DNA of 64,000 bases. It comes from Bacteroidales bacterium. Lineage in GTDB: Bacteria > Bacteroidota > Bacteroidia > Bacteroidales > F082. Under the pieces are notes generated by a model. It was not told the origin of the DNA. It saw nothing but the letters and a program-made list of their open reading frames with translations, and searched no databases. Location: positions 19,383 through 83,382 of the forward strand of contig JAEFAE010000006.1 in the NCBI GenBank assembly GCA_016291135.1. Reading direction: 5' to 3'. The position numbers were made by a program, and so were the translations under genes. This document shows, piece by piece, positions 1 to 64,000 of the stretch (within the stretch, counting starts at the first letter, position 1; each line of letters starts with the position of its first letter).

Positions 1-15
1 TAGGAGAACCAAAAG

Positions 16-234
16 ATGAAAAGAAAGGCAATGATATTTACAATGGTGGCAATGGTTGCTGTCATGCTGTTGGCAGGATGTCATCAAGGAGACGGTACGA
101 GACGCTCATCGAAAAAGGAAACAGAAATGTGTGTGCCAGATCCTATTGATACATCGGCGATGGACGAGGAGTTTTATAGGCGGATGCGGAGATTTGAGGC
201 GTTGCACCCTGAAAATGTGCCGTTGGATAGGTGA
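16..234 (+). CDS. small lipoprotein, unknown function
   Basis: A 72-residue protein that begins with a positively charged stretch, a hydrophobic core and a lipobox (LLAGC, Cys near residue 22), so it is expected to be lipidated and exported. An AGGAG-like site sits just before the ATG. The mature part is short (about 50 residues), charged and has no recognisable domain. Small lipoproteins of this kind are common near mobile-element borders in Bacteroidales. I do not recognise a family and assign no function. The next gene starts about 70 bases downstream behind its own promoter-like box. Confidence 0.6.
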   Translation: MKRKAMIFTMVAMVAVMLLAGCHQGDGTRRSSKKETEMCVPDPIDTSAMDEEFYRRMRRFEALHPENVPLDR

Positions 235-252
235 GGGTTTGAAAATAATTAT

Positions 253-260
253 TATTTTTG
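253..260 (+). promoter_or_regulatory. Bacteroidetes -7 box before the ATPase gene
   Basis: TATTTTTG matches the TAnnTTTG -7 consensus of the Bacteroidetes primary sigma factor and lies 44 bases before the ATPase start. No well-spaced -33 TTTG is evident. Confidence 0.45.
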
Positions 261-304
261 CAACCGTCATTAAGTTAATGGGCGTTTAATTAATACTATT
301 CAAC

Positions 305-1621
305 ATGAAATTCTACGACAGGGAAAAGGAACTTGAAATTCTCCAAACCAATTGGGAACAGACCACAGATAGAGGTCGGCTAACGGTGCTTATTGGACGC
401 CGACGCATCGGGAAGACTACGGTGCTGAGAAAAAGCGCAGATGACGCTGGACAGCCCATGCTTTACCTCTATGTATCGAAAGACAACGAAAAGGTGTTGA
501 CCGGCAAATTCCAGGATGCCGCTGAGCAAGCACTTGGGCTGCAGATATTCGGTCGTTTGGAGACCTTCGCCCAATTTTTCGAACAGGTGTTGAAGTATGG
601 TCTGCAACACCATTTCACGTTGGTGTTTGACGAGTTTCAGAATTTTATCAAGGTGAACCCAGCCATCCCCGGCCATATTCAAGATCTCTGGGACCGCTAT
701 CACGAGGATGTGAAGGTGAACATGGTGGCTTGCGGCAGCATCTACAACATGATGCACAAGCTATTCGACAATGAGGACGAACCGCTCTATGGCCGTCAGG
801 ACTGCCGTATGAATATGCTGCCGTTCCGCATCAGCGTGCTGAAACAGATTCTCCACGACCACAACCCCCAATATACTTCGGAAGACTTGCTTTGCCTGTA
901 CATGCTGACCGGCGGCGTGGCCAAGTATGTGGCCTGGCTGATGAACGCCAAGGCGACCACCAAGGCGAAGATGCTCCGTTGGGTGACACAGGCCGGATCG
1001 CCCTACCTCACTGAAGGCACGGAGCTCATCATGTCGGAGTTTGGCAAGGACTACACCAACTACTTGAGCATCCTCCAATTGGTTGCTGCCGGCATGACAA
1101 AGCAGAGCGAGATTGACGGTGCTCTTGGAAAGAACACAGGGGCATTCCTTGACAATCTAGAGACAGAATACAGCTACCTCCATCACAAGCAGCCCATGTT
1201 CAGCAAGCCCAACGGGAGGAACTCGCGGTGGCAGTTGGACGACTGCTTCCTGCGGTTCTGGTTCCGCTTTATCCTACGCAACCAGGCACTGGTGGAGATG
1301 GAGCGCAACGACCTGCTGCTTGAGATTGTTGAGCGCGACTATGAGCGATACTCGGGCCTCGTGCTTGAACAGTACTTCCGTCAGAAATGGATGGAAGAGG
1401 AAAGGGTGACCGTGGTAGGCAACTATTGGGATCGCAACGGGTTGAACGAGATAGATATGATCGCCCTGAATGACATCGACAAGACAGCTGTGGTGGCAGA
1501 GATCAAACGTCAGAGGAAGAAATTCAATCCCAAGGAGTTTGCCGATAAGGTGTCAACTATTGAGAATGATCTGGCCAAATATGATGTTAAGCAGATAGGG
1601 TTGTCGATGGAAGATATGTGA
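305..1621 (+). CDS. AAA+ ATPase with C-terminal PD-(D/E)XK-like (DUF234-type) domain
   Basis: A 438-residue cytoplasmic protein of the bacterial/archaeal 'DUF234' ATPase family. The N-terminal P-loop GRRRIGKTT (about residues 31-39) and the Walker B-like segment LVFDEFQNF (about 104-112) define the NTPase. A winged-helix-like middle follows. The C-terminus has NEIDMIAL followed by VVAEIKRQ (about residues 380-400), the D...ExK pattern of PD-(D/E)XK nucleases. The family's role is unsettled; proposals include mobile-element maintenance and defence, and members are often scattered singly on accessory DNA as here. It is convergent with the downstream metallophosphoesterase-NTPase gene (35-base gap). 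Start chosen at the ATG behind the -7 box. Nuclease activity is inferred from the motif only. Confidence 0.8.
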   Translation: MKFYDREKELEILQTNWEQTTDRGRLTVLIGRRRIGKTTVLRKSADDAGQPMLYLYVSKDNEKVLTGKFQDAAEQALGLQIFGRLETFAQFFEQVLKYGLQHHFTLVFDEFQNFIKVNPAIPGHIQDLWDRYHEDVKVNMVACGSIYNMMHKLFDNEDEPLYGRQDCRMNMLPFRISVLKQILHDHNPQYTSEDLLCLYMLTGGVAKYVAWLMNAKATTKAKMLRWVTQAGSPYLTEGTELIMSEFGKDYTNYLSILQLVAAGMTKQSEIDGALGKNTGAFLDNLETEYSYLHHKQPMFSKPNGRNSRWQLDDCFLRFWFRFILRNQALVEMERNDLLLEIVERDYERYSGLVLEQYFRQKWMEEERVTVVGNYWDRNGLNEIDMIALNDIDKTAVVAEIKRQRKKFNPKEFADKVSTIENDLAKYDVKQIGLSMEDM

Positions 1622-1656
1622 TGTCTGTATTGCAGAACCAGTATGGTGGGTGGCTG

Positions 1657-4600
1657 TTATTTCTGCTTCTTACTTAACGCCATGCTGGGGCTATTAAGCA
1701 ATATGAGTCCGGCCATGTCACCTAAGCGCTGGACCCTCTTAAAGTCGAGGTTGTGGTTGTAAACATAGCTCCTAACCCTTGCCCTAACAATGTTCAACAC
1801 CACTGGATTGTTTTTATGTTTAGAAATTATTTCCTGAAGATCACTGTCTTTTAGTGGTTCATAATAACTTTTGATGGTAAAGGTGATAACATCAGCGGCA
1901 GGTGTCTTTATTATTTCTTTAGACACCTTGTCGTAAATTTCGCTGATACCTGCAGTGCCAACAGAGGCTGATAGATTTGCGAACATATCGTAACAAAGCC
2001 TCAATAGCATCATATGGAGCAGATTCCTAATTTTATCTGTCAAGATCTGTTTGTCCATGTCAGATACGTTGTCATTTTGCTCAAGTATAGCATTCACTAT
2101 GGAATCACGATCTTTTTCAAGTAAGTTTGTAAAGAAAGACAAAACCCTGAAGGTTGAAAGATAAGCATCTGTCAACAAATCCGCTATCTGGTCTTTTCTT
2201 AAGATATCTCTTTGGTTTTTAATTACCTGGCCTATTATCCTGTTTGCTTTGATTGTGTCATTGATTTCGCGTAAATCTTTGTCCTTTTCAAAGTCTTCAT
2301 CGGTTGGGACAAACGTCTTTCCTGCTTCTGTCGCTCTTTCTTCCTCGTCACGTTCCTTTAACAATTTCTCTCGCTCTTTTCTGTGGTCCACGTCGATACG
2401 AAGGACATCCTTCTTTACTTCTTGAACAAAATCGGCAAGCTGTTTGTAAAGTTCGTCCCCTTGGTCAAGAGTAATGGGCGTTAAATTTTCAAACGGGAGC
2501 CAGCTAGCGAATTTTATTTCCTCGATAAGAGAAAGGTCTTTGTCAAGATATGCCATGAATACTAGGATATTGCCATTCTCTTCCTTGTATAGTTTTTCAC
2601 ATAGACACTTGATCTCTTTTTTCTTTTCGTCACCATCCAAAGATACAATATGTTTTGCAACAAGATAGAAATAGATGTATTTGTAAGTGAATGAGTAAAC
2701 TCCAGATTCTTTCTCGACTAAGAGTCGCGCATTGGACAAAATAGCAAGAAGTCTATCTTTTTCATAAGGCATATTCCATGTTTGGACATATTCATTATAG
2801 GATTGCACATACCCTTTTTCACCATCTACATCATAGTTATATCGGAATGAATCCTTTTTATTCTTATATAATGAATATGCCATTCCTGAAAGGAATTGGA
2901 TGATGCCGTCAAAGTTAGATTGGGGAACATTTTGCTTATGTAGAGCTGACATCAGCAAACTCTGATATAAGTTGGCATAAGAAGTGGGAGCTACGTTATA
3001 CGACTCAAGAGTTTCGTTCATTTCTTGAAGGAGAATCAACAAGAAAATAGGATTTGAGGGTAATAGCTGTTTCCCCAAGACATTAGAGAACTGCTCAAAG
3101 ATAATCTTTATCTTGTCCAATGCCTCATTGGTGTCGATACTGAATTTGTCCGCTCCAAGAAGAAGCCATCTTTCTATCAATTTGTTCCGTTTAAGATGGC
3201 CCAATTGATGTATCAAATATCTTTTGATTCTGTCATCTTTTCTGCTTTTCTGCAAAAGCCCTATTATCGAGTTGTCGGTATTAGAGGTGACTACTATGAA
3301 CTCATAATTCTCCAAAACGTTCTTAAAGGCTTCGGCGATGCCGTCCTGATTCAGTGGTGATCTGTCAATATTGTCAATAAAAACGCATCGCTTTGCTTTC
3401 TCAAACTGTAAAAATTGATCATAGTCTATCTTGTCGGCAACATATTGTTCTTTATATGCTTCTTTCAGAATGCCTCCGAGTTTTACGACTTTCACATTCT
3501 GACCTTTTACAAACAGTGGATATATTCCGTTTTGGTAGCATTGTCTAATCAGCATCTTTAACAATGAAGTTTTCCCGGACTGGGGATCGCCTTCGATGAA
3601 AATGACTTGGCCCTCGGAACAAGTATTCATTAGATTCTCTGCATCCACATATGTATACATCCTTTGATTATCCAAGCATGACATGGGTTCCAAATCTGGA
3701 TAGACATAAATATCATCTAATGTAAGGTTTTTCTTGACGGGATGTTGAATAGGTGCGTCAAGTCTTGACAAGAAATCATTGTGGGTGGGGGTAAACGACA
3801 AAGAGTGTTTTTTAAACATAATGGTCTGCGGTGTCAAATCGTCCTGATAGGAGGAACCGTCAGAATCCAGCACTATTTCAGAAGGGCTAAGCGTCATCTC
3901 CTCTGTTTCGTCATCAAGTACTGAGACCATAAACGACTGTTCTCTGCCTTGTTGTAGGGAATTGCTCTCTAGATAGAGTATTTTATCAATATTTTCCAGA
4001 TTTGAAATCACTTTTATGCCCCTTTGGTGTTCATGCCCGCACATCAGCACATTCGAGGTATGTTCAATGTGATCTTCAAAAGTCCTTTGATTGTTGTTGG
4101 CTGTTCGTGTAGAAAGCCAACCTGTTTTATGATGGAATACCGATATGACTACATCCTTTCTCGTGTCGTCAATGGCATTATTATATAAGAAGTAGTTTTC
4201 GGGAAGGAGAAGTGACTGTGGCTGCTCGTTGATAGTTGACATCAAAGCGGTGTTGTAACAATGGAATATCAGATTGCATCGGTCATTAACAGCAATGGTT
4301 TTTGAATAAGAAACGCATGGCGAAATAGGGAAGCCGTTAAGTTTTGCAACGAAATCCCAAAAGTCTTTCTGCGGTTTCAAACAGATTTGAATAAAATCCT
4401 CTTCTTCAACAACATCGCGATTCTTAATTGTATCGATGATAACGGGTCTAACCGGATCGTCTATATTGAAATTGATATCATGGTTACCTGGCACAAATAC
4501 GTAATCAAAACCATCGAGGGACGCCTCTTTCTGCAGCTCTGTTTTCAAATCATTAAAGAACTTTTCGGCTAAACTATAATTTGCAACTTTTCCTTTATCG

Positions 4601-4749
4601 ATGATGTCGCCTGAAACAACGACAACAACCTTGTTACAAGTGTTAATGATAGATTTGCAACTATGAGCAATGGCTATAGCGTTCTTAATAATAAAATCAT
4701 CAGCCGACGATATGTGCAGGTCTGACATTTGTATGATTCCTATTCTCAT
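1657..4749 (-). CDS. calcineurin-type metallophosphoesterase fused to STAND-like P-loop NTPase
   Basis: Start moved from the track's 4986 to the ATG at 4749, giving 1030 residues. Translation then opens directly with the first phosphoesterase motif, and the discarded extension would run through the promoter and the divergent holin gene. Motifs in order: SDLHIS (about residue 10), SGDIID (about 50), PGNHD (about 89), an HH pair, and GHEH (about 236). These are all the metal ligands of a calcineurin-like phosphoesterase. A P-loop GDPQSGKTSLL (about 388) and Walker B-like CVFIDNID (about 458) follow, then roughly 500 mainly helical residues with no visible repeat. This effector-NTPase-sensor layout is that of STAND defence proteins (Avs and NACHT types); a defence role is inference. 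The gene is much richer in A+T than its neighbours, suggesting transfer. The substrate of the phosphoesterase cannot be told from sequence. Confidence 0.8.
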   Translation of the reverse strand: MRIGIIQMSDLHISSADDFIIKNAIAIAHSCKSIINTCNKVVVVVSGDIIDKGKVANYSLAEKFFNDLKTELQKEASLDGFDYVFVPGNHDINFNIDDPVRPVIIDTIKNRDVVEEEDFIQICLKPQKDFWDFVAKLNGFPISPCVSYSKTIAVNDRCNLIFHCYNTALMSTINEQPQSLLLPENYFLYNNAIDDTRKDVVISVFHHKTGWLSTRTANNNQRTFEDHIEHTSNVLMCGHEHQRGIKVISNLENIDKILYLESNSLQQGREQSFMVSVLDDETEEMTLSPSEIVLDSDGSSYQDDLTPQTIMFKKHSLSFTPTHNDFLSRLDAPIQHPVKKNLTLDDIYVYPDLEPMSCLDNQRMYTYVDAENLMNTCSEGQVIFIEGDPQSGKTSLLKMLIRQCYQNGIYPLFVKGQNVKVVKLGGILKEAYKEQYVADKIDYDQFLQFEKAKRCVFIDNIDRSPLNQDGIAEAFKNVLENYEFIVVTSNTDNSIIGLLQKSRKDDRIKRYLIHQLGHLKRNKLIERWLLLGADKFSIDTNEALDKIKIIFEQFSNVLGKQLLPSNPIFLLILLQEMNETLESYNVAPTSYANLYQSLLMSALHKQNVPQSNFDGIIQFLSGMAYSLYKNKKDSFRYNYDVDGEKGYVQSYNEYVQTWNMPYEKDRLLAILSNARLLVEKESGVYSFTYKYIYFYLVAKHIVSLDGDEKKKEIKCLCEKLYKEENGNILVFMAYLDKDLSLIEEIKFASWLPFENLTPITLDQGDELYKQLADFVQEVKKDVLRIDVDHRKEREKLLKERDEEERATEAGKTFVPTDEDFEKDKDLREINDTIKANRIIGQVIKNQRDILRKDQIADLLTDAYLSTFRVLSFFTNLLEKDRDSIVNAILEQNDNVSDMDKQILTDKIRNLLHMMLLRLCYDMFANLSASVGTAGISEIYDKVSKEIIKTPAADVITFTIKSYYEPLKDSDLQEIISKHKNNPVVLNIVRARVRSYVYNHNLDFKRVQRLGDMAGLILLNSPSMALSKKQK

Positions 4750-4806
4750 ATTTTGATTTTTATATAACTGATGCGCTTGAGGCTCTTTGAATTGGAGAAT
4801 ACAATG

Positions 4807-4814
4807 CAAAGTTA
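4807..4814 (-). promoter_or_regulatory. -7 box for the metallophosphoesterase-NTPase gene
   Basis: On the minus strand this reads TAACTTTG, a match to TAnnTTTG, 58 bases upstream of the chosen start at 4749. It lies just before the divergent holin start and supports both start choices. Confidence 0.5.
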
Positions 4815-4819
4815 TTACT

Positions 4820-5326
4820 ATGGACTGGATTAAAATCAAAGAAATGGCCGTAGTTGCAGTACTGGCTTTCATCATCGTTCTCATCGCCATGATGATAGAC
4901 CTCGCCAGCGGCATCAACAAAGCGAAACAACGTGGCGAAGTCAGGAGCTCATGGGGGCTTAAACGGACATTGAGCAAGTTCATCATGTACGAGGGCGGAA
5001 TGCTGATTGCCTTCGGGGTGGACGCACTGATCTACTTTTCAAGGCTTTTTGAGTTGTTCAGGTTGAGCGTCATCGACGGTGTCCCAGTGGTCACCTGTCT
5101 TGTCGGTATCTTCCTGCTCATTGTGGAGTTCAAGTCGATACGTGAGAAGTCCGACAAAAAGACGAAGAAGGATTTCTCGGAAGCAGGCGAAATCATAACG
5201 AAGCTGCTGGAGAGCAAGACCTTCAAGGACGCTTTCGTGAAGGCCATTGAGACGCAACAGCAGGCACAGGCGCATGGGGCGCATGATGATGAAGACATCA
5301 AGGGAATGACGGAGGAACTATCATGA
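4820..5326 (+). CDS. phage-type holin family protein
   Basis: A 168-residue protein with three predicted membrane segments (about residues 8-28, 50-70 and 80-100) and a charged cytoplasmic tail. The segment [16 protein letters not shown] after the first helix resembles the D-(Y/L)-(I/A)-(T/S)-G stretch of Bacteroidetes phage holins. Holins form inner-membrane lesions that release the endolysin. The track's start at 4787 is possible but overlaps the minus-strand promoter, so the internal ATG at 4820 is preferred. It overlaps the SEC-C gene by four bases (ATGA) and heads a four-gene cassette with a muramidase, which supports a lysis role. No T4- or lambda-type motif can be named. Confidence 0.7.
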
Positions 5327-5520
5327 GCAAGGAACTGAGAAAAGTGCAGGTCGCCCGTGTTCCTGGCGACTCCAAGGACGGCGCGATCCATGTGAAGAAG
5401 TACGGCAGGAACGAGCCGTGCCCGTGCGGCAGCGGACTTAAAGTGAAGCAGTGCTGCTGCGGCAGGGAGAAGCAATACTTCTACATCAAGAAAAAAAGTA
5501 CAAACACAAAAACTGAATAA
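5323..5520 (+). CDS. SEC-C motif miniprotein in lysis cassette
   Basis: A 65-residue protein whose centre, [16 protein letters not shown], is a SEC-C zinc-binding motif like the one at the C-terminus of SecA, where CxC...C(C/H) binds zinc and contacts SecB or ribosomes. Start overlaps the holin stop (ATGA) and has GGAGGA upstream, indicating translational coupling. There is no signal peptide. Stand-alone SEC-C proteins are known, but placement between a holin and an endolysin is notable. It might act as an adaptor to SecA or the translation machinery, or as a regulator of lysis; both ideas are inference. The next ORF starts two bases after its stop. Confidence 0.75.
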
Positions 5521-5522
5521 CC

Positions 5523-6173
5523 ATGGCGAAAGTTGAAAAACTCATTCCCATCATCATCAAGTGGGAAGCCGGGATAGACCCGAACAAGGAGGAAAACGCC
5601 GGGCTGACGGCCAAGGAGCTGTTCGAGAAGGCGAGGAAAACAGGTTACGGCAACGACCCTGTTGACAGCGGTGGTGCTACGATGGTAGGTGTCACGCTCG
5701 ACACCTACAAGGCGTACCGCAAGAAAAAGAAGAAGTCAGTCCCGGCTATCAAGGAATTGAAGGCCATCACCTATGAGGAGTGGCTCGACATCCTGAAAAC
5801 GATGTTTTGGGATCGGATGCAGGCAGACCGCATCGAAAACCAGTCGATTGCCAACCTATGTGTCAACACGGTGTGGGGTACTGGCCCAGGATACATCAAG
5901 AAAATACAGGGTGTGCTCGGTGTCCGGCAGGACGGCATCGACGGTGACATCACCTTGGGGAAAATCAACGGCTGGAATCCGCAGTCGATGCTGTTCGACA
6001 AGCTGTGGGCGCGCCGCAAGAAATTTTTCGAGGATACCGTTGCGTCAAGCATAGCCGACTACGAACGCAAACTGGGTCGCAAGTCAACGCTTCAGGAGCA
6101 GCTGAAATACACCAAGAAACGCTTTTTGAAGGGCTGGCTCAACAGGCTTAACGACTTCAAGTTCGAGGAGTGA
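5523..6173 (+). CDS. GH108-type N-acetylmuramidase (endolysin)
   Basis: A 216-residue cytoplasmic lysozyme-like protein. Near the N-terminus is KWEAG with the glutamate expected for catalysis in glycoside hydrolase family 108. It is followed by DPVDSGGATMVGVT, close to the family's D-x-GG-x-T-x-x-G-(I/V)-T signature. The second half, IQGVLGVRQDGIDGDITLGKING, matches the C-terminal peptidoglycan-binding part seen in this family. It would cleave the MurNAc-GlcNAc backbone after the holin opens the membrane. No signal peptide, as expected for a holin-dependent lysin. Its TGA overlaps the start of the next gene (TGATG). The assignment is strong; whether it serves a phage, satellite or tailocin is unknown. 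Confidence 0.85.
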   Translation: MAKVEKLIPIIIKWEAGIDPNKEENAGLTAKELFEKARKTGYGNDPVDSGGATMVGVTLDTYKAYRKKKKKSVPAIKELKAITYEEWLDILKTMFWDRMQADRIENQSIANLCVNTVWGTGPGYIKKIQGVLGVRQDGIDGDITLGKINGWNPQSMLFDKLWARRKKFFEDTVASSIADYERKLGRKSTLQEQLKYTKKRFLKGWLNRLNDFKFEE

Positions 6174-6784
6174 TGGAGAAAGAACTGAAACACATACTCA
6201 CGTTTTTTCTGTCGGCGATCCTGCTGATGTTCGTCTCTGGTGTGCTCGGGGGCATTATCGGCTACAACAGGGGTAGCAGCCGTCCCATGCCGGAGCCTCT
6301 GTTGCCGGACACCGTGAAGATTTTCGACACGGACACCTGCTGGCTTTTACCGCCGGAGGATTCCGTGACGAAGAAGGAAGACAAGGTTGTGCAGGTGCCG
6401 CTCGACGATGTAGAGGTAGATTCCGTCGTTGATTCGGTTCGGGTCACTCTGCCGTTCGAGCAGCACTTCGCCAGCCTCGACAGCGTGGCTGACATTTGGT
6501 ATAGCGGCTATCAGGTAAGGATAGACAGCGTGGTCGTTTACCGTCACAGGACAACGGAAATAATCAATCAGCCGTACCCGTATGAGGTTTCGAGGATGCC
6601 GAAACTGACAGCAGATATTGGTGCCTCCGCGTTTTATTGCGACGGCAGGGTGAATCCTTGTCTTATCGGAGAAGTTCGCCTAAACCAGCCGAAAACAACC
6701 TTCTCCGTGTACGGAACGGTTGACCACGAAGGAAAGTGGTCTGTCGGGGTTGGCGTAAGCTACCGAATAACCATCGTGAAATGA
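6173..6784 (+). CDS. single-pass membrane protein in spanin position
   Basis: Start set at the ATG at 6173, which overlaps the muramidase stop as TGATG (the track uses the preceding GTG). The 203-residue protein has one N-terminal membrane segment (about residues 10-30, glycine-rich at its end), a polar acidic middle and a C-terminal part predicted to be beta-rich. In Bacteroides prophages a similar protein (I believe annotated as DUF6808) often follows holin and endolysin genes. Its position as last gene of the cassette and its N-in/C-out topology suggest a spanin-like role linking inner and outer membrane, but no spanin motif or lipobox is visible, so that is inference. Confidence 0.6.
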   Translation: MEKELKHILTFFLSAILLMFVSGVLGGIIGYNRGSSRPMPEPLLPDTVKIFDTDTCWLLPPEDSVTKKEDKVVQVPLDDVEVDSVVDSVRVTLPFEQHFASLDSVADIWYSGYQVRIDSVVVYRHRTTEIINQPYPYEVSRMPKLTADIGASAFYCDGRVNPCLIGEVRLNQPKTTFSVYGTVDHEGKWSVGVGVSYRITIVK

Positions 6785-6787
6785 CGG

Positions 6788-7252
6788 CTACTGGACGCGG
6801 ATGTAGATCTCGGTTCCTGCGTAGTTGCTGATTGTGGTCTCTGTGGTGTCTATCACGTAGTCCTTGGCGTTCAGGCCTGAACTCCAGTAGGTGGCGGTGT
6901 CGAAGGGTTCCTCACTTACATAGGCTGACAACAGCAGGTTGTTTTTGTCCAGGCTTTCGCGGATGGAGTAAGCCCAGCACCTTTGGTAGATGGTGTCAGA
7001 ACGGTGCCATACGGAGTCGAGGCCAAGACGGTCGGAGCCGTTGTAGGTAAGCATATTGGTGGGAGTGGTGAAGTCAATCGCATAGTAATACCGCTTGCTT
7101 GGATCGAATGAACTTTGCTTATAGCGTTCGTACCTGCGTCCAGTGAAGTCGAAAGTCCTTTGAACAGGTTCACTCTCCTTGGCACACGAGGCAAGGGCGA
7201 GGATGATTGAAGCGACAAGCGCGAGTGAGCGTAAAGACATAATTCCTTTCAT
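6788..7252 (-). CDS. lipoprotein, unknown function, coupled to integrase
   Basis: A 154-residue protein with a signal peptide ending in the lipobox ALASC (Cys about residue 23). The mature domain has alternating polar/hydrophobic strands and several aromatic residues (YYYAIDF, YWSSGL), suggesting a small beta-rich fold; I recognise no family. Its start overlaps the integrase stop by four bases, so both are likely on one leftward transcript. Convergent with the lysis cassette (3-base gap). Such cargo lipoproteins are frequent on Bacteroidales elements. Confidence 0.6.
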   Translation of the reverse strand: MKGIMSLRSLALVASIILALASCAKESEPVQRTFDFTGRRYERYKQSSFDPSKRYYYAIDFTTPTNMLTYNGSDRLGLDSVWHRSDTIYQRCWAYSIRESLDKNNLLLSAYVSEEPFDTATYWSSGLNAKDYVIDTTETTISNYAGTEIYIRVQ

Positions 7253-8395
7253 TTCGTTTTTTCTTTTTCCCCGTCGGCAACGGCGGGGTTTTTTATGAGT
7301 ATCGGTATCTTGGCCACGGCCTCCTGCTTCTTCCTGTCTATGATCTTGTTGGCGTATATCTGCGTCGTGGAAAGCTCGCGGTGGCCAAGGAGCTTCGAGG
7401 TTGTGTATATGTCAACCCCTAACGAAAGCATCATCACGGCGAACGTGTGGCGCGCGGAGTGGAATGTGAGTGGCTTGTTTATCCCGACGGACTGCGCCCA
7501 ACGCCTGATGGCTGGGTTGGTGCTTGCGTTGTAGTGGAACTTGCGGAACACCTTGTCGCCGTCGCACGTCCTCTCTCCCATGATCTGCCTCGCCTGTTCG
7601 TTGATGTCGAGGTATTCAATGTTCCTTAGTCTTGCGCTGCCGGAACACGATCCGAGTGAAGCCGTCCTCCTCAACGATTTCTCCCCATGTCAACGCTTCT
7701 ATGTCCGACTTGCGAAGACCCGTGAGGCAGCTGAACAGGAAGGCGCGCTTGAAGTCCTTGTTTAGCTTGGTTTCCGACAGCCTCTGCAGTTCCTCTATCG
7801 ACAGGTACTGCCTGACGCTTTCCGCGCGGCCAACGACACTAACGCCTATCGTGATGTCGGTGGCGAGCAGCCCTTCCTTTTGAGCCTCGTGCATGAAGGT
7901 TTTGAAGATGTTGCAGTACGAGTTGAGCGTTGTCCTCGAAAGCGTTTCGCCTTTGCGGTTCCTGTTTGGCGTTGTTGCGAGGTAGTCGAAGAATGCCTTC
8001 ACGTCTGCTGTGGTTGTCTGCTGTAGAATGAAGTAGTCGCCGAAAAACTCCTTTGCCCTTATTGCCACGTTGCGGTACATCTGCCGGGTGCCCATTGTCT
8101 TTTTTTCTACAAGGCTTTCTATGTATGCGGTGAGGAACGTCTTCTGACGCGAGGCGAATCCGTATGTCCCGTTCTGTATCTCGACTATGCGCCTTGCCTT
8201 GACTGCCTCTGCGAGGCGCAGGGTCTCTTTGTTACGCTGCTTCGCGTTTTTGTCACGCTCGGGAATCAGGTATAGCCGCAGGAACTCATACGACCGCCTG
8301 CCGTTGCAGTAGATGTCGAGGTAGAGGGAAACGCCGCCGTTCGACAGTTTCTTCTGCCTGATATGTACTGGCTCCTTGATTCTTGCGTTTTTCAT
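7249..8395 (-). pseudogene. tyrosine integrase, interrupted by a one-base frameshift
   Basis: Two track ORFs are one gene. The first (8395 down to about 7616, 259 aa) carries an N-terminal SAM-like/arm-binding part, a core-binding domain and the first catalytic Arg in CLTGLRKSDIEAL. The second frame (to 7249) begins after the break with NIEYLDINEQ and carries HSARHTF, LGHRELSTTQIY: the His, Arg, His and Tyr of the active site. Around 7622-7630 the minus strand reads AAGACTAAGGAACATTGA; removing one G would give KTKNIEYLDI, the expected continuous sequence. So either a real inactivating insertion, an assembly error, or (less likely) programmed frameshifting. The intact product would be about 380 residues, of the Bacteroidetes mobile-element integrase type. 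It is transcribed away from the replication operon. Confidence 0.85.
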
Positions 8396-8555
8396 GGCTT
8401 CACGGTCTCGGGTAACAAACTGGCAACAAAAATTGTGTTATTCAAGTGGATTGATGTTAGCGGAAGTGCATTAAGTTCGGGTTTAGACCGGAACAGACGG
8501 GGCTGAAGTCGTGCTTTTTCATCCACTTTATTATATTTTATATGATTAACAGGTG

Positions 8556-8563
8556 CAAAGTTA
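8556..8563 (-). promoter_or_regulatory. -7 box for integrase transcript
   Basis: Minus-strand TAACTTTG fits TAnnTTTG. It lies about 160 bases upstream of the integrase start, leaving a long leader. Confidence 0.4.
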
Positions 8564-8656
8564 GGCTTTTTTTGATTTAATACACCGATTTGTAAAAAGA
8601 ACTCGGTTTTTATCTCATTAATGACTTGGAATATCAGTAATCTTTTTTGGTTTTGC

Positions 8657-8685
8657 GAATTATACGTACAATTGTAGTATAATTC
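8657..8685. promoter_or_regulatory. 29-bp near-perfect palindrome, candidate operator
   Basis: Arms GAATTATAC and GTATAATTC enclose a second palindrome, TACAATTGTA, with one asymmetric base. It sits between the divergent integrase and HTH genes, where a dimeric repressor or excisionase would be expected to bind. Confidence 0.5.
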
Positions 8686-8711
8686 ATAGTCCGACACAAG
8701 GCCTCATCTTT

Positions 8712-8740
8712 GCCCACGATTTAACCGTCGTGGGCATTTT
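8712..8740 (+). terminator. terminator-like hairpin ahead of the replication operon
   Basis: GCCCACGA and TCGTGGGC (8-bp perfect stem, 8-base loop) are followed by ATTTTCTTT. It lies 46 bases before the first HTH gene, so it either insulates the operon or acts as an attenuator in its leader. Confidence 0.55.
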
Positions 8741-8785
8741 CTTTATCGGTACCGTAAGTATGGCCCGCGCCAAAACAAAAGTATC

Positions 8786-9163
8786 ATGTTAGACACCATC
8801 ACCTTTGACCAACTGCCCAAGGCCGTCGCCGACATCCTCGACGGCATCGCGGAGCTGAAGAGCATCTGCAACGACATCCGTGACAAGGACTCCGGAAAGG
8901 ATGTTTACCTCACCGTGGAGGAGCTTTGCGCCTACCACCCCGACCACCCCTCGCAACAGACCGTGCGCCGCTGGAAACGGCTCGGCTACTTCCCCTATTA
9001 CAAGGACGGGGAGACGCGCCGCGTGAAGTTCAAGAAATCGGAGATAGACGCTTGGATTGCCTCCAGCAGGCACATGTCACGCCATGAGCGGAACGCGCTG
9101 CACGATGCGCAGATCCTTGCCAGACGGCGACAAATGGAGATAGGAGGGCTTGACGATGAATGA
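8786..9163 (+). CDS. helix-turn-helix DNA-binding protein (excisionase/AlpA-like)
   Basis: A 125-residue protein. Residues about 47-95 form a MerR/excisionase-type winged helix: a helix starting YLTVEELCAY, then QQTVRRWKRLGYFPYYKDG and the wing RRVKFKKSEIDAWI, the usual 'primer-binding/HTH_17' pattern of Bacteroidetes elements. The N-terminus is a predicted coiled coil and the C-terminus is basic. First gene of the rightward operon; it overlaps the second HTH gene by eight bases. Likely roles are excision control or replication initiation; the sequence does not separate these. Confidence 0.75.
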   Translation: MLDTITFDQLPKAVADILDGIAELKSICNDIRDKDSGKDVYLTVEELCAYHPDHPSQQTVRRWKRLGYFPYYKDGETRRVKFKKSEIDAWIASSRHMSRHERNALHDAQILARRRQMEIGGLDDE

Positions 9164-9365
9164 AGACCTGAAGGGTTATCCCGTGCTGTTCGACTGGATA
9201 GAGCTGTCGGACCTGCTGCTGATGCTTCACCTGACCAAGAACACCCTGAAGGAGTGGTGCTCGGAGGGTGGGTTGAAATGCAGCCGCATCAAGAACAAGA
9301 CCTATTTCCTGCGCCAGGACATTGAGCGCTTCCTCTACAACCACTACCAAACCTACAAGCCATGA
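9156..9365 (+). CDS. second small helix-turn-helix protein
   Basis: Start moved from the track's TTG (9150) to the ATG at 9156, because the strong AGGAGG at 9142-9147 is correctly spaced from it. The 69-residue product has a WIELSDLLLMLHLTKNTLKEWCSEGG helix-turn-helix followed by a short wing and YFLRQDIERFL, again of the excisionase/HTH_17 type. It overlaps both neighbours, so it is translationally coupled to the first HTH gene and the VirE-N gene. Paired small HTH proteins before a VirE/DUF3987 module are typical for Bacteroidales elements. Confidence 0.7.
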   Translation: MNEDLKGYPVLFDWIELSDLLLMLHLTKNTLKEWCSEGGLKCSRIKNKTYFLRQDIERFLYNHYQTYKP

Positions 9366-10024
9366 ACACCGACAAGAGCAACGCCCCGGCGATGTATTTC
9401 TGGGGCATACCCGACAGCTACGCCGTGAAGCCTTCGGCGCAATGCGACCTGAAGAGACTACCCGGCTTCAGCATCTTCAGGCGATCCATCACGAACAAAT
9501 ACCCCTACCAGGTGGTGAACCTGATCGATGTGTTTAACTACATCATCAGTGACTACGCCAAAGACCGCACCTGCGAATACCGCTCGATCAAGGACGAGCG
9601 GTACCGCCGACAGTACAAGTCGGACAAGTTCGACTACTGCACCTTCTCCGGCATCTTCACGGTGCGCATCGACAAGGCCATCATCCAGCACTCGGGCTAC
9701 CTCTGCCTCGACTTCGACCACCTGAAGGATGTGGAGGCCGTGTTTGAGCAGCTGAAGCAGGATCCTTATTTCGAGACGCTGCTGCTGTTTCGCAGTCCCT
9801 CGGGCGACGGTTTGAAGTGGGTGATCTCGTTCACGGACTCCTTCTATCGATACGGCAACGATGGGGAGTCGTTCGGGGAATACCAGGTGCGGTTTTTCGC
9901 TAGCCTCTACAACTACATCTTCAACCACTATGGCGTGGAGGTTGACCGCCACTGCCGCAACCTCTCCCGCGCCTGTTACCTGCCGCACGACGCGGAAGCC
10001 TACCTCAATCCCTCGCTGCTATGA
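9362..10024 (+). CDS. BT4734/BF3469-family protein (VirE N-terminal domain), primase-like
   Basis: A 220-residue protein consisting of the domain usually labelled 'VirE N-terminal' or BT4734-like. Landmarks are FSGIF.VRIDK, the acidic pair in CLDFDHL, and LLFRSPSGDGLKWVI. This resembles archaeo-eukaryotic primase-type folds, where the DxD-like aspartates bind metal. It overlaps the next gene by four bases (ATGA), and in many Bacteroidetes the same domain is fused to the DUF3987 protein encoded next. A role in priming replication of the element is likely by family association, not shown here. Confidence 0.75.
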   Translation: MNTDKSNAPAMYFWGIPDSYAVKPSAQCDLKRLPGFSIFRRSITNKYPYQVVNLIDVFNYIISDYAKDRTCEYRSIKDERYRRQYKSDKFDYCTFSGIFTVRIDKAIIQHSGYLCLDFDHLKDVEAVFEQLKQDPYFETLLLFRSPSGDGLKWVISFTDSFYRYGNDGESFGEYQVRFFASLYNYIFNHYGVEVDRHCRNLSRACYLPHDAEAYLNPSLL

Positions 10025-11787
10025 AGAAAGCCGTCTTCAATCCCGATGACTGGAATGCCGCCGTGGCTTCGTCGGCCAGGCACACGGATGTTGAAGCTTT
10101 GGTGTGTGCCGTTGAAGCCTCGGGCATCGACATCACGGCTGCCTATTCCGACTGGTTGGCCATCGGCTTCGCCTTAGTGTCGGAACTGGGCGAGGAAGGG
10201 CGACCGCTCTTCCATCGCCTCAGCCGCTTCTATCCGGGTTATGACATGGCCGTGGCCGACCGGCAATACACGGCCTGCTTGCGTGACGGGAGCCGAGAAA
10301 TCAGCATCGCCACGCTGTTTTATATCGCAAAACGTCATGGCGTTTCCTCATTTTCCTCAAGTTCCTCAACTGGTTGGGTTGAGGAACTTGAGGAAAACAA
10401 CAATGGTTGTTCTTGCGTTTCGACTGAAAATGATACTCCAAAGTCTTTGCCAACCTTTTCGCAATCAGTCCGTTTGGACCTTCCGGCCATCATGCAACGC
10501 ATTGTTTCCGATTCCGTTTCAGATGTGGACGCAGACATCCTAATCCTTGGCTCTCTTGCCGTTTTTTCGGCTTGTATCCCCAATGTTTTTGGCGTATATG
10601 ATCGCCGAGAAGTTTTTGCCAACCTCTTTCTTTTTGTCACTGCCCGTGCATCAGCAGGCAAGGGGCGTCTCTCATTGTGCCGTCATCTTGTGGCTCCGAT
10701 ACACCAGGCGTTACGTGACAAATATCACAGACAGATGAAGAAGTTTGAAGCCGCCCAAGCTGCTTTTGTTGCCAATCGTAAAAACGCCCTTGCTGTGCAG
10801 CCTAAGGAACCGCCGTTCCTCACTCTGTTTGTTCCTGCCAACAGCACGGCCACGGTGGTTTATCAAACGCTTGCCCAGAACAATGGTGTCGGTCTCCTGT
10901 TCGAGACCGAAGGCGATACCCTGGCCAATGCCTTCAACTCTGACCTTGGCAACTATTCAGACGGTTTTCGAAAGGCTTTCCATCATGAATCCATTTCCTA
11001 CCTCCGCAAGAAAGACCATGAATTCGTCGAGATTGTCAAACCTAAGTTCTCCGCTGTTCTTTCGGGTACGCCTCAGCAGATATTCAACCTCATTCCTGAT
11101 GCCGAAAACGGTCTTTTCAGCCGCTTCATTTTCTATACCATGCCTACTGAACTTGTCTGGCATGACATGTTCGCTTTCACGGGCGTTTCTACGGCTGATG
11201 AGCAGTTTAAGCAAATAGGCCGTGACTTCTATTCTTTTTTGAAGACGTTTTTCAAGAATCCAGTGCAGTTTACCCTTAGCCGGGTGCAGCAAGTCCAGTT
11301 CAACGCTTTCTTTGAGGCCACACAGCTTCGCTACGCTCGGTTCTTCGGTGATGACATCATTGCGTCTGTCCGCCGTCTTGGCCTTATTCTATTTAGGTTT
11401 GCGATGATTCTTTCGGTTTTGCGTCTCATCGATGAAAAGCCTTTTTCCTCTCAAAAGGTGCGGGAAGGGCTCGTGTGTGCGGATGCGGATTTCTCCACTG
11501 CTTTGGCAATGGTCAAAGTCCTGTTGGTTCATACAAGTTCTGTTTTTCAGGCTTTACCCCGAAAGCAGCCATCGTATAAAGCACTCAAAGGTAGCAAGCA
11601 GTTTGCCGATACTTCGCGGTCAAAGTTCTTTGAGGCTTTGCCAGCTTCGTTCAATCGTTCGACTTATCTCGCTATCGCCCAATCTTATGGCATCTCTGAC
11701 AAGACTGCTGAACGATATATTGCGGGGCTTTGCAAGTCAGGGCAGCTGGAGCATCCGGCCAACGGGCAATACAATAAATCTTCTTGA
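10021..11787 (+). CDS. PriCT-2 + DUF3987 replicative helicase/primase-like protein
   Basis: A 588-residue protein. Residues about 20-105 match a PriCT-2-type primase C-terminal helix bundle (YSDWLAIGFAL...RDGSREISIATLFYIAKRHGV). After a Ser- then Glu-rich linker comes the DUF3987 domain with P-loop-like TARASAGKGRL and acidic Walker B-like LLFETEGD, and a basic winged-helix end. Such proteins replace primase-helicases on Bacteroidetes elements. It is coupled to the VirE-N gene (ATGA overlap), and together they resemble a split version of a common fusion. The linker coding DNA forms a perfect 20-bp hairpin (separate entry). Base composition is more AT-rich in the last two thirds. Confidence 0.75.
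   Translation: MKKAVFNPDDWNAAVASSARHTDVEALVCAVEASGIDITAAYSDWLAIGFALVSELGEEGRPLFHRLSRFYPGYDMAVADRQYTACLRDGSREISIATLFYIAKRHGVSSFSSSSSTGWVEELEENNNGCSCVSTENDTPKSLPTFSQSVRLDLPAIMQRIVSDSVSDVDADILILGSLAVFSACIPNVFGVYDRREVFANLFLFVTARASAGKGRLSLCRHLVAPIHQALRDKYHRQMKKFEAAQAAFVANRKNALAVQPKEPPFLTLFVPANSTATVVYQTLAQNNGVGLLFETEGDTLANAFNSDLGNYSDGFRKAFHHESISYLRKKDHEFVEIVKPKFSAVLSGTPQQIFNLIPDAENGLFSRFIFYTMPTELVWHDMFAFTGVSTADEQFKQIGRDFYSFLKTFFKNPVQFTLSRVQQVQFNAFFEATQLRYARFFGDDIIASVRRLGLILFRFAMILSVLRLIDEKPFSSQKVREGLVCADADFSTALAMVKVLLVHTSSVFQALPRKQPSYKALKGSKQFADTSRSKFFEALPASFNRSTYLAIAQSYGISDKTAERYIAGLCKSGQLEHPANGQYNKSS
10351..10397. repeat. perfect 20-bp inverted repeat inside the DUF3987 gene
   Basis: Left arm TTTTCCTCAAGTTCCTCAAC (10351-10370), 7-base loop, exact reverse complement at 10378-10397. 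It encodes the flexible linker between the PriCT-2 and ATPase domains. Confidence 0.85.
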
Positions 11788-11789
11788 TC

Positions 11790-12023
11790 ATGGAAGCACT
11801 TATCCACATTGAAGCTTACACGGTGGCTGCTTACCGTGCCATCCGCCCCGCCATCGTGGCCACCAACATCGGCTACTTTGGCGTGAGTGGCCTGCTGATT
11901 TCGGCCAAGATCAAAACCAAGGATTATTCTTACCTTGTTGATGTCGTCAACCAAGCTGCTGAAGACGCTGGAGTTGAGCGCTCGGAATACAGCATTGTAT
12001 TAATGGAGATGCATAAAGCGTGA
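11790..12023 (+). CDS. small protein of unknown function, last gene of replication operon
   Basis: The track begins at a TTG overlapping the DUF3987 stop; the ATG at 11790 is a better start and gives 77 residues. The sequence has alternating helix-like segments (VAAYRAIRPAIVATNIGYFGVSGLLI) and an acidic C-terminal half, with no known motif or clear membrane segment. It follows the DUF3987 gene by two bases, so co-transcription is likely. Function unknown. Confidence 0.5.
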   Translation: MEALIHIEAYTVAAYRAIRPAIVATNIGYFGVSGLLISAKIKTKDYSYLVDVVNQAAEDAGVERSEYSIVLMEMHKA

Positions 12024-12033
12024 GCTTTAGAAA

Positions 12034-12288
12034 TCAGTTTATTAAGGCCTCGGCATCGCTATCGATGTCTGGGGCTTTTTTGTTGAGGAGCAAGAGCAAT
12101 TGTCGGGATTCGTTGAGAATAGGCTCTCGCTCTTCGAGAATTTTAGCCGTTTCCCGGATGCAATTTTGCACGGTTTCGTCGGAGGGATCACCGTCAAGGA
12201 GCTTGTCGATAGCGGCCACTCTCTTGTCGATGTCGGCAATTTGCGCGTTCAATTGTTTCAGGCGTTGAATTATCAGTTTCTTGTCCAT
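12034..12288 (-). CDS. small coiled-coil protein, unknown function
   Basis: The track start at 12339 is extended; the internal ATG at 12288 begins MDKKLIIQRLKQLNAQ and gives 84 residues with continuous heptad-like hydrophobic spacing (IADIDKRVAAIDKLL, ILEEREPIL). It is convergent with the preceding operon (10-base gap). A minus-strand -7 box lies about 210 bases upstream. Small coiled-coil proteins at element ends are common; no function can be assigned. A chance ORF is possible because the reverse strand is also open. Confidence 0.45.
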   Translation of the reverse strand: MDKKLIIQRLKQLNAQIADIDKRVAAIDKLLDGDPSDETVQNCIRETAKILEEREPILNESRQLLLLLNKKAPDIDSDAEALIN

Positions 12289-12500
12289 GACTTGATGGTT
12301 TTCTTGTGGCAAATAAAGAAGGCGCAGACTATGCCGCAACCATTGTCAAAAGGCTCTGGTAAACCCTACAAGTATGGAAACGACCAGCCCACGCCTATGG
12401 CGCAGGCCTTATCGTTCGGTCTCCACTTGTTGAAATTTACCAGATTTCTTTGACTAGGAAACGCGAGCGTAAAGCCTTATCGTTATGTCTTATATGGGTA

Positions 12501-12508
12501 CAAAAGTA
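12501..12508 (-). promoter_or_regulatory. minus-strand -7 box in element end
   Basis: Reads TACTTTTG on the minus strand (TAnnTTTG). It points toward the small coiled-coil gene about 210 bases away. Confidence 0.35.
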
Positions 12509-12614
12509 AGACTTTTCTGTGAAAGGGAGAATTTTTGTGGTTTTTGGAGGGTTTTTGTGCGGGAAGGGTGTGAAAGTGAGCGGTTGTGAGCAGGTGGTGA
12601 GGTTGAGCGAGGGC

Positions 12615-12715
12615 GTGTCAACGTGTCAACGGGCGTGTCAACACGGGTGTTTGTTGTCGAAATAATTATCATGAGTGGCCATAAAAATGGGATTTGGTTG
12701 ACACATGGTTGACAC
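12615..12715. repeat. five GTGTCAAC octamers, three direct and two inverted
   Basis: GTGTCAAC occurs at 12615, 12623 and 12635 on the plus strand. Its complement GTTGACAC occurs at 12697 and 12708. The clustering within 101 bases, 72 bases from the tRNA 3' end, resembles integrase arm-type sites or replication iterons. Confidence 0.8.
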
Positions 12716-12736
12716 GGGAGAGGGTGTTAAGGGGAA

Positions 12737-12769
12737 GAAAAATCCCTAATTGACTGGGAATCAATTAGG
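12737..12769 (-). terminator. hairpin after tRNA-Arg, terminator or recombinase core site
   Basis: Arms CCTAATTGA and TCAATTAGG (9 bp, perfect) flank a 7-base spacer. On the minus strand the stem is followed by GATTTTTCTT, as for a Rho-independent terminator of tRNA-Arg. The 9-7-9 geometry also fits a tyrosine-recombinase core site. Confidence 0.55.
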
Positions 12770-12786
12770 AATGTGTGGATTGATTG

Positions 12787-12858
12787 TAGCCCCACTAGGA
12801 CTCGAACCTAGATTTAAAGTTTAGGAAACTTCCGTTCTATCCCTTGAACTATAGGGCC
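12787..12858 (-). tRNA. tRNA-Arg (anticodon CCU)
   Basis: Folds as a 72-nt tRNA: acceptor GGCCCTA/TGGGGCT with a G-U first pair, D stem GTTC/GAAC, anticodon stem GAAGT/ACTTT with loop TTCCTAA (anticodon CCU, codon AGG), T arm CTAGG-TTCGAGT-CCTAG. CCA is not encoded. Its 3' end faces the repeat-rich end of the integrative element. Confidence 0.9.
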
Positions 12859-12951
12859 GTCCGGCAAACGGCTGCAAAAATACGTTTTTTCTGCTTCACT
12901 GCCAACAAATTCAAAAAATAGTCGTATTTTTATCGCTCAAATCTTTTTGCC

Positions 12952-15291
12952 ATGAATTGTCTGAAAAAACTCTTCATACTGCTGTTTTCCGTTTGCACCC
13001 TGATGGGGGTCGCCCAGGAAGGCGTAGGCATCGGCCAATGGCGGACCCACATGCCCTATCAGCAAGTCATTGATGTCGAGATCCTTGGCAGCAAGGTGTA
13101 TGCCGCCACCAATTACGAGCTCTTCGTCTATGACCGCGACGACAACAGCCTCTCCATCATGAACAAGATCAACAAGCTTTCCGACATCGGGATCGCCACC
13201 ATCCGTTGCAACCCCACGTTGGACCTCTTGCTGGTGGCCTATACCAATGCCAACATCGATCTGGTGGACGCCAACGGGCAGGTATACAACATGAGCGACA
13301 TCAAGGACAAGACCACCTTGGGCAACAAGACCATCAATAACGTCGTTTTCCGCGACGAGTTTGCCTATGTGGCCTGCGGATTCGGCATCGTGGTCTTCGA
13401 CTTGAAACGCCAGGAGGTCAAGGACACCTATTATATAGGTCAGAATGGCCAAGCGGTGGATGTCACCGATATCGCCTTCTACGACGGGAAGATCTACGCT
13501 TCCACCACAAGGGGGTTGTACTATGCCGACGCTGAGGGTGCCAACCTGGCCAATTACACCGCCTGGAGCCTCGACAGGACGCTCATACATCCCACGCTGA
13601 ATTACGATGAGATGGAGGCCTTCGGCGGGAAGCTCCTGCTCAACCACGACGGCTCGGTATACAACAGCGACACGCTTTTTGTCTATGACGGGAACCGTTG
13701 GAGCTACTTCGATCCTTCCTTTGTCACCGAGAAGCGGGAGCTGCGGGTCTGTGGCGATAAGCTGTTGTTGTCGTGCTACAGCAACGTCTATGTGTACGAT
13801 ACCGATCTTCAACGGGTGGATGTGGTGTATGAATGCGGTGGCGTCCTGTCGCCGAATGCTGTCACGGTGGATGTCGATGGCATGTATTGGATTGGTGACC
13901 AGATGCGGGGCATGATCCGCGCCAAGAACAGCTGGAACTACGAGGAGATCAGACCCAACGGTCCCTATAGCAAGAATGTGTTTGAGCTGAGCCATTGCGG
14001 AAAGCACGTGTGGATTGCCACCGGAGGTCACGACGCCAACTGGGCGCCGATATATGCCAAGAATGGGGTCTGCCATTTCGATGGCAATTGGTGGACCAAC
14101 TTGAACCGTCATACCGTTCCTGAGCTCCAGGACATGAACATTTTCGATTTCGTTTGTGCCGCCACCGATCCCTACGACACGGCCGTGACCTATGTGGGCA
14201 CTTGGGGGAGGGGCTTGTTGAAGTTCCGGAGCAACACGTTTGAGGCACGCTACGACAACACCAACAGCAGCCTCGAGGTATGGACCATGAACCAGGACCT
14301 GATCAACATCAGCGGCTTGGCTTTCGACAGCAAGGGAAACCTATGGGTGGCCAACACGGGTGCCAACAACCTGCTCTCCGTGATGGACCGCAACGGACAA
14401 TGGCGTTCCTACAACTTGGGTGGCGCCAACAGTGGCATCGACCTCTCCGTCCTCATGATCGACCATAACGACTACAAATGGATCCTCCGCCGTGCCGGCA
14501 ACGATGACAAGATCATCGTGTTCAACGACAACGGGACCCTCGACAACCCCGCCGATGACCAGGTCGTCTCGTTGCGATGCTCCGAAGGCCATGGCGGTCT
14601 GTCGGGTTCGGCAGTCAACTGCTTCGCCGTGGACCGCAACGGCTATGTCTGGGTGGGCACCGACAGCGGACCCTGCTATTTTGCCGACACGAAGAAGTTG
14701 TTCCAGTCGGGCAGTTACGACGCCAGCGTGGTTCTGGTGCCCCGTAACGACGGGACCGACCAGGTGGATGCGCTCTTCACCGGCATCCAGGTGTTGAGCA
14801 TCGCCGTCGATGGAAACAACAACAAGTGGTTCGGATTGGAATCGGGCGTGTATGAGATGTCGCCCGACTGCAAGACCCAGCTGCTCTATTTCAACACCCA
14901 CAACAGTCCCTTGTTCGACAACTCCGTCAAGACGATGACCATCAACGACGATGGGGAGGTCTTCTTCGGAACCGACCAGGGAGTGCTCTCCTATCGGGGT
15001 ACGGCCACGCCCGGAGGCGAGATCAACTCTGAGGTGACCGTGTATCCCAATCCCGTGCGCCCAGGCTTCAACGGCTATGTGGGCATCAAGGGCTTGGTGG
15101 AGGATGCCTTGGTCAAGATCGCCACGGTGGACGGCACCTTTGTGACCCAGCTGCTGGCCGAAGGCGGCCAGGCGGTTTGGGACTGCACCACCATCGACGG
15201 GCAAAAGGTCCAGCCGGGCATCTATCTGGTCTTTGTCAGCACCTTGCAGGGTACGGAACGTTATGTCGCCAAAATCCTTGTGGTGAATTGA
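12952..15291 (+). CDS. porZ: PorZ, type IX secretion beta-propeller surface protein
   Basis: A 779-residue protein with a cleavable signal peptide (ending VAQ), about 650 residues of propeller-like repeats (IGQWRTHMPY near the N-terminus, then repeated YVACGFGIVVFD and WVGTDSG-type blades) and a C-terminal T9SS sorting-like domain with VYPNPVRPGFNG. This is the architecture of PorZ, which presents anionic lipopolysaccharide to the PorU sortase at the outer-membrane surface. The length matches the family (about 780). It is followed by recO, whose ATG overlaps its TGA. T9SS function is supported by T9SS cargo elsewhere in the window (C10 protease, endonuclease I) and by the adjacent polysaccharide export operon. 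Confidence 0.8.
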   Translation: MNCLKKLFILLFSVCTLMGVAQEGVGIGQWRTHMPYQQVIDVEILGSKVYAATNYELFVYDRDDNSLSIMNKINKLSDIGIATIRCNPTLDLLLVAYTNANIDLVDANGQVYNMSDIKDKTTLGNKTINNVVFRDEFAYVACGFGIVVFDLKRQEVKDTYYIGQNGQAVDVTDIAFYDGKIYASTTRGLYYADAEGANLANYTAWSLDRTLIHPTLNYDEMEAFGGKLLLNHDGSVYNSDTLFVYDGNRWSYFDPSFVTEKRELRVCGDKLLLSCYSNVYVYDTDLQRVDVVYECGGVLSPNAVTVDVDGMYWIGDQMRGMIRAKNSWNYEEIRPNGPYSKNVFELSHCGKHVWIATGGHDANWAPIYAKNGVCHFDGNWWTNLNRHTVPELQDMNIFDFVCAATDPYDTAVTYVGTWGRGLLKFRSNTFEARYDNTNSSLEVWTMNQDLINISGLAFDSKGNLWVANTGANNLLSVMDRNGQWRSYNLGGANSGIDLSVLMIDHNDYKWILRRAGNDDKIIVFNDNGTLDNPADDQVVSLRCSEGHGGLSGSAVNCFAVDRNGYVWVGTDSGPCYFADTKKLFQSGSYDASVVLVPRNDGTDQVDALFTGIQVLSIAVDGNNNKWFGLESGVYEMSPDCKTQLLYFNTHNSPLFDNSVKTMTINDDGEVFFGTDQGVLSYRGTATPGGEINSEVTVYPNPVRPGFNGYVGIKGLVEDALVKIATVDGTFVTQLLAEGGQAVWDCTTIDGQKVQPGIYLVFVSTLQGTERYVAKILVVN

Positions 15292-16016
15292 TGGAAGACA
15301 AAGTCCAAGGGTTTGTCCTGCAATCCATCCGTTATGGCGATTCCAGCCTGGTGGTGAAGATCTACACCCAGCAGGTCGGGCTCCAGACCTATATGGTAAA
15401 AGGAGTGACCGGCCGCGCGGCGCACCATCGCGCCGCCCTCTTCCAACCCATGACCTTCCTCCGTTTCGTACAGAGCGGCCGGTCCCGTCCGAACAGCCTT
15501 TCCTACCTGAAAGAACCCGAGCTGCAATATGCCTACCAGTCGATTCCCATGGTGATGAACAAGAGCGCCATCCTGATCTATCTGTCTGAGCTGCTCTCGC
15601 ACACCCTGACCCAGACGGAACAGAACGAGGCCTTGTATGCGTTTGTCTTCCAGTCCGTGGTATGGCTCGACCTGGTGGAGTCGCATTATGCCAACTTTCC
15701 CTTGTATTTCACCTTGGAGCTGACCCGTTTCTTGGGCTTCTATCCCCATGTTCCCGAGCCGGGCCAGACCCTCTTCGACATGATGGAAGGCCGTTTTGTG
15801 TCCGTGGCGCCTCCGCATCCCTACTGGATGGAGCGGGAGCCAAGTGCCCTTGTGGCCCGTCTCCTGCAACGACCCATTGACGAGATGGCAACGGTTATAT
15901 TGAATGGAGAGCAACGGAATATGCTACTCGACGGCCTCTTAACATTCGTGCGACTGCATGCCCCCATGGTCAAGGGCTTGCAGTCGCACGAGATCTTGAA
16001 GGAAGTCCTTCGGTGA
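15291..16016 (+). CDS. recO: DNA repair protein RecO
   Basis: The track start at 15177 is out of place inside porZ. The ATG at 15291 overlaps the porZ stop (TGATG) and begins MEDKVQGFVLQSIRYGDSSLVV, the typical RecO OB-fold N-terminus. The 241-residue length fits Bacteroidetes RecO. The middle and C-terminal helical domain include LYFTLELTRFLGFYP, with the usual R-x-LG-x-x-P. RecO anneals SSB-coated single strands and loads RecA with RecR. No zinc-finger cysteines are apparent, as in other Bacteroidetes members. Translational coupling to porZ is likely. Confidence 0.85.
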   Translation: MEDKVQGFVLQSIRYGDSSLVVKIYTQQVGLQTYMVKGVTGRAAHHRAALFQPMTFLRFVQSGRSRPNSLSYLKEPELQYAYQSIPMVMNKSAILIYLSELLSHTLTQTEQNEALYAFVFQSVVWLDLVESHYANFPLYFTLELTRFLGFYPHVPEPGQTLFDMMEGRFVSVAPPHPYWMEREPSALVARLLQRPIDEMATVILNGEQRNMLLDGLLTFVRLHAPMVKGLQSHEILKEVLR

Positions 16017-16931
16017 TTATCTCAGGCTGAACGTGGTTTGTCCCACGAGGTTGTCATTGTCGTCGTAGATGTCGACGAAATAGTAGCCCGGAAGCATCTC
16101 CCGGCCGGCCGGCTTGATGTAGTAGGCGCGGACGTCCTTCTCCTTGTTTTCGTAGTTGACGTGGATCTTCTCCGTGTACTGGAGCAACTCGCCTTGGTAC
16201 ATGAACGCATATTCATCGCCCATGCCTTTGGTAATGATACTCTTGGAGGGATCGGCAATACGGAGATAGAAGTTCTTTCCTCCGGCACTGACCAGGTCGT
16301 TCTGTCCGACGGTGAAGTCCACACGGATCCGTTCGGTACGGCCGGCCTTGTCGGTCACCGTCTCCTGGCTGCCACCTTTGAAACGCACCGGGTTGGCGCT
16401 GAGGTTGTAGATGCGGAGCACGGCGGCTTGGTTGACCTTGTTGGTCAGTTCCTCTTTCTGCCGTTGCAGGTTCTTGTTCTGCTTGCGCTCTTCCTGCACC
16501 TCCTCACGGATGCGCTCGTTCTCGGCCACCAGTTCCTGGTTGACGACATACAGCGAATCCAGCTGGTGTACATATTTCTGAGAGATGGCTTGCAGCTCCG
16601 TCACCTTTTTCTTGATGCGGTTATAGTCCCATTGGGTCTCCAACAGCTTCTTGATCTCTTCGGCGTCGGCCTGGATGATGCTGTCTTTCTCAGCCAGTTG
16701 GGTGCTGAGTTCACCATAGTTCTCCTTTAATTCGTTGTGGACGCGGAGCAGGCTGTCGACTTCGGCCTGGAAATCCGCCCGCTGTTGTTCCTTCTCTTTC
16801 TCCAAGGTGTTCAGGTTGCCTTTGATGGAGATGAGCCAGCAGGACAGTCCAATGATAATCAGTGCCAAAAGGCCGAGAATGGCATAGACCCAGCCTTTCG
16901 ATCTGGTGGAAGAAGTTCTTTCAGTGTTCAT
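16017..16931 (-). CDS. coiled-coil inner-membrane protein, unknown function
   Basis: A 304-residue protein with one N-terminal membrane helix (about residues 14-34), a long coiled coil (about 38-175) and a C-terminal beta-rich domain of about 130 residues (RVDFTVGQNDLV, YYIKPAGREMLPGYYFVDIYD). Such proteins are conserved in Bacteroidetes and often mislabelled as chromosome-partitioning proteins. The C-terminal domain should lie in the periplasm. It ends the leftward gldH-wza-wzc-upxY series after a 34-base gap and may belong to it. A role in envelope assembly is plausible from context only. Confidence 0.6.
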   Translation of the reverse strand: MNTERTSSTRSKGWVYAILGLLALIIIGLSCWLISIKGNLNTLEKEKEQQRADFQAEVDSLLRVHNELKENYGELSTQLAEKDSIIQADAEEIKKLLETQWDYNRIKKKVTELQAISQKYVHQLDSLYVVNQELVAENERIREEVQEERKQNKNLQRQKEELTNKVNQAAVLRIYNLSANPVRFKGGSQETVTDKAGRTERIRVDFTVGQNDLVSAGGKNFYLRIADPSKSIITKGMGDEYAFMYQGELLQYTEKIHVNYENKEKDVRAYYIKPAGREMLPGYYFVDIYDDNDNLVGQTTFSLR

Positions 16932-16965
16932 TGAATCTTGTTTTTATACTATTAATTTCAATTTC

Positions 16966-17499
16966 CTATAGGGATGTTTCCTTTTGGTACACCGGTTCCA
17001 CCCGGGTCCGGGCGATGTTGATGGGCAGGTAATGCCCCACCGATTCGATATAGACGATCAGGCGTTTCTTGTTCTTGATCGGGGCCAGGCGTCCGATCAG
17101 GCCCATCATCTCGCCGCTGGTGATCCGCACCAGTTGGCCTTCGTGGAATTCAATCTGTTCTTGTTCCTGTTCCGTCCCCTCAAAGTCATCGCAGTATCTC
17201 TTGATGGCGTTGATCTGGTTTTCCGGCACCGTCACGGCTTTTCTCTCAAAACTCACGAACTTCGTCACACCCGGAATGGACAGGATCTCGTAATGGCTTT
17301 TATCATCCGCACGGACAAACAGGTAGGATTTGAACAACGGCTCCTCCACCTTCTTCAATCGGTCGCTCCATCGCTTCATCCTCGTGACCAGGGGAAGGTA
17401 GGCTTCATAGCCTTGTTCGACCAGTCGGGCATACACCTTCTTCTCGGCTCGGGAATGAAGATACAGCGCGTACCACGGAAGCTTGTCCGTTTTAGTCAT
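16966..17499 (-). CDS. UpxY/RfaH-type NusG paralogue, transcription antiterminator
   Basis: A 177-residue NusG-like protein. The NGN domain starts PWYALYLHSRAEKKVYARL and includes EEPLFKSYLFVR; a C-terminal KOW-like region has EGQLVRITSGEMMGLIGRL. In Bacteroides, UpxY proteins bind RNA polymerase at polysaccharide loci and prevent early termination; P. gingivalis has a homologous gene next to its Wzc/Wza genes. Seven bases downstream of the wzc stop, so in the same operon. It may act on distant polysaccharide clusters because no glycosyltransferases lie here. Confidence 0.8.
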   Translation of the reverse strand: MTKTDKLPWYALYLHSRAEKKVYARLVEQGYEAYLPLVTRMKRWSDRLKKVEEPLFKSYLFVRADDKSHYEILSIPGVTKFVSFERKAVTVPENQINAIKRYCDDFEGTEQEQEQIEFHEGQLVRITSGEMMGLIGRLAPIKNKKRLIVYIESVGHYLPINIARTRVEPVYQKETSL

Positions 17500-17505
17500 A
17501 ACGTT

Positions 17506-19998
17506 TTAATTGTCTTTTTGTTTTTTGCGTCTCGCTTTTTTCTTGCCATCGTCGTAGTCGGAGTAGTATCCTTCAGCCACATCGCCGTAGCTGCCGTACT
17601 TGCCTCCGCCATAGCTATAGCTGTATCCGTAGCCGTATCCATAGTGGTATTTGCCATAGCCATAGCCGCCTTCCTGGTGGACACCGTTGATCACGATGTT
17701 GACCTTCAGGCCGCGTTGCTCGATGTCTTGGATGATGCTGGCGAAGATGTTCTTGTCGGTGTGGCCTTGACGCACGATGTAGATGTTGGCGTCGGAGTAC
17801 TTCATCAGCAGGAAGGCATCGGTGACCAGTCCCAAGGGCGGGGTATCGATGATGATGTAGTCATAGCGTTTCTTCAGCTCCTCGAAGAGCTCGGCGCACT
17901 TGTCGGAAGCGATGAGCTCGGCCGGGTTGGGCGGGATGGGGCCCGAGGGGATGAGGTCGAGGCTTTCGATCTTACCTGTATTCTGGATCACCTCGTCGAG
18001 CGAGTTCTTGTTGCTGAGATAGGAACTCAAGCCGACGTTGTTCGTGAGGCCGAACTCCTGGAACAGCTTCGGCTTACGCATGTCGAAGCCGAGCAACAGG
18101 GTCTTCTTGCCGTAGAGCGCATAGATGGAGGCGATGTTGATGCTGTTGAAGGTCTTGCCTACACTCTGCATGTCGCCGGTGACCAGGATGGTGCTCTTGG
18201 GCTTGTTTTGCGTGATGAAGTCGATATTGGTACGTACCGAGCGGAAGGCTTCGGCCACGGGTGACTTGGGCTTGTTGATGACCACCAGCGGGTCTTTGCC
18301 GGAGCAAAGGCCGATCTGTCCGATGATGGGGAAGTTGGTGGCTTTCTCCACGTCTTTGCGCGTCTGGATCTTGAGGTTGAAGTAGTCCCTGAGGAAGAGG
18401 ATGAGGGCCGGGATCAGCAGGCCGATGATCAAGGCCAACAGCAGGTTCATGGCCCGACGAGGCGCCACCAAGGTGGCCCGTTTGGTGCTGGCATAGTCGA
18501 TGATCTCGTTGTCGGGAGTGTTGGAGGCCTTCAGGATCTGGGCCTCTGCGCGACGTTGCATTAGGTAGTTGTAGGTTTCCTCGCTCAACGAGAACTTACG
18601 CTCGTAGTTGATCAACATACGCTCCTTCTGAGGCAGGTTGCGAGCCTCGGCCTCGCTTTTGCGGATGCGGTTCTCAATGTCGCTGATGCCCATAGCCGTC
18701 TTCTCGACCAGGTTGTTGATGTTTTCGAGTAGGGTCCGCTTGGTCGTAACGATCTGTTCATCGATCTTGACGATCTGCGGGTGTTCCTCGGTCAGGGTGA
18801 GCAACAGGGAGGCTTTCTGCTGGTTGAGGTTGACCAGGTCTTGCACCAATTTGTTCAGCAAGGGGTCGCTGATACCCATGGCCGACGGAGCGGCGAGGTC
18901 GTTGGGGTTGTTGATGTTCTCCTGGATATACGACTGCAAGCGCTTGTAGTACTGTTGGTTGACCAGCATGTTGGCGTGCTCTTCCTCTAGGGTTTTCAGC
19001 GAGGCGATTACTTGGCTCGTTTGGGCATTAAGATTGGTCAAGTCGTGGGCGGACCGGAATTCCTGAAGATCGACCTCCGCCTTGTTCAGGGAACTCTCGG
19101 TCTCGGCCAGTTGTTCGTCGATGAATTGGATGGTATTCTCGGAGACGATATTCTTGCGTTCCAAGCCTCGGTTCACGTAAACATCCATCAATGTGTTCAC
19201 GAATTCGACCATCTTTTGGCGGTTCTCGCCCGTCATGCTGATGGATAGAATGGAGGCTTGCTTGCTAATAGGGGCCACGGAGAAATTGCGCATACGACGG
19301 GTCAGTGTCAGGTAGTCGTAGAAGCAGAATGACATTTTTTTGTCGTTGTGAATGTGAGGCTTGAACCGGGAATTCTTGCTGATCTTGAAGCGGTTATACC
19401 CGGTGTCAATCCATTCGTCAAACTTGTATTCACCATTAATCTCGATCTCTTCGGGTGTCTGTACAATGAACTGCTCGGTGGTATAGTCATATTCCGAGTG
19501 GTAGTCTGACTTGGCTTTGAGGGAGATCTGGTCGCCGTTGATGACGATGTTGTAGGTCAGGTTGACGGCCTGAGGCGCAGTGTGGTCGAATTCCACAGTG
19601 AAGGGCGTGCTCTTGTACAGCTCATGGGTGACAAGCCGGTTGTTTTCGAAGTAGCCCACTTCCAGGTCCATCTTCTTGACCACCTGTTCGCACAGCGAAT
19701 AGGATTTCAGGATGGCGATCTCGTTGTCGAGGTTCTGCGTGCTGCTGAACGAAGAACGCGTCATGATGGCCGTCGGGTCGAGACCGGAACGGTCGTCCTT
19801 GACCAGGACGGTGCCCGAAATCTGGTACTCCGGCGTCTTGAGACGGTTGTACAGCCATCCGCATCCTACCGCGACCGCGGCGGAGATCAGGAACAGGTAC
19901 CAGTAGTGCAGGAAAATATAGACGAGCGACTTGATGTCGATCGATTGTTCGTCGTTGTTTTGTGTGCGATATTTTGGGGTTTCGGAAGGGTTGCTCAT
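17506..19998 (-). CDS. Wzc-type polysaccharide co-polymerase and tyrosine autokinase
   Basis: An 830-residue BY-kinase. A Wzz domain with first membrane helix (about residues 28-48), a long periplasmic coiled-coil part, a second helix (about 505-525) and a cytoplasmic kinase. The kinase carries Walker A GDMQSVGKT (about 605-613), Walker A' LLLGFDMRKP and Walker B IIIDTPP (about 715). The tail is extremely Tyr/Gly-rich (about 20 tyrosines in 50 residues), the autophosphorylation cluster, and ends in a basic stretch. With Wza it controls polymerisation and export of surface polysaccharide. The Walker A sequence departs from the common PGEGKS form. Gap to wza 13 bases. Confidence 0.88.
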   Translation of the reverse strand: MSNPSETPKYRTQNNDEQSIDIKSLVYIFLHYWYLFLISAAVAVGCGWLYNRLKTPEYQISGTVLVKDDRSGLDPTAIMTRSSFSSTQNLDNEIAILKSYSLCEQVVKKMDLEVGYFENNRLVTHELYKSTPFTVEFDHTAPQAVNLTYNIVINGDQISLKAKSDYHSEYDYTTEQFIVQTPEEIEINGEYKFDEWIDTGYNRFKISKNSRFKPHIHNDKKMSFCFYDYLTLTRRMRNFSVAPISKQASILSISMTGENRQKMVEFVNTLMDVYVNRGLERKNIVSENTIQFIDEQLAETESSLNKAEVDLQEFRSAHDLTNLNAQTSQVIASLKTLEEEHANMLVNQQYYKRLQSYIQENINNPNDLAAPSAMGISDPLLNKLVQDLVNLNQQKASLLLTLTEEHPQIVKIDEQIVTTKRTLLENINNLVEKTAMGISDIENRIRKSEAEARNLPQKERMLINYERKFSLSEETYNYLMQRRAEAQILKASNTPDNEIIDYASTKRATLVAPRRAMNLLLALIIGLLIPALILFLRDYFNLKIQTRKDVEKATNFPIIGQIGLCSGKDPLVVINKPKSPVAEAFRSVRTNIDFITQNKPKSTILVTGDMQSVGKTFNSINIASIYALYGKKTLLLGFDMRKPKLFQEFGLTNNVGLSSYLSNKNSLDEVIQNTGKIESLDLIPSGPIPPNPAELIASDKCAELFEELKKRYDYIIIDTPPLGLVTDAFLLMKYSDANIYIVRQGHTDKNIFASIIQDIEQRGLKVNIVINGVHQEGGYGYGKYHYGYGYGYSYSYGGGKYGSYGDVAEGYYSDYDDGKKKARRKKQKDN

Positions 19999-20011
19999 GG
20001 CTTGCGTTTTT

Positions 20012-20839
20012 TTAATCGTTTCCGGTGATTCGATAGACTAAGGTGTAGATGGTGACGCCTAACGACAGGATGGAGAAGACGGTCGAATACGGGAAGGTGG
20101 TGAAGCCCCAGCGCTTGAGTTTCAGCGGTTCGACATAGAGGATGTCGTTGGGTTTCAGGTAGTAATAGGGCGACGAAAGGATGTCGGCCTTCCCGAGGTT
20201 GAGGGTGATGATCTCCGAGCCGTTGTCGGTACGACGGATCAGCTTCACGTTGGAGGTCTTGGCAAAGCTCGACAGGTTGCCGGCCAGCGAAAGGGCCTCG
20301 AACAGGTTGATCTCCGACTGGTACACTCTATACTTGCCGGGTCTCTGGACCTCGCCGATGATGGTCAGGTCGAAGTTGGAGAGTTTCACCATCAGGGCGG
20401 TCTCCTTGACGTAGCGGCTCAGCTGTTCCTCCAGTTTGTACTTGGCCTGTTCTACCGTGAGATTCTTGACCTCCACCAGACCGATCAGGGGATAGTCGAT
20501 GTAGCCGTCTTTGTTAACGGTATAAGAATTCAGGTAGATGGAGGCGTCGGAACTCATGTAGTTGCTTCGGGCACCTTCACCGTTGAGGGCATCCGTGTTC
20601 TTCTCATCGATGATGTTGATGGCACGGATGTAAAGATTGTCGCCTGGTTGGATCTTATAGCTCAGGCTCCGTTCGTTTTGGTATTCGATGGAGGTGGTGT
20701 TGTTGACCATTTGCGCGTCCTTGAGGAGCAGCATCTTCTTGTGCGATACACAGGAGGAAAATGTCAGGATCCCGAGAAGGGCAAGCAGCCCGAAGCTGCG
20801 AAACAATCTTTTCATGGTGTCTATTGCTTTTTTGTTCAT
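20012..20839 (-). CDS. Wza-type polysaccharide export outer-membrane lipoprotein
   Basis: A 275-residue protein with a lipobox FSSC, then the Poly_export domain (YKIQPGDNLYIRAINI), SLBB-type segments (VEVKNLTVEQAKYKLEEQL; IIGEVQRPGKYRVYQ) and a C-terminal hydrophobic helix (about residues 245-268). Wza-like proteins form the outer-membrane channel for capsule or O-polysaccharide and work with the co-polymerase encoded next. The start at 20839 overlaps the gldH stop by four bases; the later ATG at 20815 would give a more usual signal peptide and cannot be excluded. Confidence 0.85.
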   Translation of the reverse strand: MNKKAIDTMKRLFRSFGLLALLGILTFSSCVSHKKMLLLKDAQMVNNTTSIEYQNERSLSYKIQPGDNLYIRAINIIDEKNTDALNGEGARSNYMSSDASIYLNSYTVNKDGYIDYPLIGLVEVKNLTVEQAKYKLEEQLSRYVKETALMVKLSNFDLTIIGEVQRPGKYRVYQSEINLFEALSLAGNLSSFAKTSNVKLIRRTDNGSEIITLNLGKADILSSPYYYLKPNDILYVEPLKLKRWGFTTFPYSTVFSILSLGVTIYTLVYRITGND

Positions 20840-21303
20840 TGCTGGTTGATGATGGCGATCTTTTTGATGCCCTCCAAGGGCGTGATGGGCATCCGGTTTT
20901 CAAGCTGGAACATATAAGTGCCGGCTTCGCTCAGGCTCAGTTCGCTGTTGATGGGCAGGTTGAAGGTATAGCCGCCTTCTTTCAAATCCGACTTCCACTG
21001 TCCGTCCGCATCCTTCAGGCGGAAATGGTAGTTCTTTGCACGGAGGGGGTTGCCGTTGGCGTCGAATACCGTGAAGACCACGGTGAGGTGGTCGTAGGCG
21101 TATGAGGGGGCGAAGGTGACCTCCATGTTCAGGTTGTAGGTGGTCGGGCGCTTGAGTTCCACTTGTTTGGTGATGAAGTCGAAACGTTCCCAACCGCTGG
21201 CGGTAAAGGTCCTCGACAACAGGGCGTTCCCGTCTGTGTTGGAATGGCAGGAGGCCAATCCGAGGACTACCAACAGACAAAGACTGTACAAAATTTTTCT
21301 CAT
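20836..21303 (-). CDS. gldH: GldH-family lipoprotein
   Basis: A 155-residue protein with signal peptide and lipobox LASC. The mature part follows the GldH pattern: SGWERFDFITKQVE near the start, YNLNMEVTFAPSYAYDHLTVVF in the middle, and at the end GTYMFQLENRMPITPLEGIKKIAI, which mirrors the family's G-x-Y-x-F-x-(V/I)-E-x-x-M...L-x-G-I. GldH is needed for gliding and T9SS function in Flavobacterium; its exact role is unclear. First gene of the polysaccharide operon, with a -7 box just upstream. The assignment is by pattern and remains moderate. Confidence 0.6.
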   Translation of the reverse strand: MRKILYSLCLLVVLGLASCHSNTDGNALLSRTFTASGWERFDFITKQVELKRPTTYNLNMEVTFAPSYAYDHLTVVFTVFDANGNPLRAKNYHFRLKDADGQWKSDLKEGGYTFNLPINSELSLSEAGTYMFQLENRMPITPLEGIKKIAIINQQ

Positions 21304-21320
21304 AGCCGATATTTAGCAGG

Positions 21321-21328
21321 CAAAGATA
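21321..21328 (-). promoter_or_regulatory. -7 box for gldH-wza-wzc-upxY operon
   Basis: Minus-strand TATCTTTG, a full TAnnTTTG match, 18 bases upstream of the gldH start. Confidence 0.6.
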
Positions 21329-21421
21329 CACTATTTTATTCAATAGTCCGTATCCATTCCCTATTTTTTTAGCAACAAAAAAAATCTTTGGAAACAACCC
21401 TTTCCAATTGCAACATTTCGT

Positions 21422-21429
21422 TACTTTTG
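21422..21429 (+). promoter_or_regulatory. -7 box for pbp2-rodA
   Basis: TACTTTTG, a full TAnnTTTG match, 16 bases before the PBP2 start. Divergent from the gldH promoter about 100 bases away. Confidence 0.6.
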
Positions 21430-21445
21430 CAGTTGAGATACCATC

Positions 21446-23278
21446 ATGAAAACAGTCAACCGGAATTTAGCGAAAAGGCAGTACGTCGTCATCGGCATTT
21501 TTGTCGTGATTGGCGTGGTTTATCTATTGAAACTCTTTTCGTTACAGGTGCTCGACAAGTCGCTGAAACAGTCGGCTGACAACAACGTGTTGCGTTTTGT
21601 GACCCAGTACCCCGCTCGTGGCAAGGTGTTCGATCGCAACGGGGAGCTGCTGGTGTACAACGAGGCGGTCTATGACTTGATGGTGGTGCCTGGACAGGTG
21701 AAAGACATCGATACGCTTGAGTTCTGCCGCTTGCTCGGCCTCGAACCGGAGGTCTTTACGGAGCGGCTGGTCAAGGCGCGCAAGTATTCGCGGGTCAAGG
21801 CCTCGATCTTTATGTCGCAGATTCCCAAGGAAGACTATGCCCATATCGGAGAAATCCTCTACCGTTACCCTGGCTTTTATTTCCAGACCCGAACGCTCCG
21901 GCACTATCCCATGGCCATTGCCGCCCATACGCTGGGCGATATCGGCGAGGTGGACCAGGCCCAACTGGAACGCGATCCCTACTACAAGATGGGCGACTAT
22001 GTGGGCAAGTCGGGCATCGAGAAATACTATGAGAAGGAGCTTCGCGGCAAGAAAGGCCTGAAGGTGGTCATGGTCGACGTGCACAACCGCGAGAAAGGCA
22101 GTTACCTCGACGGGCTGCTCGACACGCTCCCTTCGCCCGGCAAGGATCTCTACCTTGGCCTCGATGCGGAGCTCCAAGCCTACGGAGAAAAGCTCATGCA
22201 TGGGAAGATCGGCTCCATCGTCGCCATCGAGCCCAAGACGGGGCAGATCCTGGCCTTCGTGTCCAGCCCGTCGTACGACCCCAATCTCCTGGTGGGACGT
22301 GCCCGAGGCACCAACTTTGCCGCCCTGCTCAACGATCCGGACAAGCCCTTGATCAACCGGGCGGTCAGCGGCACCTATCCTCCGGGATCCACCTTCAAGA
22401 TGGTGAACGGCCTCATCGCCCTCCAGAGTGGCAGCATCACCCCCGCCACCCGGTTCCATTGCAACGGCCCGGGCACCACGCCGATCAAATGCACCCACCA
22501 CCATGGTGGATCGCCCGACCTGGCCAATGCCATCGAGAACTCGTGCAACCCCTATTTCTACGAGGCGTTCAAGACCACCATCAACAACCCGAAGTTCGGA
22601 AACATCAAGAAAGGGTTTGAGTATTGGCGCGACATGACCTGGAAACTGGGACTGGGACATAAATTCGATACCGACATTCCTTCGGAGCTGGCAGGCAACA
22701 TCCCCACCCGGGAGTTCTACGACAAGATCTATCGCGGGAGCTGGAATTCAGTGACCATCCGGTCGTTGGGCATCGGACAGGGGGAGATCCTGCTTACCCC
22801 GTTGCAGCTGGCCAACATAGCAGCCACCATCGCCAACGAAGGCTACTACTATCCCCCGCACCTCATCCGTGCCTTCGGCGACTCCACTGCCATTCCCGAA
22901 AAAATGACAACCCGCATCGAGACAGGCATCGAACGCCGCCATTTCAAGGTGATCAAGGCAGGGATGCAGAGTGTGTTTGAGGGCTCCCATGGCACGGCGC
23001 GCAGCTCGAAGATTCCGGGCATTACGGCAGGCGGCAAGACAGGTACGGCCCAAAACCCCCACGGCGACAACCACTCCATCTTCATCGCTTTCGCTCCCGT
23101 GGAGGATCCCCAGATCGCCCTCTCGATCATCATCGAAAACGGCGGTTATGGGTCCACTTGGGCGGCGCCGATCGCCTCCCTGATGATGGAGAAGTACATC
23201 CGGGGCAGCACCGAGCGGACGGCTGTGGAGAAACGCATGATGGACGGTGTGATCAATTATTCGAGGAAAAAGAAATGA
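21446..23278 (+). CDS. mrdA: penicillin-binding protein 2, elongation transpeptidase
   Basis: A 610-residue class B PBP. One N-terminal membrane helix (about residues 14-33), a PBP-dimer/pedestal region (PARGKVFDRNGELLVYN), then the transpeptidase domain with STFK (Ser about residue 316), SCN (about 366) and KTGT (about 530). It crosslinks peptidoglycan during lateral wall growth, paired with RodA encoded next (ATG overlaps the stop). The order pbp2-rodA without mreBCD directly upstream is unusual only in that the mre genes must lie elsewhere. All catalytic motifs are intact. Confidence 0.92.
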   Translation: MKTVNRNLAKRQYVVIGIFVVIGVVYLLKLFSLQVLDKSLKQSADNNVLRFVTQYPARGKVFDRNGELLVYNEAVYDLMVVPGQVKDIDTLEFCRLLGLEPEVFTERLVKARKYSRVKASIFMSQIPKEDYAHIGEILYRYPGFYFQTRTLRHYPMAIAAHTLGDIGEVDQAQLERDPYYKMGDYVGKSGIEKYYEKELRGKKGLKVVMVDVHNREKGSYLDGLLDTLPSPGKDLYLGLDAELQAYGEKLMHGKIGSIVAIEPKTGQILAFVSSPSYDPNLLVGRARGTNFAALLNDPDKPLINRAVSGTYPPGSTFKMVNGLIALQSGSITPATRFHCNGPGTTPIKCTHHHGGSPDLANAIENSCNPYFYEAFKTTINNPKFGNIKKGFEYWRDMTWKLGLGHKFDTDIPSELAGNIPTREFYDKIYRGSWNSVTIRSLGIGQGEILLTPLQLANIAATIANEGYYYPPHLIRAFGDSTAIPEKMTTRIETGIERRHFKVIKAGMQSVFEGSHGTARSSKIPGITAGGKTGTAQNPHGDNHSIFIAFAPVEDPQIALSIIIENGGYGSTWAAPIASLMMEKYIRGSTERTAVEKRMMDGVINYSRKKK

Positions 23279-24546
23279 CCGACAGAAACAGTATCATAGG
23301 AAAAGTGGATTGGCCCCTGCTGCTGATGTATTTCGCGCTGGTGCTGATAGGATGGTGCAACATCTACTCCGCCGGTTTGAGCGAAGGGAGCCATCCCATC
23401 TACGACATGAGCCAGTTCTCGGGCAAGCAGATGATCTGGATCGGTGTCTCCCTGTTGCTGGGATTCATCATCCTGTTGCTGGACGCCAAGTTCTTCGACG
23501 CCTTCGCCATCTGGATCTATGTCATCGTGGTTTTCCTGCTCGTGGTGGTGTTGGTCTATGGCAAGGCCACCAAGGGCGCCACGTCTTGGATCAACCTGGG
23601 AGGCGGTTTCAAGCTGCAACCCTCCGAGTTTGCCAAGTTGGGTACGGCGCTTGCGTTGTCGAGCTATCTTGGCCGTTACGACGTCGACCTGAAAAACCGT
23701 CGGACCCGACTGATCAGCTATGCCATCATTCTGGTGCCGGCCGCCTTGGTGCTCCTGCAAAACGATACGGGATCGGCCCTGGTGTTCGCTTCCTTCATCT
23801 TTGTTCTCTATCGTGAAGGCATGCCGGGGGCCGGTGCGCTCATGCTGATTGCGGTTGGACTGGTGGCGGTGTTTGTGCTCACCTTGCTATGGACGCCCAA
23901 GGTGATGGTCATTGTATTGGGAGGGCTTTTGGCCCTGACCTTGGCCTATTACCTGCTCAACAAGAAGAAAGGCCTGTGGACCATGGTGGCGGTGTTTGTC
24001 GCTTTCAGCGCCTTCGTCTTTGTGGTCGACTTTGCCTTTTACCACATCCTCGAGGATCACCAACGCATCCGTATCGAGGTGTTGTTGGGCCTGAAGGAAG
24101 ACCTGAAAGGGGCCGGATACAACCTGCACCAGTCGAAGATCGCCATCGGATCGGGCGGCTTCTGGGGGAAAGGCTTCCTGCAAGGCACCCAAACCAAATA
24201 CGATTTCGTTCCTGAACAGCATACCGACTTCATTTTCTGCACCATCGGCGAGGAGGGAGGTTTCAAGGGCTCCCTGGTCGTGCTGTTGCTCTATATCGGC
24301 ATGCTGGTGCGTATCATCCGGATGGCGGAGCGTCAACGGTCCGACTTCAGCCGGGTGTACGGCTATGCCATCGCGGGGATCCTCTTCGTGCATGTGGCGA
24401 TCAACATCGGCATGACCATCGGTCTGGTCCCGGTCATCGGCATCCCCTTGCCCTTCTTGAGTTACGGAGGGTCCAGCATGTTGGCGTTCTCGATCATGTT
24501 GGCGATCTTTGTCAAGCAAGATGCCAACCGACTGAACGTCCTTTAA
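23275..24546 (+). CDS. rodA: RodA, SEDS peptidoglycan glycosyltransferase
   Basis: The track start (23158) lies inside pbp2. The ATG at 23275 overlaps its TGA and gives 423 residues beginning MTDRNSIIGKVDW. About ten membrane segments and SEDS signatures are seen: GATSWINLGGGFKLQPSEF near residue 100 and, toward the end, NIGMTIGLVPVIGIPLPFLSYGG. RodA polymerises glycan strands from lipid II, and PBP2 crosslinks them. Translational coupling to pbp2 fits their 1:1 complex. An extended hydrophobic middle around residues 165-250 is longer than in E. coli RodA, common in Bacteroidetes. Confidence 0.92.
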   Translation: MTDRNSIIGKVDWPLLLMYFALVLIGWCNIYSAGLSEGSHPIYDMSQFSGKQMIWIGVSLLLGFIILLLDAKFFDAFAIWIYVIVVFLLVVVLVYGKATKGATSWINLGGGFKLQPSEFAKLGTALALSSYLGRYDVDLKNRRTRLISYAIILVPAALVLLQNDTGSALVFASFIFVLYREGMPGAGALMLIAVGLVAVFVLTLLWTPKVMVIVLGGLLALTLAYYLLNKKKGLWTMVAVFVAFSAFVFVVDFAFYHILEDHQRIRIEVLLGLKEDLKGAGYNLHQSKIAIGSGGFWGKGFLQGTQTKYDFVPEQHTDFIFCTIGEEGGFKGSLVVLLLYIGMLVRIIRMAERQRSDFSRVYGYAIAGILFVHVAINIGMTIGLVPVIGIPLPFLSYGGSSMLAFSIMLAIFVKQDANRLNVL

Positions 24547-24558
24547 ACAAATTATTCG

Positions 24559-24566
24559 TATATTTG
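24559..24566 (+). promoter_or_regulatory. -7 box for lytic transglycosylase gene
   Basis: TATATTTG (TAnnTTTG) 30 bases before the ATG at 24596. Confidence 0.55.
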
Positions 24567-24595
24567 CACCCTTGAACCCTTTTATTGTCGATAAT

Positions 24596-26155
24596 ATGAA
24601 TTTTAACAATCTGAAATACAGTATTTTAGCATTTTTCCTATTCGTCATTTTGACGGTTCCCGCCCAGGTTGCCAAGCCGGTCCATCCTTCGGAACCCGAT
24701 TCGGTGTATGTGGTGGATACGATCGAAATCCTGCCGGATAGTCTGGAACTGTACGAGGAGCAGCGGCAAGCCGATTTCCAGGAAGCCCGCGATGTGTTGG
24801 GTGAGTCGGAGGTGATGAAGATGTTCGAGGCCTTGGAAGGCATTCCCTATTTCGGGGAGGACCATCTGGAAATCGATGCCAAGGCCATGAATGTGTATGG
24901 CTACGACTATGGTGAGATTCCGGTGTTTGAAGACAGCATCTACGCCCAGCGCATCGACCAGCTGGCCAGCCAGACGACGATACCGCTGGTGTACAACGCC
25001 CATGTGAAGCCTTTCATTGAGCTCTATGCCGTGCGCCGCCGTTCCTTGATGGGCAGGATGTTGGGCTTGTCGTACGTGTATTTCCCGCTCTTTGAGGAGT
25101 TGCTCGACAAGTATAACATGCCGGTGGAGCTGAAATACCTCGCTGTGGTGGAGTCGGCCCTGAATCCGGTGGCTGGGTCTTGGGCGGGCGCCAAAGGCCT
25201 ATGGCAATTCATGTATGGCACGGGAAGGCAATATGGCTTGCAGACCAACTCCCTCGTGGACGAACGCTTCGATCCCCTCAAGGAGACGGAGGCGGCCTGC
25301 CAATTCATGCTCGACCTCTACAATCGGTACAAAGACTGGTTTCTGGTGCTGGCCGCCTACAACTCGGGTCCTGGCACCGTCAACAAGGCCATCGTCCGTG
25401 CGGGTGGCGTGATGGACTACTGGGCGATCTGGCCCTACCTTCCCCGCGAGACCCAGGGCTATGTGCCCGCCTTCATCGCCGTCAACTATGTGATGAGCTA
25501 CGCTTCGGCCCACAACCTCTATCCGATCGATCCCGGCCTGTTGATGAGTGGTACCGACACCGTCACGGTGCACGATGCCCTCAGCTTCGACCAGCTCACC
25601 GAGACCCTGGGCGTCTCGATGCGCGACGTGAAGTTCTTCAACCCCCAATACACCAAGGAGATCATCCCCGCCAACGACACCACGCCCTATATCCTCCGGC
25701 TTCCCACGCAGTATGCGCTCCAGTTTGTGGAGAAGGAGCAGGAGATCTATGCCTACAAGACGAAAGCCTCTGCCGAGAAGGAGAAGATCGTGGAGCAGGT
25801 GGCCAAGGTGAGCGACCGCACGGTGCATACCGTCAAGAAAGGGGAGACGCTTTCGTCCATTGCCGGCAAGTATCATGTCACGGTGTCCAACCTCAAGAAA
25901 TGGAACAGCTTGCGCAGCAACACGCTCCGCGTGGGTCAGCGGCTGACCATCTATTCCTCGGGAGGCCCGATGGCCAGCGGTGGCAATTCGTCGGCCGTGG
26001 GATCTTCTGCGCCGAAATACTATACGGTGAAGGCGGGCGACACGCTGGCCTCCATCGCCAAGAAATACCACACCACGGTGTCCAACCTCAAGAAGTGGAA
26101 CAAGCTGAAGTCGGACAAGATCAAGGTAAAACAGCGCTTACGCGTTTCGAAATAA
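24596..26155 (+). CDS. MltD-like lytic transglycosylase with two LysM domains
   Basis: Start set at 24596 (the track's 24572 precedes the natural signal peptide MNFNNLKYSILAFF). The 519-residue exported protein has an SLT domain with the catalytic Glu in VVESALNPVAGSWAGAKGLW (about residue 185) and the later AAYNSGPG motif. A linker follows, then two C-terminal LysM repeats (HTVKKGETLSSIAGKYHVTV and YTVKAGDTLASIAKKYHTTV). It cleaves glycan strands non-hydrolytically and anchors through LysM. Located after rodA and before a DUF4837 lipoprotein, so it sits in a wall-remodelling neighbourhood. Confidence 0.88.
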   Translation: MNFNNLKYSILAFFLFVILTVPAQVAKPVHPSEPDSVYVVDTIEILPDSLELYEEQRQADFQEARDVLGESEVMKMFEALEGIPYFGEDHLEIDAKAMNVYGYDYGEIPVFEDSIYAQRIDQLASQTTIPLVYNAHVKPFIELYAVRRRSLMGRMLGLSYVYFPLFEELLDKYNMPVELKYLAVVESALNPVAGSWAGAKGLWQFMYGTGRQYGLQTNSLVDERFDPLKETEAACQFMLDLYNRYKDWFLVLAAYNSGPGTVNKAIVRAGGVMDYWAIWPYLPRETQGYVPAFIAVNYVMSYASAHNLYPIDPGLLMSGTDTVTVHDALSFDQLTETLGVSMRDVKFFNPQYTKEIIPANDTTPYILRLPTQYALQFVEKEQEIYAYKTKASAEKEKIVEQVAKVSDRTVHTVKKGETLSSIAGKYHVTVSNLKKWNSLRSNTLRVGQRLTIYSSGGPMASGGNSSAVGSSAPKYYTVKAGDTLASIAKKYHTTVSNLKKWNKLKSDKIKVKQRLRVSK

Positions 26156-26204
26156 TAAATGGGGCGGTTCCTTCGTTCCGTAATTACTACCAAACCTTAT
26201 CAAC

Positions 26205-27203
26205 ATGAAACAACATCGCATACTGGCATGGGCCCTGTTTCTCGCTGTCATGGCCGCATTGCCTTCGTGCGAACGAACACAAACAGCGAAGAAAGACCGT
26301 TCTGCAGGCGGCACCTCGGAGATCCTGGTAGTCACGCAGAACGAAGAGCAATGGGAAGGAATGATCGGCGACAGCATCCGCGCCTTCTTCCTGCAACCGC
26401 AATATGGCCTTCCGCAGCCGGAGCCTCTCAACAAGCTTACGCATATCAACGTGAGCGGCTTCTCCGACATGTTCAAGCGGCACAAGAGCCTGCTTTTGGT
26501 GGAGATCGACCCATCCCTCGACAAGCCCATCGTGGAAACCGGCGAGGATCTCTGGGCCGCTCCGCAACGGGTGTATAAGATCATTGCCCCCGACCGTACG
26601 TCGTGGTGCGAGACGTTCAACACCTACAAGGACGCCTACAAGGTGATGTACGACAAGGTGGAACGCGACCGTATCATGTCGGTGCTCCGTCCTTCGACCG
26701 ACAACAAGATCGTCGAGCGCATCAAGGAGAAGATGGGCTTTGGCCTGACCATCCCCTCGGGCTTCTACATCGCCAAGGACGAGCCGGACTTCATGTGGCT
26801 GCGCAAGGAACTGCCCAAGAACAGCTTCGGCATCTTCATCTACACCACGCCTTACAAAGATACCTTGCAGCTTGAGCTGAACAGTCTGGTCTCGGTGCGC
26901 AACCGGCTCTTGCAGGAGCATGTGCCCGGACCGGCGGACGGGTCGTTCATGACGACCGAACGGGAGTTCGTGCCGCCCGTCGTCAACTACATCTCCACCT
27001 ATCCTACGGGATTTGCGGCGGAGATGCGTGGCATGTGGTGCCTGGTGGGCGACTACATGGCAGGCCCCTTCGTCTCCTATACCTTCCCGGATGAGAAGAC
27101 GGGCAACCTTGTGACCCTGGAGGGGTATGTCTATTACCCCAACCACGACAAGCGCGACGACCTCCTTCAGCTGCAGTCGATCCTGTATAGCATCCAGTAT
27201 TAG
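26205..27203 (+). CDS. DUF4837-family lipoprotein
   Basis: A 332-residue exported lipoprotein (lipobox LPSC). After a short linker the sequence ILVVTQNEEQWEGMIGDSIRAF starts a domain that I associate with DUF4837, conserved in Bacteroidetes and commonly beside LysM transglycosylases as here. Features include an internal half with GFGLTIPSGFYIAKDEPDFM and a C-terminal half ending YVYYPNHDKRD. No catalytic motif is visible. The function of the family is unknown; periplasmic location and context suggest envelope maintenance. Confidence 0.7.
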   Translation: MKQHRILAWALFLAVMAALPSCERTQTAKKDRSAGGTSEILVVTQNEEQWEGMIGDSIRAFFLQPQYGLPQPEPLNKLTHINVSGFSDMFKRHKSLLLVEIDPSLDKPIVETGEDLWAAPQRVYKIIAPDRTSWCETFNTYKDAYKVMYDKVERDRIMSVLRPSTDNKIVERIKEKMGFGLTIPSGFYIAKDEPDFMWLRKELPKNSFGIFIYTTPYKDTLQLELNSLVSVRNRLLQEHVPGPADGSFMTTEREFVPPVVNYISTYPTGFAAEMRGMWCLVGDYMAGPFVSYTFPDEKTGNLVTLEGYVYYPNHDKRDDLLQLQSILYSIQY

Positions 27204-27220
27204 GAAACCGTATCGGCTCC

Positions 27221-27655
27221 ATGGCGGATCTCCAATGGTTTAAAACCCGAACCCGCGAAGGGAGGGCCGAGGTCTTCGACCCCCTTCGGAGAAAGTATTG
27301 TGCCCTCACCCCCGAGGAGGAGGTGCGGCAGAAGGTGCTCTTCTTGCTGGTGCAGCATTTGGAGGTGCCGGCGGGCTTGTTGGCCGTGGAGTATTCCGTC
27401 AAGGTCAATGGGCTCGACAAGCGTTGCGATGCGGTGGTGTTCGGCCGTGACGGCGCTCCCCTGATGATCGTGGAGTGCAAGGCAGCCAGCGTTACCCTCT
27501 CCCAGGCTACCTTGGAGCAGGCGGTCCGGTATTATGCGGCGCTTCATCCCAAGTACCTGTTGCTTTACAATGGCGTACAATGCTATTGCTTCAAGGCTGA
27601 TGCCGGGACGCTTCATCCGATGGATCATCTTCCACGCTACCAGGAGATGGAATGA
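27221..27655 (+). CDS. stand-alone HsdR N-terminal-like (HSDR_N_2) nuclease-fold protein
   Basis: A 144-residue protein matching the N-terminal nuclease-fold domain of type I restriction enzymes: an EEEVRQKVLFLLV helix, then RCDAVVF and LMIVECKA (about residues 70-90), the D...ExK core of PD-(D/E)XK, and LLLYNGVQCYCFK at the end. No helicase, HsdM or HsdS gene is present, so it is not a restriction system. This single-domain form is common and conserved in Bacteroidetes. Nuclease activity is not established. It follows the DUF4837 gene by 17 bases and is probably co-transcribed. Confidence 0.8.
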   Translation: MADLQWFKTRTREGRAEVFDPLRRKYCALTPEEEVRQKVLFLLVQHLEVPAGLLAVEYSVKVNGLDKRCDAVVFGRDGAPLMIVECKAASVTLSQATLEQAVRYYAALHPKYLLLYNGVQCYCFKADAGTLHPMDHLPRYQEME

Positions 27656-27661
27656 AAAAAT

Positions 27662-27689
27662 GGCCGCCGACCCCGAGGGGCCGGCGGCC
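27662..27689. terminator. strong hairpin between convergent genes
   Basis: GGCCGCCG and CGGCGGCC (8 bp) with an inner CCCC/GGGG extension make a nearly continuous GC stem. There is no long T tract on either side, so it may stop or protect transcripts from both convergent genes. Confidence 0.5.
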
Positions 27690-27732
27690 TGCCATTATGA
27701 AGATAAAAAAACAACTGTTTTCAGTGGGTGCG

Positions 27733-30537
27733 TCATCCGCATTTTGAATGGCCGCAGTTGGTGCACAACATGCAGCCGTCCTGGTAGATCAGCGTGCTCT
27801 GTCCGCATTCGGGGCAAACCTTGCCCACCATCTTCAAGCCGTCTGGTATGTATTTCTTGAGGGCGCGGACGATGCCGTTCTTCCAGGTGTTGATGTTTTC
27901 CTCCTCTACCGTCAGGTTTTGGATGAGTTCGATGACGTAGTTGATGGGCATGCCATGGCGCAGGATGCCCGAGATCAGTTTGGCGTAGTTCCAGTATTCC
28001 TTGTTGAACATGCGCGACAGTCCCTGGATGGTGACCGGATAGCCGCCTTTGTCGAGATACTGGAAGTCGTAGCGCGTCGCCTCTCCCTTGTTCTTTTCCT
28101 TGATGATCAGGCCCTTCTCCACAAATGGGGGCAGGAAGATCTCGTCGGCGTTGCCCAGGAAGATCTCATAGGGTTTGTCGTGCAGCTTGCCCACGAAGGC
28201 GATCCACTTCTCGTAGTTGTTCTGGAAGCGGACCACGTCACATTCGAGTTCCTTGGGCCGTTGGGGGGCCGAGTTCAGCTTGATGTCGCTGGGCCGGATG
28301 CCGAGGTCGGTTTCGGGTTTCTTTTCTTCCGGTTTCTTTTCGGCCTTTTTCTCGTCTTTGGCCACCAGCACGCCGTCGCGTGAGCCGTCGCGGTAGATCG
28401 TCATGCCCTTGCATCCGCATTCCCATGCCGTCATGTAGATCTGGCTGACCAGTTCTTCGGTGGTCTCCTTGGGGATGTTGACGGTGACGCTGATGGAGTG
28501 GTCCACCCATTTCTGCATGCTGCCCTGCATCTTCACCTTGCTTACCCAGTCGATGTCGTTGGCGGTCGCCATGTGGTAGGGCGACTTGGCGATGAGTTCC
28601 TTGAGCTTCTCGTCGTCGTAGTGCATCACCTCTTCCACGTTGTATCCATTTACCTGCAGCCAGGTGAGGAACTTGTGGTGGAACACATTGTACTCCTCGA
28701 AGGAGTTGCCCACGCTGTCGACAAAGGTGACGTGGACGTCCTTGTCGTTGGCGTTGACCTTGCGACGGCGTTTGTAGACCACCATGAACACGGGCTCGAT
28801 GCCCGAGGTGGTTTGGGTGCAGAGGCTCACCGACCCCGTCGGGGCGATGGTCAGCATGGCGATGTTGCGCCGTCCGACGCGGAGCATCTTTTGATAGAGG
28901 TCCTCGTCGATGGCCCTGAGGCGGTTGATGAAGGGGTTGTTTTCTTCCCGTTTGGCGTTATAGACGGGGAAGGCGCCGCGTTCCTCGGCCAGGTTGACGG
29001 AGGAACGGTAGGCCTCGTGGGCCAGCAGTTTCTGTACTTCGGTCGAGAAGGCGATGGCCTCGTCGGAGGCGTAGCGTTTGCCTAGGGCGGCCAGCATGTC
29101 GCCTTCGGCGGTGATGCCGATGCCGGTGCGGCGGCCTTGCAGGGTGCGGTCTTTGATGCTCTTCCAGAGGTTCAGCTCGATGCGTTTCACCTCGGCGTCC
29201 TCCGGGTCGGACTCGATCTTACGGATGATGGCTTCCACCTTTTCCTGTTCCAGATCGACGATGTCGTCCATCATGCGCTGGGCAATGCCCACGTGCTTGG
29301 CAAAGAGGCGGCTGTTGAACCGTGCCTCCGGGGTGAACGGATGATCGACGTAGCTGTAGAGGTTGATGGCCAGCAGGCGGCAACTGTCGTAGGGACAGAG
29401 CGGGATCTCGCCGCAAGGGTTGGTGCTCACCGTGCGGAAACCCAGGTCGGCGTAGCAGTCGGGGATGGATTCCCTTAGGATGGTATCCCAGAACAGCACG
29501 CCCGGCTCGGCAGACTGCCAGGCGTTGTGGATGATTTTGTTCCACAGGGCCCGGGCGTCCACTTCTTTGGTGAACTGGGGGTTCGGAGCATCGATGGGAT
29601 ACTGTTGGATGAAGGGCTTGCCTTCCTTGACGCATTGCATGAACTCGTCGGTGATCTTCACCGAGACGTTGGCGTTGGTGATCTTGCCTTGGGTCATCTT
29701 GGCGTCGATGAAGGCTTCCGAGTCGGGGTGTTTGATGCTGATGCTCAGCATCAAGGCGCCGCGACGTCCGTCTTGCGCCACCTCACGGGTGGAGTTGGAG
29801 TACCGCTCCATGAAAGGCACCACGCCGGTGGAGGTCAGCGCGCAGTTCTTGACCGGGCTGCCCGTGGGGCGCAGGTGCGACAGGTCGTGTCCCACGCCTC
29901 CCCGGCGCTTCATCAGCTGTACCTGCTCCTGGTCGATCTTCATGATGCCGCCGTAGGAGTCGGCGTTGCCTTTGTTGCCGATGACGAAGCAGTTCGACAG
30001 CGAGGAGATCTGGAAGTCGTTTCCGATGCCTGCCATGGGGCTGCCTTGCGGAACGATGTACTTGAAGTCCTTCAGCACCTCGAAGATCTCCTCCTCGGTG
30101 AGGGGGTTCGGGTATTTCCGCTCGATGCGGGCCACCTCGCGGGCGATGCGGTGATGCATCTCGTCGGGGGTGAGCTCGTAGATGTTGCCTTCGCTGTCCT
30201 TGAGGGCATATTTGTTGGCCCATACGTCGCCGGCCAATGCATCGCCATGGAAATAGGCTTTGGCAGCTGCCTTGACTTCGTCGATGGGATGGACATGATA
30301 TTCGGGGGTTGTGGGAGGAGCTTGGATGGCCGTTTCCGCCTGGGGATCGGGTGACTGGGCCTTTTCAACGAGTTGGACGTTCTCCTGTTCCGACAGTTTG
30401 CGTTCGCCAAAATCCACGTTTTGCCTGGCTTCCAGAATCTTGTCGTGACCCGGCTGGGTCGGCTGCTCCACCATTTCGAGCTCCAATGCGCTGAATAGGG
30501 TCTGCTCCTCTTCCAATGCCTGCCGTTTGTTTCTCAT
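27733..30537 (-). CDS. nrdJ: adenosylcobalamin-dependent (class II) ribonucleotide reductase
   Basis: A 934-residue enzyme reducing ribonucleotides to deoxyribonucleotides using B12 radical chemistry. Visible motifs: SSLSNCFVIGN (first active-site Cys, about residue 180), STNPCGEIPLCPYDSC (radical Cys region, about 373), IAPTGSVSL and, at the C-terminus, a TSCPD-type domain followed by the redox/zinc tail CPECG...CTNCGHSKCG. The N-terminal 75 residues are an extra charged extension. Class II RNR needs no oxygen-dependent radical, fitting an anaerobe. No cobalamin riboswitch could be recognised in the 173-base upstream gap. Single gene, convergent with the HsdR-N gene. Confidence 0.9.
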   Translation of the reverse strand: MRNKRQALEEEQTLFSALELEMVEQPTQPGHDKILEARQNVDFGERKLSEQENVQLVEKAQSPDPQAETAIQAPPTTPEYHVHPIDEVKAAAKAYFHGDALAGDVWANKYALKDSEGNIYELTPDEMHHRIAREVARIERKYPNPLTEEEIFEVLKDFKYIVPQGSPMAGIGNDFQISSLSNCFVIGNKGNADSYGGIMKIDQEQVQLMKRRGGVGHDLSHLRPTGSPVKNCALTSTGVVPFMERYSNSTREVAQDGRRGALMLSISIKHPDSEAFIDAKMTQGKITNANVSVKITDEFMQCVKEGKPFIQQYPIDAPNPQFTKEVDARALWNKIIHNAWQSAEPGVLFWDTILRESIPDCYADLGFRTVSTNPCGEIPLCPYDSCRLLAINLYSYVDHPFTPEARFNSRLFAKHVGIAQRMMDDIVDLEQEKVEAIIRKIESDPEDAEVKRIELNLWKSIKDRTLQGRRTGIGITAEGDMLAALGKRYASDEAIAFSTEVQKLLAHEAYRSSVNLAEERGAFPVYNAKREENNPFINRLRAIDEDLYQKMLRVGRRNIAMLTIAPTGSVSLCTQTTSGIEPVFMVVYKRRRKVNANDKDVHVTFVDSVGNSFEEYNVFHHKFLTWLQVNGYNVEEVMHYDDEKLKELIAKSPYHMATANDIDWVSKVKMQGSMQKWVDHSISVTVNIPKETTEELVSQIYMTAWECGCKGMTIYRDGSRDGVLVAKDEKKAEKKPEEKKPETDLGIRPSDIKLNSAPQRPKELECDVVRFQNNYEKWIAFVGKLHDKPYEIFLGNADEIFLPPFVEKGLIIKEKNKGEATRYDFQYLDKGGYPVTIQGLSRMFNKEYWNYAKLISGILRHGMPINYVIELIQNLTVEEENINTWKNGIVRALKKYIPDGLKMVGKVCPECGQSTLIYQDGCMLCTNCGHSKCG

Positions 30538-30710
30538 ATCTCGCTGAAAATTAGTAAATTAAAACAAATGCAATTCCCGTTTTCCCCGTTTGGATTGCGA
30601 TTGCTAAATTAGCAAAGAGAACGGAAACGGAGCGCGTAAAACGAAAGAATGGAACAGGTTTTTTTCAACACCGGGTGTTGATAAATTTCGAGGCGTCCAT
30701 CCCCCGAGGA

Positions 30711-33700
30711 TCAAAAGTCGAGACTGAACGAGAGATAGTATTGCGGTTTCCGGTTCAGGACCCCGTCTTGTACGCCCCACGCCATGTCGCCGCGGACGAA
30801 ATAGCCGAACAGGGTGGTCCGCAGGCCAAATCCGAATCCAGCCACGATGGGTTCCCTGAGGCGGGTGACACTGAGGCTGAGGTTGCCGTCGGTGTAATGC
30901 GAGGTGTAGAGTGAGTTGCTCAGGTTGTACGGGTTCCAGCCCGTCCAGGCAGTTCCCACGTCGCCGAAAGCCACCACTTGGAAGTTCTTGATGAACTGCA
31001 TGTTGATCGGCTGGTTCAGCAGGTAGCTGAACACGGGGAGACGGAGCTCGCTGTTGAGTACCACGAAATTGTTGCCGTTACGGATGTTCTGCTGGAAACC
31101 CCGCAGGTTGGTGGCCAGGGTTTGGTAGGCATAGCCTCGGTCGTAGTCAATGGGGGTCCCGTTGTCGAATCGGGCCATGATCCAGTTGTCCACGCCTCCC
31201 ATGTAGTAGATCAGCTTGTTTTGTCCGAAAGAGCTGCTGCCTGCGATGCGGTTCGCCCAGATGAAGTTGCGGTGGATGCGGGTGTAGTGGCGGTAGTCGA
31301 ATCCTACCACAAACAGGTTGCGGGTGTCTTTTTTGATGGACTGGTAGTATTCGGCAAAGACCTTGCCTCGGGCACCCACATAGAGGTTGGTCTGCAGCTT
31401 CTTGGAGTTGTCGTAGACCAGCTCCCCACGCAACCCGGCGAGGTTCTCGAAGTGGCTGCGCTCCGCCAGGCTGTGGAAGTCGGTGGCCAGTCCGATCCGC
31501 TGGTCGTTGCGGAAGAGGGCCGTGCCCCGCACGCTGAAGGTCTCGCTGAACGGGTAGCTCAGCGTGTAGAACGCTTCGTTGGTGAAGGTGCGGAACAGCA
31601 CCGACTGGTAGTCTTCGGTGACATAGCGGTGGAAGGTCAGGCTCTTGTCGGTGCGTTGGCTCAGGTCGCGGAAGCGCAGGACATACTCGTTGTTGACCAG
31701 CGAGGTGTTGAGTTTCACGCCAAGGTCGATCCGGTAGTCTTCCATCAAGTCGGTCATCATCGTTCCCATGAACATGTTGAAACCGGAATTCAGGTAAACG
31801 GCGTTGCCTCCCCCCGTGAAGGGCTGGTAGCTGTAGTTCATGTAGCTGAAGTCGATCTGGCTGGTCAGTTCCTTGATGAACAGCTCCACATAGTAGTTTC
31901 GCGGCCGGAGGAGGGTGTCCTTGGCGGGTTTGGTTTGCTCCAGGCTGCGGATGGGCCCGATGGGGATGCGGTTGGCATAGCCGATGCTGTCGGTGGTGTC
32001 GCCGGGAAGGGGCTGGGGCGCCTTGCGACGTGGGACACGGTAGCTGTTCTTGAAGCGGTGCGTCGTGGTCTTCTCCGGGGCTTTCTTGGCTTCTTGCTGT
32101 TGTTGGAGCAGCCGCTTCTGGGCGTAGGGCCCCATCTGATGGAAGCCGGACTCCTGCGTCGCGTCGGTGTAGGGTGTCTGGTATACCTTGTGTCCGTTGC
32201 CGTCGGGAAACAGCATGACCAGCTTTCGCTCCCTCGGGTTGAAGGAGTAGTCGATCATGCTGGTGGCATAGTCGGTCAGGGGCCGGCTGACGGTGTAGTA
32301 CCGGTAATGGACGATGGTGTCGATGTGGCTCACCGCACTGTCGAACCGCGCCTCATAGAGGTTGTAGTAGCCGGTGGAGTCGTTCAGGTAAAACAGCCGG
32401 TGACCCGAAAACGACTGGGGCTGGATGCTGTTCGACAGTTGCTGTTGGGTGAGGTTGCGCAGCGTCTTTTCTTTGGCGACGTAGTCGTAGGCAAACAGGT
32501 TGAACTGCCTGCGTTGGGCCGGCGGGACGAGCTGTGTCTCAAGCGAGGTGTCGGTGCGGTTCGAGCTGAACACGATCTGCCGGTCGTCGTCGGTGAAGAC
32601 GGGGGAGCAGTCGGTGTAGTAGTCGTCGGTGATCTGCTCCAGGGTATGGGAGAACAAGTTGTAGACAAAGATGTCGGGCTTGCCGAAACGCGAGGCGGAG
32701 AGCACGATCTTCCGGTCTTTGTGCGCATATGAGAACGAGGTGATTTTTTGGAACTCGAAGAGGTTGTTCTTGGCGACTTTCTTGGTGCCCAGGTCGAGGT
32801 TGCACAGCAGTGCCTGCCCTTGCTCCTCTACGATAAACGACAGAATGCCTCCGGTGGGATGCCAGGCGAGCAGGGGGTAGGAGGTGTCGACCCAGGTGTC
32901 GGAACGGTAGCCGGTCTTGTAGACGCGTTCGCGCTTGCCGGTGCCCAGGTCTTCCACCCAGATGCCGATGAGCCCTTCGTCGTTGCTGACGTAGGCGATG
33001 CGTTTGCCGTCGGGGCTGACCTTGGGTTCGGTGAAGGTGCGGTATTTGCGGTAGCTGAGGGGCATGACCTGGCTGGGTGCCGAAGGCTTCAACGCCCGGT
33101 ACCGTTCTTCGTAAAAGGCGTACCATTGCTTGATGAGCTTCTTGTATTTCACCCCCGTGACATAGAGCAGCGCCTTCTTGACATTCTGTGAGTTTTCGGT
33201 GAGGGTCAGGATGTCGTTGAAGGCCTTGGTGCCGTATTTCTCCTCGATGAAGCCCCAGAACGAGTACCCGGCGATGACGGCGTCCTGGTCTCTTAACTGG
33301 TTGATTTTCTTGAACTCGCCCGAGAGGATGCCCCGTTGCAGGCGGTCTTCCTTCAGGCCGTCCCAGTCGTCGGTGAGGTAGGCGCAGAGCCCGTTTTGGA
33401 ACCATTCCGGCACGTCGAACCGATAGGAGTTGCGAAGCTGCGAGCCGACCGACACCCCGTTGATCACTTGGCTTAGCAACAGGTGGGCGATGCCTTCGCG
33501 GATCTGCTGCTCAAAGTGGACGTAGTTGCCGTCGAAGTAGAGAAACACCTTGGAGCCGATGATCTTGGTGACGCCGCCGGTGTTGCCGCTTTCCTCATCG
33601 TCGTTGTTGAGGTTGCTCTGTTTGAGGTCGCCGAGGCTGTTGAATACGAGGAACTGGATCTTGTTGCCGAAGTGGTTCCCGAATTTCTTCTCCATGATGG

Positions 33701-33938
33701 GGATCTCCCGTTTGGCGAACTGGGTCACATATTGCGCCAGTTCGATGCCTCCTTGGTAATAGTATACGTCGAAGCCTTCGGTGCTGTAATAGGACCAATG
33801 GAAGCTGCCCCACTGCACGCGGTTTTTGCCGAACTCCATGTTCATGCCATTGTAGAACTGGGCATGGGACGACAAGGCGGTCGCTGTCAACAGCAGCAAC
33901 AGTGTCAAGAAGCGTAACCGTCTTGTGAGCGACTTCAT
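30711..33938 (-). CDS. outer-membrane protein: degenerate peptidase, TolB-like propeller and Omp85-like barrel
   Basis: A 1075-residue exported protein (signal peptide ending SHAQ). Residues about 55-285 resemble the peptidase-MA (gluzincin) fold: IREGIAHLLLS and DVPEWFQNGLCAYL stand where HExxH and P-x-W-F-x-E-G normally are, so zinc ligands are missing. Residues about 300-560 contain PD40/WD40-like strands (SPDGKRIAYVSNDEG, FTDDDRQIVFSSNR). A proline/lysine-rich linker leads to a C-terminal beta-barrel (about 690-1075) ending in an aromatic strand YYLSFSLDF, as in BamA/TamA-type proteins. Probably an outer-membrane assembly or adhesion factor conserved in Bacteroidetes; the exact role is unknown. 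Confidence 0.7.
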   Translation of the reverse strand: MKSLTRRLRFLTLLLLLTATALSSHAQFYNGMNMEFGKNRVQWGSFHWSYYSTEGFDVYYYQGGIELAQYVTQFAKREIPIMEKKFGNHFGNKIQFLVFNSLGDLKQSNLNNDDEESGNTGGVTKIIGSKVFLYFDGNYVHFEQQIREGIAHLLLSQVINGVSVGSQLRNSYRFDVPEWFQNGLCAYLTDDWDGLKEDRLQRGILSGEFKKINQLRDQDAVIAGYSFWGFIEEKYGTKAFNDILTLTENSQNVKKALLYVTGVKYKKLIKQWYAFYEERYRALKPSAPSQVMPLSYRKYRTFTEPKVSPDGKRIAYVSNDEGLIGIWVEDLGTGKRERVYKTGYRSDTWVDTSYPLLAWHPTGGILSFIVEEQGQALLCNLDLGTKKVAKNNLFEFQKITSFSYAHKDRKIVLSASRFGKPDIFVYNLFSHTLEQITDDYYTDCSPVFTDDDRQIVFSSNRTDTSLETQLVPPAQRRQFNLFAYDYVAKEKTLRNLTQQQLSNSIQPQSFSGHRLFYLNDSTGYYNLYEARFDSAVSHIDTIVHYRYYTVSRPLTDYATSMIDYSFNPRERKLVMLFPDGNGHKVYQTPYTDATQESGFHQMGPYAQKRLLQQQQEAKKAPEKTTTHRFKNSYRVPRRKAPQPLPGDTTDSIGYANRIPIGPIRSLEQTKPAKDTLLRPRNYYVELFIKELTSQIDFSYMNYSYQPFTGGGNAVYLNSGFNMFMGTMMTDLMEDYRIDLGVKLNTSLVNNEYVLRFRDLSQRTDKSLTFHRYVTEDYQSVLFRTFTNEAFYTLSYPFSETFSVRGTALFRNDQRIGLATDFHSLAERSHFENLAGLRGELVYDNSKKLQTNLYVGARGKVFAEYYQSIKKDTRNLFVVGFDYRHYTRIHRNFIWANRIAGSSSFGQNKLIYYMGGVDNWIMARFDNGTPIDYDRGYAYQTLATNLRGFQQNIRNGNNFVVLNSELRLPVFSYLLNQPINMQFIKNFQVVAFGDVGTAWTGWNPYNLSNSLYTSHYTDGNLSLSVTRLREPIVAGFGFGLRTTLFGYFVRGDMAWGVQDGVLNRKPQYYLSFSLDF

Positions 33939-33957
33939 TTTCCTGGGTTTGAACCTG

Positions 33958-33965
33958 CAAAAATA
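33958..33965 (-). promoter_or_regulatory. -7 box for the propeller-barrel gene
   Basis: Minus-strand TATTTTTG, 20 bases upstream of the start at 33938. Only 12 bases separate it from the divergent plus-strand box. Confidence 0.55.
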
Positions 33966-33977
33966 AGGATAATTCCG

Positions 33978-33985
33978 TATTTTTG
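33978..33985 (+). promoter_or_regulatory. -7 box for MBL hydrolase gene
   Basis: TATTTTTG, 29 bases upstream of the ATG at 34015; overlapping divergent promoter. Confidence 0.55.
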
Positions 33986-34014
33986 CCCCAACTATTCATC
34001 AAATCAACCACGAT

Positions 34015-34659
34015 ATGCTTCAAATCAACGCTTTTGTCTTCAACCCCTTTGGCGAAAACACCTATCTTGTCCATGATGAAACCGGAGCGTGCGTCATCAT
34101 CGATCCGGGATGCGCTTCGGAGGGAGAAGAAGGGCAGTTGTTCGGCTTCATCGACCGGTATGGGCTGAAACCCCTGATGGTCGTCAACACCCACGGACAC
34201 GTGGACCATGTGGTGGGCAACAACGCGGTGAAACGGCGCTATGGCATCCCAGTGGCGGCCCATCCAGACACACATGCCGATATTGTCCAAGCCAAGCGCC
34301 AGGCGGTGTGGCTGGGTTTCCAGCCCGTCGGCGACATCGACCTTCCCGAGGTGGCCTTGGGCGACGATGAGGAAATCCATGTCGGCAAGGGCGTGCTGCA
34401 GGTGATTTGCACTCCGGGCCATGCCAAGGGGAGTATCAGCCTCTATGCCCCCGTCGAAGGCTGGGTCCTCACGGGTGATGCCCTCTTTTGCCGCAGCATC
34501 GGCCGCACCGACCTCCCCGGAGGCGACTACGACACGCTCCGCGAATCCATTCGGACCCGGCTGTTCACCTTGCCCGACGATACTGAGGTCTTTTCCGGCC
34601 ACGGCGAATCAACCACCATCGGTGAGGAAAAGGACTTCAATCCCTACGTGGCGTTGTAA
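34015..34659 (+). CDS. MBL-fold metallohydrolase, glyoxalase II-like
   Basis: A 214-residue cytoplasmic metallo-beta-lactamase-fold enzyme. THGHVDHVVG (about residues 59-68) is the HxHxDH metal motif. GHAKGSISLY supplies the next His, LTGDALFCRSIGRTDL the bridging Asp, and FSGHGESTTIG the last His. The compact size without the C-terminal helical domain of true glyoxalase II is typical of the widespread YcbL-like group acting on thioesters of unknown identity. Monocistronic behind its own -7 box. Substrate not deducible. Confidence 0.85.
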   Translation: MLQINAFVFNPFGENTYLVHDETGACVIIDPGCASEGEEGQLFGFIDRYGLKPLMVVNTHGHVDHVVGNNAVKRRYGIPVAAHPDTHADIVQAKRQAVWLGFQPVGDIDLPEVALGDDEEIHVGKGVLQVICTPGHAKGSISLYAPVEGWVLTGDALFCRSIGRTDLPGGDYDTLRESIRTRLFTLPDDTEVFSGHGESTTIGEEKDFNPYVAL

Positions 34660-34707
34660 AACCTTTCAGACGGCGCTTTTTTTGTTGATTCATTCAAAAT
34701 AAAAACT

Positions 34708-34715
34708 TACTTTTG
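34708..34715 (+). promoter_or_regulatory. promoter of ornithine aminotransferase gene
   Basis: TACTTTTG -7 box with TTTG at 34681-34684, 23 bases upstream, an allowed -33/-7 spacing in Bacteroidetes. The leader to the ATG is about 50 bases and AT-rich. Confidence 0.6.
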
Positions 34716-34768
34716 CGCCGCAAATAAGCATTGAATCTTCAAATCTTTAAATCCTTAAATATCGAATC

Positions 34769-36001
34769 ATGATCGAAAAAATCACGTCATCACAGCAGGC
34801 TATGGACCTCGAAGAGAAATACGGTGCCCATAACTATCACCCGCTGCCGGTCGTCCTCGCCAAGGGCAAGGGCGCCAAGGTTTGGGATGTCGAAGGCAAG
34901 GAATACTTCGACTTCTTGTCCGCTTACTCCGCAGTGAACCAAGGTCACTGCCACCCGGCCATCATCAAGGCCATGACCGATCAAGCCAATCGCCTCACCC
35001 TCAGCTCACGTGCCTTCTTCAACGATGCACTGGGCGTTTGGGAGAAGTATGTCACCGAGTACTTCGGCTACGACAAGGTGTTGCCGATGAACTCCGGTGC
35101 CGAAGCCGACGAGACGGGCCTGAAGCTCGCCCGCCGCTGGGGTGTGGTCAAGAAAGGCATCCCGAACGACAAGGTGAAGATCGTCTGCTGCGAAGGCAAC
35201 TTCCACGGCCGTACCATCACCATCATCACCATGAGCAACGACCCCGAGTCGTATGCCAACTATGGCCCGATGACGCCTGGTTTCATCCGTATCCCCTATA
35301 ACGATCCGGCAGCCCTCGAGAAGGTTCTCGACGAACAGGGTGACGAGATCGCCGGTTTCCTCTTGGAGCCCATCCAAGGCGAGGCGGGTGTGTATGTCCC
35401 CGATGACGGCTATCTGAAGAAGTGCTATGACATCTGCAAGAAACATAACGTGCTGTTCATGGCCGACGAGGTGCAGTGCGGTATCGCCCGTACGGGTAAG
35501 ATGCTGGCTTGCGACCACGAGGGCGTCCGTCCCGACATCCTCATCCTGGGCAAGGCCCTCGGTGGTGGCGTGGTTCCGGTTTCGGCAGTCCTCGCCGACG
35601 ACGACATCATGCTGAACATCAAGCCCGGTGAGCACGGCTCTACCTTCGGTGGCAACCCCATCGCCGCCCGCGTGTCCATCGCCGCCCTCCAGGTCATCAA
35701 AGACGAGCACCTGATGGAGAATGCCGACCGTCTTGGCAAGATCTTCCGCGAAGAGATCGGCAAGATCAAGAGCCCGATGATCGAGAAGGTGCGTGGCAAA
35801 GGCTTGCTCAACGCCGTGATCATCAAGCCCAAAGATGGCAAAGAGGCTTGGGATGTGTGCTTGAAGATGCGTGACCTCGGCCTGCTGGCCAAGCCCACCC
35901 ACCAGCACATCATCCGCTTCGCTCCGCCCTTGGTCATCACCGAGGCCGAACTCCGCGAAGCCATCGAGATCATCAAGAAGGCCATCGCCTCATTTGAATG
36001 A
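34769..36001 (+). CDS. rocD: ornithine-oxo-acid aminotransferase
   Basis: A 410-residue class III PLP aminotransferase. The N-terminus [19 protein letters not shown] is characteristic of ornithine aminotransferases. [36 protein letters not shown] (PLP-binding Asp) and [13 protein letters not shown] (Schiff-base Lys, about residue 261) are all present. It converts ornithine and 2-oxoglutarate to glutamate semialdehyde and glutamate, linking arginine catabolism to proline and glutamate. Single gene, ending in a clear terminator that overlaps the next promoter. Confidence 0.92.
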
Positions 36002-36018
36002 TCAAGCGATAATGAATG

Positions 36019-36049
36019 AAAAAGCCCGCCAAACCGACGGGCTTTTTTT
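36019..36049 (+). terminator. Rho-independent terminator after rocD
   Basis: AAAAAGCCCG and CGGGCTTTTT form a 10-bp stem with a 9-base loop and a run of seven Ts. The next promoter's -7 box begins two bases later. Confidence 0.85.
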
Positions 36050-36050
36050 G

Positions 36051-36058
36051 TATCTTTG
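36051..36058 (+). promoter_or_regulatory. -7 box giving a possibly leaderless HAD phosphatase mRNA
   Basis: TATCTTTG followed after five bases by the ATG at 36064, so transcription would begin at or next to the start codon. Confidence 0.55.
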
Positions 36059-36063
36059 CCGAC

Positions 36064-36705
36064 ATGAAAAAACTGGTTATTTTCGACTTGGACGGCACCC
36101 TGCTCGACACCATCGAGGATTTGGGTAATGCGGTCAATGATCTCCTGGAAAGACATGGGATGCCCCCTTACACAGTGGAACAATACCGCAAGATGGTGGG
36201 CCACGGCATCCGCAACCTAATCCGTAAAGCCTTCTCTCCGAGGGAGTTGGAGGATGCCTGTTTGGAGACGTACGTGGCGGAGTTCAAGACGTATTACCTG
36301 GCCCATATCGACGAACATACCCGTCCGTTCCCTGGTATCGTGGAACTGCTTAACGACTTGTATGCCAGAGGTGTTCAGTTGGCGGTCGTTTCCAACAAGG
36401 TGCAAGAAGGAACAGAGAAGCTCATTCGTGAGTTCTTTCCGGACATCGCTTTTGTCGCCATCTTTGGCAACCGGGTGGGCTATCCCATGAAACCGGCACC
36501 TGAGATCGTTGCCTCGGTGCTGGCCAAGGCCGGCTGTGCGCCTTCCGATGCCGTCATGGTGGGCGACTCCAACACCGACATGTTGACCGCCGCCAACGGA
36601 GGCATCGACGGCATCGCCGTCAGCTGGGGCAACCGCACCCGTGAACAGCTGGCAGGGAACCGGATCGTTGACACCGTGGAGGAACTGCGAGACGCTCTTT
36701 TGTGA
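36064..36705 (+). CDS. HAD-family phosphatase, phosphoglycolate phosphatase-like
   Basis: The track start (36016) lies in the terminator. The ATG at 36064 begins MKKLVIFDLDGTLLDTIED, HAD motif I right at the N-terminus, for 213 residues. Motif II is in LAVVSNK, the Lys motif follows in the P-x-x-E-I-V-A-S region (MKPAPEIV), and motif III is MVGDSNTDMLTA. A helical cap (about residues 17-80) makes it a subfamily I enzyme like Gph. It likely dephosphorylates 2-phosphoglycolate or a similar sugar phosphate; HAD enzymes are promiscuous, so the symbol gph is withheld. Confidence 0.85.
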   Translation: MKKLVIFDLDGTLLDTIEDLGNAVNDLLERHGMPPYTVEQYRKMVGHGIRNLIRKAFSPRELEDACLETYVAEFKTYYLAHIDEHTRPFPGIVELLNDLYARGVQLAVVSNKVQEGTEKLIREFFPDIAFVAIFGNRVGYPMKPAPEIVASVLAKAGCAPSDAVMVGDSNTDMLTAANGGIDGIAVSWGNRTREQLAGNRIVDTVEELRDALL

Positions 36706-36712
36706 AATTCAT

Positions 36713-36720
36713 TATCTTTG
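36713..36720 (+). promoter_or_regulatory. orphan -7 box before a truncated gene
   Basis: TATCTTTG immediately after the HAD gene, pointing rightward, with only a 22-codon remnant downstream. Confidence 0.45.
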
Positions 36721-36746
36721 CAAAAAGATCGGTCTTGAAGTCGGCT

Positions 36747-36815
36747 ATGGCAATGTGGGTTTCGGCTATGTTTTTTGTTGCAGGCATACGAAATCTAAAA
36801 TCCAACCCTCGTTAG
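36747..36815 (+). pseudogene. truncated 5' remnant of a membrane or exported protein gene
   Basis: After an orphan promoter, an ATG opens MAMWVSAMFFVAGIRNLKSN, which looks like the beginning of a hydrophobic signal or membrane segment. It stops after 22 codons, six bases from the convergent hepT stop. Base composition switches to AT-rich at this point. Best read as a gene whose remainder was lost when the toxin-antitoxin module entered. A real 22-residue peptide is the alternative. Confidence 0.35.
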
Positions 36816-36821
36816 GCTGCA

Positions 36822-37175
36822 TCAAATGTTCTTCATTTCAGCAATATACCGTCTTACATGCTCCAATAAAGGCCCGAGGTCTTTGGTATAAGTTTCCCAA
36901 ATGAACAGTGGACTTGCAATATAATACCCATGGACTAGCACATTACGCATGTCTATGATGTTGCGCCACGGTACTTCTGAGTGTTTTTCTCGGAATTCCT
37001 TAGTTAGCATATTGGCGGCCTCACCGATAATCATAATATTGTACACCACTGCGTGAAAACACATCACATCATCTTTCATGTCCTCAAAAGCCTTGCCTTC
37101 AAGAAAAACCATCACATGATTTATGCTTTCTTCAATGTGAAACAGACGATCAATGTCCTTAGTTTGTTCTCTCAT
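36822..37175 (-). CDS. hepT: HepT-family toxin of a MntA-HepT pair
   Basis: A 117-residue all-helical HEPN protein (DUF86). The catalytic RNase motif R-x4-6-H appears as MRNVLVHGYY near residue 80, including the Tyr that is AMPylated by the antitoxin in studied pairs. An acidic helix with VVYNIMIIGEAAN precedes it. HEPN toxins cleave RNA when unmodified. The start overlaps the end of the mntA gene by 17 bases, so the two are co-translated in the order antitoxin-toxin. AT-rich relative to neighbours, consistent with recent gain. Confidence 0.85.
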   Translation of the reverse strand: MREQTKDIDRLFHIEESINHVMVFLEGKAFEDMKDDVMCFHAVVYNIMIIGEAANMLTKEFREKHSEVPWRNIIDMRNVLVHGYYIASPLFIWETYTKDLGPLLEHVRRYIAEMKNI

Positions 37176-37458
37176 ACACTAGTTTTTTATCACGGTTAGC
37201 GGACTCCACGGCAAAGGGTTTTAGCGTGCCTTCTTCCACGAGGTCAACATTACGGCCTAGACGCTCCTGCAAATCCCTCCAAATTTGGGCGTAAGTGAAT
37301 AATCCAATAGGGTTGCTGTGGTCAAACTCAACTAGAATATCCACATCACTATCGGGGGTGGCTTCGCCACGAGCAAACGACCCGAACAACCAAGCCTTTA
37401 AAACTGGCTGGGTCTTAAAATACTCGGCAATAGTGCTTATTAGGATCTGTTCGCTCAT
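37159..37458 (-). CDS. mntA: MntA-family nucleotidyltransferase antitoxin
   Basis: A 99-residue minimal nucleotidyltransferase. LFGSFARGEATPDSDVDILVEF (about residues 25-46) is the GS(x)10DxD signature that binds nucleotide and metal. MntA antitoxins neutralise HepT by attaching AMP groups to its active-site tyrosine. The full motif is present, so it should be active. A -7 box lies 25 bases upstream. Such pairs stabilise mobile DNA and have been linked to phage defence. Confidence 0.85.
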   Translation of the reverse strand: MSEQILISTIAEYFKTQPVLKAWLFGSFARGEATPDSDVDILVEFDHSNPIGLFTYAQIWRDLQERLGRNVDLVEEGTLKPFAVESANRDKKLVYERTN

Positions 37459-37482
37459 GGTTGATTATGGTTTTGTTTTCCG

Positions 37483-37490
37483 CAAAGATA
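37483..37490 (-). promoter_or_regulatory. -7 box for mntA-hepT
   Basis: Minus-strand TATCTTTG, 25 bases upstream of the mntA start. Confidence 0.55.
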
Positions 37491-37532
37491 AATAAAAAAA
37501 CTAATATTAACCTGAAACCAAGAAAAACTATC

Positions 37533-38492
37533 TTATAATCCCGCCACCAATTCCTCAATACTCCCTCTCGCCTCTGTAATCCCCAGCTTCTTCCGAATCC
37601 CTGTCCGGCATTTCCCTACCATAGCAGAGGAGACCTTTAATATATCTGCCACTTCTTTTACGCTGAATGGCATCATGGAGAGAATACAAACTTTAAACTC
37701 GCTCTCTGTCAATGAAGGTTGATGGTCACGCAGACGTTGCGTCACCTCGGGATACACTTGATGATAGGCGTTGAAGATGGCTTCGTATGCGGTGCTGGCA
37801 TCCTTGCCGCAAACGCTGGATTTCACCTTGTTGAAGGTGTCTTGGTCGATGTCTTTTTTCTCCCCGATCGAGAAGACCTTGTAAATCATCATCGCCCGCT
37901 GGAAGAGGTTGTCGCGGTTGGTCTCGGCCAAGGACTCTGATTCTTTCTGCAACTGGGCGATGCTCAGATTCATCTCGGCGATGGTGGCCCTTTTCTCGGA
38001 AGAACGATACAATAGAAACAGCACCAGCGCAACGGCTCCCACCAAACCCAAAAGAACGATATTGAGGATTCTCCTGCGACGCAAGAACACGCTGATCATG
38101 TTTTCAGTCTGGTCCAAGTTGCCATGTAAAGCAGCAATGGTCGTCTGTACCTTTTCCATCAGCCTGAGGTCCTCGCTCTCCCTGGCGGTGACAATGGCTT
38201 CGTCCAAGGCTTTCATGGCGGAATCATAATCGTTCTGCTGCCAGTATACACAGCCGCTGTATAACGCCGCCAAGGTTTTCATCTCCGCGTCATCGGAGAG
38301 GTTGAAATAGCGTCGTGCCTGGAAGATGGAGGTGTCTTGAGAGATGTCCTCGCCGCGGTCGTATTTGCTTTCGATCTCCCGTACGAGCCGCTCCATGGCG
38401 TCCATGTCAGACTTCACGTTACAGGCCGCCAACAACGCAATGAGCGCGAAGGCAATAAAGCATCTTGATCGGTAAAGGAATCCAAGCATCAT
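37533..38492 (-). CDS. membrane-anchored TPR protein with C-terminal LuxR-like helix-turn-helix
   Basis: A 319-residue protein. The N-terminal signal has a lipobox-like LLAAC, and residues about 60-115 form TPR-like helices (ALYSGCVYWQQNDYDSAMKALDEA). One membrane helix (about 137-157) is followed by a coiled coil and a C-terminal DNA-binding domain: LTESEFKVCILSMMPFSVKEVADILKVSSAMVGKCRTGIRKKL, a LuxR/sigma-70 region 4-like HTH. The topology puts sensing repeats outside and the HTH in the cytoplasm. This is a known Bacteroidetes regulator layout. Next to and upstream of a TonB-dependent receptor gene on the same strand, which is a candidate target. Confidence 0.7.
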   Translation of the reverse strand: MMLGFLYRSRCFIAFALIALLAACNVKSDMDAMERLVREIESKYDRGEDISQDTSIFQARRYFNLSDDAEMKTLAALYSGCVYWQQNDYDSAMKALDEAIVTARESEDLRLMEKVQTTIAALHGNLDQTENMISVFLRRRRILNIVLLGLVGAVALVLFLLYRSSEKRATIAEMNLSIAQLQKESESLAETNRDNLFQRAMMIYKVFSIGEKKDIDQDTFNKVKSSVCGKDASTAYEAIFNAYHQVYPEVTQRLRDHQPSLTESEFKVCILSMMPFSVKEVADILKVSSAMVGKCRTGIRKKLGITEARGSIEELVAGL

Positions 38493-38507
38493 TATTAATA
38501 ATCAACG

Positions 38508-38515
38508 CAAAAATA
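38508..38515 (-). promoter_or_regulatory. -7 box for TPR-HTH regulator
   Basis: Minus-strand TATTTTTG, 16 bases upstream of the start. Confidence 0.5.
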
Positions 38516-38552
38516 GTCGTTTTATTTTTGATAGACAATGATTAGTCAAGTT

Positions 38553-38587
38553 GGATTGCCGCGTCCCTTCGCGAAGCGTATCATTGA
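38553..38587. repeat. partial copy of a dispersed GGATTGC...TCATTG-type repeat
   Basis: GGATTGCCGCGTC, the inner palindrome TTCGCGAA and a TCATTGAC end resemble the dispersed repeat also seen inside the dus gene. Its end overlaps the receptor gene's stop codon. Confidence 0.4.
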
Positions 38588-40845
38588 CCGCCTTTTTCTC
38601 CGGCGGTTTGCGCTTCGTTTTCTAGTTCGACATTGCCGAAACGTAAGGTGAATCCCGCGCAGAGGTAGGTGCTGTTGCTCCGGCTGGAATAGCTGCCGCT
38701 CGAGATCGGGTTGGTGTAGGTGTTGCTGTAACGCATCAGGCCAAAGAGGTCGTAGCCGTTGACAAACACCGACAGCTTGTGGTTGAAGAAATCGGTACGC
38801 ATTCCACAATCAATGGCGTAGTTGGCCCCGACTTGGTTGAACAAACGCTGCACCGGCGAGGAATAATGGCCCGAGGCATGGACCTCCAGCCGATCCCATA
38901 GCTTGGCCCAAGCGGTCAACTGAAGGCTGTACGACCATAGCGCGTTCTTTTCCCATTGATCCAATACCCCATAATGGGTCTCAAGATAGGAATCATACAC
39001 ATTGGCGTAAAATCGCAGGTTGAACATTCCGCTGGGACGGTACATCATGTTGAACTCGCCACCCGCCATGTAAGAACGTCCTACGTTGACAGGCCTCGAG
39101 AAGAGGACCACCCGTCCATAATGCTCATGAAATCCCGACTCGTTGATACTGGTGATCTCGTTTTTCTTGCTTTTGTAATAGCCCGTCAACCCCACCGACC
39201 CAAAGTCATTCCAGTATTTGGTCCAGCTGGCCTCCAAGTTTTGCGTGTAAACGGGTTCCAGCGATGGATTGCCTGTGAGGTAGGTCTCGGTGTCGTAGAT
39301 GTTGAAAGGACTGAGCTGCTTTGCCGTGGGAGGGTTGACCCTTCTGGAATAACTTAACTTGAAATTGTGCATCGACGGGGTGCGATAGGAAAGGTGCAGC
39401 GAAGGTGTGATGTTGAAATAAGGATACGCTTGAAAATCAGTAATATACGGATAATCAGGCGTATCTGGATAAACGATGCTGGTTCGATAATAGTTCAGGT
39501 TGATGCCAGGCTGCATCGTGAAGTTGCCGAATCGATGCTGCACCATGAGATAACCGCCTAGTTTCTGGTCCCGGGTGCGATAGTGGTAGCTCATGATCGG
39601 ATCGCGCACGTAGGTGTCGCCAATCAAGGTGTCCACGTCGTTCCTCGTGAGGCTTGACTCCCAACTGCCGTTGAGCCCCATGCTGAATGACCCGTTCTTT
39701 GAGTAGGGGAGGTTGTAATCGATATTGGCCGATAAAGGAACATTTGACATGATGTAATCCATACGGAAAGCATCCTCTCGGGGCGAAGGCAGGGTATAGG
39801 TGGTGCGGTCCTCCAAAGGCACGGCATTGCGGTTCCAGTTGCCATTGGCGCGAACAGTCAAATGATGCCCTTCTTCATTGAACTTGTACTGGTAATACAA
39901 GCCGGAGCTGAAAAACAAGTAATTGGTATAGGAGTGGTTGACAAAGACGTATTGATAGGTGCCGGCTTGTTCCATGAACTCCGTCCGTTCCCTTTCGGTG
40001 GTGCCTTCTACCGGGCCAAACGAGTCCCAGCAGTTGAACCACAACGCAAAGGTGTTCTTCTCGTTGGGCGTATAGGTGGCGTTGAGAGAGCCTCCTGGAC
40101 TGTAGGTGAAGTACTTGTCATACCGGATGCTATGGGTCTGGCTTGTCGGGATGAACTGTCCGTTTTCATCTCTGATAAACAGGTTCCTGTCGTTTTCTGT
40201 TTTCGCTTCGCCGTGATAGAAATAGCTGCTGGCGAAGGCGTTCACGGTCCATCGGTCGTTTTTCCAGACGTAGGAGGCCCAGGGCATCACATAAGGTTGC
40301 GATGAGACGTTGGTGCCGAAGCACAGGAACTCATTCCGCTTGATCTTGCCACTCATCACGATGTTGATGATGCCGTCGGCGTCGGTGGCCCATTTGGCTG
40401 AGGGGTTGGTGATGACTTCGATGCGGTCGATGGCGTTGGCAGGCAGGGTCTGGATGTAAGCCTTCAGGTTTTCTTTTGTGAGATGGGAGGACTGGTCGTT
40501 GATCCAGATCTCCACGTTCGAAGCGCCGCGTAGCGTGATGTTGCCTTCCACGTCCACACTTACGCCGGGCGTGTTTTGCAAGGCATCGGAGGCTACGCCT
40601 GATTGTACGGTGGGGTCGTCGGAGACTTGATACAGGGTTTTCTCGCCCTCGACGGAGAAGAGCGGTCGTTCCGCGGTGACGGAAACGCCTTCCAGCAGTA
40701 GGGTGTCAACCGTCATCAGCAGGCTGTCGGTTTTTTGCTGGAGGCTGTCGGGCGCTGACTGTTTGGTTTCAGGGACTTCATTCTGGGCGATCACTCCTGA
40801 CAGGATGCAAAAAGTCATCAGGAAAAACAGGGTTGCTTTTTTCAT
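38581..40845 (-). CDS. TonB-dependent outer-membrane receptor (PF14905-like barrel)
   Basis: A 754-residue protein with a signal peptide ending VIAQ, a short Ser/Thr/Leu-rich linker in place of a carboxypeptidase-like domain, and a plug domain: LLLEGVSVTAERP, DALQNTPGVSVDVEGNITLRG, IEVITNPSAKWATDADGIINIVM. The rest is a large beta-barrel with alternating aromatic strands. The plug pattern with NPSAKYxAxGxAGIINI is that of the 'outer membrane beta-barrel family' common in Bacteroidetes, whose substrates are mostly unknown. No SusD partner lies next to it, arguing against glycan uptake. A 25-bp palindrome lies upstream. Confidence 0.85.
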   Translation of the reverse strand: MKKATLFFLMTFCILSGVIAQNEVPETKQSAPDSLQQKTDSLLMTVDTLLLEGVSVTAERPLFSVEGEKTLYQVSDDPTVQSGVASDALQNTPGVSVDVEGNITLRGASNVEIWINDQSSHLTKENLKAYIQTLPANAIDRIEVITNPSAKWATDADGIINIVMSGKIKRNEFLCFGTNVSSQPYVMPWASYVWKNDRWTVNAFASSYFYHGEAKTENDRNLFIRDENGQFIPTSQTHSIRYDKYFTYSPGGSLNATYTPNEKNTFALWFNCWDSFGPVEGTTERERTEFMEQAGTYQYVFVNHSYTNYLFFSSGLYYQYKFNEEGHHLTVRANGNWNRNAVPLEDRTTYTLPSPREDAFRMDYIMSNVPLSANIDYNLPYSKNGSFSMGLNGSWESSLTRNDVDTLIGDTYVRDPIMSYHYRTRDQKLGGYLMVQHRFGNFTMQPGINLNYYRTSIVYPDTPDYPYITDFQAYPYFNITPSLHLSYRTPSMHNFKLSYSRRVNPPTAKQLSPFNIYDTETYLTGNPSLEPVYTQNLEASWTKYWNDFGSVGLTGYYKSKKNEITSINESGFHEHYGRVVLFSRPVNVGRSYMAGGEFNMMYRPSGMFNLRFYANVYDSYLETHYGVLDQWEKNALWSYSLQLTAWAKLWDRLEVHASGHYSSPVQRLFNQVGANYAIDCGMRTDFFNHKLSVFVNGYDLFGLMRYSNTYTNPISSGSYSSRSNSTYLCAGFTLRFGNVELENEAQTAGEKGGQ

Positions 40846-40873
40846 GGCATGAACGATTGATTTCTCATGCCGG

Positions 40874-40881
40874 CAAAAGTA
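40874..40881 (-). promoter_or_regulatory. -7 box for TonB-dependent receptor
   Basis: Minus-strand TACTTTTG, 29 bases upstream of the start. Between box and ATG a 7-bp inverted repeat (GGCATGA/TCATGCC) could fold over the initiation region. Confidence 0.5.
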
Positions 40882-40947
40882 TAAGGAAAAAACCTTGTTT
40901 TTTCAAGGGGGGTGTCCGAGTAGAGACATTTCCTTGAATAGAAATAG

Positions 40948-40972
40948 TAATATATTGATAATCAATATATTA
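40948..40972. promoter_or_regulatory. 25-bp perfect palindrome upstream of the receptor promoter
   Basis: TAATATATTGAT and ATCAATATATTA flank a single central A. It lies about 67 bases upstream of the receptor's -7 box, a position suited to a dimeric activator or repressor. It could also be a terminator-like structure for neither gene, as no T tract follows. Confidence 0.5.
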
Positions 40973-41011
40973 TAAACACAATGGTAGTGTTGTTTTTGAA
41001 GAATGAAGCGA

Positions 41012-43567
41012 TTATTGCTTGGTCACTTGCCTTAAAATGCAGTTGCCATCGTTCTCAATGATGCGGATCACATACAATCCTGAAGGCAGTGGGTTGAGGT
41101 CAAGCGTTGCTGATGCCCCACTTTCCTGTCGGGATAGGACGACCTGTCCCCAAAGATTGTATACTTCAACGGCGTAGAGGTTTTCGTCGAGGATGGTTAC
41201 TTGTCCACTCGTGGGATTCGGATAGACCTTCACATGGGTTGCTTCCTCGGAAACCCCGGTCGGCGAATAATAGGCATGCAACTCAAATTCATCGGGATGG
41301 TCCTTCCGGTTGGCAGGGGCCGAGGTGCAGTCCAGCTGATAGTAGTAGGCGTAGACGCGATAGTAGTAGTCGTCTTCTTCGTACAACCGGGTGTCCTTAT
41401 AGTGGAGCGTCGAAGGATCCGTCCTTTTAAAGAACTGATAGGTTCCATCCATTCCCCGTTTCCGGTATATGACATATTCCGACAGGCAGTCGTCGGGATT
41501 CGGGGCTTCCCAATGCAATTCGATCTTCAAGTCGGGGGTAAGCACATAATCGAGGTTTTGGGGAGGATAGCAGGGCCCTACCGTTACGCAAGACTCGTTG
41601 GAGAACAAGCCGTTTTCTCCACCTTGATAGAGGACCGTGGCCTGGTAACAATGCCCTCCCAACGAGGCTTCTTCGTCCAGGAAGGTGGTTCCCGAGGGAA
41701 CGAGACGGAACAGCAAGCCGTCGCGATAGAGGTGGTATCCGTAACCAGGGTCGGGAACGCCCTCCCAGGTGAGCCTGACGTTGCCGTCTTCGTTGGTGGC
41801 CAACAGGTGGGTGGGTACGGCTTCAGGAAGGCTTTCGCCGCAACTGTTGTTGGTGGAGAAAAAGATTCCTGAGGGCAGTTCGTCCGAAGATCCCGAGAAG
41901 GAGTAAACCACATTTCCACCAGCGTCCTTGATGATGAAGACCATGGAGCTGACGGGTTCTTCAGGTGCATTCCAGCCAAAGCTGATGTTCCCGATAGGCA
42001 AAGCGGGTTGGTGCATCGACGGTGTGGCGTTGGTCATCGTGTATTGGTCGATTTCACGTCCATTGACGCCATAAACGGAGATGGAGCCACCCTGCCAACC
42101 TCCTGGATTCGTGGTGGTCGTCAAGAGGGTCCATGGGCAGGAGGGACCCACCGCCACGTCGTTCACGTAGGCATGCCGTCCGTGCCGTCCGTTGGCAACC
42201 ACATAGATCGAATACCGATAGTGGTCGTAGTAGGGGAGGCGCTCGTCGAACACTTCCATGGTCGCTCCGGGTGCCACATCCGTCAGGGTCATGATGACTT
42301 TGTTGTCGCGCAACAGCACCACCTCGTCCAAGGTACCTAGCGGGGTGCCGTCTTGGGTGGTGGTGGGGTTGGTCCACTGGATCTGGGTCTTGAGTTCGAC
42401 ATCGGAAACGGCCGCAGCGGTGAAGTTGGTCGGTGCCATCGGCGTGAGGTTATACACTTCGGCGGGAACGAAGTTGAACATGGCGTCGGCAGGGTGGGTG
42501 TAGGGCGCCTCGTCGATGATATACCAGCCGTCGGAACCGCCACCCCATCCCAAGTTGAAATGGAACAGGTCAAAGTCGTCGTACCCGTCGCATACGAAGG
42601 CGTGACAGCCATCGTCCTGGCAACCGCCGTAATACATCGGCCAACCCATGTCGAACTGTTCTTTGACCATTGTTTTCCAGGTTTCCAGGTCGTAGTCGTT
42701 GCGTTTCAGGAATTGGATCTGGTCCGTGTAGTTGAAGTATTGGTGCATGGCGCCGGGGATGGGACCCGAAGCGCCGCCGCTGCCGTCGGGGCCGTAACCC
42801 ATTTCGATGGTCACGCCGCAATGGAAACACAACGTGCCGACAGCTGTTTTCTCGGCCTCCGAGGCGTTGTTGTTGAGCACATTGGGCATGTGGTCCCAGT
42901 CGTAGGTCGTATTGCCGAAGTCGGCGCAAATCATTCCATAGTCCTCGTGATTGTAGCAGTGACTTCCGATGCCTTGGATGGGATAGGCCCAAAAACGCAT
43001 CAGTTGCGACATGGCGGTAGCCAGGCATCCCACAATGGCGTGTCCGCCCGACCCGTTAGGATCATCGGGACAGCAGTAGTTGTAGGGGTAGGTTTGGTTC
43101 CATTGGGTCTGGCAAAGATAATCCACGCCACGTCCTCCGTTGCGCGAAATCAGCCTGCCGTATTGAAGCAGCGACTCCCATTCGGCGGCGATCAAGGGTG
43201 TGGCTTGTACATTGCCCTTCTTGCGCAAGCCGCGGATGCTTTCGGCAATCCCCTCCAGATGGTCCGCCAACGCCGGAGGGATGTTGCTCCCATTGAAAAG
43301 CGATTCGTTGGAATAGCCGATCACGGGACGGTAGGCGTCGTCGGCGGCGATGATGACGAACCCGCGTTCACCGATGTTGTAAATGTAGAAGCTGTCGTCG
43401 AATCCGGTACGTACCTGTGTCAAGTAGATCGTTTGGCGTTCCATCGAAAAGCGTTGCTCGGCAAACTTGGTGGCGGCCAATTGAGCCGTCGACGGATCGA
43501 CCGGACCGGAAAACAACGATAGCGTGCTTCCGAAAAGCAGCAACAGGGTAAGGCAGCGGTGTTTCAT
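41012..43567 (-). CDS. secreted C10-family cysteine protease with T9SS sorting tail
   Basis: Start moved from 43783 to the ATG at 43567, which begins the signal peptide MKHRCLTLLLLFGSTLSLFS; 851 residues. A pro-domain (FVIIAADDAYRPVIGYS) precedes the streptopain-like domain. The catalytic Cys is in AIVGCLATAMSQLM (about residue 179) and the His in DDGCHAFVCDGYD (about 321), followed by FNLGWGGGSDGWY. Fibronectin-like modules fill the middle and the C-terminus is a type A T9SS sorting domain with VYPNPTSGQV and LPSGLYVIRI. A surface or secreted protease related to P. gingivalis PrtT and streptococcal SpeB. Confidence 0.88.
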   Translation of the reverse strand: MKHRCLTLLLLFGSTLSLFSGPVDPSTAQLAATKFAEQRFSMERQTIYLTQVRTGFDDSFYIYNIGERGFVIIAADDAYRPVIGYSNESLFNGSNIPPALADHLEGIAESIRGLRKKGNVQATPLIAAEWESLLQYGRLISRNGGRGVDYLCQTQWNQTYPYNYCCPDDPNGSGGHAIVGCLATAMSQLMRFWAYPIQGIGSHCYNHEDYGMICADFGNTTYDWDHMPNVLNNNASEAEKTAVGTLCFHCGVTIEMGYGPDGSGGASGPIPGAMHQYFNYTDQIQFLKRNDYDLETWKTMVKEQFDMGWPMYYGGCQDDGCHAFVCDGYDDFDLFHFNLGWGGGSDGWYIIDEAPYTHPADAMFNFVPAEVYNLTPMAPTNFTAAAVSDVELKTQIQWTNPTTTQDGTPLGTLDEVVLLRDNKVIMTLTDVAPGATMEVFDERLPYYDHYRYSIYVVANGRHGRHAYVNDVAVGPSCPWTLLTTTTNPGGWQGGSISVYGVNGREIDQYTMTNATPSMHQPALPIGNISFGWNAPEEPVSSMVFIIKDAGGNVVYSFSGSSDELPSGIFFSTNNSCGESLPEAVPTHLLATNEDGNVRLTWEGVPDPGYGYHLYRDGLLFRLVPSGTTFLDEEASLGGHCYQATVLYQGGENGLFSNESCVTVGPCYPPQNLDYVLTPDLKIELHWEAPNPDDCLSEYVIYRKRGMDGTYQFFKRTDPSTLHYKDTRLYEEDDYYYRVYAYYYQLDCTSAPANRKDHPDEFELHAYYSPTGVSEEATHVKVYPNPTSGQVTILDENLYAVEVYNLWGQVVLSRQESGASATLDLNPLPSGLYVIRIIENDGNCILRQVTKQ

Positions 43568-43592
43568 CTTGAATTTTTTTTGATACAAACTA

Positions 43593-43600
43593 CAAAGATA
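43593..43600 (-). promoter_or_regulatory. -7 box for C10 protease
   Basis: Minus-strand TATCTTTG, 26 bases upstream of the corrected start at 43567, which supports that start. Confidence 0.55.
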
Positions 43601-43611
43601 CGTTTTTTTCT

Positions 43612-43619
43612 TAACTTTG
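43612..43619 (+). promoter_or_regulatory. -7 box for nitroreductase gene
   Basis: TAACTTTG, 24 bases before the ATG at 43644; 11 bases from the divergent protease box. Confidence 0.55.
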
Positions 43620-43643
43620 TCCCAAACTGAAACACTTAACACG

Positions 43644-44282
43644 ATGAAAAAACTTGCAATGCTCATTCTGGCGGTGGTCTCCTTGGTGACCGCCTCCTGC
43701 TGTGGCGACAAATGCACCGACCAAGCCGCTGGCAAGAACAACAACGAAACTGCTATGAATACCACGATGAACGACCTGCTCACGCGTCGTAGCGTGCGCA
43801 GCTACACCGACGAAGTGCCTCCCATGGAGGTGATTGAAGAGATCTGCAAGGCGGGTACCTACGCACCCACAGGCATGAACCGCCAGGCTCCCATCATCCT
43901 TGCCGTCACCAACCGTGAGGTGCGCGACAAGATGAGCCAACTCAACGCCGCCGTGTTTGGCATGGACAGCGACCCGTTCTACGGCGCCCCGGTGGTGCTG
44001 GTGGTGCTGGCCGATACCACCGCTGCCATGACCTGGAAAGAGGATGGCTCCTTGGTGATGGGCAACTTGTTGAACGCCTGCCACGCCAAAGGCCTGGGCT
44101 CCTGCTGGATCCATCGCGCCAAAGAGGTTTTCGAAACCGAAGAAGGCAAGGCCATCCTGCGTGATCTGGGCATCGATGACACCAAATACGTGGGCATTGG
44201 CAACTGCATCCTGGGATACACCGCCGGCGACTATCCGGAAGCCAGACCGCGTAAGGAAAACTACGTGTATTGGATTAAATAA
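43644..44282 (+). CDS. nitroreductase-family flavoprotein with lipoprotein signal
   Basis: Start set at 43644 (the track's 43617 overlaps the promoter box). The 212-residue product opens with MKKLAMLILAVVSLVTASC, a lipoprotein-type signal with Cys about residue 19, then a linker. It continues with the nitroreductase domain: LLTRRSVRSYTDEVPP (FMN phosphate-binding Arg/Ser), APTGMNRQAPIILAV, and GLGSCWIHRAKE near the end. Members normally are cytoplasmic NAD(P)H-FMN reductases. An internal ATG (MNTTMNDLL) could make a cytoplasmic form. Export of a flavin enzyme is unusual and is discussed as a finding. Confidence 0.8.
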   Translation: MKKLAMLILAVVSLVTASCCGDKCTDQAAGKNNNETAMNTTMNDLLTRRSVRSYTDEVPPMEVIEEICKAGTYAPTGMNRQAPIILAVTNREVRDKMSQLNAAVFGMDSDPFYGAPVVLVVLADTTAAMTWKEDGSLVMGNLLNACHAKGLGSCWIHRAKEVFETEEGKAILRDLGIDDTKYVGIGNCILGYTAGDYPEARPRKENYVYWIK

Positions 44283-44301
44283 GGAAGGTTCCCCAAAAAA
44301 G

Positions 44302-45318
44302 CTAAAGGACCCGGTGTTCCCGGAAAACGGTCTCCACTGCGTCCTCGTATTCCTTGAGCGCATTGATCTTCTTGATCTTGCGCCAGATGTCTTGTGGCTC
44401 GTCGAACGCGTGCATCAGGTACGACCACAGCTCCTTCATCCTTCCCAACACCTTGGGGCTGCCGCCGGCGTGGCGCAGGCGATCTTCGTAGAGGTCCACA
44501 ACGTAGGCGTAGAGCCTTGTGGCCTTGTCGTTGGGGACGTCATTGCGAGGAACGGCGCTTAGCGGAGCAGCGTCTGCCCCGAGCGAAGCGTGGGGGTGGC
44601 CACCCAACCCGGCACGAATCTCTTCCGCCAAAAACGGATTTGCCAGCAACCCTCTTCCCAACATGAACTCATTAACGGGTTTTACTACTTCGCTGATTCG
44701 TTCAAAACTTTCCACCGAAACGATGTCGCCGTTATAGACCAGCGGTGCCTTGATCGTGTGGATCAGTTCGGCGAAACGTGGCACGTCGGCTTCCCCTTTA
44801 TAGAGTTGCTTTCCGATGCGGGGATGGATGATCAGCTCACTTAACGGATATCGGTTGAACACCTCAATCACGGGGACAATCTCATCCGGACTGAAATAGC
44901 CCAACCGACATTTGATGCTGAATTTCAGGTCGATACGCTCAAATACGGTGCTGAGCATCGATTCGATCTTCTCGGGATAGGGAAGGAGTCCGCTGCCGCG
45001 TTTCTTGTTGGCGACCCTGGGAAAAGGGCATCCCATGTTTAGGTTGATCTCCTTATAACCCAACTCCTTGCATTGGGCAGCAAATCGTAGGATCTCCTCG
45101 CCGTCGGTGCTCAAGAGCTGCGGGGTCAAGGTCTCCACGTCGTTGCAGGCGGGGTCGATTTCTTCCACTTGCAGGTTCTTGGCATGATCCTTTTGGATGC
45201 CGGTGAAAAAAGGCGTGTAGTATTTGTCGATGCCGCCGAAATGCTTTTTGAAGACGTTTCGGAACGGAGCGTCGGTGATGCCTTGGAACGGGCCTAGGGA
45301 TAATCGGATCGTGTTCAT
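44302..45318 (-). CDS. dus: tRNA-dihydrouridine synthase, with a repeat-derived insert
   Basis: A 338-residue FMN-dependent TIM-barrel enzyme. LGPFQGITDAPFRNVF at the N-terminus, INLNMGCPFPRVANKKRGSGLL (catalytic Cys in the MGCP motif), IKCRLGY and ELIIHPR, YNGDI and MLGRGLLANPFL (FMN phosphate binding) are all in order. It reduces uridines in tRNA D-loops. Around residues 236-260 an unusual Gly/Ala/Pro-rich segment (GGHPHASLGADAAPLSAVPR) is encoded by a dispersed palindromic repeat and joins barrel and C-terminal helical domain in frame. Convergent with the nitroreductase gene. Confidence 0.88.
   Translation of the reverse strand: MNTIRLSLGPFQGITDAPFRNVFKKHFGGIDKYYTPFFTGIQKDHAKNLQVEEIDPACNDVETLTPQLLSTDGEEILRFAAQCKELGYKEINLNMGCPFPRVANKKRGSGLLPYPEKIESMLSTVFERIDLKFSIKCRLGYFSPDEIVPVIEVFNRYPLSELIIHPRIGKQLYKGEADVPRFAELIHTIKAPLVYNGDIVSVESFERISEVVKPVNEFMLGRGLLANPFLAEEIRAGLGGHPHASLGADAAPLSAVPRNDVPNDKATRLYAYVVDLYEDRLRHAGGSPKVLGRMKELWSYLMHAFDEPQDIWRKIKKINALKEYEDAVETVFREHRVL
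44536..44610. repeat. dispersed palindromic repeat inserted in frame in dus
   Basis: On the plus strand it starts CGTCATTGCGAGGAACGGCG and contains paired segments GCGCTTAGCGGAGCAGCG and GAGCGAAGCGTGGGGGTGG. The ends resemble the CGTCATTGCGAGG repeats common between genes in many bacteria. Insertion keeps the reading frame open. Confidence 0.6.
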
Positions 45319-45350
45319 GTTGGAGGGCTTCTTCTACCGATGGCGCATTC

Positions 45351-46952
45351 CTATCGGGATGTGCGCTTCCTGGGGCGTTTCAACGATCCGGCTACGGTCA
45401 ATACCAAGGTGACCAGCAGCAGTCCAAAGGTCATCCACATCGCGATTCGATAGAGATAGTCCCCGTGTCGTGTATAGAACGTCTTTTCGGTGTTGGCTTT
45501 CAAGGTGGCTTTGATGACGTCTTCCTTCCAGTATTCGGTGCTCTGGAGCACGTCGCCCCGTTGGTTGAAGAAGCCCGACTTGCCCGTGTTGGCCGAGCGG
45601 GCCACACACCGGCGGTTCTCGATGGCGCGCAGCTTGGAGAACTCGAAGTGCTGACGGTAGCCGGGGGTGTCGCCCCACCAACCGTCGTTGGTGATGACGA
45701 AGAGGAGGTCGGCGCCTTTGCGAGCGAACTCGCTCACATAGCCGCCGAAGGCCGACTCATAGCAGATCGGAACGCCGACGACATGGTTGCCGAAGCTCAT
45801 GTTATGCGAGGTGGCGTCCGTTTTCAGCGTGCCTCGGGCGATGCCCATGGTGATGCTGAAGTTCTTCAGGAAGCCCATCCATTCGGGGATGGCCTCCACG
45901 GCAGGCGTCAGCTTCGACTTGTTGCGGTGCTGTACGTTGACGGTGTCGATGAGCAGGGCGGAGTTGTGCGCGTAATAATACTTGTTTGAGTTGCCGATCT
46001 GTCGTGCCGGGAAGTCGTCTTCCATGCCCTTGGGCACCCATTCGTAGGTGGTGCCTCCGATGACGATGCAGGTCTGCGGATGCCTCTCCTCAAAACCCCC
46101 AAGGATCTGCAGCGCCCTCACGTCGTGCATGTCGTGGAGCCAGATGCCTTCTTGGATGGCCGACTCGGAGCTGACGACGAAGCGCGTGTCGGGGGTCACC
46201 AGCCGTTCGGCCAGATCGACGTTACGCTGGATGGTGGCGTCATAGTATTGTTTGTCGAACTGTTCGTTCCAGGGGTCGCAGTTTTGCTGGATCACGATGA
46301 CCTCGGTGTCCACCCCTTGGTCTTCATAGCGGTTGTAGGCGATCTTACTTCCTACGATGGGTAGTGCCAGCAAGGCGATGGCGGTGAGGGCGTTCCAGCG
46401 AATCGCTTTTTTGTCCTTCTCCCTTTCAGCTGAGGCGAGGTTGCTGATCAGGATGTTGACCAACAGGATCCAGAGGGTGCCGCCTGCCACGCCCGTCACC
46501 GAGTACCATTGCACCCAGGTAGTGGCGGTGGAGAACACGTTGCCGAGGCTGAGCCAGGGCCATTTGGCCGACCAGTAGTAATGCAGGAATTCGAAGGCCA
46601 TCCAGTAGGGGATGAGCAGGAAGTTGCCCCAGCGGTCGTTGTGCAGTTTCATCTTGGTGAAGTGGAAAGCCCAAAACACGATGGCCATGAACAGGGCGTT
46701 CAGGATCCACGCCAGAGTCGCTGCTGGGGTGGCGTTCCACACCCACCAGGTGGTCAGCACGTTCCACAGCAGGAAGGTGACGAAGGAGAGCCAGAACACG
46801 TTCCCTTTCTCTCCTTTACTAATCCTTTCTTCCACATAAAGCAGGGGCGCCAAGGCGATGAACGACAGTGCAGCCAAGCCTCTGACTGGCCATGCTGCCC
46901 ATAGTAGCAATCCGCTGGTCACTGCCAGCAACAGTTTATGGTATTTCTTCAT
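45351..46952 (-). CDS. lnt: apolipoprotein N-acyltransferase
   Basis: The track's 47063 start runs through tRNA-Phe and its terminator; the ATG at 46952 gives 533 residues. N-terminal membrane segments (about 7 in total, including WLSFVTFLLWNVLTTWWVW) are followed by a periplasmic nitrilase domain with the triad Glu in VVSSESAIQEG (about 263), Lys, and Cys in VPICYESAFGG (about 398). A final membrane helix and basic tail close the protein. Lnt adds the third acyl chain to lipoproteins, needed for their maturation, fitting the many lipoproteins in this window. A -7 box lies between the tRNA-Phe terminator and the start. Confidence 0.9.
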   Translation of the reverse strand: MKKYHKLLLAVTSGLLLWAAWPVRGLAALSFIALAPLLYVEERISKGEKGNVFWLSFVTFLLWNVLTTWWVWNATPAATLAWILNALFMAIVFWAFHFTKMKLHNDRWGNFLLIPYWMAFEFLHYYWSAKWPWLSLGNVFSTATTWVQWYSVTGVAGGTLWILLVNILISNLASAEREKDKKAIRWNALTAIALLALPIVGSKIAYNRYEDQGVDTEVIVIQQNCDPWNEQFDKQYYDATIQRNVDLAERLVTPDTRFVVSSESAIQEGIWLHDMHDVRALQILGGFEERHPQTCIVIGGTTYEWVPKGMEDDFPARQIGNSNKYYYAHNSALLIDTVNVQHRNKSKLTPAVEAIPEWMGFLKNFSITMGIARGTLKTDATSHNMSFGNHVVGVPICYESAFGGYVSEFARKGADLLFVITNDGWWGDTPGYRQHFEFSKLRAIENRRCVARSANTGKSGFFNQRGDVLQSTEYWKEDVIKATLKANTEKTFYTRHGDYLYRIAMWMTFGLLLVTLVLTVAGSLKRPRKRTSR

Positions 46953-46981
46953 GATTCGGTAATAGACGAGCACAAAACGTG

Positions 46982-46989
46982 CAAAAATA
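46982..46989 (-). promoter_or_regulatory. -7 box for lnt
   Basis: Minus-strand TATTTTTG, 30 bases upstream of the lnt ATG and downstream of the tRNA-Phe terminator. Confidence 0.55.
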
Positions 46990-47000
46990 GTAATAAAACA

Positions 47001-47029
47001 AAAAAGCCGAACAATCGTCCGGCTTTTTT
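47001..47029 (-). terminator. Rho-independent terminator after tRNA-Phe
   Basis: AAAAAGCCG and CGGCTTTTT form a 9-bp stem with a 10-base loop. On the minus strand it follows the tRNA by four bases and ends in a T tract. Confidence 0.8.
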
Positions 47030-47033
47030 GTTG

Positions 47034-47106
<73 letters not shown>

Positions 47107-47212
47107 AGCGTTGTTTGCGGATGCAAAGATACAGCTTTTTTTGAAATCGACAATACTTTTTTTAAAAATTTCAGTTTTTTTTCGGATATTTGCACCCCGA
47201 AACAATCGCATC

Positions 47213-48508
47213 ATGAAGAAAGGCTCCCCTAATAAAGTGATATTGACAGCGCTGTTGGCCCTGTTGTGCGGCGGCGTCTTTGCCCAAGCCAACGTGGACT
47301 CCCCGTATTCCATGTTCGGGTTGGGCCAGGTCCGGAACAAGACCATGAACACCCGCCTCCAAGGCATGGGCGGCGTGTCGGCTGCCCAGTTCGGGAAGAA
47401 CATGGTCAATGCGGCCAACCCGGCTTCGTATGCCATGATCGACACGTTGACGTTCCTGTTCGATGCCGGCGTGTATGCCAAGGGGTCGACCTTCAGCACC
47501 TCGTCGCTGTCGGAGCGGGCCACCGCGGCCTCGTTCGACTATGTGGCCATGGGATGCGCCTTTACCAACTGGTGGAAGGTAGCCGTCGGTGCCCAACCCT
47601 ACAGCAGCGTCGGATACAACGTGGTTACCTCTTTCTACGATGACATGCTGGGCAACTACAACCAAACGTTCCAGGGGGCAGGCGGCCTGAACCAAGTGTT
47701 CCTGGGCAACGCGTTCCGTCTGGGCAAGCATTTTGCCGTCGGTGCCAACGCCAACTATGTGTTTGGCGACAGCAAGTCGACCACCACACTGAGTTTTCCC
47801 GACTCCACCTACCTCATCAGCTCGCGTCGCAGCCGCGACGTCATGATCAGCGCCTTCATGTTCGACTACGGTGTGATGTATCAGGGCAACGTGGCTCCTG
47901 AGTACCTTTTGAGTGCCGGCATCACCTACAACCAGAAGATCAACCTGAAGGGGACCCAAACCATCTACATCCGGTCGCTCGAAGGCAGCCAGGAAAACAC
48001 CACGGGGGCGGAGTACCTGATCGACACCATCTTCTACGACAAGAACAAGGATGCCCGTTTTGCCATGCCTCACGGTTTTGGGGTGGGTGTCAGCCTCCAG
48101 AAGCTAAACCGCTGGACCATCGGTGCCGACTTCGATTGGAACCAATGGAGCACCTTCCGCCGCAATGGGGTCAACGATTCCTTGCAGGATGCCTGGCGTG
48201 TGTCGGTGGGCGGGGAATACATCCCCACCTCCTCCTCGGTGTCGAACTACTGGACCAGGGTGTCGTACCGGATGGGCGCCTTCTATGAGCAAACCTACTT
48301 GAACATCCACGGACAATCTATTAATAAAATAGGTGTGACGGCTGGGATGTCCTTGCCTATGCCCCGTTCCCAGTCGAAAGCGGTGCTGGCATTGGAGATC
48401 GGAAAATGTGGCACGAAATCTGCTAACCTGATCCAGGAAAATTTCGTAAAGCTGTCGGCCGGCGTCTCCATCAACGAGCGTTGGTTCCTCAAGAGAAAAT
48501 ACAGATAA
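47213..48508 (+). CDS. outer-membrane beta-barrel protein, unknown function
   Basis: Start set at 47213 (the track's 47099 runs through the tRNA). The 431-residue protein has a signal peptide ending VFAQ, then VDSPYSMFGLGQV and MGGVSAAQFGKNMVNAANPASYA, a start shared by FadL-like and PorV-like outer-membrane proteins of Bacteroidetes. The remainder is alternating amphipathic strands ending in the basic tail WFLKRKYR. It opens a cluster with a TPR protein, LptC, a CorC/HlyC protein and a PpiD-like isomerase, an order I recall as conserved in Bacteroidales. Function unknown. Confidence 0.7.
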   Translation: MKKGSPNKVILTALLALLCGGVFAQANVDSPYSMFGLGQVRNKTMNTRLQGMGGVSAAQFGKNMVNAANPASYAMIDTLTFLFDAGVYAKGSTFSTSSLSERATAASFDYVAMGCAFTNWWKVAVGAQPYSSVGYNVVTSFYDDMLGNYNQTFQGAGGLNQVFLGNAFRLGKHFAVGANANYVFGDSKSTTTLSFPDSTYLISSRRSRDVMISAFMFDYGVMYQGNVAPEYLLSAGITYNQKINLKGTQTIYIRSLEGSQENTTGAEYLIDTIFYDKNKDARFAMPHGFGVGVSLQKLNRWTIGADFDWNQWSTFRRNGVNDSLQDAWRVSVGGEYIPTSSSVSNYWTRVSYRMGAFYEQTYLNIHGQSINKIGVTAGMSLPMPRSQSKAVLALEIGKCGTKSANLIQENFVKLSAGVSINERWFLKRKYR

Positions 48509-48534
48509 AGTCAAACCATAAAAATTGAAATGAA

Positions 48535-49992
48535 ATGAAAACAAGAAGTTTAGTGATTCTGGCTGCCATCCTTGGCTTGGCTGGCAGTGTCTTCGCACAG
48601 GATCTTGCCACCCAGTCGAAGTACGGCGCTGACAGCGTCAACTGCGTGCAGAAGATCTCCATCTACCGTGAGGCCTACAAGCAATGGGAAGCCGCCAAGT
48701 TCGCTCCCGATGCCGTGAACAACGAAATGATCTCCGCCTGGCGTGAGGTGTTCCTGACCGGCCCGCGTGCCACCCAGTACACCTACACCAACGGTGAGAA
48801 GATTTTGGATTACCTCATCCGCCAGAACCCCAAGGACAAGGACGCTTACATCGACACGCTCTGCCTGTTGATGGACACCCGTGCCAAGTGCTTCCCGAAC
48901 GACCCCAAGACGGGTGCCTCTCAGGTGGCCAACATCATGGGTCGCAAGGGCCTCTTGATCTATACCTATAACAAGAACCGCTACGAAGAAGCCTACAACG
49001 TGCTGAAAGGTGCTGTTGCCTTGGATCCTTCGCAGCTGCAGGGCGCCTACATCGACGCTTACTTCAAGTCGACCATCGACATGGTCAACAACGGCAAGGA
49101 AGAGAAGATGACCATCATCAACGTCTATCAGGAGCTTTCCGAGGTGCTCGACGACAACATCAAGGTGCTCGCCGAGAACGAAGCCCAGCTGATGGAAGCA
49201 AAAGCCAATGCCGAGGAGTCTGCCGACAACGACGCCGTCGCCGGTTTCGACAAGCAGATCGAGAAGAATGAGAAGAACATCAACATCAACAAGGGTGTGA
49301 AGAACAACATCGACAACCTGTTCCAGCCCTACGCCTCGTGCGACGACCTGATCAAGGTGTTCACCGCCAAGATGGCTGAGACGCCGGACGACATCACCCT
49401 CCTGAAGCGTATCACCACCATCCTCGACAAGAAGGATTGCACCGACTCCAAGCTCTTCCTCGATGCCAGTAAGCAGCTCTATGAAATGGAGCCCAGCCCC
49501 GAAGCCGCCTACAACATCGGTGTGAAGCTCTTCAAGGACGGCAAGAACGGCGAGGCCGCCAAGTACTTCGAGCAGGCCACTTCCGCCTCGAACAACGACC
49601 GCGTGTACAGAGCCTACAGAAACCTGGCCTACTGCTACCTGAACATGGGTGCCTATGGCAAGTGCCGCGACGCCGCCCGTCGTGCCGCCGCCGTCGACCC
49701 GACCGCTGGTGAGCCTTACATCCTGATCGGCCAGGCATACGCAGGTTCAGCCGCCTCCTTCGCCGATAGCAAGTTCGGTGGCAAAGAGGTGTATTGGGTG
49801 GCTGTCGACAAGTGCAACAGGGCTGCCGCCATCGATCCTTCGGTTGCCGCTCGTGCCAACGGCTTGGCCGCCTCCTACAGATCGCACTTCCCCACCACGG
49901 AGAACATCTTCTTCAACGACTACGCGGAAGGACAGTCCTATACCGTGGGCGGATGGATCGGAGAAACGACGACCATCAGAGCCTCTAAGTAA
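48535..49992 (+). CDS. exported tetratricopeptide-repeat protein
   Basis: A 485-residue protein with a signal peptide ending VFAQ and helical repeats throughout. Clear TPR-like units are YTYNKNRYEEAYNVLKGAVALDP (about 140-165), AAYNIGVKLFKDGKNGEAAKYFEQA (about 320) and RAYRNLAYCYLNMGAYGKCRDAARRA (about 360). A coiled-coil stretch rich in Asn/Lys/Glu lies near residues 215-265. It starts 26 bases after the barrel protein and precedes lptC by 11 bases, so all are probably co-transcribed. Likely a periplasmic scaffold in outer-membrane biogenesis; no catalytic signature. Confidence 0.75.
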   Translation: MKTRSLVILAAILGLAGSVFAQDLATQSKYGADSVNCVQKISIYREAYKQWEAAKFAPDAVNNEMISAWREVFLTGPRATQYTYTNGEKILDYLIRQNPKDKDAYIDTLCLLMDTRAKCFPNDPKTGASQVANIMGRKGLLIYTYNKNRYEEAYNVLKGAVALDPSQLQGAYIDAYFKSTIDMVNNGKEEKMTIINVYQELSEVLDDNIKVLAENEAQLMEAKANAEESADNDAVAGFDKQIEKNEKNININKGVKNNIDNLFQPYASCDDLIKVFTAKMAETPDDITLLKRITTILDKKDCTDSKLFLDASKQLYEMEPSPEAAYNIGVKLFKDGKNGEAAKYFEQATSASNNDRVYRAYRNLAYCYLNMGAYGKCRDAARRAAAVDPTAGEPYILIGQAYAGSAASFADSKFGGKEVYWVAVDKCNRAAAIDPSVAARANGLAASYRSHFPTTENIFFNDYAEGQSYTVGGWIGETTTIRASK

Positions 49993-50003
49993 AACAGCAG
50001 CTT

Positions 50004-50573
50004 GTGGCGGTGAAATCGCACCTACGCAAACGACTGCGGATCTACAACATCACAGCCTTCGTGGCTGTGATGTTGTTTTCGTGTGGCAACCCCACTTCGG
50101 TGATCCAGCAAATGGCTTCGGACGACACGCTCTCGGGCGTGGTCGCCTACGACGTCGTGTTCTATCGGAGCGACTCGGGCATCGTCCAGGTGGAGCTGAT
50201 GGCGCCGATGATGGTGCGTCACGGCAGTGACACGGGCTATCTGGAGTTCCCCAAGGGATTCCATGCCTCGATCTTCGACCGTCATCATCGTGCGGTGTCG
50301 GAGATCAGCGCCGACTATGGGGTCAACCGCAACGAGGAGAAGCTGGTGGAAGCCGCCGGAAATGTCGTGGTGGAGAACCATCAGCGCAGCCAGAAGCTGA
50401 TGTCGGACAAGCTGTATTGGTATCAAAACACCAAGATGCTCTATACGCGGTCCAAGGTACGGATCATCATGCCCGACAAGGACATCTCCGGCGACAGCCT
50501 GGTGTCGTCAGAGAACTTCGAGGAATATACGATTTACAACGGCCAGGCGACTTTTGAGGTGGAGGACGAGTGA
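50004..50573 (+). CDS. lptC: LptC-family LPS export protein
   Basis: A 189-residue protein, start GTG at 50004 (a second GTG at 50010 is possible). The N-terminal hydrophobic segment ends with LFSCGN, which looks like a lipobox. The LptC/OstA-like beta-jellyroll follows: GVVAYDVVFYRSDSGIVQVELMAPMM, YLEFPKGFHASIFD, VEAAGNVVVENHQRSQKLMSDKLYWY. LptC bridges the LptBFG exporter to LptA in moving LPS to the outer membrane. A lipid-anchored rather than membrane-helix-anchored form is common in Bacteroidetes. The stop overlaps the next ATG (TGATG). Confidence 0.8.
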   Translation: MAVKSHLRKRLRIYNITAFVAVMLFSCGNPTSVIQQMASDDTLSGVVAYDVVFYRSDSGIVQVELMAPMMVRHGSDTGYLEFPKGFHASIFDRHHRAVSEISADYGVNRNEEKLVEAAGNVVVENHQRSQKLMSDKLYWYQNTKMLYTRSKVRIIMPDKDISGDSLVSSENFEEYTIYNGQATFEVEDE

Positions 50574-51853
50574 TGAACGATTGGATTGTTGTGGTGGTCA
50601 CCTTGTTTTTCTCGGCCCTCTGTTCGGGGCTCGAGATCGCTTTCAACAGCACCAACCGGCTGCAGCTGGAAGTCGACTTGAAGAAAAACAAGTTCTCGGC
50701 CAAGATCATGAGCCTGTTCTTCAGGAACCAGTCGCGTTTCATCACCTCGCTACTGATTGGCAACAACATCGCCAACGTGATCTACGGCATCGCCATCGCC
50801 AGGTTGCTGAGGCCGGTGGCCCTGTGGATCCTGCCTGCCTCGCTCGAGGTGGCATTCATGATCCTGCTGGTCCAGTCGGTCATCTCCACCCTGATCGTGC
50901 TGGTGGTGGCCGAGTTCCTTCCCAAGATCCTCTTCCGCCTCAACCCCAACGGCATCCTGTCGTTCTTCGCGTTCCCGACGGTGTGCTGCTACTACCTGCT
51001 GTATCCGTTGACGCTCATCTATTCGGGCATCGCGGCCTTGATCATCCGGGTGTTTTTCGGCATGCGGATGGACCAGCAGCAATACCGCATCAGCACGGTG
51101 GACTTCGACGACTACATTTCGGAATACGCCGACCCCCAGGAGTCCGACGAAGACGTGCAGCAGGAGATCCAGCTGTTTCAGAACGCCATGGACTTCCGTT
51201 CGGTGAAGCTCCGTGAGTGTATGGCACCACGCAACGAGATCGAGCCCGTCAGGCTCACCGACGACCTTCATGCGCTCAAGGACCGTTTCGAGGAGACCAA
51301 GCACTCCAAGCTGATTGTCTATTCGGACAACATCGACAACATCGTGGGCTACATCCATCTCAACGACGTGGTGGAGGCATTGGCACACCATCGCGAGGTG
51401 ACCGCTTCGGACCTGGTGCGGAAGATCGGCTTTTTCCCGGAGACCTATACGGCCGACCGGCTCCTGAAGCACTTCATCCAGGAGCATCAGGGGGTGGCCG
51501 TGGTGGTCGACGAGTTTGGCGGAACGGCTGGCATCGTCACGATGGAGGATGTCATCGAGGAGATCTTCGGTGAGATCGAGGACGAGTACGACGAGGAGGA
51601 AGAAACCGAGAAGGTGGTGAAGGAAGACACCTATGTGTTCTCCGCCCGACTGGAGATCGACTACCTCAACGAGACCTACAAGCTCGACCTTCCGGTGTCG
51701 GACGATTACGAAACCCTGGCAGGCATGGTCCTCCACTATTACGAGAACATCCCCGAAACAGGGGAGGAACTGACCATAGGGAACTATCGGATCAAGGTGC
51801 TGAAGGCCACCGATATGAAACTGGAAGAGGTTGAGTTAAAGCGGATTAGCTGA
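50573..51853 (+). CDS. CNNM/CorC-HlyC family membrane protein
   Basis: Start ATG at 50573, overlapping the lptC stop; 426 residues. An N-terminal CNNM domain with four membrane segments begins VVTLFFSALCSGLEIAFNSTNR. A CBS pair follows (about residues 205-330: RECMAPRNEIEPV, GVAVVVDEFGGTAGIVTMEDVIEEIFG), then an acidic linker EDEYDEEEETEK and a C-terminal CorC/HlyC domain (FSARLEIDYLNETYKLDLP). Family members transport or sense divalent cations, mainly Mg2+/Co2+; GldE of gliding Bacteroidetes belongs to the same family, but nothing here proves that identity. Confidence 0.85.
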   Translation: MNDWIVVVVTLFFSALCSGLEIAFNSTNRLQLEVDLKKNKFSAKIMSLFFRNQSRFITSLLIGNNIANVIYGIAIARLLRPVALWILPASLEVAFMILLVQSVISTLIVLVVAEFLPKILFRLNPNGILSFFAFPTVCCYYLLYPLTLIYSGIAALIIRVFFGMRMDQQQYRISTVDFDDYISEYADPQESDEDVQQEIQLFQNAMDFRSVKLRECMAPRNEIEPVRLTDDLHALKDRFEETKHSKLIVYSDNIDNIVGYIHLNDVVEALAHHREVTASDLVRKIGFFPETYTADRLLKHFIQEHQGVAVVVDEFGGTAGIVTMEDVIEEIFGEIEDEYDEEEETEKVVKEDTYVFSARLEIDYLNETYKLDLPVSDDYETLAGMVLHYYENIPETGEELTIGNYRIKVLKATDMKLEEVELKRIS

Positions 51854-51902
51854 AAGAAATAATAAAGTTTGCCAATTTGGTCGGAGATTGAATTCAATTT
51901 AC

Positions 51903-51910
51903 TAAATTTG
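51903..51910 (+). promoter_or_regulatory. promoter of the PpiD/SurA-like isomerase gene
   Basis: TAAATTTG -7 box with a TTTG at 51876-51879, 23 bases upstream, as -33. Leader of about 45 bases. Confidence 0.6.
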
Positions 51911-51956
51911 CAGGCTCAAATTTTGAATATTTTATTGATAAAAGTAGATAAGCATT

Positions 51957-54080
51957 ATGGCAGCAATTGAAAAAATCAGAAAGCGCTCAGGATTGTTGAT
52001 TGCAATCATTGGTCTTGCCCTGTTGGCATTTGTCCTTCAAGATCTTTTCCAAAGCACCGGACGCCACCGCGAGTTCAACGTGGCCGTCGTGGATGGCGAG
52101 AAGATTCCCTACAAGGACTTTGAGGATCTGAGGACCAAGAACATGGAGAACATGCAGCGAAGCAATGGCAACAACCTTACTTCCGCGCAAACCTACAGCG
52201 TTTACAACAGCACGCTTGAGCAAATGATCAAAGACCATATCATGACCAAGGAGTATGATGCGCTTGGCATGAATGTCTCGTCAGAAGAACTTTACGACCA
52301 GTTTGTGGGCGAGGAGCCGCACCAGTGGGTGGTCCAGAACTTCAGCGACGGTAACGGCAACTTCAACCGTGAGATGGTGGAGAGCTATCTCCAGAACCTC
52401 GATAACTTCCCGGTGGAGACCCGCAACCAGTGGATCGACTTCGAGAACGCCATCAAGGAAAACCGTCTCGAGACCAAGTTCAACAACCTGGTGAAGGCCT
52501 CGTATTTCGTGCCCGCCAAGCTGGCCCAGAAATACTACGAGAACAAGAACGAAAAGGCTACGGCCGAGGTGATCGCCCTGCGTTATTCCACCATTCCGGA
52601 TTCGACCGTGGTGGTGACCGACCAGGACAAGAAGAATTTCTACGAGGAAAACAAGTACCGCTTCGAGACCGATGCGTCACGTGGTATCGAATACGTAGTG
52701 TTCGACATCAAGCCGTCGGCTGAGGACCGTCAGGACGCGCTCGAGTTCGTCGCCAACCTCAAGGAAGACTTCACCAACACCGACAACGTCGCCAGCTTCG
52801 TCAACGCCAACTCCGACGCCCGCTACGACAGCACTTGGATGGGTCGCAGCGATGTGCCTGCCGCCATCGAGAACGTGATCTTCGACAACGGCAACCAGCC
52901 TGGCTTTGTGTTTGGTCCTTACTTCGACAATGACGCCTACAACCTGGTGCGTATCGTCGACTTCCAGAACCGTGCCGACTCCCTGAAGGCCAGCCACATC
53001 CTCATCCCGTTTGCCGGTGCTTTCCGCAGCGAGGACACCATCACCACCAAGGAGCGTGCCCAAGCCATTGCCGACAGCCTCGCCAATGTGTTGAAGAAGA
53101 ACGTCAAGAAGCCTGAACTGTTTGCCGAGTTGGCTACCCAGTTCTCTTCCGACAAGGGTTCCGCCGAAAAGGGTGGCGACCTGGATTGGTTCACCGACGG
53201 CGTCATGGTGCCTACCTTCAACGAGTATGTGATGAACAACCCTGTGGGTCAGATCGGCGTGGTTGAGTCGCCTTTCGGCTTCCATGTCATCAAGGTGACG
53301 GGTAAGACCGAGATGCAGCCCAAGGCCCGCCTGGCCGTGTTGAAGCACGATGTGTCGTTCAGCACCAAGACCTACCAGGATGTGTTTGCCATCGCCAACA
53401 AGTTCGTCACCGAGAACCGCACCTACGACCAGTTCAACGCCGCTATCGAGGAGCAGGGTCTGACCAAGCGTAGCATGCCCAAGATGGGTGTGGCTACCTA
53501 CCAGATCACCGGTATCGACAACCCGCGTCAGATCGTCCGCTGGGCCTTCGACGACAAGACCAAGAAGGGCGATGTCTCTTCGATCTTCGAGATGGACGAC
53601 ATGTTTGTGGTGGCTGCCCTGACGGAAGTGGTTCCCGAAGGCTATGCCCCGCTCGAGATTGTCGCCGAACAGTCGAAGTATCAGATCCTCAACAAGAAGA
53701 AGGGTGAGATTGCCGTCGAGAAGATGAAGGCCTGTGGTACCGATTACGACCGCATGGTGAACGAACTCGGCGCCGAGAGAACCACCGTGACCGATGTGAA
53801 CCTCGAAGGCCGTGTGCTGAGCAACTACGGTGTCGAGTCCGACATCATCGGCACCATCCTCGGCATGAAGGAAGGTGAAGTGGCCGGTCCTGTGGCTGGC
53901 AACTCCAGCGCTTTCATCGTCAAGAACGTGAAGATCCAAGAGGCTCCCGCCACCACCGACTACAGCAACATCCTCCGCGAAAAGACTTCGCAATTCAACA
54001 ACCGCGTGTTGAACAACGGCGTGTACAATGCCTTGAGAAACACTGCCAAGATTGAAGACAACAGAGCCAACTTCTATTGA
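51957..54080 (+). CDS. PpiD/SurA-type periplasmic peptidyl-prolyl isomerase
   Basis: A 707-residue protein anchored by one N-terminal membrane helix (GLLIAIIGLALLAFVLQDLF, about residues 13-32). A SurA-N-like chaperone domain follows (VVDGEKIPYKDFEDL, LEQMIKDHIMTKEYDALG), then a parvulin domain from about residue 340 (SLKASHILIPF ... GSAEKGGDLDWF ... FGFHVIKVT). A long C-terminal region contains a second, degenerate rotamase-like part. The enzyme helps fold outer-membrane proteins. It lies after LptC and CorC genes but with its own promoter, and ends in a terminator. Length is typical for Bacteroidetes PpiD-like proteins. Confidence 0.88.
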   Translation: MAAIEKIRKRSGLLIAIIGLALLAFVLQDLFQSTGRHREFNVAVVDGEKIPYKDFEDLRTKNMENMQRSNGNNLTSAQTYSVYNSTLEQMIKDHIMTKEYDALGMNVSSEELYDQFVGEEPHQWVVQNFSDGNGNFNREMVESYLQNLDNFPVETRNQWIDFENAIKENRLETKFNNLVKASYFVPAKLAQKYYENKNEKATAEVIALRYSTIPDSTVVVTDQDKKNFYEENKYRFETDASRGIEYVVFDIKPSAEDRQDALEFVANLKEDFTNTDNVASFVNANSDARYDSTWMGRSDVPAAIENVIFDNGNQPGFVFGPYFDNDAYNLVRIVDFQNRADSLKASHILIPFAGAFRSEDTITTKERAQAIADSLANVLKKNVKKPELFAELATQFSSDKGSAEKGGDLDWFTDGVMVPTFNEYVMNNPVGQIGVVESPFGFHVIKVTGKTEMQPKARLAVLKHDVSFSTKTYQDVFAIANKFVTENRTYDQFNAAIEEQGLTKRSMPKMGVATYQITGIDNPRQIVRWAFDDKTKKGDVSSIFEMDDMFVVAALTEVVPEGYAPLEIVAEQSKYQILNKKKGEIAVEKMKACGTDYDRMVNELGAERTTVTDVNLEGRVLSNYGVESDIIGTILGMKEGEVAGPVAGNSSAFIVKNVKIQEAPATTDYSNILREKTSQFNNRVLNNGVYNALRNTAKIEDNRANFY

Positions 54081-54083
54081 TTG

Positions 54084-54110
54084 GAAGTCGGAAGACTGAA
54101 GTCGGAAGAC
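54084..54110. repeat. tandem 13-base direct repeat after the isomerase gene
   Basis: GAAGTCGGAAGAC occurs at 54084 and 54098 (period 14), directly before the terminator. Confidence 0.75.
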
Positions 54111-54114
54111 AGAA

Positions 54115-54144
54115 GAAGGGATGGCCTCGGCCATCCCTTCTTTG
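54115..54144 (+). terminator. Rho-independent terminator of isomerase gene
   Basis: GAAGGGATGG and CCATCCCTTC form a 10-bp stem (extendable by CC/GG) followed by TTTGTTTT. Confidence 0.8.
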
Positions 54145-54185
54145 TTTTGTGTGGTTGGTAACGTTCTGCTTTTGGCTTTCAACCA

Positions 54186-55790
54186 TCAGAAACCCATCCC
54201 GAACCAGTACCAGAACTGGTGTTCCATTTCCTTCCAGGTTTGTCGCGTGGTGGCGGCAAAGTCCTTGGTGTATTGGTTGAGCATCTTGGTGACTTCGTCT
54301 TTCTTGCCTTCGTTGAGGAGGGTCATCGCCTTTTTCTCGAGGGTAGGGATCTCTTCCAAGGCTTTCTCTTCGAAGCGGTTGGCGTTGCCCATCAGGACGG
54401 GTTTGGTGCGTCCCCACATCACGGTGGCGAGCTTGTTGGCACGGCGGTAGTCCCAGATCCAGGCCTCTTCGCGGTAGCGGAGCTGACCGCATTTGTCGAA
54501 GCCCTCGGGCAGGGTGGTGGAGCCGGAGAAGATCGGGATGCGTGGGCTCTGTCCTGGGTTGTCGCAAGCCATCCAGCAGATGGCGCCGATCTCGTCGGGC
54601 ACCCAGCTGCGGCATTGGATGATGTGATGGTAGCTGCTCCAGGCAACGGCCACGGTGCGTTGGAACTTCACGGTCTCGGGGGCCAGGAAGTTCAAGGTGT
54701 TCTGAAGGGTGCCGGTCATCCAGGGGTTGGCGATCGGGCTGATGACGGTGTCTTCCTTGACGCTGCCGTCGTCTTGGCGGCGTTTGGTCACCATCTTGAT
54801 GTTGCGGGTCATGTCCATGTCGGTGCCTTCGTAGGTGCTGCGGAAGAGCTCCATCACCTTGCGGACGTCGACGTTCTCGTCGGGTTTCACCGAGAAGGGC
54901 AGTTCGGGCATGTCGCGGTTGAGGTTTAGCGAGGGGGCCAGCTGGCTGAGGATGAAGAATTCGCGGTCGCTGTAGTTCTTGCCGCCTCCGTAGTCGGCGC
55001 GGAAGGCCTTCCAGAACACGAATTCGCCTTCGCCATCCCAGAGGCCGTATTTCTTGGCTACCTTCTCGCAGTTGTCGGAGCAGTAAAAGTCCTTGCTCTT
55101 GCGTTCGAGCTTGCCGATGCGGGCGATGTTGGCGCTGACGCCCACCTCGTCGTCGGGGACGCGCTTGGCCGCCCACACGCCGCCGATCTTGTCGGGGCCT
55201 TCGCCGAGGATCTCCATCTGCCAGACCTCGTTCTTGTCGGCGATGGTGATGCACTCGCCGCCGTCGCCGTAGCCGTAGTCCTTGACGAGCTGGCCGATGA
55301 GCTGGATGGCGTCGCGGGCGTTGTCGCAACGCATCAGGGCCACGCGCTCCAACTCTTCGATCAGGAACATGCCGTTCTTATTTACTAAGGTGTCGGGTCC
55401 TGAGAAGGTCGTCTCGCCGATGGCCAACTGCTTCTCGTTGAGGCAAGGGTAGGCCGTGTTGAGGTAGGCGTAGGTGTGTGCAACTTGGGGGATCTCGCCA
55501 GCGAGTTCCACCTTGCGGTTGTCGAAGGGGTCTTCGGTGTGCATGGTGCCTTTGTACACCTTGTGCATCTCGCCCTTCTCGTGGTCGGCGGCGGCTTCCC
55601 AACGCATCCAGGTGCGGTAGCGGCCGTCGCAGGTGTGCGAGGTGATGACGGAACCGTCGGTAGAGGCGTTCTTGCCCACCATGATGCTGGTGCAGCAGGC
55701 GCCTACATACATCTCGTGGTCCTCCTGGGCGTGGACGTTCATGCCGGCCAGCAGGAGGGCGGATAAGAGGAGTGATTTGAATTTGAACAT
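54186..55790 (-). CDS. C69-family dipeptidase
   Basis: A 534-residue exported peptidase. A signal peptide ends at VHAQ. The nucleophilic Cys lies in VGACCTSIMVGKNASTDGSV (Cys about 33), the pattern of the N-terminal-nucleophile PepD/C69 family, where a short segment is removed to free the cysteine. MRCDNARDAIQLIGQLV and GECITIADKNEVWQMEI are further family landmarks. It cleaves dipeptides, supplying amino acids to a peptide-fermenting cell. A minus-strand -7 box is located 39 bases upstream. Convergent with the isomerase gene. Confidence 0.88.
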   Translation of the reverse strand: MFKFKSLLLSALLLAGMNVHAQEDHEMYVGACCTSIMVGKNASTDGSVITSHTCDGRYRTWMRWEAAADHEKGEMHKVYKGTMHTEDPFDNRKVELAGEIPQVAHTYAYLNTAYPCLNEKQLAIGETTFSGPDTLVNKNGMFLIEELERVALMRCDNARDAIQLIGQLVKDYGYGDGGECITIADKNEVWQMEILGEGPDKIGGVWAAKRVPDDEVGVSANIARIGKLERKSKDFYCSDNCEKVAKKYGLWDGEGEFVFWKAFRADYGGGKNYSDREFFILSQLAPSLNLNRDMPELPFSVKPDENVDVRKVMELFRSTYEGTDMDMTRNIKMVTKRRQDDGSVKEDTVISPIANPWMTGTLQNTLNFLAPETVKFQRTVAVAWSSYHHIIQCRSWVPDEIGAICWMACDNPGQSPRIPIFSGSTTLPEGFDKCGQLRYREEAWIWDYRRANKLATVMWGRTKPVLMGNANRFEEKALEEIPTLEKKAMTLLNEGKKDEVTKMLNQYTKDFAATTRQTWKEMEHQFWYWFGMGF

Positions 55791-55828
55791 AATCGTCTTG
55801 GAATTAATGATTGTCCTTGTTTAGAATC

Positions 55829-55836
55829 CAAAAATA
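55829..55836 (-). promoter_or_regulatory. -7 box for C69 dipeptidase
   Basis: Minus-strand TATTTTTG, 39 bases upstream of the start. Confidence 0.5.
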
Positions 55837-55873
55837 AGAAAGATATCTTTTGGAAAGAACAAACACTTGAAGT

Positions 55874-55881
55874 ATTTTTGT
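55874..55881 (+). promoter_or_regulatory. -7 box for esterase gene
   Basis: TATTTTTG, 40 bases before the ATG at 55922. Confidence 0.5.
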
Positions 55882-55921
55882 ATGTCCATTTTTTAGTAAA
55901 CAATCCATTTAAGTTGGGATC

Positions 55922-57529
55922 ATGCCGATGAAACGTATTTGCCTTTGCCTGTTTTCGCTCCTGTTGGTCTCCTGTCTTTTCGGAAACAACCGTGAAGACA
56001 AGATTCGTTTTTTGAAACAAGTGGTTTTCCCAGTCATTGAAACCCCTGCGGTGTTTGAGGCTGCGATTGATGAGCGGGACTATCTTGTCTTTGTTGAGCA
56101 TAGCGACAGCCTCCTCATCGAGGGACATTACATGAAACTGACGGAAACCATGTCCGATACGCTTCCGTTTCGGCTGGAGGCCAGGGGACGTAACGCACGG
56201 CTTTACTATAATGGAAAGAAGGAGACTTTTCGTCCACGCATTCGGTCGTTGGACGAGCGGGTTGCCGACGGTTATGCGCGTCTAAGTGTGCTGGGGACCG
56301 CTTTCTTCACGATCCATGTCCATGAAGTTCCCGCGTTTCAGGATTTTGAAAACAACCGCTATCGGAAGAACCTGTTCGTGGTTGACGAGATCAGCGACCT
56401 CTGTTATGCCCATGTCCCGGGCTTCTGGTCGGAGTTGGGCGATGAGACCGATGCCTTGGACAAGGTTTTCCAGATGGGACGGGCGATCACAGAGACTCCT
56501 TTGGATCTTCACCTCGATTTGTTTTTGCCCCAAAACGACACGTTGGAGAAACATCCCTTGGTCATGCTGATTCACGGAGGCGCCTTCTATTTCGGGTCGA
56601 AAGACGACGTGTCGATCACGGGGTGGTGCCGTCATCTCGCTTCGCTGGGTTATGTGGCGGCTTCCATCGACTATCGGATCGGCTTCCTTCCTTCGAGGGC
56701 CAGCATCGGACGTGCGGGGTATCGTGCCGTGCAGGATGCCCATGCCGCCATGCGTTATTTGGTCGCGCATCAGGACGAATACCGCATCGATACTTCCATG
56801 ATTTTCGTGGGGGGCGCCAGTGCGGGTGCCATCACGGCATTGAACCTGGCTTTCATGACCAACGAAACCCGGCCGGATTACACCCATGGCGACTTTTTGC
56901 GTGAGGAGCTGGGCGACATTGACACCTGTGGCAATGACATCAAGGCCGACTTCCATCTCCATGGCGTCGTCGACATGTGGGGTGCCATGCCCGACACGGC
57001 TTTCCTGCGCGACCGGAACATCCCTATCATCGCTTTTCATGGCGATGCCGACAACATTGTTCCTTACGACCATGACTATCCCTTTGGTCTCGCCAGTCCG
57101 TTGAACACCCTGTTGGCAGATAGGATGTACGGATCGTCGTGTATCGTGGACCGTGCCCTTAAATTAGGCCATCAGGCGCACCTGGTCACTTTCTCGGGAT
57201 ACAAGCACTCGCCGCACGTAGATCCTGGGACCAAGACATTGAACGACAATTTCTACGTCATTCAGGAAATGATGTCGGATTTCTTCCATGACATTGTGGT
57301 GCCTGACAGCCTCGAAGTCGTTGAGGTAAAGGAAAATGCCTGCTATTCCGTGGAGCCGGCCCCCTTGGCGGTCCGTTGGCAGGTGGAGGGAGGCGTCATC
57401 TTGTCTTCCAAGGGCAACAACGTTCGGGTGGCGTGGATCCACAATGCGCCGGAACGCTCCATCACGGTCTCTGCCGTCATGCCCTACGGTGTTGGGCTTA
57501 CCGATACTTTCTATGAGACGGATGATTAA
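55922..57529 (+). CDS. alpha/beta-hydrolase esterase lipoprotein with C-terminal Ig/PKD-like domain
   Basis: A 535-residue protein with a lipobox LLVSC (the alternative ATG at 55928 changes two residues). A 160-residue N-terminal region of unknown fold precedes the hydrolase. The hydrolase has oxyanion motif VMLIHGGAFYFGSK (about residue 217), nucleophile in FVGGASAGAITAL (Ser about 299), Asp in AFHGDADNIVPYD and His in GYKHSPHVD. Family: carboxylesterase/feruloyl-esterase-like. The last 60 residues (AVRWQVEGGVILSSKGNNVRV) resemble a PKD-like fold. It may deacylate glycans or small esters at the cell surface; substrate unknown. Confidence 0.75.
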   Translation: MPMKRICLCLFSLLLVSCLFGNNREDKIRFLKQVVFPVIETPAVFEAAIDERDYLVFVEHSDSLLIEGHYMKLTETMSDTLPFRLEARGRNARLYYNGKKETFRPRIRSLDERVADGYARLSVLGTAFFTIHVHEVPAFQDFENNRYRKNLFVVDEISDLCYAHVPGFWSELGDETDALDKVFQMGRAITETPLDLHLDLFLPQNDTLEKHPLVMLIHGGAFYFGSKDDVSITGWCRHLASLGYVAASIDYRIGFLPSRASIGRAGYRAVQDAHAAMRYLVAHQDEYRIDTSMIFVGGASAGAITALNLAFMTNETRPDYTHGDFLREELGDIDTCGNDIKADFHLHGVVDMWGAMPDTAFLRDRNIPIIAFHGDADNIVPYDHDYPFGLASPLNTLLADRMYGSSCIVDRALKLGHQAHLVTFSGYKHSPHVDPGTKTLNDNFYVIQEMMSDFFHDIVVPDSLEVVEVKENACYSVEPAPLAVRWQVEGGVILSSKGNNVRVAWIHNAPERSITVSAVMPYGVGLTDTFYETDD

Positions 57530-57591
57530 GGAGGGCGCTTTTCATGCGTTGTTTTTTCTGATAAAAGGACCTGTATATCCGAAAATAATCG

Positions 57592-57599
57592 TATCTTTG
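57592..57599 (+). promoter_or_regulatory. -7 box for tryptophanase transcript
   Basis: TATCTTTG with a long, about 170-base leader before tnaA that contains a 19-codon ORF. Confidence 0.5.
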
Positions 57600-57621
57600 A
57601 GCGATTTTTGAATGCGTCCCC

Positions 57622-57681
57622 ATGTTTGTAACGATCGGGAAAGCGATTTACCTCAACGTCAAGGAGCGTGACCGTTTCTGA
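57622..57681 (+). CDS. possible 19-residue leader peptide upstream of tnaA
   Basis: An ATG-started ORF encoding MFVTIGKAIYLNVKERDRF, entirely within the tnaA leader, followed by GCTTGGAACAAGGCTTTTT, a weak stem with a T run. The layout recalls the TnaC leader of E. coli, but there is no Trp codon and no TnaC-like ending, so the match is positional only. It may be chance. Confidence 0.3.
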   Translation: MFVTIGKAIYLNVKERDRF

Positions 57682-57770
57682 GCACCTGCTTGGAACAAGG
57701 CTTTTTATCGTTTTTCATCCTGGAAGAAAATCGTTAAATCGTTGAATTTTAAATCTTTAAATCATATATT

Positions 57771-59147
57771 ATGGAATTACCATTTGCAGAAGCGTGGAAA
57801 ATCAAGATGGTTGAACCCATCCGCAAATCCACCCGCGAACAACGCGAAAAGTGGCTCGAGGAAGCCCACCAGAACATCTTCATGCTGAAGAGCGACTATG
57901 TGTACATCGACCTGCTGACCGACTCCGGCACCGGCGCCATGAGCGACCGGCAGTGGAGTGCGATGATGATGGGCGACGAGAGCTACGGCGGCGCCCGCAG
58001 CTTCTACCACATGAAAGACACCATCACGGAGCTCACGGGCTTCAACTACGTCATCCCGACCCACCAGGGCCGCGCCGCCGAGAACGTGCTGTTCTCCTAC
58101 CTCGTGAAGCCGGGTATGGTGGTTCCGGGCAACGCCCATTTCGACACCACCAAGGGCCACATCGAGAGCCGCAAGGCCTTCGCCATCGACGTCACCGTCG
58201 CCGAGGCCTACGACACCCAGCTCGAGGTGCCTTTCAAGGGCAATGTCGATCTCGCCAAGCTGGAGAAGGTGCTGCAAGAGAACAAGGGCAATGTGCCGTT
58301 CATGGTCCTTACCGTCACCAACAACACCGTCGGTGGCCAGCCGGTGAGCATGAAGAACATCCGCGAGACCTGCGAGCTCTGCCACAAGTATGGCGTGCCG
58401 GTCAACGTGGACAGCGCCCGTTTCATCGAGAACGCCTACTTCATCAAGACCCGCGAGGAAGGCTACGCCGACAAGTCGCTGCGTGAGATTGCCCGCGAGA
58501 TGTTCAGCTACGCCGACTCCATGACGATGTCGGCCAAGAAGGACGGTCTGGTCAACATGGGCGGTTTCATCGCCACCAACAAGCAGGAGTGGTACGAAGG
58601 CGCCAAGCTGTTCTGCATCCCCTTCGAGGGCTTCCTGACCTACGGCGGTATGAACGGCCGCGACATGGACGCCTTGGCCGTCGGTCTGAAAGAGAACATC
58701 GAGTTCGAGATGGTCGAGACCCGTATCAAACAGGTGCAGTACCTGGCCGACAAGCTCGACCAGTACGGCATTCCTTACCAGCGTCCTGCCGGTGGCCATG
58801 CCATCTTCGTCGATGCCGACAAGGTGCTGACCAACATCCCGAAGGAAGAGTTCCCGGCCCAGACCTTGACCTGCGAGCTCTATCTCGAAGCCGGCATCCG
58901 CGCCTGCGAGATCGGCTACGTGTTGGCCGACCGCGACCCGGTCACCCGTGAGAACCGCTTCGGTGGCAACGACTTCGTGCGTCTGTGCATCCCGCGCCGT
59001 GTGTACACCAACAACCACATGGACGTGATCGCCGCCGCCCTGAAGAACGTGTATGACCGCCGCCACGAGATCAAACGTGGTCTGGAGATCACCTGGGAGG
59101 CCGAGCTGATGCGTCACTTCACCTGCCAGTTCAAGCGTTTGGGATGA
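57771..59147 (+). CDS. tnaA: tryptophanase
   Basis: A 458-residue PLP beta-eliminating lyase making indole, pyruvate and ammonia from tryptophan. The sequence follows Bacteroides tryptophanase closely: DLLTDSGTGAMSDRQW, IPTHQGRAAENVLFSYLV, HFDTTKGHIESR, VDSARFIENAYFIK, and the PLP lysine in MTMSAKKDGLVNMGG (about residue 255). At the substrate-specificity position it has GIRACEIG rather than the Glu-Arg-Gly of tyrosine phenol-lyase, which favours tryptophanase. Single gene with a long leader and a strong terminator. No TnaB-type permease is adjacent. Confidence 0.92.
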   Translation: MELPFAEAWKIKMVEPIRKSTREQREKWLEEAHQNIFMLKSDYVYIDLLTDSGTGAMSDRQWSAMMMGDESYGGARSFYHMKDTITELTGFNYVIPTHQGRAAENVLFSYLVKPGMVVPGNAHFDTTKGHIESRKAFAIDVTVAEAYDTQLEVPFKGNVDLAKLEKVLQENKGNVPFMVLTVTNNTVGGQPVSMKNIRETCELCHKYGVPVNVDSARFIENAYFIKTREEGYADKSLREIAREMFSYADSMTMSAKKDGLVNMGGFIATNKQEWYEGAKLFCIPFEGFLTYGGMNGRDMDALAVGLKENIEFEMVETRIKQVQYLADKLDQYGIPYQRPAGGHAIFVDADKVLTNIPKEEFPAQTLTCELYLEAGIRACEIGYVLADRDPVTRENRFGGNDFVRLCIPRRVYTNNHMDVIAAALKNVYDRRHEIKRGLEITWEAELMRHFTCQFKRLG

Positions 59148-59171
59148 TTTTCCCGATCACGCTGTTGAAAT

Positions 59172-59206
59172 GTAGAGACGTTTTTCGGAACGTCTCTACT
59201 TTTTTT
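59172..59206 (+). terminator. Rho-independent terminator of tnaA
   Basis: GTAGAGACG and CGTCTCTAC (9-bp perfect stem, 10-base loop) followed by seven Ts. Confidence 0.85.
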
Positions 59207-59208
59207 GT

Positions 59209-59216
59209 TATCTTTG
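59209..59216 (+). promoter_or_regulatory. -7 box for MntP-like gene, possibly leaderless
   Basis: TATCTTTG directly after the tnaA terminator. Only four bases separate it from the ATG at 59221. Confidence 0.55.
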
Positions 59217-59220
59217 CGCC

Positions 59221-59790
59221 ATGACATCTGCTGCCATCGTAATCGGAATCCTGTATGTGCTGTCGCTGACCACCAGCGTGGTGCCGCTTGCCGTCGGCCT
59301 GGAGCCGAAAGGGGAGAGCAGGCCTGCGCGACAGCTCCTGGTGGCTTTGGTCTTTGCCGCCACCCAGGCGTTGATGGCCTTTGCCGGCTACCTGCTGGGC
59401 AAGGCGATCAGCTACCTTTTTGGCGATCTGCTCCCGTATCTGGTCTTTGCCATGATGCTCGTTGTGGCGGTCAAGATGATTGTCGATTCGATGAAGGTGC
59501 TGAAAGCCAAGCGGTTGTATTCGTTTACTTCCAACTGGGGCTACCTGCTGCTGGGGATCCTGTCTGCCATGAACACCTTCCTCTTGGGAATCTGCGGCGA
59601 GGGATACCTGCCTTTTGGCAACGGATTCTTCCTGGCCGTGGCGGCGGCGGGCTTCCTGTGGTCTTGGCTGTGGATCCGGGTGCCCTATGCTCCCAAGATG
59701 CTTCGCACCACAAGCTTCGTCGAGTTCTCGGGGGCGGTGTTCTTGGCGGTGATCGCCATCCTCTATCTGTTCACCGATTTGGTGAGGTGA
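59221..59790 (+). CDS. MntP-like six-helix membrane protein
   Basis: A 189-residue integral membrane protein with about six helices in two similar halves (LYVLSLTTSVVPLAVGL; LLLGILSAMNTFLLGI). This is the organisation of the MntP manganese exporter and related LysE-superfamily proteins. The conserved Asp of MntP (G-x-D-A-F) is not present, so metal efflux is uncertain; it belongs to a divergent group. It sits behind its own promoter between tnaA and the endonuclease gene, with no evident link to tryptophan. Confidence 0.55.
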   Translation: MTSAAIVIGILYVLSLTTSVVPLAVGLEPKGESRPARQLLVALVFAATQALMAFAGYLLGKAISYLFGDLLPYLVFAMMLVVAVKMIVDSMKVLKAKRLYSFTSNWGYLLLGILSAMNTFLLGICGEGYLPFGNGFFLAVAAAGFLWSWLWIRVPYAPKMLRTTSFVEFSGAVFLAVIAILYLFTDLVR

Positions 59791-59869
59791 GCGGTGCGCA
59801 TTTGGTTTTTAGATAATAGTGAATCACCCTTGGCGGCACAGGCTAGCCCTGGGACCATACAAAAGGATC

Positions 59870-60877
59870 ATGAAAAAGTACATTGTATTAATCGGACTCG
59901 TTTTCTGGATGCTGGTGGGACGGGCACAGGCTCCAGCAGGTTATTATAGTTCGGCCGAGGGTTTGAGCGGCCAAGCCTTGAAGGAGGCCTTGCATGAAAT
60001 CATCGATGGGCATACCACCCATTCGTACGGCGATCTGTGGAACGCCTTCTGGAGCACCGACAACAAGGGCAATGGTGTTGTGTGGGACATGTATTCGGAC
60101 ATCCCGGGTGGCACCCCGCCCTATACGTTTTCAATGGGCGTGGACCAATGCGGCAGCGATGGCTGCAACAACACGGAGGGCACATGCTACAACCGTGAGC
60201 ACTCCTGGCCCCAGAGTTGGTTCAACAAGCAGAGCACCCCTCGCACGGATCTGCACCATATCTTTCCGACGGACTGCCAGGTCAACCACGACCGGGGCGA
60301 CCATCCCTACGGGGAGGTCCGGTCGGGTACCACCTTCCAAAACGGTTCCAAGTTGGGGACTTGCAAGACCCCGGGTTATACAGGGACTGTGTTCGAGCCC
60401 ATCGACGCGTACAAGGGTGACTTTGCCCGGGCCTATTTTTACATGAGCGTCCGTTACTATGGAGAAGATGCTGGCTGGAAGACGACCGACATGACCGACA
60501 AGTCGGAGATCAAGCCTTGGGCCATGGCCATGCTGCTTCGTTGGAACAAGTTGGATCCTGTGAGCCAAAAGGAGATTGACCGCAACAATGTGATTTACAA
60601 CGACTATCAGGATAACCGAAACCCCTTCATTGACCATCCGGAGTATGCCGACATGATCTGGGATCCCTCGTGGTCGGTCGACGAAGTCGCTCTTCCGGTA
60701 GCGGCGGAATGGATGGTTGTGTATGACTTGAGTGGACGAAAGTTGATTCAATCCAACGTCAGTAACGAGCAGGATGCCACGATGAAACTGAAAAACGAAT
60801 TGAAACGTGGTTGCTACCTGTTGATGTTGTTGGATGGAAATCGGGTGGTTGTACGCAGGAAATTGTTGGTAAATTAA
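59870..60877 (+). CDS. secreted endonuclease I with T9SS-type C-terminal domain
   Basis: The ATG at 59870 starts a signal peptide MKKYIVLIGLVFWMLVGRAQ; the track's 59819 start is too far upstream. The 335-residue protein has the endonuclease I domain: YNREHSWPQSWF (catalytic His, about residue 110), TDLHHIFPTDCQVNHDRGD and GDFARAYFYMSVRYY, with cysteine pairs for an extracellular protein. The last 60 residues (WMVVYDLSGRKLIQSN ... RGCYLLMLLDGNRVVVRRKLLV) have the beta-sandwich pattern of T9SS sorting domains. It probably degrades extracellular DNA for nutrition or biofilm control. Confidence 0.85.
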   Translation: MKKYIVLIGLVFWMLVGRAQAPAGYYSSAEGLSGQALKEALHEIIDGHTTHSYGDLWNAFWSTDNKGNGVVWDMYSDIPGGTPPYTFSMGVDQCGSDGCNNTEGTCYNREHSWPQSWFNKQSTPRTDLHHIFPTDCQVNHDRGDHPYGEVRSGTTFQNGSKLGTCKTPGYTGTVFEPIDAYKGDFARAYFYMSVRYYGEDAGWKTTDMTDKSEIKPWAMAMLLRWNKLDPVSQKEIDRNNVIYNDYQDNRNPFIDHPEYADMIWDPSWSVDEVALPVAAEWMVVYDLSGRKLIQSNVSNEQDATMKLKNELKRGCYLLMLLDGNRVVVRRKLLVN

Positions 60878-60888
60878 AAATAAATAGC

Positions 60889-60896
60889 TAATTTTG
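60889..60896 (+). promoter_or_regulatory. -7 box for purL
   Basis: TAATTTTG, 28 bases before the purL ATG. Confidence 0.5.
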
Positions 60897-60924
60897 CGGG
60901 CAAATAAATTTGCTAAACCGCAAT

Positions 60925-63900
60925 ATGATGATAAGCTTCTTCCAATCTGGAAATCAGCGTGTTATAGCCGTTGATGCTGTATCAGAACTTTCTTCCGAAT
61001 CACTTTCCCGTTTGTCGTGGCTTTTCGGCAAGGCCACTTTGGTCAAGACCAAGACGGTCAAAGGCTATTTCATCGGCCCACGTCGTGAGATGATCACGCC
61101 ATGGAGCACCAACGCCGTCGAGATCGCCCAGAACATGGGTGTGGAGGGCATCGTCCGTATCGAGGAATTCCACGAAGTGGCGTCCAAAGACGCTGCATTC
61201 GACCCGATGTTGCAGGCGATGTACCACAACCTCGACCAAAAGGTGTTCACCGTGAACCGTAAGCCCGAACCCTTGCGCCATATCGACGACATCCGTGCCT
61301 ACAACCAACAGGAGGGCCTCGCCTTGAGCGAAGAGGAGATCGTCTATCTGGAGGGGATTGCCCAAAAGATCGGCCGCAAGCTGACCGACAGCGAGGTGTA
61401 CGGCTTTGCCCAGGTCAACTCGGAGCACTGCCGCCACAAGATCTTCAACGGCACGTTCATCATCGACGGGCAGAAGAAGGGGAGTTCCCTCTTTGCCTTG
61501 ATCAAGAGGACGTCCAAGGAGCATCCCAACAAGCTGGTCTCCGCCTACAAGGACAACGTGGCGTTCATCCTCGGTCCCAAGGTGGATCAGTTTGCCCCCA
61601 AGGGCCAGTGTGGACCGGACTATTTCCAAATCAAGCCGATCGACACCATCCTCTCGCTCAAAGCGGAGACACATAACTTCCCGACTACGGTGGAGCCTTT
61701 CAATGGTGCCGCTACCGGTACGGGAGGGGAGATCCGCGACCGTCTGGCCGGAGGCCAGGGCAGTCTGCCGCTGGCGGGCACCGCGGTCTACATGACTTCC
61801 TATCCCCGCACCGAGGACAACCGTCCGTGGGAGCAGGGTGCCGAGCCTCGCAAGTGGCTGTACCAGACCCCAGAGGAGATCCTCATCAAGGCCTCCAACG
61901 GCGCCTCCGACTTCGGAAACAAGTTCGGACAGCCCTTGATCAACGGCAGCGTGCTGACCTTCGAACACCAGGAGCAGCAGACCCTGGGCTACGACAAGGT
62001 GATCATGCTGGCGGGAGGCATCGGCTTTGCCAAGGCAGCCGATGCAAAGAAGCTGAAGCCGGAACCGGGCGACATCATCGTGGTGCTCGGCGGCGACAAC
62101 TACCGTATCGGCATGGGCGGCGGCGCCGTCTCCAGCGTGGATACAGGACAATACAGCAACGCCATCGAACTCAACGCCGTGCAGCGGGCCAACCCTGAGA
62201 TGCAGAAACGCGTCAGCAACGTCATCCGGGCCATGGCCGAGATGGGCAAGAACCCCATCCGCAGCATCCACGACCACGGGGCAGGCGGCCATCTGAACTG
62301 CCTGTCGGAGTTGATTGAAGACGCGGGCGGCGTGGTCTATGTGGACAACCTGCCTGTGGGCGACCCGACCCTCTCCGACAAGGAGATCATCGGCAACGAG
62401 TCGCAGGAGCGCATGGGACTGCTGGTGCGGAAGAAAGACCTGGAGCTGATCCGCAAGACCGCCGAACGCGAGCGTGCCCCGTATTACGAGGTAGGCGAGG
62501 TGACCGGCGACGAACGCCTGCGTTTTGTCCGCAAGGAAGGCGAGGCACCCATCGACCTGGCCCTCTCCGACTTCTTCGGAAGCGCCCCCAAGACGGTGCT
62601 TCACGATACCAGCAAGCCGTATCGTTTCAAGAAGATAAGCTATACCAAGAGAGACTTCCATAAATACCTGGAGCGCGTGCTGCAGCTGGAAGCCGTGGCC
62701 TGCAAGGACTGGTTGACCAACAAGGTGGACCGTTCCGTGACCGGCCGTGTGGCCCAGCAGCAGACCGTGGGTGAGATCCAGCTGCCTTTGAGCAACCTCG
62801 GCGTCAGCGCCCTCGACTACAACGGCGTGCGCGGCCTCGCCACGGCCTTGGGGCATGCCTCCATCCCGGCCTTGATCGACCCGGCCGCCGGTTCCCGGCT
62901 GGCCGTCTCCGAGGCCCTGACCAACCTGGTGTGGGCACCGATCGAAGGCCAACTCTCCGGGGTGTCGTTGAGCGCCAACTGGATGTGGCCTGCCAAGCAG
63001 GAAGGCGAGACGGCCCGCCTGTATGAGGCGGTGAAGGCCCTGAGCGACTATTGTGTCGCCTTGGGCGTCAACGTGCCTACCGGCAAGGACTCCCTGTCGA
63101 TGACCCAGAAATATCCCGACGGTGGCAAGGTGGTGGCCCCCGGCACCGTCATCGTCTCCGCCGCCGGCGAGGTGAGCAACCTCCGCAAGACCGTGCGTCC
63201 GGTGATGAAAGGCAACATGGCCACCGAGTTGCTTTACATCGACTTCTCCAAAGACGGCTTCGAGTTGGGTGGCAGCAGCTTCGCCCAGGCGGTCAACGCC
63301 ATCGGGCAGCACACCCCTAACGTGCAAAGCCCCGCTTATTTCAAGCGTGCTTTCAACGCACTGCAGCAGCTGATCGTCGAGGACCTCGTCCTGGCCGGCC
63401 ACGATATCTCGGCAGGCGGTCTGATCACCACCTTGCTGGAGATGAACTTCGCCAACACCGAATACGGCATGGAGATCGACCTCAAGGACTTCGACAAGGA
63501 AGACTTCACCTCGGTGCTGTTCTGTGAGAAGCCCTCGGTGGTGATCCAAGTGGCGAGCGACGGCGCTGCCCGCAAGCGGCTGCGTGCCCTCGGCGTCAGC
63601 TACAAGGTCATCGGCAGGCCGTGTGTCAAGCGTCAGCTGACGATCCGTCACGACGGGCACGACCATCTCTTCGATATCGACGCCCTGCGCGACGTCTGGT
63701 TCAAGTCTTCGTACCTGCTCGACCGCAAGCAGAGTGGGGAGCGCAAGGCCTTGGAGCGTTTCCAGAACTACAAGCGCCAGTACCTGCACTATAGCTTCGG
63801 CCATGACTTCACGGGCAAGGCCAAGGACCTCGGCATCCGCATGAACCGTCGCAGCAAGTCCGGCATCAACGCTGCCATCATCCGTGAGAAGGGCTGCCAG

Positions 63901-64000
63901 TGCGACCGTGAGATGGCCTACGCCCTCTACCTGGCCGGCTTCGATGTCAAGGACGTCACCATGACCGACCTGAGCAGCGGTCGTGAGGACCTCAGCGACG
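60925..64000 (+). CDS. purL: phosphoribosylformylglycinamidine synthase, partial at window end
   Basis: Open from the ATG at 60925 (or 60928) to the window end, 1025 codons of an enzyme usually about 1230 residues; the track omits it because no stop is reached. The N-terminal PurS-like domain is followed by SEHCRHKIFNG and LKAETHNFPTTVEPFNGAATG (substrate/ATP site), DHGAGGHLNCLSELIED, and a second AIRS-like half with GKDSLSMTQKYPD and GHDISAGGLITTLLEM. The C-terminal glutaminase domain lies beyond the window. It performs step four of purine synthesis, converting FGAR to FGAM. The fused large form is typical of Bacteroidetes. Confidence 0.95.
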   Translation, partial: MMISFFQSGNQRVIAVDAVSELSSESLSRLSWLFGKATLVKTKTVKGYFIGPRREMITPWSTNAVEIAQNMGVEGIVRIEEFHEVASKDAAFDPMLQAMYHNLDQKVFTVNRKPEPLRHIDDIRAYNQQEGLALSEEEIVYLEGIAQKIGRKLTDSEVYGFAQVNSEHCRHKIFNGTFIIDGQKKGSSLFALIKRTSKEHPNKLVSAYKDNVAFILGPKVDQFAPKGQCGPDYFQIKPIDTILSLKAETHNFPTTVEPFNGAATGTGGEIRDRLAGGQGSLPLAGTAVYMTSYPRTEDNRPWEQGAEPRKWLYQTPEEILIKASNGASDFGNKFGQPLINGSVLTFEHQEQQTLGYDKVIMLAGGIGFAKAADAKKLKPEPGDIIVVLGGDNYRIGMGGGAVSSVDTGQYSNAIELNAVQRANPEMQKRVSNVIRAMAEMGKNPIRSIHDHGAGGHLNCLSELIEDAGGVVYVDNLPVGDPTLSDKEIIGNESQERMGLLVRKKDLELIRKTAERERAPYYEVGEVTGDERLRFVRKEGEAPIDLALSDFFGSAPKTVLHDTSKPYRFKKISYTKRDFHKYLERVLQLEAVACKDWLTNKVDRSVTGRVAQQQTVGEIQLPLSNLGVSALDYNGVRGLATALGHASIPALIDPAAGSRLAVSEALTNLVWAPIEGQLSGVSLSANWMWPAKQEGETARLYEAVKALSDYCVALGVNVPTGKDSLSMTQKYPDGGKVVAPGTVIVSAAGEVSNLRKTVRPVMKGNMATELLYIDFSKDGFELGGSSFAQAVNAIGQHTPNVQSPAYFKRAFNALQQLIVEDLVLAGHDISAGGLITTLLEMNFANTEYGMEIDLKDFDKEDFTSVLFCEKPSVVIQVASDGAARKRLRALGVSYKVIGRPCVKRQLTIRHDGHDHLFDIDALRDVWFKSSYLLDRKQSGERKALERFQNYKRQYLHYSFGHDFTGKAKDLGIRMNRRSKSGINAAIIREKGCQCDREMAYALYLAGFDVKDVTMTDLSSGREDLSD

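Follow-up and report, generated by a model that had tools for sequence, protein, structure and literature searches.

An octamer array beside tRNA-Arg(CCT) in a Bacteroidales genome, read as predicted integrase arm-type sites at the ends of a tRNA-targeting island family

Results and Discussion

An octamer array beside a tRNA gene

We analyzed a 64,000-nucleotide stretch of a Bacteroidales genome (hereafter, the window). Five exact copies of the octamer GTGTCAAC lie within positions 12615-12715, at 12615+, 12623+, 12635+, 12697- and 12708-, so that all five copies in the initial annotation were borne out in place and orientation. The window contains nine octamers in total, compared with 2.6 expected from shuffled sequence, and none of 100 shuffles reached nine or more. 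Genome-wide, there were 94 copies of GTGTCAAC in 2.62 Mb, against 37 of the same pattern read backwards, and no second place with five octamers inside 101 bp was found across the 2.62-Mb genome. The inverted pair in its exact 11-bp register forms a 19-bp sequence, GTTGACACnnnGTTGACAC, which occurs only twice in the genome: at 12697-12715 and at 44113-44131 of another contig, C22. The features discussed here are the following.

8786..9365, + strand: two small HTH_17 proteins, excisionase-like candidates
9362..10024, + strand: BT4734-like primase-type protein
10021..11787, + strand: PriCT-2/DUF3987 putative primase-helicase of the island
12034..12285, - strand: small coiled-coil-like protein gene kept at the island end (83 aa from ATG; no Pfam match)
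12387..12553, + strand: non-coding segment of the island end (most ends of related islands match it at 82-99% identity; Rfam gave no match)
12615..12642, + strand: three direct GTGTCAAC octamers (12615, 12623, 12635), predicted inner arm-type sites of attR
12697..12715, - strand: inverted pair GTTGACAC-ATG-GTTGACAC in 11-bp register, predicted arm-type pair of attR
12738..12772, - strand: Rho-independent terminator-like stem-loop with a U run, reading out of the tRNA (z -3.2)
12786..12800: attR core GTAGCCCCACTAGGA, 15 bp, the same as the attL copy on C22 and the empty site of relatives
12786..12858, - strand: intact tRNA-Arg(CCT), the integration target
C22:42517-44016: intact tyrosine integrase, 500 aa

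The open reading frame of the coiled-coil-like gene extends to 12339 from an upstream TTG, and the conserved stretch at 12387-12553 could be an RNA or a replication origin. An Rfam scan of the array region returned the tRNA only, and using the octamer motif as a text query in the literature returned only noise. The DUF3987 gene contains a perfect 20-bp inverted repeat (10351-10397), and runs resembling it, TTTTCCTCA, recur near the array in relatives.

Farther from the array, phage-like lysis genes (a holin-like, a GH108 endolysin-like and a DUF6808 protein) occupy 4787-6784, and no other phage structural genes were seen near them. Two more proteins match candidate defence families and are possibly island cargo: an ATPase/DUF234 protein at 305-1621 (PDC-S27) and a calcineurin-like phosphoesterase with a STAND-type NTPase at 1657-4986 (PDC-S60). 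The scan of island proteins turned up no genes for conjugation or mobilization. The window also has a tyrosine integrase of its own (7249-8395), split by a frameshift and with a combination of arm and SAM families that differs from that of the cognate integrase; it is probably a relic of another element. The initial annotation had proposed footprinting with the repaired integrase; the window's enzyme is not the cognate one, which is intact on C22.

An island end at tRNA-Arg(CCT)

The octamer array lies in attR, the right-hand end of a genomic island that occupies tRNA-Arg(CCT). No second copy of the tRNA 3' end was present on the window's own contig, and the copy was found on C22. There, the core copy directly adjoins xth, and the octamer pair lies between the core copy and the integrase gene, at 164 bp from the former and 115 bp ahead of the integrase start. 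A search for the same octamers at the other element end, which had been proposed from the window alone, thus recovered the pair beside an integrase.

The junction sequences are attL = CTGAAGTAGCCCCACTAGGAATCGAG and attR = GATTGTAGCCCCACTAGGACTCGAAC. In three relatives (G023, G004 and G020), the empty site reads TTGAAGTAGCCCCACTAGGACTCGAAC: xth touches the tRNA, and porZ follows. The xth side of attL and the tRNA side of attR together make up attB around the common core GTAGCCCCACTAGGA, and therefore the island sits between xth and tRNA-Arg with its ends on different contigs. By this attB logic, applied across metagenome-assembled contigs, we infer that the insert would be a single island, with a tandem of two islands as a possible arrangement. 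The locus shows a restored tRNA, a 3' fragment at the far end and an empty site in relatives, the marks by which tRNA-targeting islands are recognized. The terminator stem-loop is brought by the island end, and its position between the pair and the tRNA is kept in relatives at other tRNAs.

The inverted pair is constant across related islands

We followed the pair in two ways. The motif-first search compared the 19-bp pair pattern with 100 genomes, including 40 other families. It gave 47 matches in 23 of the 100 genomes, all from one genus; there were no matches in the 40 other families, and the reversed-pattern control gave none in the 100 genomes. By place, 15 pairs lie at integrase starts, 22 at the 3' ends of one of six tRNAs, and 10 elsewhere. 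Judged by eye, nine of these last ten resemble ends with integrase loss, truncated, tandem or contig-edge ends, or ends with a terminator and no tRNA, and the tenth (L139) has no clear core.

The unbiased test began from the integrase family, gathered by protein similarity alone in the species collection (21 loci, 55-99% identity). The pair lies 114-130 bp upstream of the start codon in 21/21 of these homologous integrases. When 22 integrase ends were aligned, all 16 octamer columns were invariant, compared with 36 of the 233 other ungapped columns. By genome, an integrase of 65% identity or more is accompanied by the pair in all 13 genomes that have one. In remote integrases, at about 30% identity, the interval from the integrase's own core to its start contains no pair, and two of them lie in tandem behind a pair that belongs to the end of a neighbouring island. 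Separately, we observed tandem islands at one tRNA in three loci (L148, L144 and L150), where the octamer end abuts a remote (30%) integrase at a common tRNA-Lys core, or a second island core.

Related islands occupy tRNA-Lys(CTT), Lys(TTT), Glu(CTC), Glu(TTC) and Leu(CAG), which gives six targets with Arg(CCT). At their tRNA ends, direct octamers come first and the inverted pair next; after an interval of usually about 30 bp, the terminator stem-loop and the tRNA 3' end follow. The initial annotation would have been contradicted by an absence of the octamers from tRNA-adjacent ends of related elements; these ends were examined and carry the pair. G020 has a complete relative of 45.7 kb, its two ends in matching orientation on a single contig, with genes for type I restriction and McrBC between them.

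The distance from the core to the pair is also constrained. At the integrase end, it is 153 or 163-165 bp, values one helical turn apart. Most tRNA-end distances are 84-90 bp, and the outliers are about 78 and 97-99 bp. A looped nucleoprotein complex would be expected to accommodate shifts of about one helical turn.

The direct copies behave differently from the pair, and the description of all five octamers as one symmetrical array therefore held only in part: the inverted pair is fixed, whereas the direct copies differ in number and position among relatives, from none to three at shifting places 31-106 bp before the pair. In G036 (L071), the nearest relative, a single direct copy stands where the window has three, so two of the three stem from a 20-bp indel relative to G036. 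This indel lends some support to reading the octamers as functionless repeats that arose by chance or by local duplication. Such a reading does not account for 47 exact pairs confined to one genus, no reversed matches and a pair beside all 21 homologous integrases. We give it practically no weight; a chance origin is refuted for the pair, and one or two direct copies may have arisen in this way. Elsewhere in the genome, three GTTGACAC octamers form a 19-bp tandem repeat beside another DUF3987 gene, with no tRNA (L004, contig C23, 8800-8845). The octamers at C23:8800-8838 were not considered further, being a local tandem repeat with no adjoining tRNA that is missing from the four homologous loci checked.

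The octamers follow the integrase rather than replication genes

The initial annotation had left the choice between integrase arm-binding sites and iterons. As iterons or an origin, the octamers would be bound by the BT4734/DUF3987 primase-helicase or by HTH proteins and would serve to replicate the excised island. Repeats next to replication genes are typical of iterons, and in the window island, as in several related ones, DUF3987 is situated about 0.8 kb upstream of the array. However, the same pair occurs at the integrase end, far from replication genes, and G020 has its DUF3987 gene inverted with respect to the array. Among the 34 genomes that clearly match DUF3987, 16 have the pair, as against 13/13 with the integrase, and several genomes have the pair and no DUF3987 match (G004, G013, G016, G042, G045 and G058, among others); the octamers thus follow the integrase. 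DUF3987 homologues without a cognate-type integrase are mostly without the pair, and across elements the repeats do not track the replication protein as iterons should. We consider iterons very unlikely. The arm-site half of the initial proposal stands, on the pair at both ends, its placement between core and integrase and its fixed distances, while the iteron half does not.

The cognate integrase on C22 matches the catalytic family PF00589 and, just above the cut-off (23.4 vs 22.6 bits), the arm DNA-binding family PF17293; no Pfam match was obtained for its core-binding region. The catalytic residues R344, K368, H449, R452, H475 and Y485 are invariant. Comparison between clades gave 79% identity for the arm domain and 80% for the catalytic domain, with 56% for the core-binding region, and in the integrase tree each of the five tRNA targets with at least two integrases forms one clade. 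This pattern is expected if the arm site stayed constant while the core target changed. One member of the tree set, L170, has an in-frame stop codon. The integrase had no match in viral_contigs, relatives in plasmid and phage records were all below 60% identity, with full-length ones at about 31-33%, and a profile search of solved structures found nothing. An AlphaFold model of the integrase was of too low confidence for further use (mean pLDDT 65, with residues 1-65 below 50).

A predicted arm-site mechanism

Arm-binding recombinases use their N-terminal domain to recognize arm sites close to the site of recombination (PMC8138268, PMC2951348). Judging from sequence comparisons, the octamers are very probably arm-type sites that the island's tyrosine integrase would bind through its N-terminal arm-binding domain. 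A short repeated motif lies on both sides of the attP core, the cognate integrase has an arm-binding domain by a weak match (PF17293), and motif and integrase co-occur across the 21 loci and 13 genomes above. The C22 integrase would then be the protein that binds the octamers.

In the excised circle, attP would run from the direct octamers through the inverted pair, the terminator and the tRNA core, and then over about 164 bp to the second pair and the integrase gene. Integrase molecules would bridge the arm octamers and the core sites to form an intasome, and the island would enter the 3' end of tRNA-Arg(CCT), restoring the tRNA and supplying a new terminator. A conserved stretch between the core and the pair, TTATTTAGAnnGATAAnAAATT, may be a putative site for a bending protein or an excisionase.

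In most loci, a TAnnTTTGCA -7 box follows the integrase-end pair at a distance of about 17-20 bp, and therefore the integrase may restrain its own gene. Because the pair sits near -33 of this Bacteroidales-type int promoter, the bound integrase would presumably dampen its own transcription. The same overlap with the int promoter could be taken to mean that the octamers are operators for an island regulator (e.g. an HTH_17 excisionase or repressor) instead of sites for the integrase. There is precedent in the KplE1 IntS/TorI system, where recombination proteins repress int from att sites (PMC2951348). Yet the tRNA end has no gene to regulate and still keeps the register of the pair and its distance from the core, and the direct copies give this end extra sites. 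An excisionase site would also not be expected as pairs in both arms. We regard separate operators as highly improbable; dual use of the octamers by the integrase itself is compatible with the arm-site reading.

Implications and comparison with known systems

The 19-bp tag GTTGACACnnnGTTGACAC marks island ends in a rumen and gut Bacteroidales genus, and therefore islands can be delimited even in fragmented metagenome assemblies. The family is also a natural experiment in which the arm site and arm domain are fixed and the core-binding region and tRNA target diverge, so that it can be tested directly whether arm and core specificity are separable. More speculatively, and in our judgment rather doubtful, one arm code across the integrases of six tRNA genes might let islands swap or share recombination machinery. 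If so, the integrase of one island could bind the arms of another and help degenerate islands that lack an integrase to move, and the common code would let tRNA genes accumulate islands in tandem.

Arm sites of tRNA islands are a known kind of element; this genus-restricted island family and its 19-bp tag are apparently undescribed. Enzymes of the IntCTnDOT subgroup (CTnDOT, NBU1) are Bacteroidota tyrosine integrases with an N-terminal arm-binding domain and subterminal arm sites, and NBU1 also enters a tRNA 3' end (PMC8138268 and references therein). The C22 integrase resembles them in host and in its predicted arm domain and arm sites; it has a Bacteroidales host and matched arm and catalytic domains, and a core-binding region without a Pfam match.

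Phage lambda has several direct and inverted arm sites flanking the att core and a bivalent integrase. The island would share this working principle, for which there is a general statement (PMC2951348), and differs in sequence, spacing and host. Islander-type islands have an intact tRNA at one end and a displaced 3' fragment at the other, which mark their end points (PMC4383910). The end marks of the family described here are alike, but here one arm motif is common to six tRNA targets.
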